From positions 62,001-126,000 of the forward strand of contig JAHBVU010000008.1 of NCBI GenBank assembly GCA_019637315.1: a stretch of DNA of 64,000 nt, read 5' to 3'. Source of the stretch: Gemmatimonadales bacterium. Lineage in GTDB: Bacteria; Gemmatimonadota; Gemmatimonadetes; Gemmatimonadales; GWC2-71-9. The translations under genes and the position numbers were made by a program. The notes below the pieces were generated by a model. That model was not told where the DNA came from. It worked only from the letters and a program-made list of their open reading frames with translations, and made no database searches. Of the stretch, positions 1 through 64,000 are shown one piece after another. Within the stretch, counting starts at the first letter, position 1. The number at the start of each line of letters is the position of its first letter.

Positions 1-444
1 GAACGGGACAAACTCGATGTCCGAGTCCTCGAGCTGCACCCGGCGGCCCAGCGAAATCCCTACCGGCACATACATGACCGACCGACCGTCGCCGAAGCTG
101 CCGCCAACCCCGACGGTAAAGGCGCCATCGAAGGGAAAGTCGGCCGAATGGTCGAGCACACGGGTGCGGAAGTCGGCGCCCAGGAGGAGTCGGGTGTCCG
201 AGCCGCGCCGGTCGTGGAAGCCGCCGCGCAGGCCGATGTCCCAGCGACGCTGCCCAAACCGGTAGAACCCTTCCGCAGCGAGTCCTGCGCCGGGATCCGA
301 AATGGTGCCGCCAAACTCGATCCGCTGAAACGCCCGATACGGGGCATGAAAGACGGGGGTGCCGGTGGACTGGGCCACCAGATCGACCGCGCCGCCACCA
401 ATGGCAAGCGCGAGCCCGCCGATTACGAGAGCTTTACGATACAT
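1..444 (-). CDS. Partial secreted outer-membrane-like protein
   Basis: The frame is open from an ATG at 444 to the window edge, so the C-terminus is missing. The visible 148 residues begin with a signal peptide (MYRKALVIGG, hydrophobic core, then AQS). After it come alternating glycine-rich stretches rich in Phe, Tyr and Arg, as in outer membrane beta-barrels. A GGAGA-like ribosome site precedes the ATG. It lies 29 bp downstream of atpC on the same strand and may be read from the ATP synthase transcript. No specific family was recognised; the barrel call is an inference from composition. Confidence 0.6.
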   Translation of the reverse strand, partial: MYRKALVIGGLALAIGGGAVDLVAQSTGTPVFHAPYRAFQRIEFGGTISDPGAGLAAEGFYRFGQRRWDIGLRGGFHDRRGSDTRLLLGADFRTRVLDHSADFPFDGAFTVGVGGSFGDGRSVMYVPVGISLGRRVQLEDSDIEFVPF

Positions 445-473
445 CGGTTGTCTCCCTCGAGTGGGGCGCCGGC

Positions 474-2194
<1,721 letters not shown>

Positions 2195-2248
2195 TCAATC
2201 ACCGGGCGATCACACCGACCGCACCGTAGCTGCTTCGTGTTGTACCGC

Positions 2249-3124
2249 TCAGCCCAACGCCGCCGCGCCGCCGACGATCTCCGCGATTTCCTGCGTGATC
2301 TGCGCCTGACGGTTGCGGTTGAAGGTCCGCTTCAAATGCTCGAGAATCTCACCCGCATTGTCGGTGGCGTTCTTCATCGCGGTGCGCTGCGAACCGTAGA
2401 ACCCCGCCACCGTCTCCACCAGGCCGCGATAGACAGAATTGCGGACGTAGAGCGGCAGCAACTGCTCCAGGATCTCGTCCGGACCGGGCTCGAGGATGTA
2501 GTCAGGTCGGACTTTCCGATCGGTCGGCGCCTCGACCGGAAGCACCCGGGTCGTCGTCGGCGGCGTCGAGATGGCGCTGATGAACTTGGCGTGCACGAGA
2601 TCGACGCTGGCAAGCTTGCCCGCTTCGTAATCGGCAATCAGCGTCTCGACGATGCTCGCGGCATGGTCGGCCGTCGGCTTGTCACCGACGTCCTGACGAT
2701 CCGCAGCAAGGGTTCGCCCCATGTACTTGAAATACCCGGCGCCCTTCTTACCCACCGCATGCAGCTCGACGGTGTAGCCCTGTTCTTCCAGCTCGGCAAT
2801 CCGGCGCCGGGCTTCCTTGATCAGATTGCTGTTGAACGCACCGGCAAGCCCGCGATTGGCGGTGACCACCACCACGGCCGCGCGGGTCGGCCCGCCCTGC
2901 GCAGGCGGCGCCGGACGACGCAGCAAGGGAAACCGCTCCGCCAGTTCCGGCGTCATCAGATCGGCAATCACCTCACGCAGCGCCTCGGCATACGGGCGCG
3001 CGGCCACGACACGGTCCTGGGCGCGCTTCAGCTTCGAGGTCGCGACCAGCTCCATCGTCCGGGTGATCTTGCGGGTATTCTGGACCGCCCGCATCCGGCC
3101 CTTGAGCTGCCGATTCTTCGACAT
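2249..3124 (-). CDS. atpG: F1F0 ATP synthase gamma subunit
   Basis: Central rotor shaft of F1. The 291-residue protein has the N-terminal RMRAVQNTRKITRTMELVATSK-type helix and the closing C-terminal helix (MKNATDNAGEILEHL, then FNRNRQAQITQEIAEIVGGA), the two conserved ends that form the coiled coil. The ATG overlaps the TAA of atpA (TAATG), so translation is coupled. Length and order are normal. It is certain by motif and context. Confidence 0.97.
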   Translation of the reverse strand: MSKNRQLKGRMRAVQNTRKITRTMELVATSKLKRAQDRVVAARPYAEALREVIADLMTPELAERFPLLRRPAPPAQGGPTRAAVVVVTANRGLAGAFNSNLIKEARRRIAELEEQGYTVELHAVGKKGAGYFKYMGRTLAADRQDVGDKPTADHAASIVETLIADYEAGKLASVDLVHAKFISAISTPPTTTRVLPVEAPTDRKVRPDYILEPGPDEILEQLLPLYVRNSVYRGLVETVAGFYGSQRTAMKNATDNAGEILEHLKRTFNRNRQAQITQEIAEIVGGAAALG

Positions 3125-4701
3125 TATTCAGGCTTGAAGAGCGGCTTGAACGAGGCGATGGCCTGCTCGAGCTGCGCCTTCTGCGCGTCATCGAGCGTCT
3201 TCTTGGTGCGGATCGTCTCGAAGATCCCGCCGTGCTGTGCACCGACGTAGCCGAGGAAGTCCCGCTCCCACTGCCGCACATGCCTGACGTCGACGGTATC
3301 GAGATGGCCGTTGGTCACCGCGTAGATGATCACGACCTGCTGCTCGACCGCCATCGGCTGATACTGGGGCTGCTTGAAGATCTCGACCAGCCGGGCACCG
3401 CGCGCCAGCTGGCGCTGGGTGGCCTGGTCGAGGTCGGAACCGAACTGCGCAAACGCCTCGAGCTCGCGGAACTGCGCCAGCGCGAGCCGGAGCGGACCGG
3501 CCACCTGCTTCATCGCCTTGATCTGCGCGTTACCACCGACGCGACTGACCGAGATACCGGCGTCGACCGCGGGGCGCACGTTCGAGAAGAAGAGGTCGGT
3601 CGTCAGGTAGATCTGGCCGTCCGTGATCGAGATCACGTTGGTCGGGATGTAGGCCGAGACGTCACCGGCCTGGGTCTCGATGATCGGCAGCGCGGTGAGC
3701 GAGCCGCCCGGCTTCTTGATCCGCGGATCGAGCTTCACCACGTTCGGATCTTCCGAGATCTTGGCGGCGCGCTCCAGCAGGCGGCTGTGCAGGTAGAAGA
3801 CGTCGCCCGGATACGCTTCACGACCCGGCGGACGGCGCAGAATCAGCGAGAGCTGACGGTACGCTGCGGCCTGCTTCGACAAGTCGTCGTAAACGCAGAG
3901 CGTCGGCTGGCCGTTTTCGTACATGAAATGCTCGGCCAAGGCGCAGCCGGCGTAGGGCGCGATGTACTGGAGCGGCGCCGGATCAGAGGCGGAGGCGACG
4001 ACGACGATGGTGTACTCCATCGCGCCCGCAGCCTTGAGGCGCTCCACCACGGTCGCCACGGTCGAACGCTTCTGCCCGATCGCGACGTAGACGCAGACGA
4101 CGCCCTGGCCCTTCTGATTGATGATCGTGTCGATCGCGATGGCCGTCTTACCGGTGCCGCGGTCGCCGATGATGAGCTCACGCTGACCGCGACCGATCGG
4201 GATCATCGAGTCGATCGCCTTGAGCCCGGTCTGGAGCGGCTCCTTAACGGGCTGACGTACGATGATGCCCGGCGCGATCATCTCGACCGGACGAGTCGTC
4301 TTGGTCGCAATCGGTCCGCGGCCGTCGACCGGCTGCCCGAGCGCGTTGACGACACGGCCCAGCATCGCCTCACCGGTCGGCACCTCGAGGAGGCGGCCGG
4401 TGCAGCGGACCTGGTCGCCCTCTTTGAGCTTGAGGTAGTCGCCCAGAATGACGGCGCCGACGTTGTCCTGCTCGAGGTTGAGCACCAGGCCCGTGACGAC
4501 TTCACCCGTCTCGGTCGAGGTGAACTCGAGCATTTCGCCTGCGACGGCGGAGCGGAGTCCGTAAACTCGGGCTACCCCGTCACGCACCTCCAGCGTGGTT
4601 CCGACCTCAGCCGTATCGACCGATCCCAGGTCGGCAGCCGCGATCTCCTTGAGGAGGATGTCCTTGATTTCACCGGGTCGCAGCGTGGATTCTGTGGCCA
4701 T
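3124..4701 (-). CDS. atpA: F1F0 ATP synthase alpha subunit
   Basis: Non-catalytic nucleotide-binding subunit of F1. The 525-residue protein carries GDRGTGKT at residues 179-186 and the [23 protein letters not shown] signature region. It is the first gene of the F1 operon. No atpH (delta) or F0 gene lies upstream: the next gene is an unrelated regulator, so F0 and delta must be encoded elsewhere. A promoter with a CRP/FNR-type palindrome precedes it. Confidence 0.98.
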
Positions 4702-4738
4702 CGTCTTCAGTGCGTTTGAGATGATTTGGTCAAGTCAG

Positions 4739-4764
4739 AGTATAGCTTGTGAAAAATATCACAA
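4739..4764 (-). promoter_or_regulatory. F1 operon promoter with CRP/FNR-like palindrome
   Basis: Reading toward atpA, positions 4764-4747 hold TTGTGA-N6-TCACAA, a perfect 6+6 inverted repeat that matches the CRP half-site arrangement TGTGA-N6-TCACA. Five bases further on is TATACT (4744-4739), a five-of-six match to a -10 box. The palindrome therefore overlaps the -35 region of the likely atpA promoter. A regulator bound there would more easily repress than activate, but the transcription start is inferred and not known. Confidence 0.6.
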
Positions 4765-4797
4765 ATCGCCGGACTTGCAAGCCGACAGGACCCGATT

Positions 4798-5580
4798 CTA
4801 GCCCCGACTGCGCGACCGCGTACCCAGAAAACGGCGAATCGGATCTGGCGCGTCCGGATGGCTCAGCTCGTCCAGCGACAAGCCAGCAACTCGGCCGACC
4901 GTCTCACGCAGCCGGCTGGGCCGCCCGAACCCGAGCAGGGTGGCGACCGTAGCGGTCGAGTAGCCTGGGTTGGCCAGCAGGTCACGCGCCGTGATTACCG
5001 CCAGTAACCCTATGATCCGCTTGAGGTTGGGGGCTCCGCCAGCGGCAAACTGACGGGAGAGATGCTCTCGGCTCACACCCAGGGCGTCGGCCAGTTCTTC
5101 GGTTGTGGGTGGCGGCCCAGCGGCGGAGAGCAGGAGGTCAAAGGCCCGCAACTGGAGCGTCTCGGTCAACCGCAGCAACCTGGGGAGGTGCGCCAGGCGG
5201 GCTCGGCGGGAGGCCAGGTAGCCGTGTCGGGAGATCAGTTCGCCCGCCATCGGGTCGTCGACTCCCTCCACCAGGACCGCGCGAAACGACCCGGCCCGCC
5301 CCGCTTCGATCAGGATGCGGGCGTCGTCCGGGCGGACGGCGCCGAACAGCAGCATTGGAACGCCGGGGAATCGAGCCCGAACCGCCGCGAGCCCGTCGCG
5401 CCGGTACGCCGCGGTCCCGACGACCATGGCGTCGACCAGGGTGGACTCGAGCAGATCCGCCAGCGCGCCCGGGGTGCGGCAGCCGCGTACTCGAGTCCAC
5501 CGCGGCGGCACGGACCGGCGGAGTGACTGCAAGGCTGCCGGGGTATCCAGCAGCGTGGCTACTGTGTTCACGACGCGCAT
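4798..5580 (-). CDS. AraC-like transcriptional regulator
   Basis: A 260-residue protein. The C-terminal third (about residues 155-240) has two helix-turn-helix segments of AraC type: TEELADALGVSREHLSRQF, then ATVATLLGFGRPSRLRETV. The N-terminal part is about 130 residues and alternates hydrophobic strands and helices, with features reminiscent of a receiver-like fold (VDAMVVGTA, VPMLLFGAVRPDD), but clear phospho-acceptor residues are not evident. It lies head to tail upstream of the F1 operon with about 97 bp between. Target genes cannot be deduced. Confidence 0.75.
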   Translation of the reverse strand: MRVVNTVATLLDTPAALQSLRRSVPPRWTRVRGCRTPGALADLLESTLVDAMVVGTAAYRRDGLAAVRARFPGVPMLLFGAVRPDDARILIEAGRAGSFRAVLVEGVDDPMAGELISRHGYLASRRARLAHLPRLLRLTETLQLRAFDLLLSAAGPPPTTEELADALGVSREHLSRQFAAGGAPNLKRIIGLLAVITARDLLANPGYSTATVATLLGFGRPSRLRETVGRVAGLSLDELSHPDAPDPIRRFLGTRSRSRG

Positions 5581-5624
5581 CCGCAGCTATCGCCTCATCG
5601 AACGCCAGCGTGACCTGACGGCTG

Positions 5625-6122
5625 TCAGCTTCCCGGTTCCGCTCCTTCCAGCACCGCGCGGGTGACTTCACCCGCTCCGCGCAGGACGCCCCGCGCGTTC
5701 TGATATCCGATGGCGGCCACGGCTTCGTCGAGGGTAAACCAGGCGCACTCGGTAATGCCCTCGTCCTGCTGCGGCGTCGGTTCGCCGACCTCGGACTCGA
5801 GCAGGAAGAAATGGCAGAATTTGTGTATCAGCTTGCCGCGCAGCCGGAAATACCAGTCGATCGTGTCGAGCGGCCGGTGCAGCACCAGCGCCTCGAGGCC
5901 GGTTTCCTCGGTGGTTTCCCGCATGGCGGCCTGGGCCGGCGTCTCTCCCGACTCCAGGTGGCCCTTGGGAAAGCCCCAGTGTCCGTAGCTGTCGCGAATC
6001 AGCAGGAAGCGAGGACCATCAGCGCGGCGCCGAAAGACCACGCCCCCCGCGCTCACTTCCTTCTTGGCGCGACGAGCACGGCCCTGACCGGACCGGGACT
6101 GCGAGCGTGGCGCGTCGGCCAT
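5625..6122 (-). CDS. Nudix hydrolase
   Basis: A 165-residue Nudix protein. The complete Nudix box covers residues 54-76, with G54, E60, the RETTEE core at 68-73 and the closing GL at 75-76; these bind Mg2+ and catalyse hydrolysis of nucleoside diphosphates linked to another group. The flanking GHWGFPKG is typical of the diadenosine polyphosphate/mutator-type subfamily. A basic N-terminus of about 20 residues precedes the domain. It starts 3 bp from the end of the MCE gene and is probably the last gene of that operon. Substrate unknown. Confidence 0.9.
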   Translation of the reverse strand: MADAPRSQSRSGQGRARRAKKEVSAGGVVFRRRADGPRFLLIRDSYGHWGFPKGHLESGETPAQAAMRETTEETGLEALVLHRPLDTIDWYFRLRGKLIHKFCHFFLLESEVGEPTPQQDEGITECAWFTLDEAVAAIGYQNARGVLRGAGEVTRAVLEGAEPGS

Positions 6123-6124
6123 GC

Positions 6125-7132
6125 TCAGAAGACCGAGAAGCGGAAGTAACGGCGCGGGTTGGCCTGGATGTCCGCCAGCAGCTGGCGCATCTGGGCAATC
6201 ACAGCGGTCGTCTCGAGGTACAACGACGAATCCCGGGCCAGCAAGCCCAGACTTCCCTGTCCGGTCTGGACCTTGGTGAGCAGCGTATCGGTGGTCACCA
6301 TGATCCGACTGAGGGTCTGCTCATGCCCGCGGATCACGGCCACCAGCTCCCTGGCATCGTTCGAGGCCGATCGGAGGTCGCCCATGGTTGACTGCGCCGA
6401 GTTGAGGATAGTGGCGAGCTGACCGTCCTTGGTTGCCTCGTCGACCCGACCAAGCAGGCTGTTGACCCGTTCGGACGCCGCCCCCACCTCGGCCGACGTG
6501 GCAGCAAGGTTATTGGCGAGCTGGTTGAATGGCCCGGTCTGCTGTCGGGCAAACTGGGCCAGACCGTCGGCGGCTTCTCGCAAGGCGCGCAGGCTCTGCC
6601 GCACATCGACCACCGCAGCTGAATCGAGGGCGCCCGAGACCCGATTGGTTACCAGGCCGATGTCCGAGGCGATCCGGCTGGCCTGCTGCGTCAGCTGGCC
6701 GATATCGGGAAGGGTGGCGCCAGGCCAGGCCGCGCCACCCGGCCCGGCAGACTCCATCAGTTGCTGACGGAGGCCCGGGTCGAGCGGGGTGGCATCGAAG
6801 TCCACGACAGTGACCTGCCACTCGCCGAACAGGCTTCCGGAAGCAGCGATGGCCACGGGGCGCCTGGGCAGGATCACATCGGCGCCGATCCGCAGATCGG
6901 CCTCGACCCAGTCGTTGGCGGCAAGCCGGATTGCGTTGACGCGACCGACTTTGACGCCGCGAACGGTTACCGGGGCGCCCACGCCGAGCCCGCCCACCTC
7001 CCGGAATCGGACGGTGGAGATTTCCTGCGGGTTACCGAAATCGCTTTCGGACAACCAGATGGCTCCGCCGATCACCGCGGCAAACGCGATGATGACGGAA
7101 ATTCCGACCAGGAACTCGTTCTGCCTTTTCAT
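6125..7132 (-). CDS. mlaD: MCE/MlaD-type lipid-binding protein
   Basis: Periplasmic, membrane-anchored substrate-binding component of an Mla-type phospholipid transporter. One N-terminal membrane helix (about residues 8-28, VGISVIIAFAAVIGGAIWL) is followed by the MCE domain (about 38-115, with FREVGGLGVGAPVTVRGVKVG). A long helical region follows to the end, rich in Ala, Leu and Ser with heptad spacing. At 335 residues it is longer than E. coli MlaD (about 180) and resembles the longer MCE proteins. The start overlaps the ATPase stop by 4 bp, so the genes are coupled. Confidence 0.92.
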   Translation of the reverse strand: MKRQNEFLVGISVIIAFAAVIGGAIWLSESDFGNPQEISTVRFREVGGLGVGAPVTVRGVKVGRVNAIRLAANDWVEADLRIGADVILPRRPVAIAASGSLFGEWQVTVVDFDATPLDPGLRQQLMESAGPGGAAWPGATLPDIGQLTQQASRIASDIGLVTNRVSGALDSAAVVDVRQSLRALREAADGLAQFARQQTGPFNQLANNLAATSAEVGAASERVNSLLGRVDEATKDGQLATILNSAQSTMGDLRSASNDARELVAVIRGHEQTLSRIMVTTDTLLTKVQTGQGSLGLLARDSSLYLETTAVIAQMRQLLADIQANPRRYFRFSVF

Positions 7133-7851
7133 GGCCGTCCTTCGATAAACTGGCGGACGATCGGATCGTCGGTCCGGCGAATTTCGTCGACGGTCCCGAC
7201 GGCGTGAATCCGTCCCTGATAGAGCATGGCGATCCGATCGGCAACGGCAAACGCGCTGCGCATGTCGTGTGTCACCATCACACCCGTCACGCCGAGATCT
7301 CGCTTTGTCCGCACCATCAGATCGTCGATCACTGCCGACGTGACCGGATCCAGACCGGTGGTCGGCTCATCGTACAAAATGTAGCGGGGCTCGAGCGCAA
7401 TCGCCCGGGCAATCCCGACCCGTTTGCGCATCCCGCCCGAGAGTTCGCTCGGGAAGCGCTCTGCGGCCTCGGCCAGCCCGACCCGCTCGAGGCTCGACTC
7501 GACCCGCGCGACGACGTTCGCTTCCGGCACCCGCTGCTGGCGGAGACCGAGGGCGATGTTGTCGAACACCGACATCGAGTCGAACAGCGCGGCAAACTGG
7601 AAGACGAACCCGATGGTCGAGCGGAGGGCCATCAGCTCGTCGCGTGACAGTTCGGCCACGTTCTGGCCATTGACCTCGACCGTGCCGCCGTCCGGTTCGA
7701 GCAGGCCGACGATCAGCTTGAGCGCAACGCTCTTCCCGGTGCCCGAGTATCCCAGCAGGGCCGTAGTCTGTCCCACCGGGATCTCGAGCGAGACATCCTC
7801 GAGCACCCGTTTGGGCCCGAAGGACTTGCTGACGTTCGTGAAGCGGATCAT
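7129..7851 (-). CDS. mlaF: MlaF-type ABC transporter ATPase
   Basis: ATPase of the MCE lipid transporter. Walker A GYSGTGKS is at residues 34-41, the Q-loop near 85 (FVFQFAALFDSMSV), the signature LSGGM at 137-141 and Walker B ILYDEP at 158-163, followed by TTGLDP. The LFDSM region after the Q-loop is typical of the MlaF group. It lies 10 bp after the permease gene and overlaps the MCE gene. Length (240) is normal. Confidence 0.95.
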   Translation of the reverse strand: MIRFTNVSKSFGPKRVLEDVSLEIPVGQTTALLGYSGTGKSVALKLIVGLLEPDGGTVEVNGQNVAELSRDELMALRSTIGFVFQFAALFDSMSVFDNIALGLRQQRVPEANVVARVESSLERVGLAEAAERFPSELSGGMRKRVGIARAIALEPRYILYDEPTTGLDPVTSAVIDDLMVRTKRDLGVTGVMVTHDMRSAFAVADRIAMLYQGRIHAVGTVDEIRRTDDPIVRQFIEGRP

Positions 7852-7861
7852 CGGCCCGGGG

Positions 7862-8623
7862 TCATAGCAGGACCACAGCCCAGAACGCGTCGAGGACCAG
7901 GATGGCCTGGCACCCGAGCACCACGGCCCGGGTGGTGGAGCGCCCGACCCCCTCGGCGCCTCCCTGCGTGCGCAGCCCGGTCAGGGCACCCATGATCGCG
8001 ACCGCGCAGCCGAAGCTGGCACTCTTGACCAGGCCGAACCAGACGTCCTTGAACTGGTAGAACTGGCGCACCCCTTTGAAGAACTCGGGGGTCGAAAGGT
8101 CGAGCAGGTTGGTGGCGGTAATCCATCCAGAGATGACGCCGACCCCGATGGCCATCGCCGTCACGACCGGAAACATCAGGGTCGCGGCCACGACGCGCGG
8201 CACCACCAGGTAGGCGTGGACGTCGACCGCCAGAGTTTCGAGCGCGTCAACCTGTTCGGTCACCTTCATGGTACCGAGTTCTGCGGCAATGTTGGCACCG
8301 ACGCGACCGGCCAGGGCCATCCCGGTCAGCACCGGGCCCAGCTCCATCATGATCGTCTTGGCCACCAGGGCGCCAACGAAATAGAGCGGGACGGCGCCGG
8401 TAAAGATGTACGACGCCAGCAGGGCCAGCACGATCCCGGTGAAGATCGCGAGAAAGAGGGCGATCGGAATCGAGTCGACGCCCAATCGCCGCATATGAAT
8501 GGCAACCTGGGGCAGCCAGACGCGGGGCATCACGACGGCCCGAGAGGCGTCGATGGCCCATCGTCCGGTCCGTCGGACAAAGCCCAGTTGGGCCACGCCG
8601 GCGAGGTTGAGGCGGGTGCTCAC
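7862..8623 (-). CDS. mlaE: MlaE-type permease
   Basis: Membrane permease of the MCE/Mla transporter, with five to six hydrophobic segments and the conserved stretch ELGPVLTGMALAGRVGAN followed by ELGTMKVTEQVDALE, both hallmarks of MlaE. I chose the GTG at 8623 (VSTRLNLAG), giving 253 residues. The frame stays open upstream to 8770, but that 49-residue extension is Arg/Pro-rich and unlike the family. First gene of permease-ATPase-MCE-Nudix. Confidence 0.92.
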   Translation of the reverse strand: MSTRLNLAGVAQLGFVRRTGRWAIDASRAVVMPRVWLPQVAIHMRRLGVDSIPIALFLAIFTGIVLALLASYIFTGAVPLYFVGALVAKTIMMELGPVLTGMALAGRVGANIAAELGTMKVTEQVDALETLAVDVHAYLVVPRVVAATLMFPVVTAMAIGVGVISGWITATNLLDLSTPEFFKGVRQFYQFKDVWFGLVKSASFGCAVAIMGALTGLRTQGGAEGVGRSTTRAVVLGCQAILVLDAFWAVVLL

Positions 8624-8834
8624 CGGGTGGCGCCCATCCGGTCGAGGCGGTCCATGCGCAGCTTGCGTTGCCTCGTTCGATTGGCGCCCCGGTGGCGGGG
8701 GGGCTCGCTTTGCGCCAGACGCGACGAACGGTGCGCGTCCGTCTCCGAATCGGACCCGCCAGCATGGCAATTATGGGGGTGCGTCCAGACCATGTGCGAT
8801 CGGTGATCTACGAGGGAAACGGCATGAGTTTCGC

Positions 8835-8864
8835 TTGACATGTCTCCGCCGGACATGCTAGCTT
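8835..8864 (+). promoter_or_regulatory. Probable promoter of the tRNA cluster
   Basis: TTGACA at 8835-8840 and TAGCTT at 8859-8864 are separated by 18 bp, ending about 40 bp before tRNA-Ala. The -35 is a perfect match; the -10 is weaker. Position and direction fit the tRNA cluster downstream. Confidence 0.5.
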
Positions 8865-8906
8865 GCTTTGCTCCAACATAAGCGCGGCGCGAGCGGGTAC
8901 AAGACC

Positions 8907-8979
8907 GGGGACGTAGCTCAGTTGGGAGAGCGCGTGAATGGCATTCACGAGGTCAGGGGTTCGATCCCCCTCGTCTCCA
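8907..8979 (+). tRNA. tRNA-Ala (GGC)
   Basis: 73 nt with a complete cloverleaf. The acceptor GGGGACG pairs with CGTCTCC and includes the G3-U70 wobble that identifies alanine tRNAs. The anticodon loop ATGGCAT gives GGC. CCA is not encoded. First of six clustered tRNA genes. Confidence 0.97.
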
Positions 8980-9067
8980 TTGACCGGGTCGGAAGCCCGT
9001 TCGGGCGGTAGTTGAACCGGTTGCTAATGGAAGCACCCGATGGTACGTTGGGTGCCCGCTGGACCGC

Positions 9068-9140
9068 GCGGGAATAGCTCAGTTGGTAGAGCACAACCTT
9101 GCCAAGGTTGGGGTCGCGGGTTCGAGTCCCGTTTCCCGCT
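9068..9140 (+). tRNA. tRNA-Gly (GCC)
   Basis: 73 nt. The acceptor GCGGGAA pairs with TTCCCGC, discriminator T. The anticodon loop within ACCTTGCCAAGGT gives GCC. CCA is not encoded. Confidence 0.97.
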
Positions 9141-9239
9141 CTGGGGTCGATGAATCGGACTGTTGGTTCACGACAAGCAGTGACACCCTGGGGGTGTCGA
9201 AACAGATAGCCGACGGGTGGTTGGGTCGGCAGTGAACGA

Positions 9240-9313
9240 CGCGGGGTGGAGCAGTCTGGTAGCTCGCCGGGCTCATAACCCGGAGGTCGTGGGTTCAAAT
9301 CCCACCCCCGCCA
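9240..9313 (+). tRNA. Initiator tRNA-fMet (CAT)
   Basis: 74 nt. The anticodon is CAT with three consecutive G-C pairs in the anticodon stem (GGG-CTCATAA-CCC), the initiator hallmark. The first acceptor pair is unpaired: C1 faces C72, where E. coli has C1-A72. CCA is not encoded. Confidence 0.95.
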
Positions 9314-9439
9314 TGGCAGTAGGATGACGGACAGTCGGACAGTCGGACGGCTGCACCTGTGACCCGGTGGTTCACGGCGCTGTCGAACCGTCAGACCGCT
9401 GTCCGTCTCGCGTGAGGGCAGGTCGTCTGCGCGAGGTAG

Positions 9440-9513
<74 letters not shown>

Positions 9514-9565
9514 CTGAAATCATAGAGGGCCCGCCGGCTGAATCGGCTCGTCCCGCAGGTAGTGA

Positions 9566-11109
<1,544 letters not shown>

Positions 11110-11112
11110 GTC

Positions 11113-11493
11113 CTAACCTACCCTCCGCCAGTCGCCCAGATCCACCACCTTTGCCCGTCGAACCGGCGGGCCGGCCGGCGCAGGGCTTGGCGGTTGTGTT
11201 GGCATCTGGCGTTCACGTTCGGCCGCCTCGAAGGCCACCAGACTCGCGCGTGGCACCCGCCATTCCCTACCTTGCAGCCGGTACGCGCCCGGCATCCGGC
11301 CCTGCTCCAGCCACCACCGCACCGTTGACGGCGACCGCTGGTAGCGTGTCGCCAGATCCGCCACAGTGAGATCGACCGGCCCAATATCCGCCGCATCACC
11401 CAATAGCGCTGCCAGCCACGCCCGCGGCACCGTAAGGACGGTGCCATCGGGCGAGGCCTCGACGAGCGCACGGACGTGCTCGCGGGCATCCAT
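11113..11493 (-). CDS. Excisionase-like HTH protein
   Basis: A 126-residue protein with a MerR/excisionase-type winged helix at about residues 42-90: LTVADLATRYQRSPSTVRWW, then a wing ending in EWRVPRASLVAF. The stop lies 3 bp before the integrase start, so both are co-transcribed. Position and fold suggest a directionality factor or a regulator of integration. The N-terminal 40 residues and the Pro-rich tail have no recognised function. Confidence 0.72.
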   Translation of the reverse strand: MDAREHVRALVEASPDGTVLTVPRAWLAALLGDAADIGPVDLTVADLATRYQRSPSTVRWWLEQGRMPGAYRLQGREWRVPRASLVAFEAAERERQMPTQPPSPAPAGPPVRRAKVVDLGDWRRVG

Positions 11494-11495
11494 CG

Positions 11496-11774
11496 TTAGG
11501 CAGCGCTGGCCAGCATGGGACGGGGAATCACCTTCTCCACCTCGCTGAGGTGATCAACGAGTTCTTCCGCCATGTCCGCGACAGTCGCCCAAAGATTGGC
11601 ATCGCGTTCGTCCTGACGGAGCACGTCCCGACTACTCCGATGTCCCCCGCCGTCGCGCCGCGTCGACGCAAGCTCAGCAGCGGTCTCGGCCAAGGCTTTG
11701 ACACGATATGCACGTTCGAGCGCCTGATCGAAGTGATTCACGGGCTTTTCTGCGTGGGACGATGTTGTACCCAT
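11496..11774 (-). CDS. Hypothetical small protein of the int operon
   Basis: A 92-residue protein, mostly helical and acidic (TVADMAEELVDHLSEVEKVI). I chose the ATG at 11774 because AAAGGAGA lies 6-7 bases before it; the frame also opens 7 codons earlier at a TTG without a good site. The stop is 2 bp before the excisionase-like gene. No family was recognised. Confidence 0.6.
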   Translation of the reverse strand: MGTTSSHAEKPVNHFDQALERAYRVKALAETAAELASTRRDGGGHRSSRDVLRQDERDANLWATVADMAEELVDHLSEVEKVIPRPMLASAA

Positions 11775-11833
11775 ACCGTTCTCCTTTGGGGTCAAGCGTC
11801 GACAGGCTCTCCTCGGGATTAAGGAGCTGCCCG

Positions 11834-12202
11834 TCAGACCGTATCCCTTCCTCGGTTGCCATCCAGTCCGTGACTCAAAGATTCCATCAGCCCGCTCACC
11901 AGCATCGTACTCGCCTGTAAGTCGCGCGTGTCCACTACCGTCCCGTCGGCCTCAGCGTTCTCGACCAGCGCGCACAAGGTATCGATCCCTATCTCGAGCG
12001 CGGCTGCGCGCCGCCGAACTTGGGAAAGCAACGACGTCACTGGCATGGCGGGCTCTGCACCGGGCCGAGAGAAGCAGGCTTGCGACTGATACGCCAACGT
12101 CAAGCCAAGGGCCGCATCCTCGGGCATACCTGCCGCCTGCAACGCGGCGTGATAGGTTGCCGTGGCTGCTGCGAGTTCTTTGATCCGGTCGAAATCCGAC
12201 AC
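11834..12202 (-). CDS. Hypothetical protein, first gene of leftward operon
   Basis: A 122-residue, helix-rich protein with a GTG start placed after a strong GGGAGG site. It is the first gene downstream of the leftward promoter at 12325-12353, so the repressor at 12381 would control it. No recognised domain. Possible roles include antirepression or recombination control, but nothing in the sequence decides this. Confidence 0.6.
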   Translation of the reverse strand: MSDFDRIKELAAATATYHAALQAAGMPEDAALGLTLAYQSQACFSRPGAEPAMPVTSLLSQVRRRAAALEIGIDTLCALVENAEADGTVVDTRDLQASTMLVSGLMESLSHGLDGNRGRDTV

Positions 12203-12324
12203 AGAACCTCCCGCTGGTGAGGAAGGCCGCCCCCTCAGACTCAGAAAGCAGAGCCTTCGGGCTGGGTTTGCAGCGCCTTACCGGTATTCCATTTAGAGCC
12301 GGTTGCGACGAAACATCATGGCTC

Positions 12325-12375
12325 AATATTGCCACTTCTGGCAAGATTGTCAAGTCACTTGTGGCAAGCCATATT
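12325..12375. promoter_or_regulatory. Divergent overlapping promoters with two operators
   Basis: Leftward promoter: TTGACA (12353-12348), 17 bp, AATATT (12330-12325). Rightward promoter: TTGTCA (12347-12352), 17 bp, CATATT (12370-12375). The two -35 boxes overlap. Operator O1 (12329-12344, TTGCCA-N4-TGGCAA) is a perfect 6+6 palindrome filling the leftward spacer. O2 (12352-12367) matches O1 at 12 of 16 positions and lies 23 bp away centre to centre. The rightward -10 ends 5 bp before the repressor ATG, which implies a leaderless mRNA. Confidence 0.75.
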
Positions 12376-12380
12376 GGGCC

Positions 12381-12596
12381 ATGCCAACCATGTTCCGTCT
12401 CGCTGAGCTCCTCGAATCGCGGAAGATGACTCAAGCCGAATTGGTCCGCCGCTCTGGTGTCAGTCAGCGGACGGTGTCCCGCCTGGTTGCTAACGAAACC
12501 CGACAAGTTCACCTCGACACCCTGGATGCCATAGCGACTACACTTGGCGTCGCCCCGGGCGAACTGATCGCCCACAATCGACCTCGGCAGCGGTAG
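12381..12596 (+). CDS. Cro/CI-type (XRE) repressor
   Basis: A 71-residue protein made of one XRE helix-turn-helix domain: RLAELLESRKMTQAELVRRS, then GVSQRTVSRL, then LDTLDAIATTLGVAPGELI. It has no C-terminal oligomerisation or cleavage domain, so RecA-type induction is unlikely. I chose the ATG at 12381, which sits where a transcript from the rightward promoter should begin; no ribosome site precedes it. An open extension to 12303 crosses the operators and is rejected. It likely binds O1 and O2. Confidence 0.85.
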   Translation: MPTMFRLAELLESRKMTQAELVRRSGVSQRTVSRLVANETRQVHLDTLDAIATTLGVAPGELIAHNRPRQR

Positions 12597-12641
12597 CCTT
12601 TTCCGAGCTCCTCCGCTCCATCTCCCGTAACCCCTCAGCTT

Positions 12642-12941
12642 GTGCGCCCAGTCCTGACCGGTCACCGCCGAATCGTCGCCCGCCGAATGTGGGGGCAGAA
12701 TGTTCCAACGCGTGAAATCGCCTGGTGGCTCAACGTGAGCGTCCGCGTGATTCAGAAATGGGCCATGCGATGGAACTGGCCGCGGCGGCGAAAAGCACCC
12801 GAGCCCGCCCGCCGCAGCGAAGCGTTCACCCGGGCTGTGATGGTCACGCGCCGGTGCCATCGGTGCTTGACGCCGAGATCGATCCTTCTCGACGACACCA
12901 ACACCGATTGCCCACAATGTGGTGCGCCGTTTTTGCGCTGA
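12642..12941 (+). CDS. Small HTH plus zinc-ribbon protein
   Basis: A 99-residue protein from GTG. Residues 20-50 contain a helix-turn-helix of transposase/terminase-small type (PTREIAWWLNVSVRVIQKWA). The C-terminus has a zinc ribbon with two CxxC knuckles (CHRC, CPQC) about 20 residues apart. Combined DNA- and metal-binding suggests a phage-type regulator. It lies 45 bp after the repressor gene on the same strand. The start is uncertain because no ribosome site is evident. Confidence 0.65.
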   Translation: MRPVLTGHRRIVARRMWGQNVPTREIAWWLNVSVRVIQKWAMRWNWPRRRKAPEPARRSEAFTRAVMVTRRCHRCLTPRSILLDDTNTDCPQCGAPFLR

Positions 12942-12949
12942 GGCGCCGG

Positions 12950-13363
12950 TTATTCTCGAGTCAGTTCGGGCATCGGCGGCAGCGACTTCTCCGGCCAATC
13001 CGGTGGTAGCTGCTTCGGCTTCCCCCGCGGATGCCCTTTTGCGCTCACTTCTAGAAAGACCTCCAGGAAAGTCCGGCCCCTGTACGCCCGTTTGACGAAA
13101 CGGCTCAGTGTGTCGATCGAGCAGTCGAACCATGCCGCGATTCCCCGTTCCGTGTAGTGAAGTTTGCACAGGCGTTCGAACTCTTCGCGGTCGATGTCCG
13201 CACTCGGGCGACCCTTCTTGACCACGGGCGCGGCGGCCTTCGCGTCCGCGAACACCCGGTTGAAGAACGCCCGCCCGCCGTCCGGCATCGACGCGAGCAC
13301 CGCACGGAACCGCGTGAGCTCGCTGCGGTCCGGCGGGCCTAGCCGCGGCTGGCGTATCGTCAT
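12950..13363 (-). CDS. Predicted HTH protein, phage-type
   Basis: A 137-residue protein. Residues 65-100 (EEFERLCKLHYTERGIAAWF, then DCSIDTLSRF) form a helix-turn-helix of the kind seen in small phage DNA-binding and terminase-small-like proteins. The N-terminus is basic and the C-terminus Pro/Lys-rich. Its ATG overlaps the stop of the gene before it by 4 bp, so the two are coupled. Function not assigned. Confidence 0.6.
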   Translation of the reverse strand: MTIRQPRLGPPDRSELTRFRAVLASMPDGGRAFFNRVFADAKAAAPVVKKGRPSADIDREEFERLCKLHYTERGIAAWFDCSIDTLSRFVKRAYRGRTFLEVFLEVSAKGHPRGKPKQLPPDWPEKSLPPMPELTRE

Positions 13364-13809
13364 AGGAAGGTCGCAAACCAGGCGTCGGCTCTATCAGCAT
13401 TGCCCTGCACGGCGCCGACCATGGCCTTGAGCTCCATCTGTAACGGAGACCACGCGTCCCGTGCGTCCTGCAGAGCTGCGGCCGATCGAAGGGCGCCTTC
13501 ATTCAGCGTCCGGAGACTCACCCGGTATCGCTGCGCTGCCTCACGGATCTTGACCTGCTGCCGTTCCGGCGTAAGGTCCTCGCCCTTGATGCCACGAATA
13601 GTCTCGAGCGCATCGACGCAGCGCGCTGCTGTGTCGACGTACGCCTGCTTTAGATGGGAAACTGTGGCGTCATCAACGTGACTCGGCGAAAACGACCATT
13701 GGCTTGAAACGGATGGCAATGCCGAGTCACCTAGCGATAGGACGTGCCCTTCGAGCTGGCGAAGGAGCTGAGCGTTCTGAGAGCTTGCTTCCGGGTGATA
13801 GGTGGTCAC
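13360..13809 (-). CDS. Hypothetical protein
   Basis: A 149-residue protein, mainly helical, from a GTG preceded by TTAGGAGA. It belongs to the leftward group 14745-12950 and overlaps the next gene by 4 bp. No domain recognised. Confidence 0.6.
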   Translation of the reverse strand: MTTYHPEASSQNAQLLRQLEGHVLSLGDSALPSVSSQWSFSPSHVDDATVSHLKQAYVDTAARCVDALETIRGIKGEDLTPERQQVKIREAAQRYRVSLRTLNEGALRSAAALQDARDAWSPLQMELKAMVGAVQGNADRADAWFATFL

Positions 13810-13838
13810 GTTTGAAATCTCCTAAGATGATCGGTGCG

Positions 13839-14528
13839 CTAGCCAGCGCCCTGGAGGTGGCGCTTCATTGCAAGCCATTCAAGTGGCGGTTCGGTGGTTG
13901 CGGCCGCCTCCGCTTGCGCGATTGTTTCCAACTCGGAATCGGGCCTACCGTCCCGCCTCGCGTTGTCGGGTGCTAATCCGCTCCCGCTTGCTGGGGAAGA
14001 TCGCCTATAGGTTGAAGCGGGAATAGCATTTACAATGCTGGTGGTAAGCGGGACCCCACCCCCCTGCCCCCCCTCCCCGCGGGCGGAGCTCGCGCTGTGA
14101 TCCCGCTCGATCGGGCGGGACGTGTCCCGCTCGGTGAGCCGGGACGTATCCCGCTCGTCGGGGCGGGATGATTCGCGATATCCGCAGCTAATCAGGTGCG
14201 CATCGAGCCGAGCCGCGGCAGCGGATACCGCCGCGTCGGTGGGTCGGTCGCTGCCCGGTCGGAGGTCAGGCGGGACGGTTGCGTACCACGTTGACCGCAT
14301 TCGCGACCCCTCACGAATCAGAAGGCCCGCCCGGACCAGAGCGGTGCGGCTCCTCTCCACCGTCTCCGGCGATAGCCCGACGCGTGACGCCAGCGTGGAC
14401 GCCGTCGCAAAGCACCCCCGCCCAGTGTCGAGCTGTCGGTGCTCGTGCCAGATGCCCTTCGTCGGCCACGTCAGGACGAGTGAGCCGGTCACTACTCTGC
14501 TCCAGGCATACGGGACACTCGGAGGCAT
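13839..14528 (-). CDS. Winged-helix protein, replication-initiator-like
   Basis: A 229-residue protein. The N-terminal 85 residues hold a winged helix of the kind in DnaD/RepA-like plasmid and phage proteins (ATASTLASRVGLSPETVERS, then RTALVRAGLLIREG). A low-complexity linker follows with three ERDTSR-like repeats (about residues 123-142), coded by near-identical units of about 21-24 bp, then a Gly run. The C-terminus is disordered. Its place right after an excisionase-like gene fits a replication or copy-control role; that is an inference. Confidence 0.6.
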   Translation of the reverse strand: MPPSVPYAWSRVVTGSLVLTWPTKGIWHEHRQLDTGRGCFATASTLASRVGLSPETVERSRTALVRAGLLIREGSRMRSTWYATVPPDLRPGSDRPTDAAVSAAAARLDAHLISCGYRESSRPDERDTSRLTERDTSRPIERDHSASSARGEGGQGGGVPLTTSIVNAIPASTYRRSSPASGSGLAPDNARRDGRPDSELETIAQAEAAATTEPPLEWLAMKRHLQGAG

Positions 14529-14532
14529 CCGG

Positions 14533-14745
14533 TCACGAAGTCGCGGCGGGCGCCGATGGCTCGACCCGCGTGGCGGGCTTCGGTGGCTCGGCCCGTGCCG
14601 CGATCATGGCATCGACCGATGCGGTAGAGATGCGCCAGCGGCCGTCGAGCATCTGCCCCGATAGCTTGCCACGCAGGACGAAGTCGCGCGTTCGCGCGTA
14701 GGAAAACCGAAGTCGCGCAGCAGCTTCTGTGATCGAAAGATCCAA
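14533..14745 (-). CDS. Excisionase/AlpA-like HTH protein
   Basis: A 70-residue protein from TTG. The MerR/AlpA-type helix-turn-helix covers residues 3-45 (SITEAAARLRFSYARTRDFV, then LSGQMLDGRWRIS). The tail is Ala/Pro-rich. It ends 4 bp before the winged-helix gene. Such small proteins act as excisionases or as regulators of integrase in satellites and islands. It is the second Xis-like gene of the element. Confidence 0.7.
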   Translation of the reverse strand: MDLSITEAAARLRFSYARTRDFVLRGKLSGQMLDGRWRISTASVDAMIAARAEPPKPATRVEPSAPAATS

Positions 14746-14773
14746 GGATCACCCCCAGTGGAAAACGCGAAAA

Positions 14774-14836
14774 AGCGCCCTAACGAAACAGCACCCTCCC
14801 CGCCTTGGCAGGGAAAACGTGGTTCGTCAGGACGCT
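14774..14836. promoter_or_regulatory. Long imperfect stem-loop
   Basis: Arms 14774-14787 and 14823-14836 are inverted repeats with 12 of 14 matches (AGCGCCCTAACGAA / TTCGTCAGGACGCT). A second smaller pairing lies inside. It lies in the 285-bp gap between the tape-measure gene and the excisionase-like gene. No T-tract follows on either strand, so a classical terminator is unlikely; a leader structure is possible. Nothing else was found in this gap. Confidence 0.4.
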
Positions 14837-15030
14837 CAGCATCCCGGAACAAGCCGTACAAGGCCCGCTCGATGCGCATCGCGCTCCGCGCGATTCGCCT
14901 CTACGGGTCAAACTAATACTTTCAAAAAAAAGCAACAGTGGCGGGAATACTACTCGCATCCATGGCTCCGGCATACCAACCGAATACCGAAACTACCGAC
15001 GCAGATACGATCGGGGCGGGTGGTGCGGAA

Positions 15031-18000
15031 CTAAAGCGTTCGCCGCTCGCCCGTCGCGAGCATCGCATCGTCGACGGCCTGCTGGAGAGCGACATCAGGA
15101 TCCGGCATGCTGATCCGCCCGGTGTTCCGGTCGATGCGGTGGAGCACGGCCAGCTGCTCGCGGGACACAGCCAGGTGCTGGTTGGCAATGCCGACCATCG
15201 ACCCCATGAGGCCGGCAATCCGGTTGCTCGTCGCTTCGGTCGTAACGACGGAGGCACTGACCGAGGTCTGGCTCGCGCCGAAGGTTGGCGACGTGACGCT
15301 GAAGTTCGACGCCATGGCCTTGTCGAACTCCTCCTGCTGCCGTCGACGCCGCTCCTCGTCACGCTGGGCACGCTCTTGGCCATGAACCCGCCGAAGGTCG
15401 TCCAGCTGATCTGAGGATCGACCGGCCGCCATCGCGTCGCTGATCTGCTTCGCGTGCGTCGCCAGCAAGGCCAAGTCATCGGCGGCTTCATCGAAGCCGA
15501 GTGAGCGGAGATTCCGCTGCTGCAGACTCTCCAGCCAGTCCGCTTCTTCGCGGCGGCGCTTGATCTCCTCCTCCAGTGCATCGGCGGCCCGCTCGAGCGC
15601 GGCAGCCTGGTCGTCCAGGCTCTGGATATAGGCGAGCTGCGCCAGCTGGGCTTCGGTATACCCTTCGGCAATGGCGGCGCTGATCTGCCGTTCCTTCTCA
15701 AGGTCGCGGGCCAGGCGATCGGCACGCGCCTGCCGCTGCGCCGCGTCCTCGCTGCCGATGAGGCGGTCGATATCGGCCTCCGCCTGGGCCTGCATCTGCT
15801 CCAGGTTGCCCGTGATCCGTTCGGCAGCTTGCCGCGCTACGTCAGCATTCTCCTGGAACGCCTGCGTCAGCGCGGCAATCGCATCGGACGCCTCCCCCTC
15901 GACCAACCGGAGCCACGCCAGGAACTGCTCTTCGTTGATGATCCCGGAGGTGAACAGGTCGGTGAGCCGGGACTTCTCCTGCTCCCAGCCAAGATTGACC
16001 CCCGCGACATCGGCGCCCAGTCCGTTGCCCTGACGCCGCAGGCTGCGCACCGTGAAGTCACCGGACACATCGCGCTGCTGGCGCTCGGTCTCGAGGAGTT
16101 CGCGGGCCGCTTCGGCGGCCTGTTCGGCGGCAATCCGCTGCTCATTGAGCGCGTAGACGTGCTCGACCAGCGCCTTGCTGGCCTCGTCGAAGTACTCGCC
16201 CATCTCCTGGGCGAGATCGGCGACCCGGCGCTGATGATTGAGCCGACGCTCTTCGGCATCCGCTGCCTCATTCTGGCCGAACGCCCGGAGCCGCTCGACT
16301 TCCAAATCCTCCCGCATGAGGCCCTGCTGGACCGCGAACTGTTCCCGCATCGCGGCGGTATTGGCCTGCATCTGTTGCCGAAGATCGAGCGTGGCTTGGG
16401 CCGCTTGGCCCTCGGCGATCGCCATGTCCCGGAGCTTCCGGGGCATGTCGTTGTTCTTCGCCATCCGCTCGCCCCACTCCACGACGTTCTTAAGCCAGGC
16501 GTCGGACGCGGTCGCAAACTGATTGCCCGTATACGCGACGCCCTTCAGCCCCGCCGTCTCGGCCCGGTCGTTCAACCCCTGAGCCAGGGTGTCGAGCATG
16601 CCCAAGAACTGCTCTTCGAGATCCTTGAGCGACTGCCCCACGCCGGTCCTTGGTGACGCAATCGCGGCAAAGTCACTCATCGAGCGGTCCCAGTTCGCGA
16701 CGAACTGCTCCCACTGGGCCTCCGCTGCCCGTGCGCGGGCCGCGGATGCACCGATCATGTCCACGATGCTGACGATCGTCTGGCCGACAGCGAGCGCGAC
16801 GTTCACTTGCGCGGCCGCCACCTCGAGGCCGGACGCCATAGGGTTGCCCTTGGCGTCACGCTGCTTCGAGAGCGCAGTCGTCTCCTGCAGATTCCCCACC
16901 GCGCCCACCATGTTTGGCAGCGTCCGGAGGATCCCGCCGATCTCGCTGCCAAACAAGCGGGACGCTGCCGCGAGATCGAGCATGAAGTCCGCCGCTGACG
17001 CCAGGTTATCGGCCAACTGCCGGGCATGGTCGATCCGTTCAAGCTGGAGCGCCAACTCGCGAGCGGCATCGACGTCGCTCCGCCTGATCCCCGCCGCGTT
17101 GCTCGCTCCCCTGGCCGCCGCCTCCTGACGCTGCTCAGGCGTCTGGCCCAGCGGCTCCAGGATGAACCGGCGCCGGTTCGCTTCGTCGCGCTGACGCTGC
17201 CAGTCATTGACCTGCCGCTCCCCCTCAGACGCGATGCCGAACCCGATGGTAAACGGCGTGATCTTGCTCGCGGCGGCGGCAATGCCCTCGATGAGATCCT
17301 TCTGCCGACCCAAGATCACGGCGATCTCCAGCGCCTGCCGGTACCGGTCTTTCTCAGCAGCCGACAGCTTGTCGAGCGACCGGAGCTGCGACTCGAGGTC
17401 AGCGCGCCGGTCGGCATCCGCTGCGGCTTCCTGACGAATCCGATTCCCGGACAGGCCGGCTCGGGTTGCTTCGTTCTCTCGCTCCAGCTTCCCGATCTGC
17501 TCCACCTGCTGACGCCGCTCGTTCGCGGCCTGGGTGCCCTTATCGTCGGTTTCCTTCGTGATCGTGAGCGAGCGGACGCCCAGCGCCACCAGCGCCTGCG
17601 CGGTTTCCTGCTGCTTCTGTAGCTCTTGCGTGACCTTCCGCTGCGTCAGCAGATAGGCGAGCCCGGCGCCGTCCTCAAATGCCAATCCCTCCATCTGCGC
17701 CCGGAGGTCTTTGACCCGTTTGGACGAGGCGGTTAGATCCGCGGTCATCTTCTGGATGTCGGACGTGACCGCGGCCTTGAACGACTGCTGCAGCGAGCGG
17801 AACGCATCGACCCCGGCTTTCCGGATCTTGTCGAGTTCCTCACGGCTCTTGCGACTCTCCGCGTTCATCTGGTTGTACGCGAACCCCACGGCGGCAATGC
17901 CGCCGAGGATCCCAACCATCCACGGGTTGCCCATCACGAACATGCCGAGCCCGGCCGCGAGGCGACCGACCTGGCTCTGTGCCCCCACGGTCGACAGGGC

Positions 18001-19134
18001 AAACGTCGTGAGCGGCCCCCGGAGCCCGGCGACGGTGGGACCAAACTTCTGCCCGGCGTTCGTGGCTTGGTCGAAGGCACCGGCCATCGCCCCAATCTGC
18101 GTGCTGGTGGCCGCGATTTCATTGCCCACGCCCCGCATCTGCGGGTTGCTCCGGATGGCCGTGAGGTTCTTCGAGAGTTCAGCTTGGTAGGCCTGGGCCG
18201 ACATCCGACCGGCCTCAGCGGCTTCCTGCGGCGTCAGGAGCCCAGCTTTGAGCGCCTGCTTGATCTGCGTTGCATCGGCCTGCATCTGGGCCACCAGCCC
18301 AGCCGCATGGGCACGCTGTGCCGTCCGCTGCTCGGCCAGGGCAGCTTTCGCGGCGGCGACTTCCCGGCGTCGGGCATCCGCCGCCACGGCCGCCTTGCCC
18401 TGTTCAGTCTGGCGGTAGGCTGCCGCTTCGGCTTGGATCCGCTGCCCGTACGCCTCATGCTGGGCATCGATCGCCGCGAGATCGGCCGCTCGGCGCCGCT
18501 GGGCGGCTTCCCGCGCATCGGCGAGCCGGGATTCCGCAGCCGCTTGATCCTCGGCGGCTCTCTGGGCTGCTTCGGCCTGGGCTTCCGCCGTGGCACCGGC
18601 CTCCGCCGCGGCGTCCTGCGATGCCACAAAGGCATTCGTCAGCTGCGTGACAGCGTTCGAGGCCTCGACGATCGACTGGCGGACATTGGGACTGACCTCG
18701 CGCACGCCGGGCGTATCGCCCACAGCCTTGAACGCCTCGGCCAGTTCGGTCGTGAACGCGGCGCCGATCTCGCGGGCGGCCATCTGCGCTTCGTCGGGGG
18801 TGAGCAGTCCGGCTTTCAGCGCATCCTTGAGGCCTTCACTCGCCCCCCGAACTGCATCCACGGCATTGGTCGCCACGGCGCGATAGGTCTGGGCGAGTTT
18901 CTCAACCTCCCGGACGCTGGCCGACGCGGCCTGGCGCGTGACCACTTCGGACGCCCGCATCGCCTGAGAGAGCGAGTGGACCCCTTTCTCCCCTCGTTTG
19001 GTGTTGGTATCGAGGCTGGCCCCGAGCCGTTCGGCCTGGTTCCCGAGCCGAAACATGACCTGATAGACGTCCTCGCCCCCCGCCTTGAAGGCGCGGGAAT
19101 CGATCAGGAGTTCGAGACGTCCATCGTCGCTCAT
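15031..19134 (-). CDS. Phage tail tape-measure-like protein
   Basis: A 1,367-residue protein from the ATG at 19134 (MSDDGRLEL); the frame is open 50 codons further but that part is unlike the rest. It is typical of tape-measure proteins: very long Ala/Gln/Glu-rich coiled coils, a hydrophobic middle segment (about residues 392-420, LAAGLGMFVMGNPWMVGILG), and a C-terminus with LMGSMVGIANQHLAVSREQL and HRIDRNTG. A segment of about 59 residues occurs twice (102-160 and 291-349, both with LKAGLLTPxEA). Such proteins set tail length in siphophages and myophages. No other tail gene is visible in the window. Confidence 0.85.
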   Translation of the reverse strand: MSDDGRLELLIDSRAFKAGGEDVYQVMFRLGNQAERLGASLDTNTKRGEKGVHSLSQAMRASEVVTRQAASASVREVEKLAQTYRAVATNAVDAVRGASEGLKDALKAGLLTPDEAQMAAREIGAAFTTELAEAFKAVGDTPGVREVSPNVRQSIVEASNAVTQLTNAFVASQDAAAEAGATAEAQAEAAQRAAEDQAAAESRLADAREAAQRRRAADLAAIDAQHEAYGQRIQAEAAAYRQTEQGKAAVAADARRREVAAAKAALAEQRTAQRAHAAGLVAQMQADATQIKQALKAGLLTPQEAAEAGRMSAQAYQAELSKNLTAIRSNPQMRGVGNEIAATSTQIGAMAGAFDQATNAGQKFGPTVAGLRGPLTTFALSTVGAQSQVGRLAAGLGMFVMGNPWMVGILGGIAAVGFAYNQMNAESRKSREELDKIRKAGVDAFRSLQQSFKAAVTSDIQKMTADLTASSKRVKDLRAQMEGLAFEDGAGLAYLLTQRKVTQELQKQQETAQALVALGVRSLTITKETDDKGTQAANERRQQVEQIGKLERENEATRAGLSGNRIRQEAAADADRRADLESQLRSLDKLSAAEKDRYRQALEIAVILGRQKDLIEGIAAAASKITPFTIGFGIASEGERQVNDWQRQRDEANRRRFILEPLGQTPEQRQEAAARGASNAAGIRRSDVDAARELALQLERIDHARQLADNLASAADFMLDLAAASRLFGSEIGGILRTLPNMVGAVGNLQETTALSKQRDAKGNPMASGLEVAAAQVNVALAVGQTIVSIVDMIGASAARARAAEAQWEQFVANWDRSMSDFAAIASPRTGVGQSLKDLEEQFLGMLDTLAQGLNDRAETAGLKGVAYTGNQFATASDAWLKNVVEWGERMAKNNDMPRKLRDMAIAEGQAAQATLDLRQQMQANTAAMREQFAVQQGLMREDLEVERLRAFGQNEAADAEERRLNHQRRVADLAQEMGEYFDEASKALVEHVYALNEQRIAAEQAAEAARELLETERQQRDVSGDFTVRSLRRQGNGLGADVAGVNLGWEQEKSRLTDLFTSGIINEEQFLAWLRLVEGEASDAIAALTQAFQENADVARQAAERITGNLEQMQAQAEADIDRLIGSEDAAQRQARADRLARDLEKERQISAAIAEGYTEAQLAQLAYIQSLDDQAAALERAADALEEEIKRRREEADWLESLQQRNLRSLGFDEAADDLALLATHAKQISDAMAAGRSSDQLDDLRRVHGQERAQRDEERRRRQQEEFDKAMASNFSVTSPTFGASQTSVSASVVTTEATSNRIAGLMGSMVGIANQHLAVSREQLAVLHRIDRNTGRISMPDPDVALQQAVDDAMLATGERRTL

Positions 19135-19139
19135 GCGAC

Positions 19140-19392
19140 ATTGATAAGTCGAACATGTGCGCAGGCTGCAGAGAATGGACTCAATTTCGACGGATTTGTA
19201 TCGCGGCCCGAGCAGGGCTGGTTGCAGGTCCGCCTCGGGGATAGGCAACACGCGCCAGACGACGATCAGCGAACTCGAGAACAATTGGGCAAGCGAGTCG
19301 AGCTGGACGTAATCGAGTGCCTAGCCGCAGCCCTTGGGGTCGAGCCGGGCGACCTGATCCTGCGGGAACCGAAGAAGGGGAAGAAGGGTTAA
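19140..19392 (+). pseudogene. Frameshifted XRE-type repressor remnant
   Basis: Pieces of one helix-turn-helix domain appear in two frames: EQGWLQVRLGDR, then TRQTTISELEN in another frame (about 19255-19290), then LGKRVELDVIECLAAALGVEPGDLI back in the first, ending at a TAA at 19392. This is the order expected for an XRE regulator with at least two small frameshifts. The end resembles LDTLDAIATTLGVAPGELI of the intact repressor at 12381. It lies divergent to the tape-measure gene. Confidence 0.6.
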
Positions 19393-19585
19393 CGGGCCCT
19401 AAAGGCCGAGGCCGCACCAACCAAGCAATGCATGCCTGGCCAGCGCGGCTGCGGCTCATCCCAGCTACAAGCCTGCTTACGGACCTGACACTACAACCGA
19501 ACTGATCCATGCGACTTCGGTGGAGCTCGCCTCCTTATGGTGTCGGAGGCTCCTCACCCGACTTTTCCGCGCCCGTAGAGGCAAC

Positions 19586-20605
19586 CTAACAGGGCACCCC
19601 ACCGTTGTCCGCCGACCGGATGATGTTCCCGCCATAGTGGAGGCGGAAGGTACCCGCGTTGATTGTCGTGATGAACGTTTCGTTGTATTCCACGCTGTCG
19701 TTGCGGCCTGGTAATGAGGCCGAGCCAGTCTCGGCGGTACTGGCAACGCTATACGTCGCCGGCACCGTGGCGTAGCTTACACTCTTAAGGCTGAATTTGT
19801 TGCCGCAGACGTAGGTTAGAGTAATACCCTCCAAGTCGATGTAGGACGTGAGATACGTCGCATTCGGCTTCAGTAAGAAATATGCGGCGTTCGTGACCGC
19901 TGTCCCGCCCGTGTATGCGGAATCCAGAGATGCTGTGAATCCCTCGGCCCGAAAGGGATCGGCGGCCAGGTGACCGAGGAGCGTATCACATAGATCTTCG
20001 TCCGTCATTACGCCATTGTTGCAGAGGCCGGCGGTGAAATCGGCCAGGCGCGCCATAAGACCCGAAGTCGTAGTCGCCCACGCAGGAGTTTTCTCAATGC
20101 CGATGGTCCATGTCTGAACGCTAAGGTCGGCGACGGGATCTGGATCCTGGTCTGCATCTGGGTCCCACAACGTCGTATCGCTCTCGTTCGAGGAGGCGAT
20201 ACTGTCTCCTTGAAACCACGCAACGGTTGGAAACGGTAGCCCAATGGCTCGATACGAGAGCCACGGCGTCGTATCACCAGGAGCGATGCCACCAAAATTC
20301 ACCCAATGAGCTACTATCCGATCTCGGAACTTGCTCTTAGCACGCCAGGCACGCGCGGAACCTGGTAGGACAACGGTGATTGGGGCTGCATCTCCCGGTG
20401 CTTCAACCATGAATGACTCTAGCTTCTCGGCGCTCGTGCTCTTGTTGTGAACCATGTATGAGATCGTCATCGTGTCTTTCGAAAAGGCCACATTTCGAAT
20501 GTAGATGTCGACACTCAGGTTCTTCCCAGGCGCCTCCTGGGCATTAGCCCTACCAGTAGCACCGCAGATGGATGCCCCAAGCACTAACCAGCGCATGTAT
20601 GTCAT
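19586..20605 (-). CDS. Secreted protein, partner of the peptidase-like lipoprotein
   Basis: A 339-residue protein with a signal peptide (MTYMRWLVLGASICGATGRA, cut near NAQE). The mature part is beta-rich and Thr/Asp-rich, with four Cys residues (about 215, 227, 293, 339) that could form disulphides. Its ATG overlaps the stop of the lipoprotein gene (ATGA), so the two are translated together. No family recognised. Codon use is less GC-biased than in the flanking chromosome. Confidence 0.65.
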   Translation of the reverse strand: MTYMRWLVLGASICGATGRANAQEAPGKNLSVDIYIRNVAFSKDTMTISYMVHNKSTSAEKLESFMVEAPGDAAPITVVLPGSARAWRAKSKFRDRIVAHWVNFGGIAPGDTTPWLSYRAIGLPFPTVAWFQGDSIASSNESDTTLWDPDADQDPDPVADLSVQTWTIGIEKTPAWATTTSGLMARLADFTAGLCNNGVMTDEDLCDTLLGHLAADPFRAEGFTASLDSAYTGGTAVTNAAYFLLKPNATYLTSYIDLEGITLTYVCGNKFSLKSVSYATVPATYSVASTAETGSASLPGRNDSVEYNETFITTINAGTFRLHYGGNIIRSADNGGVPC

Positions 20606-22416
20606 TCGACTTCAGGCTTCCTGTAACGAAGGTGGAAATGGGGTGGGACGTCTGGCTTATTGCGTTCATCGTACACGGTGCCACCCAGCTCCTGCCAAAA
20701 ATACTTAATCATCTTTCGAATCGTATCGTTCGTTATCCCAGGCGAGTGGTCTGTTCGGAGGTCAACGTCCCTTCCCATCATGTGTTCGACATGAGACCCA
20801 ACCCAGACATTACTACCGACGTCAAACTTCCCTCCCCATCGGAGGCTTCCGTCGTTCCAATGAGGCTTGTACTCAGGGAACTGGGCATGAAGCGAATCTG
20901 ACACCGAGTTTATTCGTGTAGCAACCGCCCCAATAACCCAATGGTTGCTGATATGGTGGCCAGGTCTTGTGCTTGCGATCTGGCCAATCAACGAGTCACT
21001 GGCCCGCTGTTCCAGCGATATCAGGAAGGGCACCCCAACGTACAGTGTGTCTCGTGCGGTATCGGCCGCAGCGCTAGCGGCGACAATAAGTATCGGAGAA
21101 GAAACCTGAGACGGTCGGTAGGTGACGACTGCCGTTCCGGTCGCACCCGTGTTCGGTGACGTATTGGACAGTGCACCTATTGGCTTGGCGGCGCCCGTGT
21201 TGTGTAGGTGCCCAAACGACGAGTCGATTGACGCACCTGCGCTATCAAACCCTAGGAGAGACAATGACACGCTCCTGTTCAGGAGGGTCACACCACCGGA
21301 ATCAACCTTGACCGCGATTCGGATCGAATCCGGCCAGGGTTGACCGTCCCACAATGGCTTAGGCCCATGTTTGGATTCCGGAATGTTGCGAGGGAAGACA
21401 ACGGCGTTGCCGTTGACTACGAGCGCAGCGGGAGGCAAGTACGACAGCACCACCCGAACGTTAACCAAGGTTGTAATCGTCACTGCATAGGCGACATAGT
21501 CGAGATTGGCTGGTGTTAGAACGATAGTCGATATCGACCCAGACAAGGTCTTGGTATCCGGGACGTTGACTCCCGGCACTCCGCTACCGCTAAAAAAGAC
21601 ACTATCGACCGGCGTACCGGTTGAGTCATAGGCAACCGCCTTGTTCCCCGCGTACGTAGGATCCTGAATGTTGATTTCGGCCCCAGTGATTGGCGTTGGG
21701 AACGAGAGCGTTATTGGATAGGACTGTCCCGTGCCGGAGCCGCTCTGGAAGGTTGGGGGTCCAAACGGCGCCCCAGCGAAGTAAGGCGTCGCCGTCCAGG
21801 CGCTAACCCCGCAGAAACCGGTCTCATCATCAATGTCGCAGACTTGCGACACGCTTGCTCCGGGGGCCCGCATCGGCCGCTGGCCGGACGGCGCCATCCA
21901 AGGCCTGACGGCGCGTACCACCCGGGCATTGCCGGTAACACCTTGGGTGAGCTTCAGTACAGCCTCGCTAGGGCCCCGAGTGCCGCGCTGCATCCAGTAG
22001 GAAACCGATGCTGAGGAGCTGCTCGTAAACGAGTGAACCAGAATGCTGCGTGGAAGCGCTGCTAGCGTGACTTCCTGCCTCTTGCCGTCCACATCGATGA
22101 CAAGCACGGCGGTTCCTGCAACGGCGGCTAGGGCGATCGACGAAGTGCTAAGGATAACTGAGTCCCCCGAGCTGCCCTCGACCTCAAACCGCGCGAGGGG
22201 GATCAACGTACCGGCGGAATCCCGTTTCTCAACAGCCGACGCCAATACCCTCCCATCCTCAACCACCAGACACGCCGCCGAGCACTCCGCAATCAGAGTG
22301 GTGAGCTCGGGGGGCTGAGACGGATCGACCCGCGGCGGCGCGACCGTCTCTCCGCAGCCCACAAGCACCAGCGCCGTGCACACTATCGCCCAACGTATCC
22401 AGAGGGGTCGTTGCAT
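20602..22416 (-). CDS. Lipoprotein with putative LAS-type zinc peptidase domain
   Basis: A 604-residue lipoprotein: signal peptide and lipobox LVGC with Cys21. Residues 40-430 are beta-rich with Ig/bacterial-adhesin character. The last 110 residues carry HxxGRDVDLR near residue 548 and PPHFHLRY near 594, preceded by a conserved-looking NHWVIGAVATRIN segment. The His-Asp-HxH arrangement resembles the zinc site of LAS peptidases (M15/M74, VanY/MepA), which cut peptidoglycan cross-links. The assignment is by motif only. The downstream secreted partner is coupled by ATGA overlap. Confidence 0.6.
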   Translation of the reverse strand: MQRPLWIRWAIVCTALVLVGCGETVAPPRVDPSQPPELTTLIAECSAACLVVEDGRVLASAVEKRDSAGTLIPLARFEVEGSSGDSVILSTSSIALAAVAGTAVLVIDVDGKRQEVTLAALPRSILVHSFTSSSSASVSYWMQRGTRGPSEAVLKLTQGVTGNARVVRAVRPWMAPSGQRPMRAPGASVSQVCDIDDETGFCGVSAWTATPYFAGAPFGPPTFQSGSGTGQSYPITLSFPTPITGAEINIQDPTYAGNKAVAYDSTGTPVDSVFFSGSGVPGVNVPDTKTLSGSISTIVLTPANLDYVAYAVTITTLVNVRVVLSYLPPAALVVNGNAVVFPRNIPESKHGPKPLWDGQPWPDSIRIAVKVDSGGVTLLNRSVSLSLLGFDSAGASIDSSFGHLHNTGAAKPIGALSNTSPNTGATGTAVVTYRPSQVSSPILIVAASAAADTARDTLYVGVPFLISLEQRASDSLIGQIASTRPGHHISNHWVIGAVATRINSVSDSLHAQFPEYKPHWNDGSLRWGGKFDVGSNVWVGSHVEHMMGRDVDLRTDHSPGITNDTIRKMIKYFWQELGGTVYDERNKPDVPPHFHLRYRKPEVE

Positions 22417-22800
22417 CGCAGTCGCCTTCCGCTGTTTGTTCTGTCGGGACTAGGCGTCAGATGCCCATTGAGCGCTTCGCATCTAACGAGAGTCGCGCAG
22501 ATTGTGCCCCGCACGACCGCCCTCAACCAAGGAGTGTACCATGCAAGCTACGGAGGAATGAAAATCGGTCAAGCGTCAAACACGCAAGAAAATGGTCAGA
22601 ACGCGCAATCGCCTTATGTGCACCTAGCTGGGCGCCAGGCGTGCATTCGCAACAACGGGGCACGCAACAATCAGGTAACGCCACGCGAGAAATACCAATA
22701 GAACCCACGATTGGCGGGCAATGGCAGTTTGCAGTAACATCTCCGCAGGTAGCCGTCACTCAGACGAATCGATGTACCTGAAGCACCTCCGCGCCCCTAG
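22417..22800. other. 384-bp gap with possible coupled short ORFs
   Basis: AAGGAG at 22529-22534 precedes an ATG at 22541 that opens a 6-codon frame (MQATEE). Its TGA overlaps an ATG at 22558 that opens a 47-codon frame ending at 22701 (MKIGQASNTQ...). The arrangement looks like a leader peptide with coupled translation, but the 47-residue product is low-complexity and Asn/Gln-rich. The divergent promoter of the lipoprotein gene should also lie here. Nothing else was seen. Confidence 0.3.
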
Positions 22801-23304
22801 GTGACAAACCCCTTGGGGCAAACTCTTTTGTTCGCAATCGCAACCGTGAGCCAGGCAATGGAATGGCGTCCCCAGTTCTCCAGACGTCTCGAAACACTCT
22901 TGATTGTCGAGGCGTCTTGCCCGGCGGATCTCGTTCCGTTCTTTGAGTGGGCAATTGACAATGCCCGAAATAGCCCCAGTGTACGGGATATGGCTGCTGC
23001 GGCCGCCATCAAGCCAAGGGCACTGGAGTACCGGTTCGCTGCGCATCGGGTCATGCGGCCCGGCAAAGTGCTGTGGTGGGCCAGAATCCTACATGCAGTG
23101 GATCTTCTTGGACGCACGACCCTTACCGCCGACGACGTCGCGATGATCTGTGGCTACAGCTCGAGCGCAGTTCTCTCGAAGGGCCTACGTCGAGTGGGAC
23201 TGCGAGTCCGAGAAGTACGCTCCAAAGATGGCTTTCGATTGGCTCTACAGAATTTTAGGGCGTCGCTCCAGCATGGTTCGCATGGCGGACCCACCGTAAC
23301 TTGA
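22801..23304 (+). CDS. AraC-like DNA-binding protein
   Basis: A 167-residue protein from GTG; an ATG at 22858 (MEWRPQF) is an alternative start. Residues 60-135 match an AraC-type double helix-turn-helix: VRDMAAAAAIKPRALEYRF, then LTADDVAMICGYSSSAVLSK, with the GY-SS pattern before the second recognition helix. No ligand domain is present. It lies upstream of the HEPN-like gene on the same strand with 112 bp between. Confidence 0.65.
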   Translation: MTNPLGQTLLFAIATVSQAMEWRPQFSRRLETLLIVEASCPADLVPFFEWAIDNARNSPSVRDMAAAAAIKPRALEYRFAAHRVMRPGKVLWWARILHAVDLLGRTTLTADDVAMICGYSSSAVLSKGLRRVGLRVREVRSKDGFRLALQNFRASLQHGSHGGPTVT

Positions 23305-23416
23305 TCGATCGCTACTGCTCCGCACCTAAGCAGAATCAACCGAAAGCATACCGTAAGGCCAAATGGCCCTATCCGATATCGCCCTCCCTCAACGTGGAGC
23401 CGAAGAAGGTGAGACA

Positions 23417-24289
23417 ATGAATTCCCCCCGAGACCTGAGACCTCCTCTCAGCAAGACGGAGTTGGAGGAGATCGTTAGGGACCACTTCCTAGACAATCCT
23501 GGGCCTATGAAGGTCGCCGCGCAGGGTGGTGAAGGGCTGTTCTACGCCTTGCTGTCTCGTGTATCAGCGGGCCTCGACTTCCCGGAAGAATGGGCCCGGG
23601 AGCGCAGCCGGAACGCCCTCCGCCTCTGGCACGACTCGGAGATACGGATCCTCAACAAGCTCCTTTGGGACTGGATTCAACAGGGAATCTTGGAGCCGGT
23701 TACTGAGATCCCCTACGACCGTGATCCGGCCATTTGGTCGTCTGTTGTGCTCTCAGCAACCGGACGTACACGATTGGAGCGCAACCCAATTCCTGAGCGA
23801 CCGGATGACTACCTCGCAGCCATGGAGGACAAGGCCCCAGAGCTGTCTGACGTCGAGCGGTTCTATGTTCGCGAAGGTCTCATGGCGTTCAGAGCGAGAC
23901 TGTACCCAGCTGCGCTCGTGATGCTGGGCTGCGCAGCTGAGGAGTTGATCCAACGAATTGCCACCGAGGCTGCGCGGCAGGTCTCGACGAGCAGACGAGA
24001 CAAATACGAAAGGGACGTCAAGGGTAAGATCACACAAGTCTGGCTTGCCCTTGAGCCGGTACTCGCCCAGCATTGGGCGGCTATTGCCGGCCGTGAGAAG
24101 GCCGTCGCTCATACTGCATTCAATCAGCTGCTACTCTCCGTGAAGATTAGCCGGGATGATGCAGGACATCCTCAAGCGACCCCTGCCACCTTGGATAAGG
24201 CTCGACCGCCGTTCGACAACTTCATAGAGGCGGCCCGAGTTGGCTGCAATGTTCTCCGACACCTCAACGGCTTGCCCACTGTGCCTTAA
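23417..24289 (+). CDS. HEPN-like domain protein
   Basis: A 290-residue protein. I chose the ATG at 23417 because GAAGGTGAG lies just before it. Residues 1-140 resemble a winged-helix region. From about 150 the segment MAFRARLYPAALVMLGCAAE is typical of HEPN-like domains, and near the end R246-DDAG-H251 matches the RX4H catalytic motif of HEPN ribonucleases, in the RNxxGHP-like context seen in DUF4145-type proteins. HEPN proteins often act as toxins or antiphage ribonucleases. Its place in island cargo fits that, without proof. Confidence 0.55.
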   Translation: MNSPRDLRPPLSKTELEEIVRDHFLDNPGPMKVAAQGGEGLFYALLSRVSAGLDFPEEWARERSRNALRLWHDSEIRILNKLLWDWIQQGILEPVTEIPYDRDPAIWSSVVLSATGRTRLERNPIPERPDDYLAAMEDKAPELSDVERFYVREGLMAFRARLYPAALVMLGCAAEELIQRIATEAARQVSTSRRDKYERDVKGKITQVWLALEPVLAQHWAAIAGREKAVAHTAFNQLLLSVKISRDDAGHPQATPATLDKARPPFDNFIEAARVGCNVLRHLNGLPTVP

Positions 24290-24330
24290 AGGGGTGTGTT
24301 CTGGTACGGAGACAGCGAAAGAGTCGAACC

Positions 24331-25515
24331 CTATTGGGACGATCGCGCACCACTCCCACTAGCTCCGCTTCCCCAAATGCGATCGGTTCGTAGACGGACC
24401 TCGTCATTGAGCGGCGCTCCATAGTGCTGCTCTAGTGCCTCCTGGATATGCCTGGGGACCGTGAAGACGATGGTCGCTCCCAGGTCCCGTTGAGCGAATA
24501 GGCCCCTCGACGCCAACTGGCGTCCGGCGACAAATACCTCGTGGCGTAGAACGTCGCCATCCGGGTCACTTTCACTGTAGGACGTTGCATCCTTTCGGAG
24601 GAGATCGAGAAACGCCCCCTCATCCGGCGTGAGCAGCCGCAGGACCAGGTCGAGCTGGCGCGCCTCCTCGAAGCTCGGCAGGTTCAGGCTCGGCTGCTGG
24701 AAGAACAGCCGTGTCGAATCGGAAACGAAGGGGTGGAGATACGCGGCAACCTTGCCTCGATGCTCCGGGATCTGGTTGAGATCTTCAATCCGGTCGAAGA
24801 AGGCTCGGTGGCGCGAACGCCAACGGCTGACCAACTCGAGATACTCTCCATCGTGCGGCTGGATCACGTCAGCATCAACCAGCTCCGCAACATGCTTCCC
24901 GATCCGAAGGTAGACACCGTACATCTTGTTGAACGTCTCGCGAACCTCGTCAATCGGTACAGAACTGTTGTCGTCCACGGTACGCCCGAACGCCTGCGAG
25001 CGCATCTCTAAGTCAGTACCGATGGCCGGCAGGAGCTCTACCAGAGGGGTTCCCTTCTTCGCGCGACCGACTGCAAAGTTGAAAAGCCGGAGCATGCTAT
25101 CGACCGCGTCTCGCCCGAAGCGAAGCCAGCACGACCGGTAGTCCTGCATCAACCGCCGCTCGAGTTCTGAGCGCATGAGGCAGGAAGCTGCTTCCGCGGC
25201 CGTTTGCCGGCGACGCTCGGCCCAGCTGGTGTAGGTCGGACTCGTCTCCAGCCATGACAGAACCAGCAGGACAGAAAGCATCGCGAGAAGGATGGCGCCC
25301 GCCACGCCGATCGGCATCGCAACAGAGGCACGGAGCAAGCCCCAGAGCGGGCGCCCAAAGTAGGTTGTCAGGAAGCCGTCAAACCAGGCGTCTAGCAATC
25401 GCTCAACCACAAACAACGCAACGATCACGACCAGCACGAACAGCCCTCGCCTCATACGGGCTTCAAGGCTGTCAAGCCAGCTACGCAAACGTCCGAAGAG
25501 GGCAGCAACCATCAT
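24331..25515 (-). CDS. Two-helix membrane protein of unknown function
   Basis: A 394-residue protein. The N-terminus has two membrane helices (about 24-42, LFVLVVIVALFVVERLL, and 64-90, VAMPIGVAGAILLAMLSVLL). A cytoplasmic, Arg/Leu-rich helical domain of about 300 residues follows. It is convergent with the HEPN-like gene. No family recognised. The C-terminal tail is Gly/Ser-rich. Confidence 0.6.
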   Translation of the reverse strand: MMVAALFGRLRSWLDSLEARMRRGLFVLVVIVALFVVERLLDAWFDGFLTTYFGRPLWGLLRASVAMPIGVAGAILLAMLSVLLVLSWLETSPTYTSWAERRRQTAAEAASCLMRSELERRLMQDYRSCWLRFGRDAVDSMLRLFNFAVGRAKKGTPLVELLPAIGTDLEMRSQAFGRTVDDNSSVPIDEVRETFNKMYGVYLRIGKHVAELVDADVIQPHDGEYLELVSRWRSRHRAFFDRIEDLNQIPEHRGKVAAYLHPFVSDSTRLFFQQPSLNLPSFEEARQLDLVLRLLTPDEGAFLDLLRKDATSYSESDPDGDVLRHEVFVAGRQLASRGLFAQRDLGATIVFTVPRHIQEALEQHYGAPLNDEVRLRTDRIWGSGASGSGARSSQ

Positions 25516-25540
25516 CGACCCCTGGGAGAAAGCCGGGTGA

Positions 25541-25575
25541 CCGCACGGGGGTAACTAACCCGTGCGGCCTTTTAC
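25541..25575. terminator. Intrinsic terminator hairpin
   Basis: CCGCACGGG (25541-25549) pairs perfectly with CCCGTGCGG (25559-25567), followed by CCTTTT on the plus strand. On the minus strand it lies 5 bp after the DUF1508 gene and ahead of the membrane-protein gene, so it may separate the two even though its T-tract is stronger on the plus side. Confidence 0.55.
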
Positions 25576-25579
25576 CTAC

Positions 25580-25750
25580 CTACCGGTATCGAACCGGCGC
25601 GGAATGGGCACTCTTGACCAAGGCAATACCGTGCTCGCAACTCGCCTTGCTCGTATACCCTTCCCCGGAATCCGCGATCCGTTGAGCATTGGCTGCGATC
25701 AATCGCCACCGCCACTCGCTTCGCGTATCCTGGTAAACCTCGAAGTACAT
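25580..25750 (-). CDS. DUF1508 (YegP-like) small protein
   Basis: A 56-residue protein from an ATG at 25750, with AGGAGAA 7 bases before it. It reads MYFEVYQDTRSEWRWRLIAA at the N-terminus, then IADSGEGYTSKASCEHGI, then VKSA and APVR: the complete DUF1508 pattern (FxIYxDxxGEWRWRLxAANGxxIADSGEGY). Family members are small, of unknown molecular role, and often occur singly or as tandem repeats. Too short for usual gene finders, but the match is strong. Confidence 0.88.
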   Translation of the reverse strand: MYFEVYQDTRSEWRWRLIAANAQRIADSGEGYTSKASCEHGIALVKSAHSAPVRYR

Positions 25751-26238
25751 CGGGTTTCTCCTGGGAGCTCGACAAACCCCTTGTCACCGGCGGGTGCTTC
25801 GATCATGATTGGCATGCTGTTGCGAATCAGGGACCCCGGTCCCGGCCTCCCGGTGGGCGGCTTGTCGCACCCGGTGGGAGATTCAGCGCCCGGATCAGCT
25901 CGAACTGATTCCGGGCGTTTCCCCTGCCGGCAACGTCCTGCGCCGGCACCGCCAATCTGGGGTTAGGAGACGTGCCCCGCAACGGCCGTGCAAGCTCTGT
26001 TCCCACTAGCACTAAGGGTATCAACATCACAAATCTGGCTGGCCTACCATAGAGGGATACTCCCGAATTCGGCGAAACGGAATTCCGCGGGGTGCGAACC
26101 GTCAAACGCTTGGCCTGGAATTCCTAGGGGCCCGGCCCTCACCAGCTCCGGCTTCCCGCCGCGCTCAGACCTCACGCTTATCAGGCGTGCAGCGTATGGG
26201 CCGACCTGGCGCTTGGCTAGCGCCATCTAGATTGGTCC
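25751..26238. other. 488-bp gap, no gene seen
   Basis: No convincing frame on either strand. A hairpin lies at 25887-25917 (CGCCCGG-ATCAG arms with one bulged T, then TTTCCCC) and could act as a weak terminator on the plus strand. Short GGTGGG-type direct repeats precede it. The promoter of the DUF1508 gene should lie at the left edge. Confidence 0.4.
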
Positions 26239-26541
26239 ATGCACCTGCTCTTCAAGTTCCCGACTGACGCCACGTTCTACGACCTGGCCCAGGCCGCCCG
26301 GAAGATGCGGATCTCCGTCGCGGAGCTGGGAGAGATGGCCCACGCGCCTGGGGTCGACTTCGACGTCGTCGGGTGGACCTGCCACAAGGGCCACGACGGC
26401 GCCTGGCAGCTCCGCCTCCTCGGGCAATTCGACTTCAGCGCGAACAAGAGCGCGGATCTTGGATGGCCGACCGATGCCGAAATCAACCTCGAGGTCGAGC
26501 GGGCGCGGCAGGCGCCTCGTCGCCCGAAGCGGTCGACGTGA
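26239..26541 (+). CDS. Hypothetical small protein
   Basis: A 100-residue protein from ATG. It begins with an amphipathic MHLLFKFPTDATFYDLAQAA and has a WTCHKGHDGAWQLRLLGQFDF stretch in the middle. The C-terminus is Arg-rich. No family recognised. Base composition is closer to the host chromosome than that of the genes around it. Confidence 0.5.
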   Translation: MHLLFKFPTDATFYDLAQAARKMRISVAELGEMAHAPGVDFDVVGWTCHKGHDGAWQLRLLGQFDFSANKSADLGWPTDAEINLEVERARQAPRRPKRST

Positions 26542-26802
26542 CCGGGGGGTGCGGTTCGGGGTGGCTTGGCAGCCGATCGCCAGCCTTAGGGCGAGCCAGG
26601 CGGGGCGGATCCAGCAGAACGCGGGCCGGTGAGGACTGCCCGACTGTGGCGGCCATCAGCCTATGGGCGAGCGGCGTTTCTGCCGCAACTCCGCCGCCCC
26701 CCCAGGCATCCCTATTGGTAGCAGGGCGTACGACTAGTAGATTGGGGTGCGAAGCGCCCATGCCGTAACTAGGACCAAACCCCACCCGGTAAGGTGTGCT
26801 TG

Positions 26803-27597
26803 ATGTCTGAACAGGAGTACTCGAGTCCACCTGTACATGAAGTCGTCCTCGACCTCCTGTTCCGGGAGCGAGAAGCCGATGACAGGGTTTTCGAGCGGAT
26901 TCAGCATGCCATCGCTAGCGTTTACAATCAGGTCAGCGCCCTCGAAGAAAACCAGATCCAGGTTATCGCAACGCCGGGCGCTCCCAGCGAAGCGGCGTCC
27001 ACCACCCGAACGGTGGGCTGGATGGGCACTAATGTCGTAGGGGAGGCTCGATGGCTTCTCCGATGCCGCAGCCAGCGGTTAACCCTCAATATGGTTCGAT
27101 CTGCCTCTTGGCCCAGCGGTCCCTATGTTGGTTGGCCGGTGATTCGAGCAGAGTTCGCCAAATGCCTTGAGTTGCTTGCTGATGAATTCAAAGACTTGCC
27201 AGTACAGCGCGCAGGCCTGCGCTACCTCAATAAACTCGCGTTGCCCAGCACGGGCGCTCTTGCCACTTGGTTAAACGTCGGCATCCGTGCACCGGAGGTT
27301 CTGTCGGGGCTTTCCGTCTTCAACTGTCGCCAAGGATGGACCGAGATTCAAGGACACTCCGGACTAAGTGCCCTAGTGAATCTCGCGCGGATCAAAGTTG
27401 AGGATCCGTCCTCGCCCCCCGATGCGGTTGGCGTCCTTTTGGATATCGACGTCTATACCCGAGACCCATCTACGGCCCCCACGTACGCCCGGGTTAGCGA
27501 CTGGTTTAATCATGCTCACGCCGCCGAGCGGCTTGTTTTTGAATCGTCGATCTCGAATGAGATCAGGTCGACCCTCGGAGCAATCCAGAATGCTTGA
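26803..27597 (+). CDS. TIGR04255-like family protein
   Basis: A 264-residue protein from the ATG at 26803, with AAGGTG 7 bases before it. The N-terminal PPVHEVVLDLLFRE, the central VGWPVIRAEFAKCL and RAGLRYLNKL, and the C-terminal WFNHAHAAERLVFESSISNE match the layout of the sporadically distributed TIGR04255 family. Those proteins have no known activity and are common in islands. Its stop overlaps the next gene by 8 bp. First gene of a three-gene operon at the right end of the element. Confidence 0.72.
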   Translation: MSEQEYSSPPVHEVVLDLLFREREADDRVFERIQHAIASVYNQVSALEENQIQVIATPGAPSEAASTTRTVGWMGTNVVGEARWLLRCRSQRLTLNMVRSASWPSGPYVGWPVIRAEFAKCLELLADEFKDLPVQRAGLRYLNKLALPSTGALATWLNVGIRAPEVLSGLSVFNCRQGWTEIQGHSGLSALVNLARIKVEDPSSPPDAVGVLLDIDVYTRDPSTAPTYARVSDWFNHAHAAERLVFESSISNEIRSTLGAIQNA

Positions 27598-27934
27598 AAC
27601 CCCAATTGCTGGGCTGGAGTGGGATGAGTTCGATGAGCCGGGGACGTCGTCGGTAAGTGCCGGCCCGGGACGCGGAGGTCCTTGGGTCACTATGGCCGCC
27701 GCTGCGACTACTGCGGTTTTCATGTCCCACCTAAGTCTGGTGCCGCCCCTCACACAGCCTACACCAAGTGTTGGCACTCACCACTTCGAGTGGGTCGCCG
27801 ATGAAGTCCTGCCAGCTGAGACCTATTCTGCCTTAGCAGACTTTGCGGATCACGTCGAGCCCATCAGTCCAATTGGAAGGCAATGGGTCGCTACTAGTCG
27901 GGCACCAGAGTTCGAGTCGACCTGGGATACTTGA
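27590..27934 (+). CDS. Hypothetical protein, operon with TIGR04255-like gene
   Basis: A 114-residue protein starting inside the previous gene (ATG at 27590, 8-bp overlap). Acidic N-terminus, then a possible membrane or buried segment (VTMAAAATTAVFMSHLSLVP), then a HHFEWVADEVLP region. The next gene begins 9 bp after its stop. No family recognised. Strict coupling suggests it works with its neighbours. Confidence 0.6.
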   Translation: MLETPIAGLEWDEFDEPGTSSVSAGPGRGGPWVTMAAAATTAVFMSHLSLVPPLTQPTPSVGTHHFEWVADEVLPAETYSALADFADHVEPISPIGRQWVATSRAPEFESTWDT

Positions 27935-27943
27935 GCTGAGCCG

Positions 27944-28582
27944 GTGAACGCTCATACCTATTGGTACTCGGTCGTATCCGGCCCAACTCCCCCTCGTCAG
28001 GGTGACATCTACGTATCATTCTTGGCCCCTATTATCACTCAGGTACTTCCTGATCAGTCTGCCGACGGCGGGGCGCGTGCTGAGTTCGTGACTGAAGAGG
28101 CTCCTTGGGTCGTGCTGGATGCGTCGTGTGACGTAGATTATTCGCCTCCCTCGGAGGGATCGAAGGGACGGAAACCCAGCTGCGCTCGAGTCCTCCTCGC
28201 ACCACTGTATCCGGCGATACGAGAGAAACTGGGAACGAAAACTGATAAGGAGCTGAACGAACGACTCGAGGTCATGCGCCGCGGCGATTACCCCTCAAAG
28301 CTACTGCTACCCGGACACCCTGAACATCTATCAGCCGCCAACGCCTGGTATGTCGAATACCGGAATCGAACACTGGTACCTCACGCCTACTTAGTGCTGG
28401 ACCCAACGGTTATTCGTCTCAGGCTCAACCACCCGTTCAGGGAGCACTTGGGTAACTGGGTCGGGGCGTGCATCTCGCGAGTCGGGATCGAGGACGGCCA
28501 GAAAATACCGCCCTACCTGGGAGGTTTGCACGATCCCCACCGCCTCAATGCCGTTCGCCCCGAAGATCTGACCAGTAGGTAG
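27944..28582 (+). CDS. Uncharacterised protein with RQGD and SCDVD motifs
   Basis: A 212-residue protein from GTG. It has RQGDIYVSFLAPI near residue 18 and WVVLDASCDVDYS near 55, then RVLLAPLYP. This spacing recalls an uncharacterised island-borne family with a QGD...vvlSqsCD pattern, recognised from memory only. Cys and Asp there might bind a metal. It closes the three-gene operon just before the right attachment site. Confidence 0.55.
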   Translation: MNAHTYWYSVVSGPTPPRQGDIYVSFLAPIITQVLPDQSADGGARAEFVTEEAPWVVLDASCDVDYSPPSEGSKGRKPSCARVLLAPLYPAIREKLGTKTDKELNERLEVMRRGDYPSKLLLPGHPEHLSAANAWYVEYRNRTLVPHAYLVLDPTVIRLRLNHPFREHLGNWVGACISRVGIEDGQKIPPYLGGLHDPHRLNAVRPEDLTSR

Positions 28583-29038
28583 GAGAACCGGGTGGACACG
28601 CGAACATCCCAATCAAGGTCGCGACAAGGCGGACCCGGGATCGGGTAACGCTCCGGGTAACAATCCCTACCGTTGCTAGCCGTTTTCGGCCAACGCGGGC
28701 TAACGTAAGTCGTTGAAAATCAACGATCGTCGGTTGGTGGCTGGTGCCCATTAACGGGCTGCTGCGGTTCGCGGGCAGGGTACGTCAAAGGATTCAGGGC
28801 CTCCAGTTGGGGGGCGACATAGCCACTGGGGTCCGGAAAAATAACGCACCCCATTCCGGCAGGAAGGCGAGGCTATCCGCGTTCCGGCCACCCAGAAGGT
28901 CGAGGCTGCCGCCCAGTGTCCTTCCCAGTGACAAATGCCCCCGTTTGTAACCAACGCCAGCCAACAACCATCGGCGTAAGCTATTGAAAATCAATCATCT
29001 TCCGTTGATGGCTGGTGCCCATTGGCGGGCGGCTGCGA
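28583..29038. other. Right-end non-coding region with old element scar
   Basis: No gene seen. Two 68-bp copies of the element's right-end sequence occur at 28704-28771 and 28975-29042, 56 of 68 positions identical without gaps. Between them, 28914-28935 matches 21 of 22 bases of 9831-9852 inside the integrase gene. Together this reads as right end, decayed junction, integrase 3' fragment, right end. Confidence 0.6.
28704..28771 (+). repeat. Right-end repeat, inner copy
   Basis: 68 bp, 82 percent identical to 28975-29042. It ends in TTCG, the first bases of the att core, and then diverges from the core. Confidence 0.7.
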
Positions 29039-29042
29039 TTCG
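28975..29042 (+). repeat. Right-end repeat, outer copy at attR
   Basis: 68 bp whose last four bases are the start of the 54-bp core of attR. Contains TTGAAAATCAA, an imperfect palindrome also present in the inner copy, a possible integrase arm or host-factor site. Confidence 0.7.
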
Positions 29043-29092
29043 GGAGCAAGAGGTCCCGGGTTCAAATCCCGGCGCCCCGACTGATCATAAAG
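29039..29092 (+). repeat. attR core, 54 bp
   Basis: Identical to 9715-9768. It contains the 3' 42 bases of tRNA-Pro without the 5' half, so no tRNA is encoded here. Confidence 0.95.
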
Positions 29093-29136
29093 CGAAGCCC
29101 CATCGAACGTTACGTTCGATGGGGCTTCGTCGTTTT
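29093..29136 (+). terminator. Original chromosomal tRNA-Pro terminator
   Basis: CGAAGCCCCATCGAACG (29093-29109) pairs perfectly over 17 bp with 29113-29129 across a TTA loop, followed by TCGTTTT. Before integration it lay directly after tRNA-Pro. It matches the element-borne hairpin at 9769-9812 at 36 of 44 positions, with a compensatory C-G for T-A change. Confidence 0.85.
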
Positions 29137-29195
29137 CCGACGGGCAACATGTGGCGGGTGACGTTCCGGGCAACAGGCAGTCCGCGCCACGCGCG

Positions 29196-30344
29196 CTACT
29201 TGTTCATCGGGAAAGCGCGCCCGCCCGATCTTCGCGACGAGCTTCCGACAATGGCAAAGCGCGCAACAGTCGTCTCGACAATCCCCGCGTCCGTTTCGAC
29301 CCTCCACAACCCGAACGGCGACGCACCAAGGGGAGCTGACATGAACTCGTCGAAACGGGCTGACGCATGAAGTTTCCCCGTCTTGGTATCGAAGACCTCA
29401 ACAACGGTGTCGTACACCAAGTTGGCATTCTCTACTCGATAGACCGCGCCCCCGCCTTCTCCCCGCACAGGGTTCCGTGCCAAACCACGATGCCACCTGT
29501 TTGCCGGGACAGCAACGAAAACCCAGAGATAGCGGCCTTCAGCAAAGATTCCCGCAATGGCTGGTGAAGGTGGGTCCTTCGGCGTCGGAGCTTGGCGAGG
29601 ACCTTCCCGATAGAAATCTGCTATCCGCCGGATCCGCTGCTTTAGAGTGCCTGTTTCAACGTCCCATCCCTCTATCGTGTAGTCGCCGAACGGGGTTGCC
29701 GACCAGACGACTCCATCGCTTGACGTAATGAACCGGGCCATCTCATGTACGGTTCCTGGTGACACGACCGGTCGTTCTGAGCCAAAGGAGCGCAAGCGCT
29801 TGCCGTCAGGATCGATTACATGCAAAGGAAAACCGACCACGGCTTTGTCTGACAAATAAACGTTGACAACTAACTCTCCGCCCGGAAGCGCCGTTACCGA
29901 TTCGAATGAAGGGAGGGTAAACGGTAAGGACCGGACATACTGATACGATGGCGAAAGAACTGAGAATCGACCAATCGAGGGATCGGCTACGAGGATTGAA
30001 TCACCTCGCCACCGAAGGATGTCTCTCGGAGCGATGTACTCTCCAGGACCACGCCCCGCACGACCGATAGTTCGTACGAAGCGACCGTTCGCTGTAAACA
30101 CCAACGGAGTCCCTCTTCCTCCTAGTACAACGCCGATCAACGTTTGATCATGTCCCGCTGTAATGCCGACCACCCCCAACGGGGCGGCGAGTTGTCCTCC
30201 TTGGTCCCGTCCCAGAACCGCAACGGTGTGACGTTCAATCGTACACTGACCACACTCCGCCGCACGATTAACCACCTCCTGGCCCAACAAGGCTCGGGCA
30301 AACACCATCGAGAGGCCGGCGAGAAACATGCAGCGGAGCTTCAC
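29196..30344 (-). CDS. Secreted six-bladed beta-propeller protein
   Basis: A 382-residue protein with a signal peptide (MKLRCMFLAGLSMVFARALL). Repeated blade motifs follow: FTANGRFVRTIGRAGRGPGE, then FSVLSPSYQYVRSLPF, then HVIDPDGKRLRSFG, then VFDTKTGKLHASARF. The G-GPGE motif is typical of 6-bladed NHL/BF-type propellers. Probably periplasmic; ligand unknown. First chromosomal gene right of the island; it ends about 60 bp past the tRNA terminator. Confidence 0.75.
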   Translation of the reverse strand: MKLRCMFLAGLSMVFARALLGQEVVNRAAECGQCTIERHTVAVLGRDQGGQLAAPLGVVGITAGHDQTLIGVVLGGRGTPLVFTANGRFVRTIGRAGRGPGEYIAPRDILRWRGDSILVADPSIGRFSVLSPSYQYVRSLPFTLPSFESVTALPGGELVVNVYLSDKAVVGFPLHVIDPDGKRLRSFGSERPVVSPGTVHEMARFITSSDGVVWSATPFGDYTIEGWDVETGTLKQRIRRIADFYREGPRQAPTPKDPPSPAIAGIFAEGRYLWVFVAVPANRWHRGLARNPVRGEGGGAVYRVENANLVYDTVVEVFDTKTGKLHASARFDEFMSAPLGASPFGLWRVETDAGIVETTVARFAIVGSSSRRSGGRAFPMNK

Positions 30345-30354
30345 TGGAATCTCG

Positions 30355-30948
30355 CTATTCGTATTGGCTTACTACGCGCGTTTCGCGACTGGGCAAACCA
30401 GCTGCAGCCTCTGCAAGAACGAGTGCGTCTACTGGGAAAAAACCAACCACTCGACCGCAGGATTCGACGAGCAGCGACTGCCTTTCCGGTACGACCTCCA
30501 CTCGGTCAGGGAATTCGCTGACAATCTGCCTCGCAGCATCCATTCCGCCTCCGGCCGCCAGGTCTATCAGATGCTGCAGGCGCTCAGCTTTCGCATGGTC
30601 AGCTAGCGCAAAGCAAAACGGGTGGCCGCTGCAGGGTGAGCCAGTGGGAGGGTCAGCAAGGCAGAACTCATGGGGGTTGGCATGGCTCCCGGAATGAGCG
30701 GAGCTGGCAACATGACCGGAAGTCCCAAGCTGAAAGAAGCAGAGCAGGACATTGGTGGGGCAGAGTACACAACTTTGCAGTACCTCACCCTCGGCCTCAT
30801 CCTGAAGAAAGGATGGAATTACTGAGGCACGTCCGTCAGCATAGGTGACCTTGGGTCCTTCGTCACGTCCCAACTCAATCGTGCCGCTCGGACTCCGCGG
30901 AATCAGGAACGAAAGTGACGCAATGATTCCAAGTGACAGGGCACGCAT
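30355..30948 (-). CDS. Hypothetical secreted Cys-rich protein
   Basis: 197 residues from the ATG at 30948 (MRALSLGIIASLSFLIPRS, a signal peptide), preceded by AGGCGG. The frame also opens 24 codons earlier at 31020. The mature part has CVLCPTNVLLCF and several other Cys/His residues. It lies 10 bp upstream of the propeller gene on the same strand, so the two probably form an operon. No family recognised. Confidence 0.55.
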   Translation of the reverse strand: MRALSLGIIASLSFLIPRSPSGTIELGRDEGPKVTYADGRASVIPSFLQDEAEGEVLQSCVLCPTNVLLCFFQLGTSGHVASSAHSGSHANPHEFCLADPPTGSPCSGHPFCFALADHAKAERLQHLIDLAAGGGMDAARQIVSEFPDRVEVVPERQSLLVESCGRVVGFFPVDALVLAEAAAGLPSRETRVVSQYE

Positions 30949-31020
30949 AGTCCGCCTACCTTTCAAATGAAAGCTCGCTAACCTCCTACGCTCGGTGATC
31001 TTGGTTTCAGTCGGCACCAA

Positions 31021-31537
31021 GAGTCATTATGAGGTGCCTACCTTGCCGTCGCGGCCCACGGTAACACTTTGCCCTCACGAGCGCAATATTCTAGCGACAA
31101 TACACCAGCCGCGCAGACTGGAGGCGACTGATTTCGCTACTAAGGGTTCCCCTATCCGGTAATTCACCGTAAGGCCGTTCGGCCCTAGTGCAGACCGACG
31201 ACACACTACGGGCACCGCATTGGGCCTTTGCGGTCGGCACCGAGGTCCCCCCCGGACGCGATTCGGCCCTGCCTGACCCCCGAACCGAATCGTGGGCGCG
31301 TGACGGCCGGACTGACGATCCGAGCCGGCCTGCTGGCCCAAACCCAAACCCGAGCCGGTCTTTGTGGTCTGACCTCCGCCAGCCGAGCCAAGCCTTGAAT
31401 TGGCCCGGCCTCCAACCCACTTTCTACGCTGTGCCACGCACCGCTGACGACCCTCCAGATCCGCATCCGAGACGGCTCTCGTATCGCCCGCCGACGCCAG
31501 TCGCCCGGCCACGGACAGGTCACGCCCATGAGGCAGG
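31021..31537. other. 517-bp gap, no gene seen
   Basis: Frames are open on both strands because of high GC, but the translations are Arg/Pro-rich and resemble no protein. It separates the leftward secreted-protein pair from the rightward phosphodiesterase gene, so both promoters should lie here. No clear promoter pair or repeat was found. Confidence 0.4.
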
Positions 31538-31546
31538 TTGCACCTC

Positions 31547-33040
31547 ATGACGACATCGCGTGTAGATCGTGTATCAACACCCCGTTGCCTGCTGATCCTG
31601 GTCGACGGCCTCCGACCAGACGTCGCCGAGCGCGAAGCCGCCGCCGGACGCCTGCCGAACCTGGCCCGCCTGACGGATAGGGGCGGGCGCGGGCGGGCCA
31701 TCACCGCGTTTCCGTCGACCACGAGTGTCGCCTACCTGCCCTTCCTGACCGGGTGCCTGCCGGGCCGCTGCAACGTGCCGTCAATCCGCTGGCTCGATCG
31801 CGCCGCCTACGCAGGGCGCTGGTGGCGCGAGCGCGATGCTGTTCGCAGCTACTGCGGCTACCAGGCCGGCATGCTGGACGCCGACATTGCCCCGGACATC
31901 CGGACCATCTTCCAGCTGGTCCCGGAAAGTGCCGCCTTCTTTACGATGATTACCCGCGGACTCACCCCGGAACGGGATCCGACCCAAGGTGCGCGCAAGT
32001 TCTGGGGCGCCCTGTCGCACTACCTGCTCTGGCACCAGCCAGCCGACGGCGTGGTGGCGAAGGGCCTGCTCGACTGGATCGAACGCGACCCCGACTGGCG
32101 CTTTCTCTTTGCACAGTTTCCCGCGGTCGACGGCTATACCCACCAGACCACGCCCGATGCACCGAAAGTCGTGCGTGCCCTGCATCGGGTCGACGCGGCA
32201 GTCGGAGACACGCTGGCCTTGCTGGAAGCGAAGGGTCAGCGGGACAATACGCTGATCCTCCTGGTGAGCGACCACGGCGCCACCACGGTTCGCGAGCATC
32301 TCGATCTGGCCACCTGGTTCCGCAGCCGCGGCATTCCGACCCTGGCGCACCCGGAGCTCTGGCGACCCGACCCCCGAGTCGCCGTGATGGTGGCCGGCAA
32401 CGGCTCCGCCATGCTCTACGCAGCGCCCGGCGTTCCGCGCACCGAGCGATGGCCCCTGGCCCGCCTGCGCACCCGCGAGGCCTTCGGCGCCGCAGAAGAC
32501 CTGGTCTCGGCGCTGGTCCGGGAACCCGCCGTGGCGTTCGTCGCGGCGGAAGATCATCCCGGCCAGGTTCGGCTGCTGGACGCGCAGGGTGAAGCGATCA
32601 TCGCCGACCACGGCGACCGCATCAGCTACCGGCCCGAAGGCTCGGACCCGCTGGGCACCGGCCCCTTCGAGGCCGATCGGCGCGACACCCTGGCCCGGAG
32701 TTTCCACGAGACCTATCCGGACGCCGCAGTCCAACTGCTCGATCAGTTCCGGTCGCCGCGCACGGGCGATCTCGTCGTGATCGGCCGCGAGGGCTACGAC
32801 TTCCGCGATCGGTGGGAGATCCCCGAGCACAAGGCCGGTCACGGCAGCCTCTTCCGAGCGCACATGCAGGTCCCGCTCTGGAGCAGCCAGCCCCTCGGTG
32901 CGGTTCCGCTCCGCACCGTCGACATCTTCGCGACGATGCTCGACTGGCTCAACGTCGAAGCCCCGAGCGGGATCGACGCCGAGTTGGTCTGGCGGGCCGG
33001 CGCGCCACAGCAGGAACTGGTACCCGCCCTGGTTTCCTGA
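31547..33040 (+). CDS. Alkaline phosphatase superfamily phosphodiesterase
   Basis: A 497-residue protein from the ATG at 31547 with AGGCAGG upstream; a TTG at 31538 is also possible. LLILVDGLRPD near the N-terminus gives the first metal-binding Asp, and AFPSTTSVAYLPFLTG gives the nucleophile Thr of type I phosphodiesterase/nucleotide pyrophosphatases. VDGYTHQT and LVSDHGATT follow, then HGSLFRAHMQVP near the C-terminus, all matching the zinc site of this superfamily. No signal peptide. It likely cleaves phosphodiesters; substrate unknown. Confidence 0.85.
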   Translation: MTTSRVDRVSTPRCLLILVDGLRPDVAEREAAAGRLPNLARLTDRGGRGRAITAFPSTTSVAYLPFLTGCLPGRCNVPSIRWLDRAAYAGRWWRERDAVRSYCGYQAGMLDADIAPDIRTIFQLVPESAAFFTMITRGLTPERDPTQGARKFWGALSHYLLWHQPADGVVAKGLLDWIERDPDWRFLFAQFPAVDGYTHQTTPDAPKVVRALHRVDAAVGDTLALLEAKGQRDNTLILLVSDHGATTVREHLDLATWFRSRGIPTLAHPELWRPDPRVAVMVAGNGSAMLYAAPGVPRTERWPLARLRTREAFGAAEDLVSALVREPAVAFVAAEDHPGQVRLLDAQGEAIIADHGDRISYRPEGSDPLGTGPFEADRRDTLARSFHETYPDAAVQLLDQFRSPRTGDLVVIGREGYDFRDRWEIPEHKAGHGSLFRAHMQVPLWSSQPLGAVPLRTVDIFATMLDWLNVEAPSGIDAELVWRAGAPQQELVPALVS

Positions 33041-33169
33041 ACAGCTGACCTAAGCAACTCTTCACGATTGGTTCATTCGAGGTCGGGAATCAACCGGTAG
33101 TTTGAGGAAGGTCGAGGCTCCGGGACCCAGCACCCGGCGCCCCGCCCCGCCACACACGCCGGAGGTATC

Positions 33170-34207
33170 ATGCCCGAAACCTGGCTCGAAACCTGGTCGG
33201 ATGCGGTGCTCGAGTTCCCGCTCAACGGCACCCCTGCCAGACAGTTGCGAGCGCTGGTCCGATTCGCGACCCGCGCGCCCTCCAGTCACAACAGCCAGCC
33301 CTGGCGGTTTCGTCTCGTCGGCGAGACGCTCGAGCTGCGCATCGACCCATCCCGTCGCCTTCCGATCGTCGATCCGAACGACCGGGAACTCCTGATCAGT
33401 TGCGGCGCGGCGCTCGAGCATCTGCGGATTGCCGCGCACCGGTTCTGCCTGGCCGATGCCGTCACGATCAATCCCGACCCGCATGACCCCGAGCTGGTGG
33501 CGCGGATCCGCCTGGCGGGCAGGCGCGACCCGTCGCCCAACGACCAGGCGATCTTCGACGCCATCAGCACTCGGCACACCTACCGGGGGCCGATGGAGCC
33601 TCGCCCGATTGCGCCACCGCTGGTCGATCAGCTGATCCTGGAAGCGAGGCGCGCGGGTGCGCGGCTTGCGATCCTCGACGACTCTGCCCGGGACCCACTG
33701 GCCGATCTCGTCATGGCAGCCGACCGGATCCAGATGGCGGATCCCCTCTTCCGTGCCGAACTGGCCGGGTGGTTGCGCTCCGGGCTGACCAACGCCACTG
33801 ACGGGATGCCCGGCTACGCGCTCGAGATGAGCGCGGTAGCCTCGGTCATGGCCCCGCTGGTCGTACGGACCTTCGACCTTGGTAACGGGCGTGCTGCGCG
33901 GGATGCCGATCTGGTGCGGGGATCGCCGGTGCTGGCCGTCCTGGGAACCGACGGCGATAGTCGTGGAGACTGGATTCGTGGCGGTCAGGCACTGGCCCGG
34001 GTGCTGCTCTTGGCCGCGGCAGGCGGAGTTCGCGCCTCTTATCTCAACCAGCCAGTCGAGATTCCGGCCCTGCGCGAGCGACTCGGCGTCCTGGTTCCCG
34101 AAGCCGGCACGCCGCAACTCGTGCTCCGTCTGGGCTACGGTCCCGAGGGGCAAGCGACACCGAGACGTCGGGTTTCGGAGATCTGGGACCAGTCAGATGC
34201 CAGCTAG
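33170..34207 (+). CDS. Acg-type nitroreductase-like protein
   Basis: A 345-residue protein. RFATRAPSSHNSQPWRFR near residue 30 is the FMN-binding start of the nitroreductase fold, in the form found in Acg/Rv3131-like proteins, which are longer than classical nitroreductases. STRHTYRGPMEPRPI and SPVLAVLGTDGD are also typical. Family members often lack key residues for flavin reduction and are linked to FMN storage. Monocistronic. GGAGGTATC precedes the ATG. Confidence 0.85.
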   Translation: MPETWLETWSDAVLEFPLNGTPARQLRALVRFATRAPSSHNSQPWRFRLVGETLELRIDPSRRLPIVDPNDRELLISCGAALEHLRIAAHRFCLADAVTINPDPHDPELVARIRLAGRRDPSPNDQAIFDAISTRHTYRGPMEPRPIAPPLVDQLILEARRAGARLAILDDSARDPLADLVMAADRIQMADPLFRAELAGWLRSGLTNATDGMPGYALEMSAVASVMAPLVVRTFDLGNGRAARDADLVRGSPVLAVLGTDGDSRGDWIRGGQALARVLLLAAAGGVRASYLNQPVEIPALRERLGVLVPEAGTPQLVLRLGYGPEGQATPRRRVSEIWDQSDAS

Positions 34208-34396
34208 GACCCTCCGCCAGCGATGCCGGAACCGCTTGGCGAATAACGAGTTCCCTGCCGACCCCTTCCAGCTGCGGCCGTCTGCCCCCGGGCGTCGAGG
34301 GCTACCGCCAACGGCCGGCATCATTAGTATTGGGGGCCCGGAAACCGGGTGCTGGTTCGGCGGCGGCCCGGTCCGCTGTGCCGACGCTGTACATCA

Positions 34397-34470
34397 GGGC
34401 CCGTAGCTCAGCTGGATAGAGCGCTTGCCTCCGGAGCAAGAGGTCGCGCGTTCGAATCGCGCCGGGCCCG
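34397..34470 (+). tRNA. tRNA-Arg (CCG)
   Basis: 74 nt. The acceptor GGGCCCG pairs with CGGGCCC, discriminator G. Anticodon loop CTCCGGA gives CCG. CCA is not encoded. Confidence 0.97.
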
Positions 34471-34484
34471 CTCGTTCGTAACTT

Positions 34485-34524
34485 GAAGCCCCGCCGACCA
34501 GCCGGTTCGACGGGGCTTCGTCGT
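34485..34524 (+). terminator. tRNA-Arg terminator
   Basis: GAAGCCCCG at 34485-34493 pairs with CGGGGCTTC at 34511-34519, followed by GTCGTT. The design is the same as the hairpin after tRNA-Pro (29093-29136), including the GAAGCCCC arm. Confidence 0.7.
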
Positions 34525-34797
34525 TAATCGCCCCGATTCGCCTCAGCACCTCATGTAACCGCTATGCAAAGACCACAGGACCCGAGCCGTGACACGTGAT
34601 ACCGCAGCAAAACGGCACCGAGCTCTGCCATTACGCACCAATCGAAAACCGTCCCAGCAATGACCTCTATCTTGCCCAGGGTCACTCCGTTACGTGCAGT
34701 CCGTAGCGACAAGGTACTGCTCAGAATAGGTTGAGGAGGTCCCACCCCGCGCCGTGCGCAGGGTCATCCGCCCGCCCATACGACAAGGGACAGCCGT

Positions 34798-35613
34798 ATG
34801 CACATGGTCAATCGCGCTTTCGCCAGGCTTCGCGACGTCGCCCGCCTGGCGAAGCAACCCCGCCACGCAACCGCCCTGCTCCAAGCGTACTACCGATTCC
34901 AGCGCCTGCCTCAGACGACAGGTGCCGATGCGACGATCGACTTTCTCGGGTATCGATTTCACTATCTGGACCCTTCGACGGCCTGCCATCTGTTCCGGGA
35001 GATCTTTGTCGAGCGATTGTACGATGTGGCGATCGATTCCGACCGCCCCCGCATCCTGGATTGCGGCAGCAACATTGGCATGTCCGTCCTGTTCTTCAGG
35101 CATCGCTTCCCCAATGCCGTCATCACGGCGTTCGAGCCACATCCAATCGCCTTCAAAACGCTGCGCAAGAATGTCGAGCACAATCACCTCGACGTCACGC
35201 TGCATCAGATCGCCGTAGCTGAACGTTCGGGCACCGTCGATTTCTACTGCAACGACGACGTCAGCGACTCGCTCGACATGAGCCTCCTTCCCAATCGAAC
35301 CGAACAGTCCATCGAGGTGCAGGCCCGATGTCTGTCGGACTATGTCGACGACGAGATCGATCTCCTCAAGCTCGACGTGGAGGGAGCCGAGGAGCAGGTG
35401 CTGCGAGAACTCGCCGACTCAGGTGCCCTTGGTCGGATCCGCAGCATCGCCTGCGAGTACCACCATCACCGACCGGTGCGTTCCGACCGCCTGTCGGAAA
35501 CACTCGCAATTCTCGAGACAAACGGCTTCGGCTACCAACTCCGCGCCCATAGCAGCGCCGACAACCACCTCGAAGGAATCCAGGACGTCCTGATCTACGC
35601 CTATCGGAAGTGA
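34798..35613 (+). CDS. FkbM-family SAM methyltransferase
   Basis: A 271-residue protein. ILDCGSNIGMSVLFF (about residue 83) is the SAM-binding motif I, AFEPHPIAFKTLRKNV motif II, and IDLLKLDVEGAEEQVL the family hallmark. FkbM enzymes methylate hydroxyls of sugars, polyketides or peptides. Two Met codons lie at the start (MHM). About 270 bp of unremarkable sequence separates it from the tRNA-Arg terminator. No glycan gene cluster is adjacent, so the substrate is open. Confidence 0.9.
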   Translation: MHMVNRAFARLRDVARLAKQPRHATALLQAYYRFQRLPQTTGADATIDFLGYRFHYLDPSTACHLFREIFVERLYDVAIDSDRPRILDCGSNIGMSVLFFRHRFPNAVITAFEPHPIAFKTLRKNVEHNHLDVTLHQIAVAERSGTVDFYCNDDVSDSLDMSLLPNRTEQSIEVQARCLSDYVDDEIDLLKLDVEGAEEQVLRELADSGALGRIRSIACEYHHHRPVRSDRLSETLAILETNGFGYQLRAHSSADNHLEGIQDVLIYAYRK

Positions 35614-35803
35614 ACCTCGCCAGGTCAGCTGAGGCGAGGTCAAGGGCGACCGAGCAGGACCCGCCTGCCACGATGACCACTGCTCAGCGAGGACCACCTT
35701 GAAACGCCCCGCCCGCGATCCGTGGCTTTCCGCCAACCCGAGACCTACCTTTGGCCGGGTCCACCGCTGGCCGAGGCGCCCGAACCGCACTGTGGAGGTC
35801 AGA

Positions 35804-37027
35804 TTGTCGTCGGGTCTCCAGACGCTGCCCGGGCTGCTTCTCGCCCTGACTCTCGGATTACCGGCCATTCCGATGGCCGCCGCTGAGGCGCAGCGCGGTG
35901 CCGGGCGCGCCCTGACGGCAATCCGGGCCGCGGAGGAGCATGGATTGCGACCGTCGGACTACGGTCTTGCCAGGCTCGAGCACCTCATGCGCACCGACAC
36001 CTCCCGGGTCGACAGCACCCTGGCGAGCAGCCTGACCCACCTGGCCCAGGACCTCCGATTCGGACGGGTCCGTCCCAACGCCTATTCGAACCTTCGGGAG
36101 TCCGAACGCCTCGACCTCGCCGCCGCCGTCCGCACCGCGCTCGCTGCGGACACCGTGCCGGAACTGATGGAGGCGATGGCCCCGCCAACTGCCCTTTACC
36201 GCAGTCTTCGGCAGGCGCTGGCTCACGCCGGGAGTGATGCATCCGATCACGCCCGCAAGATCCAGCTGACGATGGAGCGGCTCCGCTGGCTGCCACGCCC
36301 GGAACACGAACGCGTCGTGCTGGTCAATATCCCGGCTTTCGAACTGAACGCGTTCGATACTCCCGACCTCGCAGGCAATCCGGCGCTGACTATGCGGGTC
36401 ATCGTCGGACGCGCCAGCAGGACCCGAACACCCTTGCTGGGCGCAATGTTGCGGACGGTCGAGTTCCGCCCGTTCTGGAACGTGCCCCGCAGCATCCTGG
36501 TCGGCGAGCTCCTGCCAGCCATGCGAAAGAACACCCGATACTTGATCGAGCATGATATGGAAATCGTCGGACCGCGCGACAGCATACTCGGCGACAAGCT
36601 CGATCAGGATCTGCTGGACCGGCTGGGGCGCGGCGAGGTTCGCGTCCGGCAGCGTCCCACCGAGCGAAACGCCTTGGGCGCGGTCAAGCTCGAGTTCCCG
36701 AACCCGTCGAGCATCTTCCTGCACGACACTCCCGACAAGCGCCTCTTTGCACGCGAGCGCCGAGACCTGAGCCACGGCTGCATCCGACTGGAACGGCCAG
36801 GTGCGCTGGCAAGCTGGGCACTCGCAGAACGTCCTGGTTGGGCCCAGGACAGCACCGACCGCGCCATGTCCGACGCAGCTCGGCGGATCCTGGCCGTAGC
36901 CAAGCCAACGATGGTGATCCTGTTCTATGGGACGGCGGACGCGCTGCCGGACGGAACGCTCCGGTTCCATCCGGATCTCTACGGGCTCGATCGGCAGCTC
37001 ACCACAGCCCTGTCTCGGACTCGGTGA
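35804..37027 (+). CDS. L,D-transpeptidase (YcbB/LdtD-like)
   Basis: Cell-wall cross-linking enzyme forming 3-3 links in peptidoglycan. The YkuD domain has FWNVPRSILVGELLP, then FLHDTPDKRLFARERRDLSH and GCIRLE, with the catalytic Cys at about residue 326. I chose the TTG at 35804: GGAGG lies 5 bases before it and a signal peptide follows directly (LPGLLLALTLGLPAIPMAAA). The frame is open 35 codons further to 35699, which would bury the signal. The N-terminal half is the helical domain usual in YcbB proteins. Confidence 0.88.
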   Translation: MSSGLQTLPGLLLALTLGLPAIPMAAAEAQRGAGRALTAIRAAEEHGLRPSDYGLARLEHLMRTDTSRVDSTLASSLTHLAQDLRFGRVRPNAYSNLRESERLDLAAAVRTALAADTVPELMEAMAPPTALYRSLRQALAHAGSDASDHARKIQLTMERLRWLPRPEHERVVLVNIPAFELNAFDTPDLAGNPALTMRVIVGRASRTRTPLLGAMLRTVEFRPFWNVPRSILVGELLPAMRKNTRYLIEHDMEIVGPRDSILGDKLDQDLLDRLGRGEVRVRQRPTERNALGAVKLEFPNPSSIFLHDTPDKRLFARERRDLSHGCIRLERPGALASWALAERPGWAQDSTDRAMSDAARRILAVAKPTMVILFYGTADALPDGTLRFHPDLYGLDRQLTTALSRTR

Positions 37028-37077
37028 GTCCCGGCAGCGGGGTTTCGAGCCGCGCCGCCGTGATCACGAAATCCGAG

Positions 37078-37362
37078 CTACTTCACTCGCGGGGTTTCCC
37101 AGCGTAGCTGAAACTCGAGCTCGTCCTGTCCACCCGCTCGCTCGTGCTCGATGTTGAAGAGCGCTTTGGCCGGAATGTGCAGGCGCTCGCCGGCAATTTG
37201 AATCGTGAAGGGCTTGCGCGATTCGAGTGCATCCGCAAAGCGGCGCAGCTTGGCGATAAACTGTGACCGCGAGTAGGTGCGCTCGAGGTCACGCGCGGCC
37301 TTGCGACGCGGCCGAGCGTTGGTGGACCTGCGGACTTTCGACGTTGATGCGCGACGAGCCAT
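37078..37362 (-). CDS. Amphi-Trp domain protein
   Basis: A 94-residue protein. A basic, Arg/Lys-rich N-terminus of about 28 residues precedes an amphi-Trp domain: YSRSQFIAKLRRFADALESR, then FTIQIAGERLHIP, then the acidic DELEFQLRW ending. Family proteins are small and of unknown function. It is convergent with the L,D-transpeptidase gene and divergent from the esterase gene. Confidence 0.8.
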   Translation of the reverse strand: MARRASTSKVRRSTNARPRRKAARDLERTYSRSQFIAKLRRFADALESRKPFTIQIAGERLHIPAKALFNIEHERAGGQDELEFQLRWETPRVK

Positions 37363-37477
37363 GACGGAGCATCCCGGGTTGAAGTGAAGATCGAGCAGCC
37401 GCCGAAAATAACCCTGCCTCTGCCGACGGGTGAATCCGGGTGATAACTTGGAGTCTCACCCTTTCGCGACCCATCCG

Positions 37478-38668
37478 ATGCAATACCTGCTGCTCGCGCT
37501 GACCGCTCTGGTCCTTTCCCGTACCGCAACTGCTCAAGGCCGCTTCCCGCTGACGATCGGCGTTCAGGACTCGGTCCAATCCAAGACGCTGTCTGAGACC
37601 CGGCGCTATCTGGTCTACACGCCGCCGTCCTACAGCGACACAACTTTCGCCCCGCAACGGTACCCGGTCCTGTACCTCCTCGACGGCGACGCCCATTTTC
37701 ACTCCGTCTCCGGCCTGGTCCAGATTCTCGGCACGGGTGTCAACGGGACCTATGCAGTTCCCGAGATGATCGTCGTCGCCATTCCGAACCGGGACCGCAC
37801 CCGCGACATGACGCCAACCAAGGTCAGCGCCGGGCTCGACGGCCGCCCAAACCAGGCATTCCGCACCAGCGGCGGCATGGCCAATTTCCTGTCGTTCATC
37901 AAGGACGAACTGATCCCGGAAATCGACACCAAATATCGAACCATGCCGTACCGGGTTTTCGTCGGCCACTCCCTGGGCGGCATCACGACGATCAACGCGC
38001 TGTTCACGATTCCCGAGACGTTCAACGCCTACGTCGCGATCGACCCGAGCCTCTGGTGGGACAACGCCGTGCTGCTCAAGGCGACCAAGGAGCGGTTGTC
38101 GACCGCCGACTATCGCAACAAAGTGCTCTACCTCGGCCAGGCCAACACGATCAATCCGGACGATTCGACGGCCAATCCGCACTTCAACGCGATGGTGCGG
38201 TTCAACAGCCTGGCCCGAACCTACAACACCTCGGGACTGCGCTTCGGCTACAAGTACTACGACAACGACGATCACGGCTCGGTGCCACTGATCACCACTT
38301 ACGACGCGCTGCGCTTCATCTTCGACGGCTACCGCCTCGACCTGGGACGCTTGCTGGGCTCGCCGGCGTTGCTGACTGCCCATTACGAGAACATCTCGAC
38401 CAAACTCGGCGCGCCGTTCACTCCATCCGAGGCGATCGTCAGCCAGCTCGGACAGTTTGCCCTGACGCAGGACACAGCTAAGGCCATCGGGTTCTTCGAG
38501 ATCGGCGCCCGGCTCTACCCGAACAGCCCGCGGAGCTATGACCGTCTGGGCGCGCTCTGGGCCGCCAAGGGCGACAAGGCAAAGGCCACCGGGTACTACC
38601 GCCGATCGCTCGAGCTCAACCCCCAAAACACGAGCGCTGCGGAAGCGCTCAAGAAACTCCAGCAGTAG
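37478..38668 (+). CDS. Secreted alpha/beta-hydrolase esterase with C-terminal TPR
   Basis: 396 residues from the ATG at 37478, which starts a signal peptide (MQYLLLALTALVLSRTATAQ). The hydrolase has RYPVLYLLDGDAHF, the nucleophile elbow GHSLGG (about residue 165) and VAIDPSLWWDN, as in the esterase-D/IroE group. After residue 300 a TPR-like region follows (ARLYPNSPRSYDRLGALWAA, then ELNPQNTSAAEAL). Periplasmic ester hydrolysis is expected; substrate unknown. Confidence 0.87.
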   Translation: MQYLLLALTALVLSRTATAQGRFPLTIGVQDSVQSKTLSETRRYLVYTPPSYSDTTFAPQRYPVLYLLDGDAHFHSVSGLVQILGTGVNGTYAVPEMIVVAIPNRDRTRDMTPTKVSAGLDGRPNQAFRTSGGMANFLSFIKDELIPEIDTKYRTMPYRVFVGHSLGGITTINALFTIPETFNAYVAIDPSLWWDNAVLLKATKERLSTADYRNKVLYLGQANTINPDDSTANPHFNAMVRFNSLARTYNTSGLRFGYKYYDNDDHGSVPLITTYDALRFIFDGYRLDLGRLLGSPALLTAHYENISTKLGAPFTPSEAIVSQLGQFALTQDTAKAIGFFEIGARLYPNSPRSYDRLGALWAAKGDKAKATGYYRRSLELNPQNTSAAEALKKLQQ

Positions 38669-38678
38669 TCCGTCGCTC

Positions 38679-39074
38679 GTGGAAGACGTGATCATCCTGC
38701 CACCTGGAGGCGGCCGCCAGTACAACTGCGGACCGATGGAGGCGCTCTTTCTCGCCGACGGCAGCGAAACGGGGAATCGCTATGCGGTGACGATCTGGTG
38801 GGTGGAGCCCGGCAAGCCTGGCCCGGGGGCCCATTCGCACGAGGCAAACGAGGAGCTGTTCTACGTCATCGAGGGCACCATGACGTTTCGCGTCGGTGAC
38901 CGTTTCGTCGACGCACCGACCGGGACCTTCCTGCGGATTCCCGCGACGATCGTCCACGACTTCGAGAACCGGACCGACCAGCGGGCCGGCGCTCTCAACG
39001 TATTCATACCCGGCGGATTCGAAACCAACATGCCGGCAATCGTGGACTGGTTTCGGAATAATCCAACGGTGTGA
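38679..39074 (+). CDS. Cupin-domain protein
   Basis: 131 residues from the GTG at 38679, 10 bp after the esterase stop, so probably co-transcribed. The cupin motif is GAHSHEANEELFYVIEGTMTF, with HxH and Glu metal ligands, then TFLRIPATIVHDFEN with the last His. A single-domain cupin; function open (isomerase, dioxygenase or binding). Confidence 0.87.
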   Translation: MEDVIILPPGGGRQYNCGPMEALFLADGSETGNRYAVTIWWVEPGKPGPGAHSHEANEELFYVIEGTMTFRVGDRFVDAPTGTFLRIPATIVHDFENRTDQRAGALNVFIPGGFETNMPAIVDWFRNNPTV

Positions 39075-39121
39075 GGAAGGTGCGTCCGGTCCCGCGGTGG
39101 ACCGGACGCACCGACCTGCTC

Positions 39122-40567
39122 TCAGCGAATGCCGACCTGACCTTTCACGTCCGCGATCAGCTTCGCCGAATCATAGCCGATCCCGTCTTTGAAAACGGTG
39201 ACCGTCTCGTAGATCACCTTCGGATCGTTCGCGAGATTGCCTCGAAGGAGGACCAGGTCGGCCAGCTTGCCCGCCTCGACGGAGCCCCGATCCTTCTGCA
39301 CACCAAGCACGACCGCTCCGTTCAAGGTCAGCACCTGCACGGCTTCCGGCGTCGTGAACCCAGCCTCGCGGAGCAGCTCGAGCACCCGGAGGTTGCCGTA
39401 GCCCGCCACCGCACCAAAGGCCGGGTCGACGCCCGCCGCCAGCACCCCACCTGCCCGAACGAACGCCAATTCATACTCCAGCGACCGCGGGTAAATCTCC
39501 CGCATCCTGGGGTAGATCTCACTACCCGGCACGGACGCATCGAGCCGCTTCCGGCGGTCGAGCTCCTGCTCGGCAATCCACGGCGCCATCACCGCCAGGA
39601 CCCGCGCGTCCGGACCCGGACGATTGGGGGCGAGCTGCTCGTTGACCGAGGTGGTGGTCATCGGAACGTTGTTGTCGATCATGGCCTTGAAGGTCTTCGC
39701 GATCCGCGGATCCTTCATGTCGAGCTTGCCAAGGGTCTCGAAGTGGCTGGCCGGACACTCGTCCGGCTTCTTGGCCGTGTCATAGTCCGAGTTGGTGCGG
39801 AAACCGTGCTCGATATTGTCGATGCCGAGCTCGACAGCTTCGGTAAAGCTGATGGAACACAAGTGCCCGGTCACCTTCATGCCGTGCTTGTGCGCCTCGT
39901 CGATGACCGCTCGGAAAATGTCGCGCGAGAGCTGCGTATATCCCTTGATCCACTCGGCCCCCTCCTCGGCCCAGTGCCGAACCACTCGCCGTGCGGCCGC
40001 TTCGGTTTCGATCTTGTGCATCCCCATCTGGTCGAGCCGAAGATCATTCCCCTGTGAGATCAGGTACGGGCCCGTGATATGGATCCGCGGTCCCGGCATC
40101 TGATGTCGCTCGATGTTGGTCTTGAGATTGAGTTCGGCATAGGGCGCAAAGCTGCCCGTCGTCCGGACGGTCGTCACCCCGGTTCCCAGATAGAGACGCG
40201 GGAACGAGTAGGGCGACTGCACCATGCCACCCTGGGTGGTATAGAACATGTGGTCGTGCATGCCCATGAGGCCCGGAATGACCGTGTGACCGCTGGCATC
40301 GACGACATGAGCCCCCGCCGGCACCGCCACCGACCCGGTTGGCCCGACCGCCTGGATCCGATTGCCCGAGATGACGATCGTCTGACCCGATCTCGGCGCC
40401 GCCCCCGTCCCATCGATCAGCGTGGCGTTGGTCAAAGCCACGACCGGAGCATCAACAGCGACATAGCGACGGAGGTCGGGATGAAAGGACGAGGCACGCT
40501 GTGCAGCAAGCGAGCACACCCCGACGGCGAGCAGCAGGGCGGTTCCGGTCGCGACTCGGAGCATCAT
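39122..40567 (-). CDS. Secreted amidohydrolase-family protein
   Basis: A 481-residue protein with a signal peptide (MMLRVATGTALLLAVGVCSL). The amidohydrolase fold shows GLMGMHDHMFY (HxH metal ligands near residue 103), the Lys of EWIKGYTQ, KVTGHLCS, NIEHGF, and AAGVDPAF with the catalytic Asp. GSVEAGKLADLVLL closes the domain. It resembles imidazolonepropionase/prolidase-type members common in this lineage. Substrate unknown. Confidence 0.87.
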   Translation of the reverse strand: MMLRVATGTALLLAVGVCSLAAQRASSFHPDLRRYVAVDAPVVALTNATLIDGTGAAPRSGQTIVISGNRIQAVGPTGSVAVPAGAHVVDASGHTVIPGLMGMHDHMFYTTQGGMVQSPYSFPRLYLGTGVTTVRTTGSFAPYAELNLKTNIERHQMPGPRIHITGPYLISQGNDLRLDQMGMHKIETEAAARRVVRHWAEEGAEWIKGYTQLSRDIFRAVIDEAHKHGMKVTGHLCSISFTEAVELGIDNIEHGFRTNSDYDTAKKPDECPASHFETLGKLDMKDPRIAKTFKAMIDNNVPMTTTSVNEQLAPNRPGPDARVLAVMAPWIAEQELDRRKRLDASVPGSEIYPRMREIYPRSLEYELAFVRAGGVLAAGVDPAFGAVAGYGNLRVLELLREAGFTTPEAVQVLTLNGAVVLGVQKDRGSVEAGKLADLVLLRGNLANDPKVIYETVTVFKDGIGYDSAKLIADVKGQVGIR

Positions 40568-40696
40568 GGAGGACCTCGGAGAGTTACGGGTGGCACGGAT
40601 GACGTACAGCCTGGTAATCTACCCCGTCAGGGACAGCAGATGCACCCGCGGGGCGGACTGGTGCGACCTCGACACTCAGGACACCTTTCGACTACT

Positions 40697-41188
40697 ATGA
40701 CCCCTCCGTTTCCGCCTCGAATCGACCCGATCGACGCCTCGATCACCGCCTGGATGGCCCGTCACGGTGTCACCCTCGCGCGGATCTCGCTCGGGCTGGT
40801 GTTCTTCTGGTTCGGCTTGATCAAGTTCATCCCCGGGTGGAGTCCCGCCGAGGACCTCTCGACCCGAACGATCGCGGCGATCAGTTTCGGGTTGGTGCAG
40901 CCGGCGCTGGGGCTCCCGCTCCTGGCCGCCTGGGAGGTCGCGATCGGAGTCGGCCTCCTGACCGGTCGCTTTCTGCGCATTACCCTGCTGCTGCTCTGCC
41001 TCCAGATGATCGGTACCTTCGTGCCCCTGGTGCTCTACCCTGACGAGATGTTTGCCGTCATTCCGTTCGCGCCGACCCTGGAAGGGCAGTACATCATCAA
41101 GAATCTCGTACTGATCAGCGCAGCGATCGTGATCGGAGCCACCGTCCGCGGCGGGCGCCTCAGCTCACGCCCGCCGCAACCGGCTTGA
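40697..41188 (+). CDS. DoxX-like integral membrane protein
   Basis: 163 residues from the ATG at 40697. Four membrane helices: ISLGLVFFWFGLIKFIPGW, a second around AISFGLVQPALG, a third around WEVAIGVGLLTGRF, and a fourth around NLVLISAAIVIGATV. FWFGLIKF matches the DoxX/DUF417 pattern. The frame continues upstream to 40079, but that is antisense to the amidohydrolase. Function unknown. Confidence 0.78.
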   Translation: MTPPFPPRIDPIDASITAWMARHGVTLARISLGLVFFWFGLIKFIPGWSPAEDLSTRTIAAISFGLVQPALGLPLLAAWEVAIGVGLLTGRFLRITLLLLCLQMIGTFVPLVLYPDEMFAVIPFAPTLEGQYIIKNLVLISAAIVIGATVRGGRLSSRPPQPA

Positions 41189-41283
41189 CGGACGATCGGC
41201 AGGCCCTGAGCCGCCCCGAGGCCGTTTGACGATTGGTTGAGACCGACCGGTAGGTTCGTCATATCCAGACCCCGTCGGGGCAT

Positions 41284-42003
41284 ATGGCGACACCGCTCAG
41301 GCTGCTCGTTTTCATCATCCTCTGGAGTGCTTCGGCCTGCGGTCACGTCGTGGACCCGCCGCCGGAGCCGCCGCGAGTACCGTTCGTCGAAGCGGCGCTG
41401 ATCGCCGGGGCAACCACCACGACGGTACGAGCCGGCTGGCTCGACAGCGAGCGGCTGAGTTCGGGCGTTTCAGCCCCGGCCACCCTGGTGGACCTGACCC
41501 TGACGGATGAGACGACAGGCGCCTCGATCCGTTTGACTCGCCACGACGACACTCTCTACCTCGCAACCCTCGCGATCCGGCCTGGTCACCGCTACCGCCT
41601 TGCCGGGCGCATCGAGGCGGCGCCAATCCACGCGACAACCACGGTCCCCGAGCAGTTCGTCATCGAAGCACCTGTCGGCGACAGCATCATGCTGGACTCC
41701 GCATCCCCGACCTCCCTGACCACCGCCGTGGGCTACCGCTGGCGTGCCCTCGGTGCCACGGCCTTCGTGGTCGACTCGGCCTGGTTTCCGCCCGGACAAA
41801 CAGCAACCCGCGCCCCGATCGGGCAGATGATCGTTCCCCACCGACCCGCCGGGGCGCCAGCGAGGCTGCTGCGCATCGTCGCGGTCAATCGCGATCTGGA
41901 CGAGTACCTCTACCGTACGCCCGCGCCGGCCAGCAACGTCTTCGGGGGGTTCGGCGTCGTCGGCGCGGCCATCAGCGCCGAGCGCAGGCTGGTAACGCGA
42001 TGA
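41284..42003 (+). CDS. DUF4249-like lipoprotein
   Basis: A 239-residue lipoprotein with a signal peptide and lipobox SASAC (Cys19). The mature beta-rich part (VEAALIAGATTTTVRAGWL, then a Thr-rich strand series) resembles DUF4249 proteins, which sit beside TonB receptors in Bacteroidota. Its stop overlaps the ATG of the receptor gene (ATGA). It likely works at the outer membrane with that receptor. The family call is by resemblance and context. Confidence 0.65.
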   Translation: MATPLRLLVFIILWSASACGHVVDPPPEPPRVPFVEAALIAGATTTTVRAGWLDSERLSSGVSAPATLVDLTLTDETTGASIRLTRHDDTLYLATLAIRPGHRYRLAGRIEAAPIHATTTVPEQFVIEAPVGDSIMLDSASPTSLTTAVGYRWRALGATAFVVDSAWFPPGQTATRAPIGQMIVPHRPAGAPARLLRIVAVNRDLDEYLYRTPAPASNVFGGFGVVGAAISAERRLVTR

Positions 42004-44291
42004 GTCGACCGCTGTTCCTGATTGTGCTTGCCGCCTCGCCGGCCGGGCTGCCGAATCAGCTCGGAGCCCAGACCCTGAACGGCAGCGTCGTTGCCGCGGA
42101 GGGCGCAACCCCGGTTGCCGGCGCAACGATAGCAACGTTGCGCAGCAAGCTGGCTGTGGCCAGCGACCGGCTCGGCCGATTCTCGCTGACCCTGCCGGCC
42201 TTTCCCGACACGATTGTCGTCAGCGCTATCGGCTGGCGGCCGGATACGGTTCCGCTTGCCGCCAACCCCGAGGATGGGCTGACGGTCCGCCTGTCGAGGG
42301 CGGCCCTGATCATGGCGGATCTTCTGGCGGTCGCTGCGCCGTCCCGTCGGCTCGACCTGGCGGAGCACGGCCAGTGGACCATGCCGCTGGCGCACGCCCG
42401 AACCATTCCTCCAGCGGTCGAGACCGATGTCTTTCGCGCCCTGACCTTCGTTCCGGCCGTCACCTTCTCGAGCCCGCTGTCGGCCCGCCCGTCGATCCGA
42501 GGCTACGACGCCCAGGACGTCGCCACGCGCATCGATGGATTCGAGATTCTCAATCTCTATCACCTTGGTCGCATCTTCTCATCCTTCCCGGCCGACGCCG
42601 CTGAGGCGATCACCGTTTCGACGGCGCCATACCCCGCCAACCACGGCGGGTCGATCGCAGGTATCATCGACATTTCCGGAAGAACCGGACAGCTCGACCG
42701 CTTTCATGCAGGAGCCGGATGGAGCTATGGCTCGCTCAGTGCGTACGCTGGTGGCGGCGGCGCCAGTATCCGATACTTCGCCAACGCACGGCTGTTCTAT
42801 TGGAAGGCGCTCGATCTCCTGCCGAACGTCAAGGTGCCGTACGGGTTCGAAGACCTGTACGCCGGCGCTGTCTTCGGCTCACCCGAACGACCACGCGGGC
42901 GCGTTACCGTCTTTGCAACTCAGGACCGGGCCGGCAACGTCAACCGGCGCAGCTACCTGCACTGGGACAACCTCATGACGGGGGGCCGGTGGCGGATCCT
43001 CGACCACGGGGCCGCGAGCCTCGAGGCGTCCGCCTCGGTCGCCCGTTTCACGCAGCGGGGTGAGGATGTCCCGGGTCTCTACAGCATCGCGAGCACGAAC
43101 ATCCGGAACCAGTTCAGCCGGTCCGCGGCGGGGCTCGACTTTCTGGCAAGCTCCGCAAAGTCCCGGGTGGCAGCGGGGCTCGGGCTCGGATGGCGTTCGG
43201 TTGCCAATCGAATCGTCGAATCCACCCCGGCACCCTCCGGATTCGACCGCGCGCCCTTCGAGTTTCCGGCCGCCGACCTCGAAACAGCCCGGCTCGAGGT
43301 CGGCGGTTACCTGAATCTGACCCGACAGCTCGGGCCCGCCACCATCGAAGCCGCAGTACGACTCGATGCGGCAGCAAGTCGCCAGACGATCCAGCCGCGC
43401 CTGCACGCTCGGTGGGCACTGAACCAGCGCGTCGAGCTGAGCGCAGCCGCAGGACGGACCAGCCGCCTCTATCACGTGCTGTCCGAGGCCCGCTCGGAAC
43501 CGGAGTTCGACTTTCTCGACTTTTGGCTGAGCAGCAGCGATTCGATTCCCGCGGCTATCGTCGACCACGGCAGCATCGACCTGCGGCTCGATTTCTCACC
43601 GGTTGTCGCCCGGCTGTCGCTGTACCGATCGGACGGCAACGGCCTCGGCGAGCTCCGCCCCAGTTACGCGCAGCGTCCGACCTCGCAGCCGCTCTTTCGC
43701 TTCGGGCGCTCCCGCACCAGCGGCGTCGAAGCACAGCTTGCGCTGAGCCGCAGTGACGGCGCACTCGAGTCCGCCTCAGTCAGCTACGTACTGGCCCGAT
43801 CCCAGCGGCGCTGGGGTGACGACTGGGTGCCCTGGGCGCTCGATCGGCGTCACCAGTTCCGCGGCTTTGCTCAAGTTCGCACGGGCGGTTGGGCCTGGTC
43901 GGGAGCGCTCGATCTCGCCTCCGGGCTGCCGATAACCCCGATAGCCTACACCTTGCCACCGGCCGGCGTCCCCGGCATACCACCAGGCACGACGGCAAGC
44001 GGGCGGGCGGCGACACCTCCTGTGTACGGCGTCGAGAACAGTGCTGCAACGAGCGGAACCTTTCGGTTCGATGTCGCCACCCAGTTCAGCTTTGGCGGCC
44101 CCGGGCGGAGCCGTTTGACGCTCGGCGTCGCCGTCATCAACCTGTTCGGCACGGCGGTCGCCCCATTCGGCGACTTCTTCAGCCATGCCGTGGGTGACTA
44201 CGCCACCGATCCGAGCGGCAGCCCCCTGCCCTATCGCCGGCTCTTCAACCTGCCACCGATTCCGACCGTGACGATCCGGGCGGATTTCTGA
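42000..44291 (+). CDS. TonB-dependent outer-membrane receptor
   Basis: A 763-residue protein with a signal peptide (MSRPLFLIVLAASPAG). It has an N-terminal carboxypeptidase-regulatory-like domain (residues 25-105, LNGSVVAAEGATPVAGATIA), then a plug (about 115-220, SIRGYDAQDVATRIDGFEIL, ending in YPANHGGSIAGIIDIS), then a 22-strand-type barrel ending in TIRADF with a terminal Phe. It imports a ligand with TonB energy. The coupled upstream lipoprotein is its likely surface partner. No TonB box was pinned down. Confidence 0.88.
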   Translation: MSRPLFLIVLAASPAGLPNQLGAQTLNGSVVAAEGATPVAGATIATLRSKLAVASDRLGRFSLTLPAFPDTIVVSAIGWRPDTVPLAANPEDGLTVRLSRAALIMADLLAVAAPSRRLDLAEHGQWTMPLAHARTIPPAVETDVFRALTFVPAVTFSSPLSARPSIRGYDAQDVATRIDGFEILNLYHLGRIFSSFPADAAEAITVSTAPYPANHGGSIAGIIDISGRTGQLDRFHAGAGWSYGSLSAYAGGGGASIRYFANARLFYWKALDLLPNVKVPYGFEDLYAGAVFGSPERPRGRVTVFATQDRAGNVNRRSYLHWDNLMTGGRWRILDHGAASLEASASVARFTQRGEDVPGLYSIASTNIRNQFSRSAAGLDFLASSAKSRVAAGLGLGWRSVANRIVESTPAPSGFDRAPFEFPAADLETARLEVGGYLNLTRQLGPATIEAAVRLDAAASRQTIQPRLHARWALNQRVELSAAAGRTSRLYHVLSEARSEPEFDFLDFWLSSSDSIPAAIVDHGSIDLRLDFSPVVARLSLYRSDGNGLGELRPSYAQRPTSQPLFRFGRSRTSGVEAQLALSRSDGALESASVSYVLARSQRRWGDDWVPWALDRRHQFRGFAQVRTGGWAWSGALDLASGLPITPIAYTLPPAGVPGIPPGTTASGRAATPPVYGVENSAATSGTFRFDVATQFSFGGPGRSRLTLGVAVINLFGTAVAPFGDFFSHAVGDYATDPSGSPLPYRRLFNLPPIPTVTIRADF

Positions 44292-44426
44292 CGAGACAAC
44301 CTCGGCTCGACGCCAGCGCAGCTGACGGTGGAATCTGTCCGACCGCCTGCAGTTGATATCGTCCTCGGCTGCAAGCAGATTTCAGGATCTCGACTCCTTC
44401 GAGATCCTGTCTCTGATTGCAAGGCC

Positions 44427-46664
44427 ATGACCGACCAGGGGATCGACTCGCTCGTCTCATTCCTGGAGTACGCCCCCGATCCCGCGATCGTGGCGGACGA
44501 CCAGGATCGCATCGTCATCGTCAACCACTCAGCGGAGTCGCTCTTCGGCTACCGTCGAGTGGAACTCCTAGGCCGCCCCCTGCACGAAGTCGTGCCGACC
44601 CTCCCGACGAGCCGGACCGGTGACACCGAGGCCGGGCTGGGAGAGAGCACGACCTTTGTCGCTCGACACCGAGATGGTCATATCCTGCGCCTGTCGGTGG
44701 CGTTCCGAGCCGTACCGCTCGAGCACCAGCGCCTCACCGCGGCGTACTTCCGACCGACCGTCACGGACGCCGCACCGACCCCCGCGGAGACGCTCGACCG
44801 GCTCCCGATTGCCGTGGCGCGATTCGATCGTGAGCAGCGCCTGATCTTTGCCAATGTGGCCGCGCACGGGGTCTTTGGCGCCCACCCGAGCCGCCTGCTC
44901 GGTCGCACGCCGTCCGAGATCGGGCTGCCGCAGTCGGCGGCCCAAGCCTGGAGCGAGGCGGTCCAGCACGCGGCCCAGACTGGCAGTCCGCGCCGATTCG
45001 GCTTTTCGCTCGAACTCGGGGGTGGAACCCGCTGGTTCGCCGGCTCGGTGCTGCCGGAGCAGCGCGCCGACGGGTCGCTTGCTTCGGTGCTGGTCGTCAC
45101 CCAGGACGTGACCGCCCTCCACCGGACCAAGGCCGAGTTCGAAACTGCGGAGCTCCGCTTCCGCCGGCTGACCGAGGGCAGTCACGACCTGATTTCGCAG
45201 CACACGCCCGATGGCCAGTTCCTCTTTGCCTCCAAGTCTGCCATCACCCTGCTGCAGCGGTCGCCCGAGAGCGTGGTCGGCCTCTCGCTGGTCGAGCTGG
45301 TTCATCCGGAAGACCGCGCAGTCGTCGCCACGGCCATTGCCCGCGCCTCGGTCGGCGATGCGGAGCGGTTGACGACCTTCCGTTTGCTGCGCCCTGATGA
45401 GTCGACTCTGTGGTGCGAGATGACCGCGCAGGGCACGACGACGAGCACCGGCGCACCGTCGATTACCTGCATTACGCGCGACATCACGGAGCGGATGCGG
45501 ACCGAGGAAATTCTGCGCACCGCCTCCCGCATGGAGGCAACCGCAACCCTCGCTGCGGGTGTTGCGCACGACTTCAACAACCTGATGACCTCGATCCTCG
45601 GCAACGCCGAGCTGTTGCTGGCGGACCCGGAGTTCCCCGATGCGCCGTCGCGGCTGACCCAGGTCGCCGACTCGGCCAAACGGGGCGGCGCTCTGGCGCA
45701 GCAGCTGCTGGCCTATGCTCGCGGCGGGAAGTATCAGACCTCTGCCGTTTCGGTCAACGAGATCGTGACCCAGGCACTACACCTTCAGAAGCATGCCATG
45801 CCGCCGCGGGTTCAGCTCGAGGTCGATCTCGATCCGGCGAGCCCGGCCATCGATGCGGATCCGGTGCAGATCGGCCAGGTGGTGACCAATCTCTGCATCA
45901 ATGCCACCGAGGCGACGCCAGGCGTCGGCCGCCTCACCGTGCGCACCAGACGGGTCAACCTCACGGACGACGACATTCGTGACCGACCGGGGCTTCGAGT
46001 TGGCCCAGCGGTGATGATTCAGGTGAGTGACACCGGCACCGGCATCGACCCGGCGGCGCTATCGAAGATCTTCGAGCCATTCTTCAGCACCAAGTTCCAG
46101 GGCCGAGGATTGGGCCTTGCGGCCGCGTACGGCATCGTCAAGAACCACCGCGGCTATATCGGCGTCGAGAGCGCCCTCGGCAAGGGCACCACCTTCACGG
46201 CGTACTTCCCGGCGGTTGCTTCGGTGCCCGCAACTGTGGTGCCTGAGGCCCAGCCGTTCCCGACCGGCCGCGAGACGATCCTGCTGGTCGACGACGACGA
46301 GGCGGTGCTCGACATCACCAAGACCCTGCTCGAACGGCTGCAGTATCGGGTGATCGTTGCTCGCGACGGGGTCGAGGCCGTGGAGGCAGCGCGTACGCAC
46401 GACGGCGCGCTGCACCTCTGCATCCTCGACCTCGGCATGCCGCTGGCAGGGGGCGCAGAGGCATACCCGTTTCTCAGGGCGGCGCGCCCGGACCTTCGGG
46501 TCATGATCTCGAGCGGATACGAAATGAACGAGGTAGTCCAGAGCCTGCTGGCAGCAGGTGCGGACGCCTTCCTTCAGAAGCCGTACCGGATGAGTGCGCT
46601 GGCCCGTGGTGTCCGCCAGGTCCTCGATGGGACGGCCGGTAACGCACGGATCGCCGATCACTGA
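44427..46664 (+). CDS. Hybrid sensor histidine kinase with PAS domains
   Basis: 745 residues from the ATG at 44427; the frame is open 33 codons earlier. Three PAS domains (about 8-110, 125-235 and 245-360) are followed by HisKA with LAAGVAHDFNNLMTSILGNA, a HATPase with GTGIDPAALSKIFEPFFSTK and GLGLAAAYGIV, and a C-terminal receiver (LLVDDDEAVLDI, LDLGMP with the phospho-acceptor Asp, KPYR). No membrane helix, so a cytoplasmic sensor. No output regulator is adjacent. Confidence 0.92.
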   Translation: MTDQGIDSLVSFLEYAPDPAIVADDQDRIVIVNHSAESLFGYRRVELLGRPLHEVVPTLPTSRTGDTEAGLGESTTFVARHRDGHILRLSVAFRAVPLEHQRLTAAYFRPTVTDAAPTPAETLDRLPIAVARFDREQRLIFANVAAHGVFGAHPSRLLGRTPSEIGLPQSAAQAWSEAVQHAAQTGSPRRFGFSLELGGGTRWFAGSVLPEQRADGSLASVLVVTQDVTALHRTKAEFETAELRFRRLTEGSHDLISQHTPDGQFLFASKSAITLLQRSPESVVGLSLVELVHPEDRAVVATAIARASVGDAERLTTFRLLRPDESTLWCEMTAQGTTTSTGAPSITCITRDITERMRTEEILRTASRMEATATLAAGVAHDFNNLMTSILGNAELLLADPEFPDAPSRLTQVADSAKRGGALAQQLLAYARGGKYQTSAVSVNEIVTQALHLQKHAMPPRVQLEVDLDPASPAIDADPVQIGQVVTNLCINATEATPGVGRLTVRTRRVNLTDDDIRDRPGLRVGPAVMIQVSDTGTGIDPAALSKIFEPFFSTKFQGRGLGLAAAYGIVKNHRGYIGVESALGKGTTFTAYFPAVASVPATVVPEAQPFPTGRETILLVDDDEAVLDITKTLLERLQYRVIVARDGVEAVEAARTHDGALHLCILDLGMPLAGGAEAYPFLRAARPDLRVMISSGYEMNEVVQSLLAAGADAFLQKPYRMSALARGVRQVLDGTAGNARIADH

Positions 46665-46689
46665 TCGTCCCGTCAGCCGGGAGACGCCA

Positions 46690-49197
46690 ATGCAGTGGTT
46701 AGTCACCGGATTCCGCCACGCTCTGCGCTCCATCGGGCGTTCGCGCCGGTTCACTCTCCTGTTCGTCGCAGTCATGAGCCCGGTGGTCGCGGTTACGACC
46801 GTGGTACTGTCGATCGTCCGCGCCACAACACAGCAGGCTGCGTCCTATCGAGACCCGGCGTCGATTGCCGTCGTAATGGGGGCGACGGAGCCGCGCTGCG
46901 GTCCGGACTGTCCGGACTTGTTCGACGGAACCACGCTCGAGCGGCTCGCACGCGACGAGACGCTGGGGCCCCTCCTGATCCCTGTCGGCATCCGGCAGCT
47001 GGCGTGGCACGCGGATGGCGGCGTTCGCCCACTCTCCGGCGCCATCGTACCCAGCCGTATCAACAGTGTCCTCTCCGCGCCAACCCATCTCGGCCGCCAG
47101 CTGCTTCCTGCGGACGACGGACCGGGCGCCACCCCCGTAGCACTGCTCTCGTTCACCTCCTGGCGTCGCCATTTCGGCAGTGCAGCAGAGGTAGTCGGAC
47201 AGCAGATCCTTTTGGACGATCGGTCCTACCGAGTCATAGGTGTGCTCCGGGCAGGAGCGGAGTATCCGACCGGCACCGATGTCATAATCAACGGCCACGA
47301 GTCGACCGGGCACGTGTCGTCTGCCCTGCTGACCGGCCTGGTCAGATTGAACGAGGACTTGACGCTCGACCAGCTTCGGGCGCGCCTTGCAGCCATTGCC
47401 GCCGATCGGTGGCCGAGCTCGATGCCCGAAGGCGAGCGCCGCGGGCTCACGGCCCTCTCCCTGCTAGGTCAGCTCGAAGGAAGCAATGGGGGGCTGGTCC
47501 GGCTCGCCGGAACCGTCAACCTCGCGATCCTGACGCTGCTCGCCGCTACGCTCCAGCTCATGAGCATCGGCCGAGCCATGCGGAGGGCGCCGGAACTCGC
47601 CGTCATGGCAGCGCTCGGCGCTTCCCGCCGACGGGTACTCACCCTCGGTGTGCTGGAGCAGGTCGTACTCGCGACCCTCGCCAGCACCGCCGGCATCATC
47701 GTGGGTTGGTGGGCACTCGACTGGATCGAGCCCCTGCTCCGGAGCCGAATCGGGCTCCTCGTCGACTTGCGCGTCGACTGGGCCGTTGCCGGGCTGACGG
47801 CGGCCGGGGGGATCGCCGTGGCGACCGCCGGGGGGTTGGCCGGACTCCTCAGCGTTGGCCACGTCGACCTGAGGAGCGGCTTCGCCGACGGAGGCGCCAC
47901 GACCGTCGGACGACGACGCCGAACCCTCCAGGGCGCGCTGATCGTTGCCCAGCTTGCGGTTACCGTCCTGCTCGCCGCCAGCGCCGGTAGCCTGGCACAG
48001 TCGCTAGCGAGAGTCCGGCAGCTCGACCTTCGTTTCGCCACGGACGATCTGGTCATCGCATCGCTACAGGCGCGATACGGGGGCGAGCGCCCGATCGCCG
48101 AACTGTTCCTTGCCGCGCGCGACATCGAAGAGCGGCTTGCCGCGATGCCAGGCCTTCGCGACGCGACCGTCTGGTTCGCCGCGTCTCCGAACCTGCTGGT
48201 ACCACTCGGCGATCCCTACGCAACCGTCGAAGGACGCGAGGCGCGGCTCACCGCCAACACCGCTCCTCTTCGCATCACCGGCGTGCTGCCCGGCTTCGTC
48301 CGCACCATCGGCCTGCATCTGATCCAGGGTCGCGACCTCACCGCGGACGACCGTGCCGACTCCGAGTCTGTGGCGCTGATCACCGAAAGCGCTGCAGCGA
48401 CCTGGTGGCCCGGCGTGAACCCGCTCGGCCGGCGCTTCAAGATCGGCGGTGAACAGTCGCCGTATCCGTGGCTCACCGTGGTCGGCGTGATCGCCGACCT
48501 GCACCCGATCCAGGATTCAGGACCAAGGCTTGCCGCCCAGCTGCCGCCGGGCCGTTTCTACCCGTTGGCCTTCGTACCGTTGAGCCAGTTTGCGTCGCAC
48601 GATGCGCGCCGATCGCCGTTCGAGGATGACCTCACGGTCGCGCTACGGCGGCGCCCGCTCGATGCCCCGACCCGTACCGCAATCGCCGACGCCATCGAAA
48701 CCGCCGCGCCGCAGTTCGCGGTCGAACGAGTGCAACGCTTCGACGAGTTGGCCATGGCGGAATGGTCGATGATCCGGCTTCGCTTCAACCTCCACGCTCT
48801 CCAGTGGATCGCCATCCTGGGGGTCATTCTGGCGCTCGCGAGCGTTGCGGGCGTGGTGACCGAGACGGTCGCCATGCGCTATCGGGAACTGAGCCTGCGT
48901 CTGGCACTCGGCGCGTCTCCTGCCGGGCTGGTCCGGTCCGTGATGGCGGACATGCTGCGGGTCGGCGCGGTTGCCGGCATCATCGGCGTGACCGCAACTC
49001 TGGCCCTCACACGGATCCTCGGAGCCTTGTTCTTCGGCCCGCGCAACAGCTTCCTTTTCGGCATCGAACCGTATCAGCCAGCAATCCTCGCCGGCGTCGT
49101 TGGTGGCGTCCTCGCCCTGATGACCGCGGTTGCCTACACAGCTGCCAGACCGATCGCGAGAATCGACGCCATTCGGGCCTTGACCTCGGAACGCTGA
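46690..49197 (+). CDS. Orphan FtsX/MacB-type ABC permease
   Basis: 835 residues from the ATG at 46690. Two FtsX-type modules, each with a large extracytoplasmic domain and membrane helices: helices near 20-45, 275-300, 325-345 and 375-395, then a second set at about 420-440, 700-720, 755-775 and 795-815. The arrangement matches the duplicated orphan permeases known from Acidobacteria (ADOP). No ATPase gene is adjacent. It may move lipids or signal across the envelope. Confidence 0.82.
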   Translation: MQWLVTGFRHALRSIGRSRRFTLLFVAVMSPVVAVTTVVLSIVRATTQQAASYRDPASIAVVMGATEPRCGPDCPDLFDGTTLERLARDETLGPLLIPVGIRQLAWHADGGVRPLSGAIVPSRINSVLSAPTHLGRQLLPADDGPGATPVALLSFTSWRRHFGSAAEVVGQQILLDDRSYRVIGVLRAGAEYPTGTDVIINGHESTGHVSSALLTGLVRLNEDLTLDQLRARLAAIAADRWPSSMPEGERRGLTALSLLGQLEGSNGGLVRLAGTVNLAILTLLAATLQLMSIGRAMRRAPELAVMAALGASRRRVLTLGVLEQVVLATLASTAGIIVGWWALDWIEPLLRSRIGLLVDLRVDWAVAGLTAAGGIAVATAGGLAGLLSVGHVDLRSGFADGGATTVGRRRRTLQGALIVAQLAVTVLLAASAGSLAQSLARVRQLDLRFATDDLVIASLQARYGGERPIAELFLAARDIEERLAAMPGLRDATVWFAASPNLLVPLGDPYATVEGREARLTANTAPLRITGVLPGFVRTIGLHLIQGRDLTADDRADSESVALITESAAATWWPGVNPLGRRFKIGGEQSPYPWLTVVGVIADLHPIQDSGPRLAAQLPPGRFYPLAFVPLSQFASHDARRSPFEDDLTVALRRRPLDAPTRTAIADAIETAAPQFAVERVQRFDELAMAEWSMIRLRFNLHALQWIAILGVILALASVAGVVTETVAMRYRELSLRLALGASPAGLVRSVMADMLRVGAVAGIIGVTATLALTRILGALFFGPRNSFLFGIEPYQPAILAGVVGGVLALMTAVAYTAARPIARIDAIRALTSER

Positions 49198-49302
49198 CTC
49201 CGGCTACCGGAGCCCTATACCGCAAAGGAACGACAGCATCCCGACTCGTCGAATGTGACGGGGCTCACGGCGAAGCGGGCGGGCCTCGACTAACCTGCGG
49301 AT

Positions 49303-49818
49303 GTGAAGCATCCCTCCACCGTCGCCGTGGTAAGCCTCGCCGCGACCCTGCTGCTAGGCAGCTGCGCATCAGGCCCCGACGACGAGGTCTGCCGCATGAC
49401 GGACGAGTATGGCAATTGGGGCTGTGCCCGTATCGTGGTCTACCTCACGACGGAAGACGGAGGGCCTGTCGTCACGCTCCTCCCGCGCCGAGTCAGCTAC
49501 CTGACCGTCCATCTAGCAGGGATCAACCAGCGCGGCGGCATCTGGGCCAGGGCTGAGGTGCACCGCCTGAATGGCGAGCCGGTTCAGCTCGAGGTTACCC
49601 GCACCATCGCCCAACCGGAGGCAACTCCAGACACGGCAACGGTCCAGATCTCCGCTTCCTGGTTGGCCCAGCCTGACGTCATCGTGTTAGGGGAGAAGGC
49701 TCTGCCCGTAGCCAGCGGTGCCATCACCAAGCGAATAACCTTCGCGCGGGTCGGCCAGCCACCGGTCTATCACACGGTCCGGCTCGTGCTCTATCCGTCG
49801 GATTCGACACGGCCCTGA
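49303..49818 (+). CDS. Small lipoprotein of unknown function
   Basis: 171 residues from GTG, with lipobox LLGSC (Cys21). The mature part is beta-rich with two further Cys residues (about 30 and 41). No family recognised. It follows the orphan permease on the same strand with 105 bp between. Confidence 0.65.
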   Translation: MKHPSTVAVVSLAATLLLGSCASGPDDEVCRMTDEYGNWGCARIVVYLTTEDGGPVVTLLPRRVSYLTVHLAGINQRGGIWARAEVHRLNGEPVQLEVTRTIAQPEATPDTATVQISASWLAQPDVIVLGEKALPVASGAITKRITFARVGQPPVYHTVRLVLYPSDSTRP

Positions 49819-49862
49819 GGAGCACACCGTGCGCGAGCAAACCCGGCGGTCAGTCGCGATGC

Positions 49863-50060
49863 CTACTGAGGGCGAGGCGCCTCGCCGCGCAGGATCGAGC
49901 GCATCCGGATTGCCAGCTTCTCGATCTCGCGCAACGAAGTCAGCGTCTCCTCATTCAGCTTCTCGGGATCCATCAGCAGGAGCTGCGTCTCGGCGAGCAA
50001 CGCGGCCAGTGGATTGGCCAGGTCATGCCGGAGCGTGTACAGCGCATCGGGGTCGCTCAC
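49863..50060 (-). CDS. Stand-alone HisKA-like dimerisation protein
   Basis: A 65-residue protein from GTG at 50060. It reads like the HisKA four-helix-bundle half alone: LRHDLANPLAALLAETQLLL with the H-box His at residue 12, a turn, then a second helix (SLREIEKLAIRMRSIL). No ATPase domain follows. Its start is 8 bp after the site-2 protease stop, so both are co-transcribed. Possibly a phosphotransfer or scaffold partner of another kinase; that is an inference. Confidence 0.55.
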   Translation of the reverse strand: MSDPDALYTLRHDLANPLAALLAETQLLLMDPEKLNEETLTSLREIEKLAIRMRSILRGEAPRPQ

Positions 50061-50068
50061 ATCCGGTC

Positions 50069-51202
50069 TCACAGTACGAGGGGAATTGGCACGAAGGTTA
50101 TCACGAACACGATCAGACACGCCACGCCCACCCAGGCGCGGCGCGGCGGGATCGGGCGGTCCGGCACCACCACCGGCGGATGCGACAACCGCCCGCCCCC
50201 AATCGCAAACGCCATCACGACCCAGATCAGCCAGCTGAAGGAGTACTGCGACAGGAAGAGCAACGCAGCTACCGTCACGATGGCCAGCCAGTGCTGGCGC
50301 TTGCCGAGGTAACCATAGGCAATATGGCCCCCATCGAGCTGACTCAGCGGCAGCAGGTTGAGCCCGGTCAGAAAACAGCCGACCCAGCCCGCAAAGGCCG
50401 GCAGGCTCAAGTGCACGGCCGTCCCCCCCGGCAATAACCACTCCCGAAGCCAGTACGTCAGCAGCGAATCGCCCAACCGGATCAGCTGACCCGCAAAGAC
50501 GACGTAGCTCTTGGCCAGACCGGGCTCCCAAGCCACCCGCTCCGACGTGAGGTAGCCCCAGATCATGACGCCGACCGCCACCACGAACCCTGCCAGCGGC
50601 CCCGCCGCCCCCACGTCCGCAAGCTGGCGACGGTCGATGACCGGGCTCTGCACCCGGATGAAGGCCCCGAAACTCCCGATCGGAGAAATGGACGGGGGAA
50701 CCGGCAGGAAGTAGGGCGGACTCGCGTCGATCAAGTACCGGCGGGCGGCCCAGTAATGACCCAATTCATGAATCAGGAGAATCCCGATGGCCGGGACCGC
50801 GAAGGACCATCCCGCCAGAAAGAGCTTCCAGTCCCCGGCCACGACCCCCCGTACGAAGTCGACCAGATCGCGGCCCAGGCCGACCAGGAAGCCGGGATTG
50901 TCGACCGGGTACCAGACCCCGGCCATGGCCGCCCCGGCCGCCAGGGAAAAGACCAGGGTCAATAGAAAGAGCAGGACGTGCGTGATCCAGCGGACCGGGA
51001 CGTCTCTTTCCAGGGAGCGGATGAGCACGAGGTGCCCCGCAGACCGGTCGGCCCAGTAGTGGGCCCCCCGCCACCCCGCCAGGAAGGTCGCGAGCTCCGC
51101 CGACGGCGCCGTGTGCGCCGGCAGCACCAGGGCATCGATCGCTTCACGGGAACCGCAACGGATGGTACGCCAGGCACTGAAGAGCCGATCGAATTGATCC
51201 AC
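50069..51202 (-). CDS. Site-2 protease family (M50) membrane protease
   Basis: A 377-residue intramembrane metalloprotease. HELGH at residues 145-149 supplies two zinc ligands and the catalytic Glu; NLLPLSQLDGGH (D290) is the third ligand motif. About seven membrane helices, with an N-terminal soluble part of about 70 residues. Such proteases release membrane-bound factors or process signal remnants. No anti-sigma gene is adjacent. Divergent from rho. Confidence 0.9.
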   Translation of the reverse strand: MDQFDRLFSAWRTIRCGSREAIDALVLPAHTAPSAELATFLAGWRGAHYWADRSAGHLVLIRSLERDVPVRWITHVLLFLLTLVFSLAAGAAMAGVWYPVDNPGFLVGLGRDLVDFVRGVVAGDWKLFLAGWSFAVPAIGILLIHELGHYWAARRYLIDASPPYFLPVPPSISPIGSFGAFIRVQSPVIDRRQLADVGAAGPLAGFVVAVGVMIWGYLTSERVAWEPGLAKSYVVFAGQLIRLGDSLLTYWLREWLLPGGTAVHLSLPAFAGWVGCFLTGLNLLPLSQLDGGHIAYGYLGKRQHWLAIVTVAALLFLSQYSFSWLIWVVMAFAIGGGRLSHPPVVVPDRPIPPRRAWVGVACLIVFVITFVPIPLVL

Positions 51203-51209
51203 GCTGGTC

Positions 51210-51238
51210 TTGACGGAGGTAGGTTGGTTTGCTAAAAT
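51210..51238 (+). promoter_or_regulatory. rho promoter
   Basis: TTGACG (51210-51215), 17-bp spacer, TAAAAT (51233-51238): five of six matches in each box. The transcript would start near 51245, giving a leader of about 120-140 nt before rho. The leader is C-rich and G-poor, as expected for rut-like autoregulation. Confidence 0.7.
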
Positions 51239-51382
51239 GATTTATCCATCCGGTATGAACCCCCGAAAGCATCGTCTCGGCCAACTACAATTCCGCTCCG
51301 GTTCCGGGGCTCTTGAATAGGCACCTTCGCCATCTTCACCCGTCCCCCCGTCGATGCGACGGCGGACATGAGGCACCCTCCC

Positions 51383-52630
51383 GTGGATATATCAGAACTG
51401 AAGCAGAAATCAGTCGCTGAACTGCATCAGCTGGCTCAAGAGTTGAACATCACCAACTACTCCGGCCTGCGCAAGCAGGATTTGATCTTCCGGATCGAGC
51501 AGTCGCTGCTCGACAAGGACACGGTCATCCGCGGCGAAGGCGTGCTGGAGATCCTGCCCGAGGGCTACGGCTTCCTCCGCAGCCAGGACTGGAACTACCT
51601 CTACGGCCCGGACGACATCTACGTCAGTCCGAGCCAGATCAAGCGCTTCGACCTCCGCACCGGCGACACGGTCATGGGTCAGGTTCGCCCCCCGAAAGAG
51701 GGCGAGCGCTACCTCGCCCTCTTGAAGGTAGAGCGGGTCAACTACGAGGAGCCCGAAAAGACCAAGCACCGGATTGCGTTCGACAACCTCCGGCCCCGCT
51801 ATCCCGACGCGCGGATCAAGCTCGAGAGCAAGAAGGGCGACATCTCGATGCGGGTCGTCGACCTGCTTTCGCCAATCGGTAAGGGTCAGCGCGGCCTGAT
51901 CGTGGCGCAACCGAAGGCCGGTAAGACGATCCTGATGCAGAAGCTGGCCAACGCCATCACGGAGAACCACCCCGAGGTCGTGCTGATCGTCCTGCTGATC
52001 GACGAGCGCCCGGAAGAAGTCACGGACATGCAGGAGAATGTCCGGGCCGAAGTCATCGCCTCGACCTTCGACGAGCCGGCCGACCGGCACGTCCAGGTGG
52101 CCGACATGGTGATCGAGAAGTCGAAGCGACTCGTCGAGCACGGCCGGGACGTGGTGATCCTGCTCGACTCGATTACCCGTCTCGCCCGCGCCCACAACGT
52201 GGTGGTGCCGCACTCGGGCAAGATCCTCTCCGGCGGTGTCGACGCCAACGCGCTCCAGAAGCCGAAGCGGTTCTTCGGCGCCGCACGGAACATCGACGGC
52301 GGCGGGTCGCTCACGATCATCGCCACGGCGCTGATCGACACCGGTTCACGCATGGACGAAGTGATTTTCGAAGAGTTTAAGGGCACCGGCAACATGGAGC
52401 TCGTGCTCGATCGTCGCCTGGCCGACCGCCGCATTTGGCCGGCCATCGACATCCAGAAGTCCGGCACCCGTAAGGAAGAGCTCCTGATGGACAAGGACGA
52501 GCTCAACCGGGTCTACCTGCTCCGCAACTTCCTGGCGGACATGCCGCCGGTCGAAGCGATGGAATTCCTCCTCGAACGGATGAAGCGGACCAAGTCCAAC
52601 AAGGAGTTTTTCGCCACGATGGTGCAATGA
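51383..52630 (+). CDS. rho: Transcription termination factor Rho
   Basis: RNA-dependent hexameric helicase that terminates transcription. I chose the GTG at 51383 because it gives the canonical start (V/M)[13 protein letters not shown]; an ATG five codons earlier (51368) is also possible. RNA-binding domain with GYGFLRS and [13 protein letters not shown], Walker A PKAGKT near residue 178, Walker [15 protein letters not shown], then the Q- and R-loop regions. 415 residues, full length. First of a tight gene row with ruvX and mltG. Confidence 0.97.
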
Positions 52631-53121
52631 GTCTGGCGCCCGACGGGTCGGAGACCCCTCCGACCGAGGGCCCGGCACTCAGCACCCTCCCGTCGTCCGG
52701 CCGCCTCCTGGCGGTCGATTGGGGCGAGCGCCGAATCGGGCTCGCCGTCACGGACGAGACGCAGACCCTGGCGAGCCCGCTGGCCACACTGACGCGGCGG
52801 GTTGGAAAGCGGTTCCCGATGCCCGCCTTGCAAATCCACCTCGATGCCCAGCAACCCGTTGGCCTGCTGATCGGCCTGCCGCTCGACTCATCGGGCAACG
52901 ACGGCGCGTCGGCCATCGAGGCCCGAGAGATGGCCGACCTGCTGGGCCGACGCACCGGCCTGCCGCTGCTGCTCTGGGACGAACGGATGTCGACTGCCCG
53001 CGCCCTCGCGGCAATTCGTGAGCAGGGCGGTTCGACCCGCGGCCGGAAGGAAGACGTCGATTCGCTTGCCGCAGCGATCTTTCTGCAGCACTTCCTCGAT
53101 GCTCGCCGGTTGCAACGATGA
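52627..53121 (+). CDS. ruvX: Holliday-junction resolvase-like RuvX/YqgF
   Basis: A 164-residue RNase H-fold protein. [17 protein letters not shown] gives the first catalytic Asp, [13 protein letters not shown] the second conserved segment, [13 protein letters not shown] the Glu motif, and [16 protein letters not shown] the last Asp. YqgF proteins act in 16S rRNA 5' maturation or junction resolution. Start overlaps the rho stop by 4 bp and stop overlaps mltG by 4 bp. Confidence 0.93.
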
Positions 53122-54119
53122 AATACCGCGCTGCCCTGCTGGCCCTGGCCCTCGCCGGCTGCGGGGGAGCTCCCCCGGGCGCCCCGGTGGAGCCGGTCTT
53201 CATCCCGGTCGGTTCGTCGTTCCGGGCCGTGACCGATACGCTCGTCGCGCACGACCTGGTTCCCAACCCGGGCTGGTTCAAGACGCTGGCGCGCCTGGCG
53301 CGCTACGACCGGAAGATGCGCGCCGGCTACTATGAGATTCCCAAGGGCGAGAGTGCCTGGCGAATCCTTCGCACCCTGGCGCTGGGCAGCGAAAAGACCC
53401 AGCGGTTCACGGTACCCGAGGGATTCACGATCACTGATATCGCTCTTGCTGCGGAAGCGCGGCTCGGCATCCCGGCCGACTCGATCCGTGCCGCGACCCA
53501 GGATACCGCCCTGCTCCGCGAGTTCGGCGTCGACGGCGAGACCCTCGAAGGGCACCTGCTGCCCGAGACCTATTTCGTCTCCCGATTGATTACCGGGCGC
53601 AACCTGGTGCGCGAGATGGCAACCCATTTCCAGCGCGCCTGGCGTCCGGAGTGGGATGCTCGTGCGGCCGAGAAGGGCTTGTCACGCCGCGACCTGGTGA
53701 CGATGGCGTCGATCGTGGAGGGTGAGGCGCGAGTCGACGAGGACCGCGCCCTGGTTGCCGCCGTCTACCTCAACCGGCTCCGGATCGGGATGCCGCTCCA
53801 GGCCGACCCGACGGTGCAGTATGCGATTCAGCTGGCAACCGGGCAGCGCAAGAACCGGCTTTTCGAACGTGACTACCAGTTTCCCTCGCCCTTCAACACC
53901 TACCTGATTCCCGGCATCCCGCCGAGTCCGGTTGGCGCACCAAGCGTCAAGAGCATCGAGGCGGTGCTCGACCCGGCCCCGGTACCGTACCTGTTCTTCG
54001 TGGCCGGAATGGACGGCAAGCACGTCTTTACCCGCACCTACGCCGAGCACCTCAACGCGATTGCCCGGATCCGCGCCGCCGAGCGCGAAGCTCGGCGCGC
54101 CGCCCGCAGCCAGCCATGA
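53118..54119 (+). CDS. mltG: Endolytic murein transglycosylase MltG
   Basis: 333 residues. The N-terminus is a lipoprotein-type signal (LLALALAGC), unlike the membrane anchor of E. coli MltG. A LysM-like domain (about 28-90, VPVGSSFRAVTDTLVAHDLV type) is followed by the YceG domain with ASIVEGEARVDEDR (catalytic Glu) and LQADPTVQYA, then NTYLIPGIPPSPVGAPS. It cuts nascent peptidoglycan near the synthase. Coupled to ruvX and the lyase gene by 4-bp overlaps. Confidence 0.95.
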   Translation: MKYRAALLALALAGCGGAPPGAPVEPVFIPVGSSFRAVTDTLVAHDLVPNPGWFKTLARLARYDRKMRAGYYEIPKGESAWRILRTLALGSEKTQRFTVPEGFTITDIALAAEARLGIPADSIRAATQDTALLREFGVDGETLEGHLLPETYFVSRLITGRNLVREMATHFQRAWRPEWDARAAEKGLSRRDLVTMASIVEGEARVDEDRALVAAVYLNRLRIGMPLQADPTVQYAIQLATGQRKNRLFERDYQFPSPFNTYLIPGIPPSPVGAPSVKSIEAVLDPAPVPYLFFVAGMDGKHVFTRTYAEHLNAIARIRAAEREARRAARSQP

Positions 54120-54946
54120 GCAAGGTTCGCCTGATCGAAATGGGGCCCCGGGATGGACTGCAGACCGAGGCCAAGACCATCCCGACCGAAGTGAAGGTCG
54201 CCTTCGTCGATGCGTTGTCGGCCGCAGGGTTCGACGAGATCGAGGTCAGCTCGTTCGTCTCACCGAAGTGGGTGCCGCAGCTGGCGGATGCAGCGGAGGT
54301 GTTTGCGCGGATCCAACGGAAGCCCGGGGTCCGCTATATGGCCCTGGTACCGAACGAGGCCGGGCTCGACCGGGCTCTGGCGGCAGCGGTCGACAAGGTA
54401 GCCGTCTTTACCGCAGCAAGCGAGAGTTTTACCCGCAAGAACATCAATGCGTCCATCGCCGAGTCGATCGAACGGTTCCGCCCGGTGGTGCAGCGCTCGC
54501 CAGTACCGGTTCGGGGCTACGTGTCGACCGCCTGGCACTGCCCTTACGAGGGTCCGATCAAACCTGAGGCCGTGCTGCCGGTGTGTGAGGCCCTGCTGGA
54601 GCTGGGCTGCACCGAGCTCTCGATCGGCGACACCATCGGGAAAGCGGTGCCCGACGAGGTGGCCCGACTGCTCGACGTGCTGCTGCCGGTCGTGGGAGCT
54701 GATCACCTCGCCATGCATTTCCACGATACCTTCGGCCACGCCGTCGCCAATTCGGCGCGGGCTCATGCGATGGGCATTACGGCATTCGACTCGAGTGCGG
54801 GCGGCATCGGCGGCTGCCCTTTCGCTCCGGGCGCAACCGGCAACGTGGCGACCCAGGCGTTGGTGGCTTTATTTGGGGAGTCTACCGGGATCGACTCGAC
54901 CGCCCTGGAAGGGGCATCGGCCATCGTGCGACCCTGGATCAGCTAG
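54116..54946 (+). CDS. Hydroxymethylglutaryl-CoA lyase
   Basis: A 276-residue TIM-barrel lyase. [12 protein letters not shown] near the start (catalytic Asp/Arg), [13 protein letters not shown], then [26 protein letters not shown] (metal-binding His) and [12 protein letters not shown] with the active-site Cys. It splits HMG-CoA to acetyl-CoA and acetoacetate in leucine or ketone-body catabolism. The CoA-transferase genes that follow would activate acetoacetate, so the three form one path. Confidence 0.93.
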
Positions 54947-54983
54947 TTACCATCGGCACAGGATTCACCTACCTTACCCACCC

Positions 54984-55679
54984 ATGAACAAAGTCTACGC
55001 TGACGCCAGGACAGCCTGTGCCGACATCGGCAGCGGCTCGACGCTGCTGGTGGGCGGCTTCGGCCTCTGCGGCGTTCCCGAGGAGTGTATCGACGCCGTC
55101 CGCGAACTCGGCGTCGACGGGCTCACGGTGGTGAGCAACAACGCCGGGACCACCAATCACGGCCTGGTCCATCTGCTCAAGAACAAGCAAATCAAGAAGA
55201 TGATGGCGAGCTACGTCGGCGAGAACGCCGTCTTCGAGCAGCAGATGCTTTCGGGCGAACTCGAGGTCGAGCTGATTCCGCAAGGTACGCTTGCTGAGCG
55301 GATTCGGGCCGGTGGCGCCGGGATTCCGGCATTCTTTACCCCCACCGGTGTTGGCACCCTGGTGGCGGAAGGCAAAGAGGTGCGGGAGTTCGACGGACGG
55401 CGCTACGTCATGGAGCGGGGCATTACCGGCGACTACGCCCTGGTGCGCGCCTGGAAGGGCGACCGCTTCGGCAACCTCGTGTTTCGAAAAACCTCACGGA
55501 ACTTCAACCCGATGATCGCGACGGCGGGACGAGTCACCATCGCCGAGGTGGAGCAGCTGGTCGAACCGGGTGAAATCGACGGCGATGCGGTCCATACGCC
55601 GGCAATCTTCGTGCAGCGGATCTTCGTTCGCAAGGCGACCGAGAAGCTGATCGAACGACGGACGGTGAGGGCGCGATGA
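54984..55679 (+). CDS. scoA: 3-oxoacid CoA-transferase subunit A
   Basis: 231 residues from the ATG at 54984. [19 protein letters not shown] near residue 23 is the CoA-transferase family signature; [14 protein letters not shown] and [20 protein letters not shown] follow. It moves CoA between succinyl-CoA and acetoacetate together with subunit B, whose gene overlaps by 4 bp. Adjacent to HMG-CoA lyase, so it acts on the acetoacetate made there. Confidence 0.94.
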
Positions 55680-56320
55680 GCGAGGATATTCGACAGATCA
55701 TCGTCAAGCGGGCTGCGCAGGAGTTGCTGGCGCTCGACGAAACGACCGGCTACTACGTCAATCTCGGCATTGGCATTCCAACCATGATTGCCGACAACGT
55801 GCCGCCCGGCGTCGAGGTCGTGCTGCAATCGGAAAACGGCATGCTGGGGGTCGGGCCCTACCCGCTCGACGGGGAGGAAGACGCCGACCTGATCAACGCC
55901 GGCAAAGAGACGGTCAGCGAAGTGCCCGGTACGAGCTACTTCGACAGCGCCACCTCGTTCGGAATGATTCGGGGCGGACACGTCGCGATGTGCTTCCTGG
56001 GCGCCATGCAGGTCGCGGCCAACGGCGACCTGGCCAACTGGATGATTCCGGGCAAGATGGTGAAGGGCATGGGCGGGGCGATGGACCTGGTAGCCGGTGC
56101 GCGGCGGGTCATCGTCGTAATGGAGCATACCGCCAAGGGCAGCCCGAAGATTCTCGAACGATGCACCCTGCCCCTCACCGGCGAAGGGTGCGTCGACCGG
56201 ATCATCACGGAGCGGTGCGTGCTTGACGTGACGCCGAAGGGACTCAAGGTCGTGGAAGTCCGGCCCGGCTGGACCAAGGAGCAGATCACGGATTCGACGG
56301 CCGCGACCTTGATCTGGTGA
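55676..56320 (+). CDS. scoB: 3-oxoacid CoA-transferase subunit B
   Basis: 214 residues. [17 protein letters not shown] and [14 protein letters not shown] (the SENG motif with the catalytic Glu) define subunit [21 protein letters not shown] follows. Normal length. It completes the row rho-ruvX-mltG-lyase-scoA-scoB. The 3' end abuts an IS remnant, but the frame appears whole. Confidence 0.95.
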
Positions 56321-56654
56321 CGGCAACCGGAAGCGGGCGGGTATGGTTCAAAAGACATCGGCCCCAGCAATGGTTAGCGCCCTCCTCACGCTTGTGGGGC
56401 GTCCAGCCATGCAGCGCCATCACGCGCTGAATGCGCTTCACATTGTAGCCGGTCGCAAAGCGCTGATTGACGAGCGCGTGGACACGACGCGCGCCATACG
56501 ACGCGCGGGTCCGAATGATCGTGCGCACCTGGGCGGTGACCACCCGATCGGTGGCCTTCGCATACCGCCTCGGGCGGCCCGCACTCGTGCGATAGGCGCA
56601 GGCACGACTGATCCCGAGCACGCGACAGATCACCGCCATCTTGCGCCCCGTCAC
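56286..56654 (-). pseudogene. IS3-family transposase OrfB, 3'-truncated
   Basis: The first 90 residues match the HTH_21-type N-terminus of IS3 OrfB (GRKMAVICRVLGISRACAYR, then YGARRVHALVNQRF and KRIQRVMALHGWTPHKR). After that the frame runs into unrelated sequence and ends inside scoB antisense. The rve domain is absent, so the product cannot transpose. It lies in the -1 frame relative to orfA across an A8 tract at 56683-56690. Confidence 0.8.
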
Positions 56655-57020
56655 CGCGTGGACCCGGTGTAAAAGCGCGGTCTTTTTTTTACCTCATCCC
56701 GGGCGGCCTGGAGGATCTCGATCTCCATGACCTTCTTCCCCAGCGCCCGCTCGAGCTCGCGGATGCGCTGCTCGGCGGCGCGTAACTCGCTCGCGGGCAC
56801 GACCGCTTCGTTCGCCGCCACCGCGGCGGCACTCCCATCCGTGCTGAGACGCTGCCACTGCCGCAGCAGCTGCGGGGCCACCGCGAGCTCCCGTGCCAAC
56901 TCCGCCACGGTGAGTTCCTGCCGACTGAGCCGGGCGATCTGTTCCTGCTTGAACTGCGGCGTGAAGACCCGACGTCCATCCGCCTTCCGACGATGCGTGA
57001 CCATTCGACCGACCCTCCGT
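56340..57020 (-). mobile_element. Truncated IS3-family element
   Basis: Contains a full orfA and only the first part of orfB; the integrase core with the DDE residues is missing. The right boundary lies near the orfA ribosome site (about 57015) and the left near 56340, just after scoB. Exact ends cannot be fixed because no matching inverted repeats were found. Confidence 0.75.
56651..57004 (-). CDS. IS3-family transposase OrfA
   Basis: A 117-residue protein with an N-terminal HTH (FTPQFKQEQIARLSRQELTV, AELARELAVAPQLLRQW) and a leucine-zipper-like helix (ELRAAEQRIRELERALGKKV). The end DEVKK is coded over A8, where the heptamer A-AAA-AAG in the -1 register would let ribosomes enter orfB. Ribosome site GGAGGG precedes the start. 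Confidence 0.85.
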   Translation of the reverse strand: MVTHRRKADGRRVFTPQFKQEQIARLSRQELTVAELARELAVAPQLLRQWQRLSTDGSAAAVAANEAVVPASELRAAEQRIRELERALGKKVMEIEILQAARDEVKKRPRFYTGSTR

Positions 57021-57032
57021 TAGGAAGTAAAC

Positions 57033-57530
57033 TTACGCTTCCCAGAGTGCCTCGTCGAATTGGGGTACTAAGCAAGCGTCGACAACGGTTCCCGAAACAG
57101 ACACGCTTGCATTGCGAGTTCCCGTGCTGTCACCGGGCGAGGCAACGGTCAGGACAGGGACTTCGCTATCTCGACGCACGTATCGAGTTACCGAACTCGA
57201 GTTGCCTGCCGCGTCGACCGTTAACACAGTAATCGTGTTCCACCCTTCGCTAAGCGCGATTCGCTGCTCCCAGAGTGAGCCGTTCTGATCGGAAGGCAAC
57301 CCGTTGACCGTTGTCCGCGTGGACGCCTGGTCGGCTACGTCTCCAGACACGGTGATCGAGTCTGCTGCGGTTACGGAACTGTCTGCTGGAGCGGCGACTG
57401 TAAGGACGGGATTTGCAGTATCCCTGGCAGTGCTGAAAAACGTTATCCCCGAGCCGTTTGGGCCATGTAGCTCGATACGCACGGGGATTGTGTCAGGCAG
57501 CGAGTAAGTAGTGACAACCGCTGACTTCAC
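57033..57530 (-). pseudogene. 3' fragment of surface protein with Ig-like repeats
   Basis: About 165 residues with two bacterial Ig-like repeats: VLTVAAPADSSVTAADSITV ... WNTITVLTVDAAGNSS, then VLTVASPGDSTGTRNASVSV. The frame ends directly at the IS3 remnant, so the C-terminus is lost, and its N-terminal part lies beyond the intact IS element at 58732-59448. An upstream stop or frameshift lies between the two parts. Confidence 0.65.
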
Positions 57531-57610
57531 GGACGCGTTGATTTCAGACGGGCCGGCAACCGTGTCGTTTCGTAAGCTTACCCGTCAAGGCTACAGTCGA
57601 TAACTAGACT

Positions 57611-58468
57611 TCATGCCGCTTGTGTTCTCGGCAAAAAGGTCTGCGGCGGCACTCGGCCGAGACTACGGTGCGGCCGCTCAGTGTTGTAGCGCGTCAGCCA
57701 AGACGCCGTGACGTCTCGAACCTCCTGCAGGGACGTAAAGACCCAGGCATCGAGCACCTCCGTTCGGTAGGTGCGGTTGAAGCGCTCGATAAAGGCATTC
57801 TGATTCGGCTTCCCCGGTTGAATGTGGTGCACTTGGATGCCGGCCGCGGCGCACCACTGCGCGAGACCGGCCGCCAGAAACTCGGGCCCATTGTCACACC
57901 GCAACTGGGCCGGGGCCCCATGGACCGCCACGAGCTGCGTCAACACCCGCACCACCTGCGCACTGGGGAGTGAGGCCCCGATGTCGATCGCCAGGGCTTC
58001 GCGATTGCCTTCGTCGAGCACCGTCAGGAGCCGATACCGGCGCCCGTCGTAGAGCGTGTCCCCCATGAAATCGAGCGCCCACGTGCGATTCAAGACCGGC
58101 GGCGCCTCGAGCGGGACCCGATCCCGCGGCGGCACCCGCTTTTTGCCGCGCCGCGGCAGATTGAAGCGCAGGGCACAATAGACCCGATAGACGCGCTTCC
58201 AGTTCCATGGATAGCCCAGCGTGCGCAGCCGGTCAAAGCACAGCCACAAGCCCCAGCGATGATGGGTCTCCACGAGGTCCGTGAGGGCCGCGATCACCGG
58301 CGCATCCTGCGCCGCCCGATCCCGCGCGGGGCGGTACCAGACCGTCCGCGAGCAGCCGGCGATGCGACAGGCCTGGCCAACGGACAGGCGGTAGTCGTGG
58401 ATCAGCATCGCGGCGACGCCCCGTCGCGCGGACGGTCCTACAGTTTTCGGTTGAGCACGTCCTTGATC
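57611..58468 (-). CDS. IS3-family transposase OrfB
   Basis: The frame runs open from 58585, but the family match begins near SARRGVAAMLIHDYRLSVGQ, about 40 residues in, so I place the coding part from about 58468 (approximate). HTH_21 region, then the rve core: WALDFMGDTLYDGRRY (first Asp), RCDNGPEFLA (second Asp), NAFIERFNRTYRTEVLD (Glu), and RYNTERPHRSLG at the end. It is in the -1 frame relative to orfA and is probably made as an OrfAB fusion by frameshifting near the orfA stop. Confidence 0.88.
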   Translation of the reverse strand, partial: DQGRAQPKTVGPSARRGVAAMLIHDYRLSVGQACRIAGCSRTVWYRPARDRAAQDAPVIAALTDLVETHHRWGLWLCFDRLRTLGYPWNWKRVYRVYCALRFNLPRRGKKRVPPRDRVPLEAPPVLNRTWALDFMGDTLYDGRRYRLLTVLDEGNREALAIDIGASLPSAQVVRVLTQLVAVHGAPAQLRCDNGPEFLAAGLAQWCAAAGIQVHHIQPGKPNQNAFIERFNRTYRTEVLDAWVFTSLQEVRDVTASWLTRYNTERPHRSLGRVPPQTFLPRTQAA

Positions 58469-58704
58469 GCGGCATTCTCCAGCGCAAGGTCGGCGTACAT
58501 CCGTTTCAACTTGGCGTTCTCGTGCTCCAGCTCTTTCAGCCGGCGCAACTCGGAGGCTGAGGCCCCGCCGTACTTCGCCTTCCACTGGTAGTAGGTGGGC
58601 CGGCTGATCCCGTGCTTGCGCAGCACCTCCGCCACCGGGACCCCCGCCTCGCCTTCCTGCAGCACCGCCAGAATCTGCCCTTCCGTGAACCGCGACTTTC
58701 GCAC
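58438..58704 (-). CDS. IS3-family transposase OrfA
   Basis: An 88-residue protein: KSRFTEGQILAVLQEGEAGV, VAEVLRKHGISRPTYYQW (HTH), then LKELEHENAKLKRMYADLAL (zipper). Typical of the IS3 OrfA type with a KHGIS-type recognition helix. GAGGGGT lies just upstream. Confidence 0.92.
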   Translation of the reverse strand: MRKSRFTEGQILAVLQEGEAGVPVAEVLRKHGISRPTYYQWKAKYGGASASELRRLKELEHENAKLKRMYADLALENAAIKDVLNRKL

Positions 58705-58731
58705 AACCCCTCCTCGGGGCGACAGGAAAGT

Positions 58732-59448
58732 CTAATCTACCGTGTAGCCGCTTCGGGTAAGCTTACGGTTTGCCCACCGAATGAGGCGCCCGTTTACCGG
58801 ATCGACGGGTTCTGAGTTGTACTGCCCGTTATAGATGTAGAGGCGGTAGGGCGGCGCAGCGATACCGCGGACGGTCGATACGTTGAGCGTCAGCAAAGTG
58901 TCTGTCAGGATCTTCAGTGAGGCCGCATCTACGATATAATCCGGACTGGCCCCTGATATAATGGAGACGGTAGCGTAAGAGCCTGATGATCCTGTAACGG
59001 TTACTTCAAGTGTGTCCGTTCCCATAGCGGCAAAGTCGAACACCTTTTCATAGTCGCCAGATGTCACTTCGCCGGAAGGAACGAGTTGGTGCCCGTTGAT
59101 CGCCGCGACGACACTGGTCGCGCGATTGGCGCCACCAGACGTGCCATTGCGAATGACCAGCTGATGGAGACGGAACTCAGTCGTCGAGGTCTCGAACTCT
59201 TCGAGGTAGTTCGTTCCACCAGGCGACCCATCCATGACTTCGGGTCCGAAGTCGAGAACCGTATCACTGACGAAGGCCGAGTGTGCCGGTCGTTCCGAGC
59301 CTGATCGCAGGAGGAGCGGTGCCAGGCCAACAGAGGCTCCGAGTATAGCCAGCAGCACGTAGACGGCGGTAGCACCGACCCGGTTCCGGAATCCGCTTGC
59401 GGGACCCCTCTGTGTCGCGACGGACACCTTGCGAAAGCGGACTCGCAT
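58732..59448 (-). pseudogene. 5' fragment of interrupted membrane-anchored surface protein
   Basis: 238 residues. A basic N-terminus and one membrane helix (VYVLLAILGASVGLAPLLLR, about 30-48) precede a beta-rich extracellular part with DTLEVTVTGSSGSYATVSII and RLYIYNGQYNSEPVD. The frame ends at a stop formed by the end of the IS element (TVD then TAG). The rest of the gene is the fragment 57033-57530. Confidence 0.7.
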
Positions 59449-59649
59449 TTGGCCTCGTTTTTACGGGTATGACGAAAAGGCGGTGTGTCGAGCGATTGCT
59501 CGGATGATTAGGCAATAGTGGGTTGCGGACACTGGCGTACCAAGAGCCAGCGGATCGGTGGCCGGGATCGGTTCAGCGCCGATGTCGAATTGTTCTGTTG
59601 TTTTGTGCGGAGAGGACGACGCGGTGTGTTGCCTAGCGGAAGATTCCGC

Positions 59650-60108
59650 CTATTGACAGCGCTCTTGCTTGACGGGACGCATACACCGTGCGCGGCTACG
59701 TATGCTCGTGTCCCAGCGGTAATGCCAGACTGTGAGACCAGCCGTGCGAACACCATGCCAGCCCATGCCGGCCGCTCGACGTATGGAACGATAGCAAACG
59801 GATGGCTCCAAACCGCTGTCCCATGCCTGTCTTACCAGCGGCGACCCGTCCTCTTGCCATCGGCGGAGCGCCGCGATTAGTCGAGCCCAGTCGGTTAGGG
59901 TGCGGAAGGTGGGTAGACCATGCTTTCCGAGCCAACGGCTCAGTTGATGTCTGGTCTCAAAGCCCATCGCTACCGCGCAGTCCGCGCTGCTCGGTGCGCC
60001 TGGGGCAAAGCGATCCAGATACGACCACAGTCGTTGGCATCGGAAGCATGGTTCGCATGGACGATCACCTGGACTGATCCTGCTGGTGACTTCCTCGACG
60101 ACGTGCAT
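59650..60108 (-). CDS. AraC-like HTH protein
   Basis: 152 residues from the ATG at 60108, with ACGGAGAC upstream; the frame is open further to 60180. The segment ADCAVAMGFETRHQLSRWLG (about residues 43-62) followed by LPTFRTLTDWARLIAALRRW and WDSGLEPSVCYRSIRRAAGM looks like two AraC-type helix-turn-helix units. CEPCFRC near residue 18 could bind a metal. No ligand domain. Target unknown. Confidence 0.6.
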   Translation of the reverse strand: MHVVEEVTSRISPGDRPCEPCFRCQRLWSYLDRFAPGAPSSADCAVAMGFETRHQLSRWLGKHGLPTFRTLTDWARLIAALRRWQEDGSPLVRQAWDSGLEPSVCYRSIRRAAGMGWHGVRTAGLTVWHYRWDTSIRSRARCMRPVKQERCQ

Positions 60109-60346
60109 AACTGTCTCCGTAGGAACATGTCTAGATCGGGATGGATAGCTGCGTAAGGTGTTGCGTTTGCACGATAGCACTCGTGCGACAGGCGCGCTAG
60201 ATGCGGCGTGGATGCTCAGGTAACGATGAGGGCCATTCGGCCCTATCCCGCTCCGGCCTCAAGGGCCCGCCCCAAGGGATTGGCGAGTGGCGTTGAGGTG
60301 GCTAACTTAAGCAACTGTACTTGTTTACGCGTTCTGACCAGGATCC

Positions 60347-60703
60347 ATGCCGACCTACGAGTATCAGTGTGCCAAAGGGCACCGCTTCGAAGCGTTCCAG
60401 CGCATCTCCGATAAGCCCAAGTCCAAGTGCCCCGAATGCGGGGCTGCGGCCAAACGCGTAATCTCCGGGGGAGCCGGCCTGATCTTCAAAGGCAGCGGCT
60501 TCTACATCACCGACTACGGCAAAGACGGCAAAGGCCCCCGCCAGGGCGGCTCCGAAGGCAGTGAAGCGGCGCCGAAAGCGGAGAAGAGCGACGCTGCCCC
60601 CGCGGGATCCGGAGACAGCACCTCCAAGGGTGCTGCGGGCAAGTCTGATGCAAAGCCCGACGCGAAGCCGGCCAAGAAGGCCACCAAGAAGGCGGCGGAG
60701 TGA
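60347..60703 (+). CDS. FmdB-like zinc-ribbon protein
   Basis: A 118-residue protein. MPTYEYQCAKGHRFEAFQRI and KCPECG form the CxxH/CxxC zinc ribbon of the FmdB family. GAGLIFKGSGFYITDYG follows. The C-terminus is a Lys/Ala-rich, low-complexity tail of about 55 residues. Function of the family is unclear; members are small and often lie near translation or division genes. It overlaps the argS start by 4 bp. Confidence 0.92.
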   Translation: MPTYEYQCAKGHRFEAFQRISDKPKSKCPECGAAAKRVISGGAGLIFKGSGFYITDYGKDGKGPRQGGSEGSEAAPKAEKSDAAPAGSGDSTSKGAAGKSDAKPDAKPAKKATKKAAE

Positions 60704-62337
60704 CCGACCCCATTCGGGCTGAGCTGGCCCGCATTGCCGCGGCGCTCGGCGCTCCGGATGCGGCCTTCGTGGTCGAGCGGCCCCGCGATGCCGGCCACGG
60801 TGATCTCGCTACCAATCTTGCGATGACCCTGGCCAAGACGCTCAAGGCCAATCCACGCAAACTGGCCGAGACTGTCATTGCGCAGCTGGCCCTGCCGGCC
60901 GGCTTGATTGCCAAGACGGAGATCGCCGGCCCCGGCTTCATCAACTTCTGGCTGGCCGAGGATGCTCTGTCGAGCCAGTTGTCGGGTATCATCGCGGCCG
61001 ATGCGGCGTACGGACGCTCGACGGCTGGGGCGGGGAAGCGGGTCAACGTCGAGTTCGTCTCCGCCAACCCGACCGGCCCGCTCCACGTCGGCCACGGCCG
61101 AGGCGCGGCGCTGGGCGACGCTCTCGCTGCGCTGCTCGAGTGGACCGGTCACGATGTGACGCGCGAGTTCTACATCAATGATGCGGGTGTCCAGATCGAC
61201 AAGGTCGCCCTGAGCCTCTGGGCCCGGGTCCAGCAGGCGGCCGGTCGCGAGGCGTCGATTCCCGAGGGTGGCTACCACGGCGAGTATCTGATCGAATCCG
61301 CAGCAGCCCTCCTGGAGCGCGAGGGGCCGGCGTTTGCGGAGCTGTCGGAGACCCAGGCGCTGCCGGTCTGCCGCCAGTTTGCGCTCGAGAGCCAGCGACT
61401 CGAGCAGGACACGCTGCTGCGCGATTTCGGCGTGGTCTTCGATGTGCACACCTCCGAGCAGTCACTCTACGACTCGGGCAAGATCGAGGCGACCCTCGAC
61501 CTGCTCCGCTCGCATGGCCTGATCTTCGAGCAGGATGGCGCCGTCTGGATGCGCACCACCTCGTTCGGCGACGACAAGGACCGGGTCCTCAAGAAGAGCG
61601 ACGGCAGCTACACCTATCTGACCCCCGACATCGCCTACCACGTCGACAAGTTCTCGCGCGGCTTCGAGTATCTCATCGACGTCTGGGGCGCGGATCACCA
61701 CGGCTACATCCCCCGCATGCGGGCCGTGCTCGTCGCACTCGGCCATCCGGCCTCGAGCTTCGAGGTGCCCATGGTGCAGCTCGTCAAGGTGGTCAAAGGC
61801 GGCGAAGAGCTGAAGATGTCGAAGCGGGCAGGGAACTTCGTGACCCTGCGCGACCTGCTCGACGAAGTCGGCACCGACGCGGCGCGCTACTTCTTCCTGA
61901 TGCGGCGCGCCGATACGCCGTTCGTGTTCGACATCGACCTGGCGCAGAAGCGGACCGACGAGAATCCGATCTTCTACGTCCAGATGGCGCACGCCCGGAT
62001 GAGCGGCATCTTCCGGACCGCCGGCAAGACCCCCGAAGAAGCGGGCAGTAGTGCGGACCTGGCAGGCTTGCCGGCGCCGCAGGATCAGGAGCTGCTCAAG
62101 GCCCTGACGATCTTTCCGGAGCAGGTGGCCAAGGCTGCCGCCGATCGGGAGCCACACCGCGTTACCGCGTACCTCGAAGAACTCGCCGGGATTGCGCACG
62201 GCTGGTACCACCACTGCCGCGTGCTTGGTGAAGCGCCCGAAGTGGAACGCGCCCGGCTGGTCCTGGCCCGCGCCACGCGCATCGTCCTTCGCAACGGACT
62301 CCAACTCTTGGGGCTCACGGCCCCGGAACGGATGTAA
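60700..62337 (+). CDS. argS: Arginyl-tRNA synthetase
   Basis: A 545-residue class I synthetase from GTG, overlapping the fmdB-like stop. ANPTGPLHVGHGRGAALGD contains the HIGH signature (HVGH); ELKMSKRAGNFVTLRDLLD holds the KMSKS-type loop. The C-terminal DALR anticodon-binding domain ends in GLQLLGLTAPERM. It charges tRNA-Arg, two genes of which lie in this window. Confidence 0.97.
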   Translation: MTDPIRAELARIAAALGAPDAAFVVERPRDAGHGDLATNLAMTLAKTLKANPRKLAETVIAQLALPAGLIAKTEIAGPGFINFWLAEDALSSQLSGIIAADAAYGRSTAGAGKRVNVEFVSANPTGPLHVGHGRGAALGDALAALLEWTGHDVTREFYINDAGVQIDKVALSLWARVQQAAGREASIPEGGYHGEYLIESAAALLEREGPAFAELSETQALPVCRQFALESQRLEQDTLLRDFGVVFDVHTSEQSLYDSGKIEATLDLLRSHGLIFEQDGAVWMRTTSFGDDKDRVLKKSDGSYTYLTPDIAYHVDKFSRGFEYLIDVWGADHHGYIPRMRAVLVALGHPASSFEVPMVQLVKVVKGGEELKMSKRAGNFVTLRDLLDEVGTDAARYFFLMRRADTPFVFDIDLAQKRTDENPIFYVQMAHARMSGIFRTAGKTPEEAGSSADLAGLPAPQDQELLKALTIFPEQVAKAAADREPHRVTAYLEELAGIAHGWYHHCRVLGEAPEVERARLVLARATRIVLRNGLQLLGLTAPERM

Positions 62338-62343
62338 ACCATC

Positions 62344-63264
62344 ATGCCTTTGCTCGTGGTCGGGAGCGTGGCCCTCGATTCGATCTATACGCCCTTCGGC
62401 GAAACCGCCGATGCGCTGGGCGGATCGGCCGTCTATTTCAGTGTCGCGGCCTCGCTCCTGTCCAAGGTCAAGGTGGTCGGCGTCGTGGGCGACGACTATC
62501 CAGTCCACGAGCTCGACCGGCTGGCGCCGCGGGGCATCGACTGGACCGGCGTCGAGCGCGCCAAGGGCGAGAGCTTTCGCTGGAAGGGCAAATACAGCTA
62601 CGATCTGCAGAGTCGTGAGACGCTCGATACTCGGCTCGGTGTCTTTGCCGCATTTCGTCCCAAGTTGCCGGCAGCGTGGGGCACCTCGGACTTTCTCTTC
62701 CTGGGCAACATCGACCCCGAGCTGCAGCTCGCGGTGCTGGAACAGCTCGACAAACCGAAGCTGGTGGCCTGCGATACCATGAACTACTGGATCCAGAGCA
62801 AGCGGCCGGAATTGATGACGCTGCTCAAGCGAGTCGACATGCTGCTCGTCAACGACAGCGAAGCTCGCGAACTCTCGGGTGAGTGGAACATCCACAAGGC
62901 CGGGCGCTGGATCCTCGAGCACGGCCCGACCCGGGTCGTGATCAAGCAGGGTGAGTTCGGTGCGCTGCTGCTGGAGCCGGGCCGGACCTTCTATGTCCCG
63001 GCCTATCCGCTCGAGGAAGTCTTCGACCCCACCGGCGCCGGCGATGCCTTTGCCGGCGGCTTCATGGGCTACCTGGCCCGAGCAGGCTCGGCGGCGCCCG
63101 AGCAGATGCGCCGCGCCATGGTCTATGGCTCGGCGATGGGCTCGTTTGCCGTGCAGGGCTTCGGCATCAAGGGCTTCGACACGGTCGACTTCGACACCGT
63201 ACAGCAGCGGGTTCAGGCCTTCGTCGAACTGACCAAGGTGCCCTCCGCGGAGGAGTTGCCATGA
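62344..63264 (+). CDS. PfkB-family sugar kinase
   Basis: A 306-residue ribokinase-like enzyme. VGSVALDSIYTPFGETADAL with ALGGSAVYFSVAAS is the N-terminal substrate region; DPTGAGDAFAGGFMGYLA is the PfkB signature 2 with the catalytic Asp. VNDSEARELSG marks the middle. Substrate not defined; nucleoside or sugar. Overlaps purM by 4 bp and follows argS by 6 bp. Confidence 0.92.
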   Translation: MPLLVVGSVALDSIYTPFGETADALGGSAVYFSVAASLLSKVKVVGVVGDDYPVHELDRLAPRGIDWTGVERAKGESFRWKGKYSYDLQSRETLDTRLGVFAAFRPKLPAAWGTSDFLFLGNIDPELQLAVLEQLDKPKLVACDTMNYWIQSKRPELMTLLKRVDMLLVNDSEARELSGEWNIHKAGRWILEHGPTRVVIKQGEFGALLLEPGRTFYVPAYPLEEVFDPTGAGDAFAGGFMGYLARAGSAAPEQMRRAMVYGSAMGSFAVQGFGIKGFDTVDFDTVQQRVQAFVELTKVPSAEELP

Positions 63265-64000
63265 CCGGCCCCCAATACGCAGCTGCCGGCGTCGACCTCG
63301 ACGCGCTTGCCTCGGCCAAACGGAGGATCGCTCGGGCGGTCGAGAGCACTCGCACGCCGCTCTCACGCGGGCTCGTCGGCGCGTTCGGCGGGATGGTCCG
63401 GATCCCGGAGGGGATGAAGCAGCCGATCCTGGTCACCAGCACCGACAGTGTCGGCACCAAGGTGCTCGTTGCCAAGCTGGCGGGACGGTACGACACCGTG
63501 GGCGAGGATATCGTCAACCACAGCGTCAACGACATCCTGGTGCACGGCGCCCGCGGCATCGCGTTCCAGGATTACATCGGCTCCAACGGTCTGACCGAAG
63601 TCCAGCTGGCCGACATCGTCGAAGGCGTCGCGCGCGGCTGCCGAGCCCATGGCATGGCGCTGACCGGCGGCGAAACCGCCTCGCTGCCCGACATCTACGC
63701 CCCCGGCGACTACGACCTGGCCGGCACGATTGTCGGGGTGGTGGAGGAATCTGCCGCCCTCCACGGTGACGCCATCGCGGCCGGAGACGTGCTGATCGGC
63801 TACCGCTCCTCCGGACTCCATACCAACGGCTACACCCTGGCCCGCAAGATCTGCTTCGATCGGCTCAAACTCCCTATCGATTCAGCACTTAGCGCCACCG
63901 GCACCAGCGTCGGCGAGGCCCTGCTGGCCGTCCATCAGAGCTACTTCCACGCGGTCTATCCGGTCCTCGATCTCGTCCACGGCATTGCCCACATTACCGG
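63261..64000 (+). CDS. purM: Phosphoribosylformylglycinamidine cyclo-ligase, partial
   Basis: Fifth step of purine synthesis: FGAM to AIR with ATP. The 246 visible residues include YAAAGVDLDA, STDSVGTKVLVAK, HSVNDILVHGARGIAFQDYI, LTGGETASLPDIY and GYRSSGLHTNGYTLAR, all typical. The C-terminus lies outside the window. It overlaps the PfkB gene by 4 bp. Confidence 0.97.
   Translation, partial: MTGPQYAAAGVDLDALASAKRRIARAVESTRTPLSRGLVGAFGGMVRIPEGMKQPILVTSTDSVGTKVLVAKLAGRYDTVGEDIVNHSVNDILVHGARGIAFQDYIGSNGLTEVQLADIVEGVARGCRAHGMALTGGETASLPDIYAPGDYDLAGTIVGVVEESAALHGDAIAAGDVLIGYRSSGLHTNGYTLARKICFDRLKLPIDSALSATGTSVGEALLAVHQSYFHAVYPVLDLVHGIAHIT

Follow-up and report, generated by a model that had tools for sequence, protein, structure and literature searches.

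A compact candidate repressor switch in a tRNA-Pro island of a Gemmatimonadales genome

Described switches and the island that carries the locus

In the OR switch of phage lambda, a leaderless cI transcript is made from PRM, opposed promoters hold the operators, and the system comprises three operator sites, cro, a cI protein with a cleavable C-terminal domain, and control over lytic genes. The locus described here lies in a 64-kb stretch of Gemmatimonadales DNA (the window, analysed over its whole length) and, as judged from sequence only, shares with lambda a pair of opposed promoters with candidate repressor operators in both, as well as a repressor gene, rep, that is predicted to be leaderless. 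It differs in having two sites rather than three, in facing xis and int rather than lytic genes, and in having no cro-like gene that we could find. The C-terminal oligomerisation and cleavage domain of a lambda-type repressor is also absent from the 71-residue rep product, which consists of a DNA-binding domain only.

Parts of the same arrangement are known from several other elements. The PaaR2/YdaS region of a cryptic prophage of E. coli O157:H7 resembles the window in having a leaderless repressor, the transcript of which starts at the start codon (both predicted here), and a divergent intergenic region (of 97 bp); unlike the window, it holds two facing regulators and a toxin-antitoxin operon and does not control an integrase (PMC8630535). 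Leaderless repressor transcripts, the feature predicted for rep, are also described for cI and cro of PY54 (PMC4488713), which differs in being a telomere phage and in having cro. On pLS20, Rco acts at overlapping divergent promoters, one of which serves the regulator itself, through two operators 75 bp apart that are looped by a tetramer, and so controls conjugation (PMC4207663); the overlapping promoters and paired operators are similar to ours, whereas the 75-bp spacing, the tetramer looping and the control of conjugation are not. ImmR of ICEBs1 holds down the excisionase transcript and is inactivated by the ImmA protease (PMC6540685). The rep protein would likewise stand over an excisionase transcript, but no ImmA-type gene was recognised beside it. 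The present switch is a small, tidy variant of this known type. Gemmatimonadota are a common soil phylum whose mobile elements appear little studied; our literature search brought up no paper with these elements as its main subject.

The switch sits in a 19.3-kb island inserted in a tRNA-Pro gene (source assembly 3.9 Mb, 95% complete). A tRNA cluster at 8907-9757 ends with tRNA-Pro, and the island runs from there to 29039-29137. As in integrative islands of tRNA genes, a tyrosine integrase gene lies at one end and an att repeat derives from the tRNA 3' end. The int gene reads towards the tRNA and is preceded by xis; beyond the switch lie a replication-initiation-like gene, a tape-measure-like ORF and cargo of no assigned function. 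The features of the island outside the control region are as follows.

9598-11109, minus strand: int, tyrosine integrase (Pfam Phage_integrase, E=2e-8; PHROG integrase, 7.9e-36)
9715-9813, plus strand: attL, the 3' part of tRNA-Pro plus terminator (99-nt repeat, 92% identical to attR, first 54 identical)
11113-11493, minus strand: xis, HTH_17 excisionase-like protein (Pfam HTH_17, E=1.4e-10; PHROG excisionase matches)
11496-11774, minus strand: o99, second gene of the leftward operon (likely ATG at 11774 after AAAGGAG, the mechanical ORF start being 11795; no Pfam match)
11834-12202, minus strand: o122, first gene of the leftward operon, of no assigned function (GTG at 12202 after GGGAGG)
12381-12596, plus strand: rep, 71-aa HTH_26 (Cro/C1-type) repressor, probably leaderless (Pfam, AlphaFold2, alignment of 16 members)
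12642-12941, plus strand: 99-aa protein, possibly co-transcribed with rep (weak terminase-small-subunit-like HTH matches, PHROG E ~1e-3; paired CxxC motifs)
13839-14528, minus strand: replication-initiation O-like protein (HTH_36; Pfam, PHROG)
15031-19284, minus strand: long ORF of 1417 aa, tape-measure-like by eye (no Pfam or PHROG match)
29039-29137, plus strand: attR, repeat of the 3' part of tRNA-Pro plus terminator

Searches for DNA relatives of the island among phages returned none beyond tRNA-Pro. The tape-measure-like ORF stands without recognisable tail or head neighbours and has one weak relative in 100 genomes. The cargo includes a TIGR04255 family protein (26794-27597; NCBIfam E=2.5e-26) beside several proteins of no assigned family, and a PADLOC scan of it found nothing. 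The int ORF does not stop at the att core and terminator but runs on into the genes for tRNA-Pro and tRNA-Arg, and its C-terminal tail would therefore change upon excision. At the right end, within 28704-29048, the region preceding attR occurs a second time in degenerate form (28704-28777 against 28975-29048, 81%), together with a piece resembling the 3' end of the integrase gene (28906-28935 against 9823-9852, 87%); these copies suggest that a related element had inserted earlier at this tRNA-Pro and left traces.

The control region and its repressor

The control region spans 51 bases (12325-12375) between o122 and rep. It contains two opposed sigma-70-like promoters, each with a 17-bp spacer, that have five -35 bases in common, and two candidate operators.

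12325-12353, minus strand: leftward promoter, TTGACA (12353-12348), 17 bp, AATATT (12330-12325); top promoter-like score in the island
12329-12344, no strand: O1, TTGCCACTTCTGGCAA, candidate site in the leftward spacer plus two bases of the leftward -10
12347-12375, plus strand: rightward promoter, TTGTCA (12347-12352), 17 bp, CATATT (12370-12375)
12352-12367, no strand: O2, AAGTCACTTGTGGCAA, candidate site in the rightward spacer, 12/16 identical to O1

The rightward -10 ends five bases ahead of the rep ATG (12381-12383). A single promoter-like match is at chance level in this island and meaningless alone: 19.5 kb hold four such matches, two of them the promoters described here, where 4.1 are expected. 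The pair is another matter, as divergent promoters sharing at least four -35 bases were seen in none of 5000 dinucleotide shuffles of the intergenic region and in none of 1050 real 181-bp tiles of the window. The sequence-only reading that had proposed these opposed promoters placed them correctly.

O1 (TTGCCA-cttc-TGGCAA) is a gapped palindrome with perfect 6-bp arms, as had been proposed for the leftward spacer, and is the sole exact TTGCCANNNNTGGCAA in the window. The same reading had put a second site over the -35 boxes. A palindrome across those boxes has weaker support than a direct copy of O1, and we accordingly place O2 at 12352-12367, where it occupies most of the rightward spacer and reaches into the rightward -35 only at the final base of that box. 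The two sites are 23 bp apart, centre to centre, and the 13-bp core of O2 is 92% identical to that of O1. Among the shuffles, 0.04% contain a 6-4-6 palindrome that is accompanied, no more than 40 bp away, by another copy matching it at 12/16 or better, and 5 of the 1050 tiles do so; these shuffle and tile statistics, for promoters and palindrome alike, were shaped after the site had been seen, and the relatives described below provide the independent test. The operators are unique in the window, and a search for further ones elsewhere in the island gave nothing above chance, so that control of the replication or tape-measure-like genes by the repressor via sites of this type is improbable.

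The leftward promoter faces o122-o99-xis-int and should therefore control excision and integration. Gaps along these genes are about 60 nt or less, and the terminator-like sites listed for that strand include none from o122 to int, although a weak one overlaps the o122 ribosome-binding site. The earlier, lysogeny-like interpretation changes in this respect: what rep would control is the promoter of the island's xis-int operon and not one of early lytic genes. No match to o122 was found in Pfam, PHROG or NCBIfam, and neither it nor o99 has an HTH match (Pfam, PHROG), leaving no candidate for a second, opposing repressor of the cro type.

The rep ORF has 71 codons (ATG at 12381, stop at 12594-12596) and matches Pfam HTH_26 (PF13443) with E=2.9e-16 and 59.9 bits, against a curated cut-off of 22. 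Its AlphaFold2 model (mean pLDDT 84.8) has five helices in a lambda-repressor-like fold, with the recognition helix at residues 29-36. Neither Pfam nor the predicted fold offers a sensor, protease-target or oligomerisation domain, in agreement with the earlier description of a repressor that lacks an inducer domain. The nearest solved fold and the nearest PDB sequence are both the DNA-binding domain of SaPI2 Stl (8qe9, 8q86, 8rc5), over 62-64 residues; Stl chains have about 220 residues, and rep corresponds to the DNA-binding part only. Other near folds are small free-standing regulators (3omt, CylR2, C.AhdI and 434 Cro). Scans with rep as the sole query gave one distant match in a viral collection and one in a genome collection.

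Relatives of rep in other genomes

Of 100 related genomes, 14 hold relatives of rep (E<=1e-6), as do 15 of 394 genomes drawn from the phylum (E<=1e-8); both counts omit the window's own genome. Upstream regions were read at 17 loci, namely the window and 16 relatives. At 11 of the 17 the last base of a -10-like hexamer falls 4-8 nt ahead of the start codon, as compared with 1.3 loci expected from shuffles and 1 of 60 background genes; at the remaining 6 the box is missing from the leaderless place. In G075, G277 and G096 the position of the -10 box had guided the choice of start codon, and 8 of 14 is therefore the fair count. This shared spacing fits the proposal that the repressor is leaderless, and the comparison lends good support to such a predicted start for rep. 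A longer, TTG-started form of rep (97 aa, from 12303) would cross the promoters and finds no support in the alignment.

Repeated 14-mers upstream of the relatives exceed shuffles overall (Fisher p=8e-8, window excluded); 6 of the 16 relatives lack one at p<0.05, and the strong signal of G060a comes from a simple repeat. In three relatives (G005, G096 and G201) the two-site geometry is as in the window: the sites are 23-26 bp apart (23 in the window, 24-26 in the three relatives) and are centred about 43-49 and 18-25 nt ahead of the start codon. The better palindrome is O1 in the window and O2 in these three, and the set point may differ for that reason. We do not claim a lambda-like filling order, given this variation, nor lambda-like positive autoregulation from O1, the centre of which (about 45 nt before the start) is unlike lambda's in position and the site order of which is reversed in the relatives.

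The sequence TCACTTGTG, found inside O2, is present in two copies, spaced 38-39 bp, in the upstream regions of the rep relatives in G297 and G065. Relatives with a helix 3 of the type R[QA][AG]T[IV]S have at least two ATACG half-sites in 4 of 4 cases, versus 2 of 13 for the others (p=0.006, post hoc). Such a pairing with the helix-3 type would follow if the half-sites were bound by the protein encoded beside them.

In G005, G084 and G346 the first gene on the divergent side encodes an integrase and starts 111, 156 and 96 bp from rep, respectively; in G244 and G068 an integrase gene lies within 0.6 kb of the rep relative. The relatives in G041 and G060a are seemingly beside ordinary genes. Almost no relatives of o122, the 99-aa protein, the tape-measure-like part or the O-like protein were found in 60-100 genomes, and the gene content around the switch is therefore not conserved. 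The closest relative within the same genus, that of G005 (L046 5963-6466), has an apparent second HTH stretch behind the first in one ORF.

In Gemmatirosa kalamazoonensis (G096), the rep relative is carried on a 14,997-bp element, both ends of which are present in the chromosome with a 15-bp repeat, TGCTGATGGATCGTC. A separate contig of 20,952 bp (L056, L057; G096:C1) is a permuted, partly doubled copy of the same element in which the end is joined to the start; this junction, seen for the Gemmatirosa relative only, would mean that the element was either excised as a circle or copied in tandem. The long ORF of the Gemmatirosa element does not match the tape-measure-like ORF of the window.

Proposed mechanism and alternative readings

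The locus is most likely a real, minimal, leaderless and autoregulated switch, as its earlier description as a compact repressor switch had anticipated. We think it likely that it serves as the control switch of the island, with the repressor acting on O1 and O2 at mutually exclusive promoters to set xis-int expression; a 71-residue protein and a 51-base region would then probably decide whether the island stays in the chromosome or leaves it. The positions of the elements, taken together with PaaR2, PY54, pLS20 Rco and ICEBs1 ImmR, suggest where binding, autorepression, transcription starts and excision would come in. In the quiet state, rep would be translated from a transcript that starts at its AUG or at most two bases from it, and a rep dimer on O1 would keep RNA polymerase off the leftward promoter of o122-o99-xis-int. 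O2 lies in the spacer of rep's own promoter, where surplus rep would shut off its own synthesis. Since the -35 boxes overlap, polymerase could not occupy both promoters at once, and the choice would be sharpened. Once rep fell below a threshold, Xis and Int would be made and the island could leave the chromosome. Relief might come equally from a helper phage, from the element's own Xis or from chance loss of a scarce repressor. The idea of a helper phage is reasonable because the closest fold to rep is that of SaPI2 Stl, of which only the DNA-binding domain has a counterpart here.

The island could alternatively be a decayed prophage, in which the lysogeny switch survives while most structural genes are gone. 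The tape-measure-like ORF that stands with no head or tail genes around it, the second att and int remnant at the right end and a cargo that is not phage-type all accord with such a history. We nevertheless find it doubtful, as int, xis and rep are intact ORFs, int, xis and o99 are closely packed, and the same compact switch occurs on a 15-kb element and beside other integrases.

It is unlikely, in our assessment, that the island is a phage satellite, with a helper-phage protein lifting rep and the island being packaged in helper particles, a reading that would add to the switch and leave its local mechanics unchanged. The similarity to Stl points this way, as do weak relatives on Streptococcus satellite phages and an island that has no recognised capsid, portal or large terminase gene yet carries a replication-initiation-like and possibly a tape-measure gene. 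The portion of Stl outside the DNA-binding domain is, however, missing from rep, and Pfam and PHROGs recognise no packaging or capsid-redirecting genes beyond weak terminase-small-subunit matches. The one terminase family looked for in the 95% complete host assembly (PF03354) is absent, so there is no obvious resident helper.

It seems very improbable that rep is an autoregulator of antitoxin type whose toxin would be the 99-aa protein encoded downstream: low-score HipB and HigA family matches and a structural likeness to the putative antitoxin 3omt are offset by NCBIfam scores that all fall far under cut-off, by the resemblance of the 99-aa protein to DNA-binding rather than toxin families, and by its absence beside rep relatives, where a divergent integrase recurs instead. 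A chance association of promoter-like and palindromic sequence with an HTH gene, to which the chance-level frequency of the individual promoter matches might point, is scarcely credible for a joint arrangement that is absent from shuffles and other tiles and recurs in relatives.

If rep is indeed the control switch of this island, it makes a useful minimal case, consisting of a single 71-aa protein and some 50 bp of DNA, for asking how a sensorless repressor is ever released. We tentatively suggest, as a possibility somewhat short of an even chance, that sensorless switches of this type form a family across Gemmatimonadota mobile elements. Integrase expression would be set directly in each by nothing more than a leaderless DNA-binding domain together with two operators and overlapping promoters, and operators would diverge along with the recognition helix such that related islands do not cross-repress. 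Related islands with differing operators and recognition helices form a ready panel for specificity tests. One rep relative, in G075 (L047 7180-10695), has a tRNA-Pro/Arg/Val/Gly/Ala cluster, the same one as the window, at a distance of about 2 kb.
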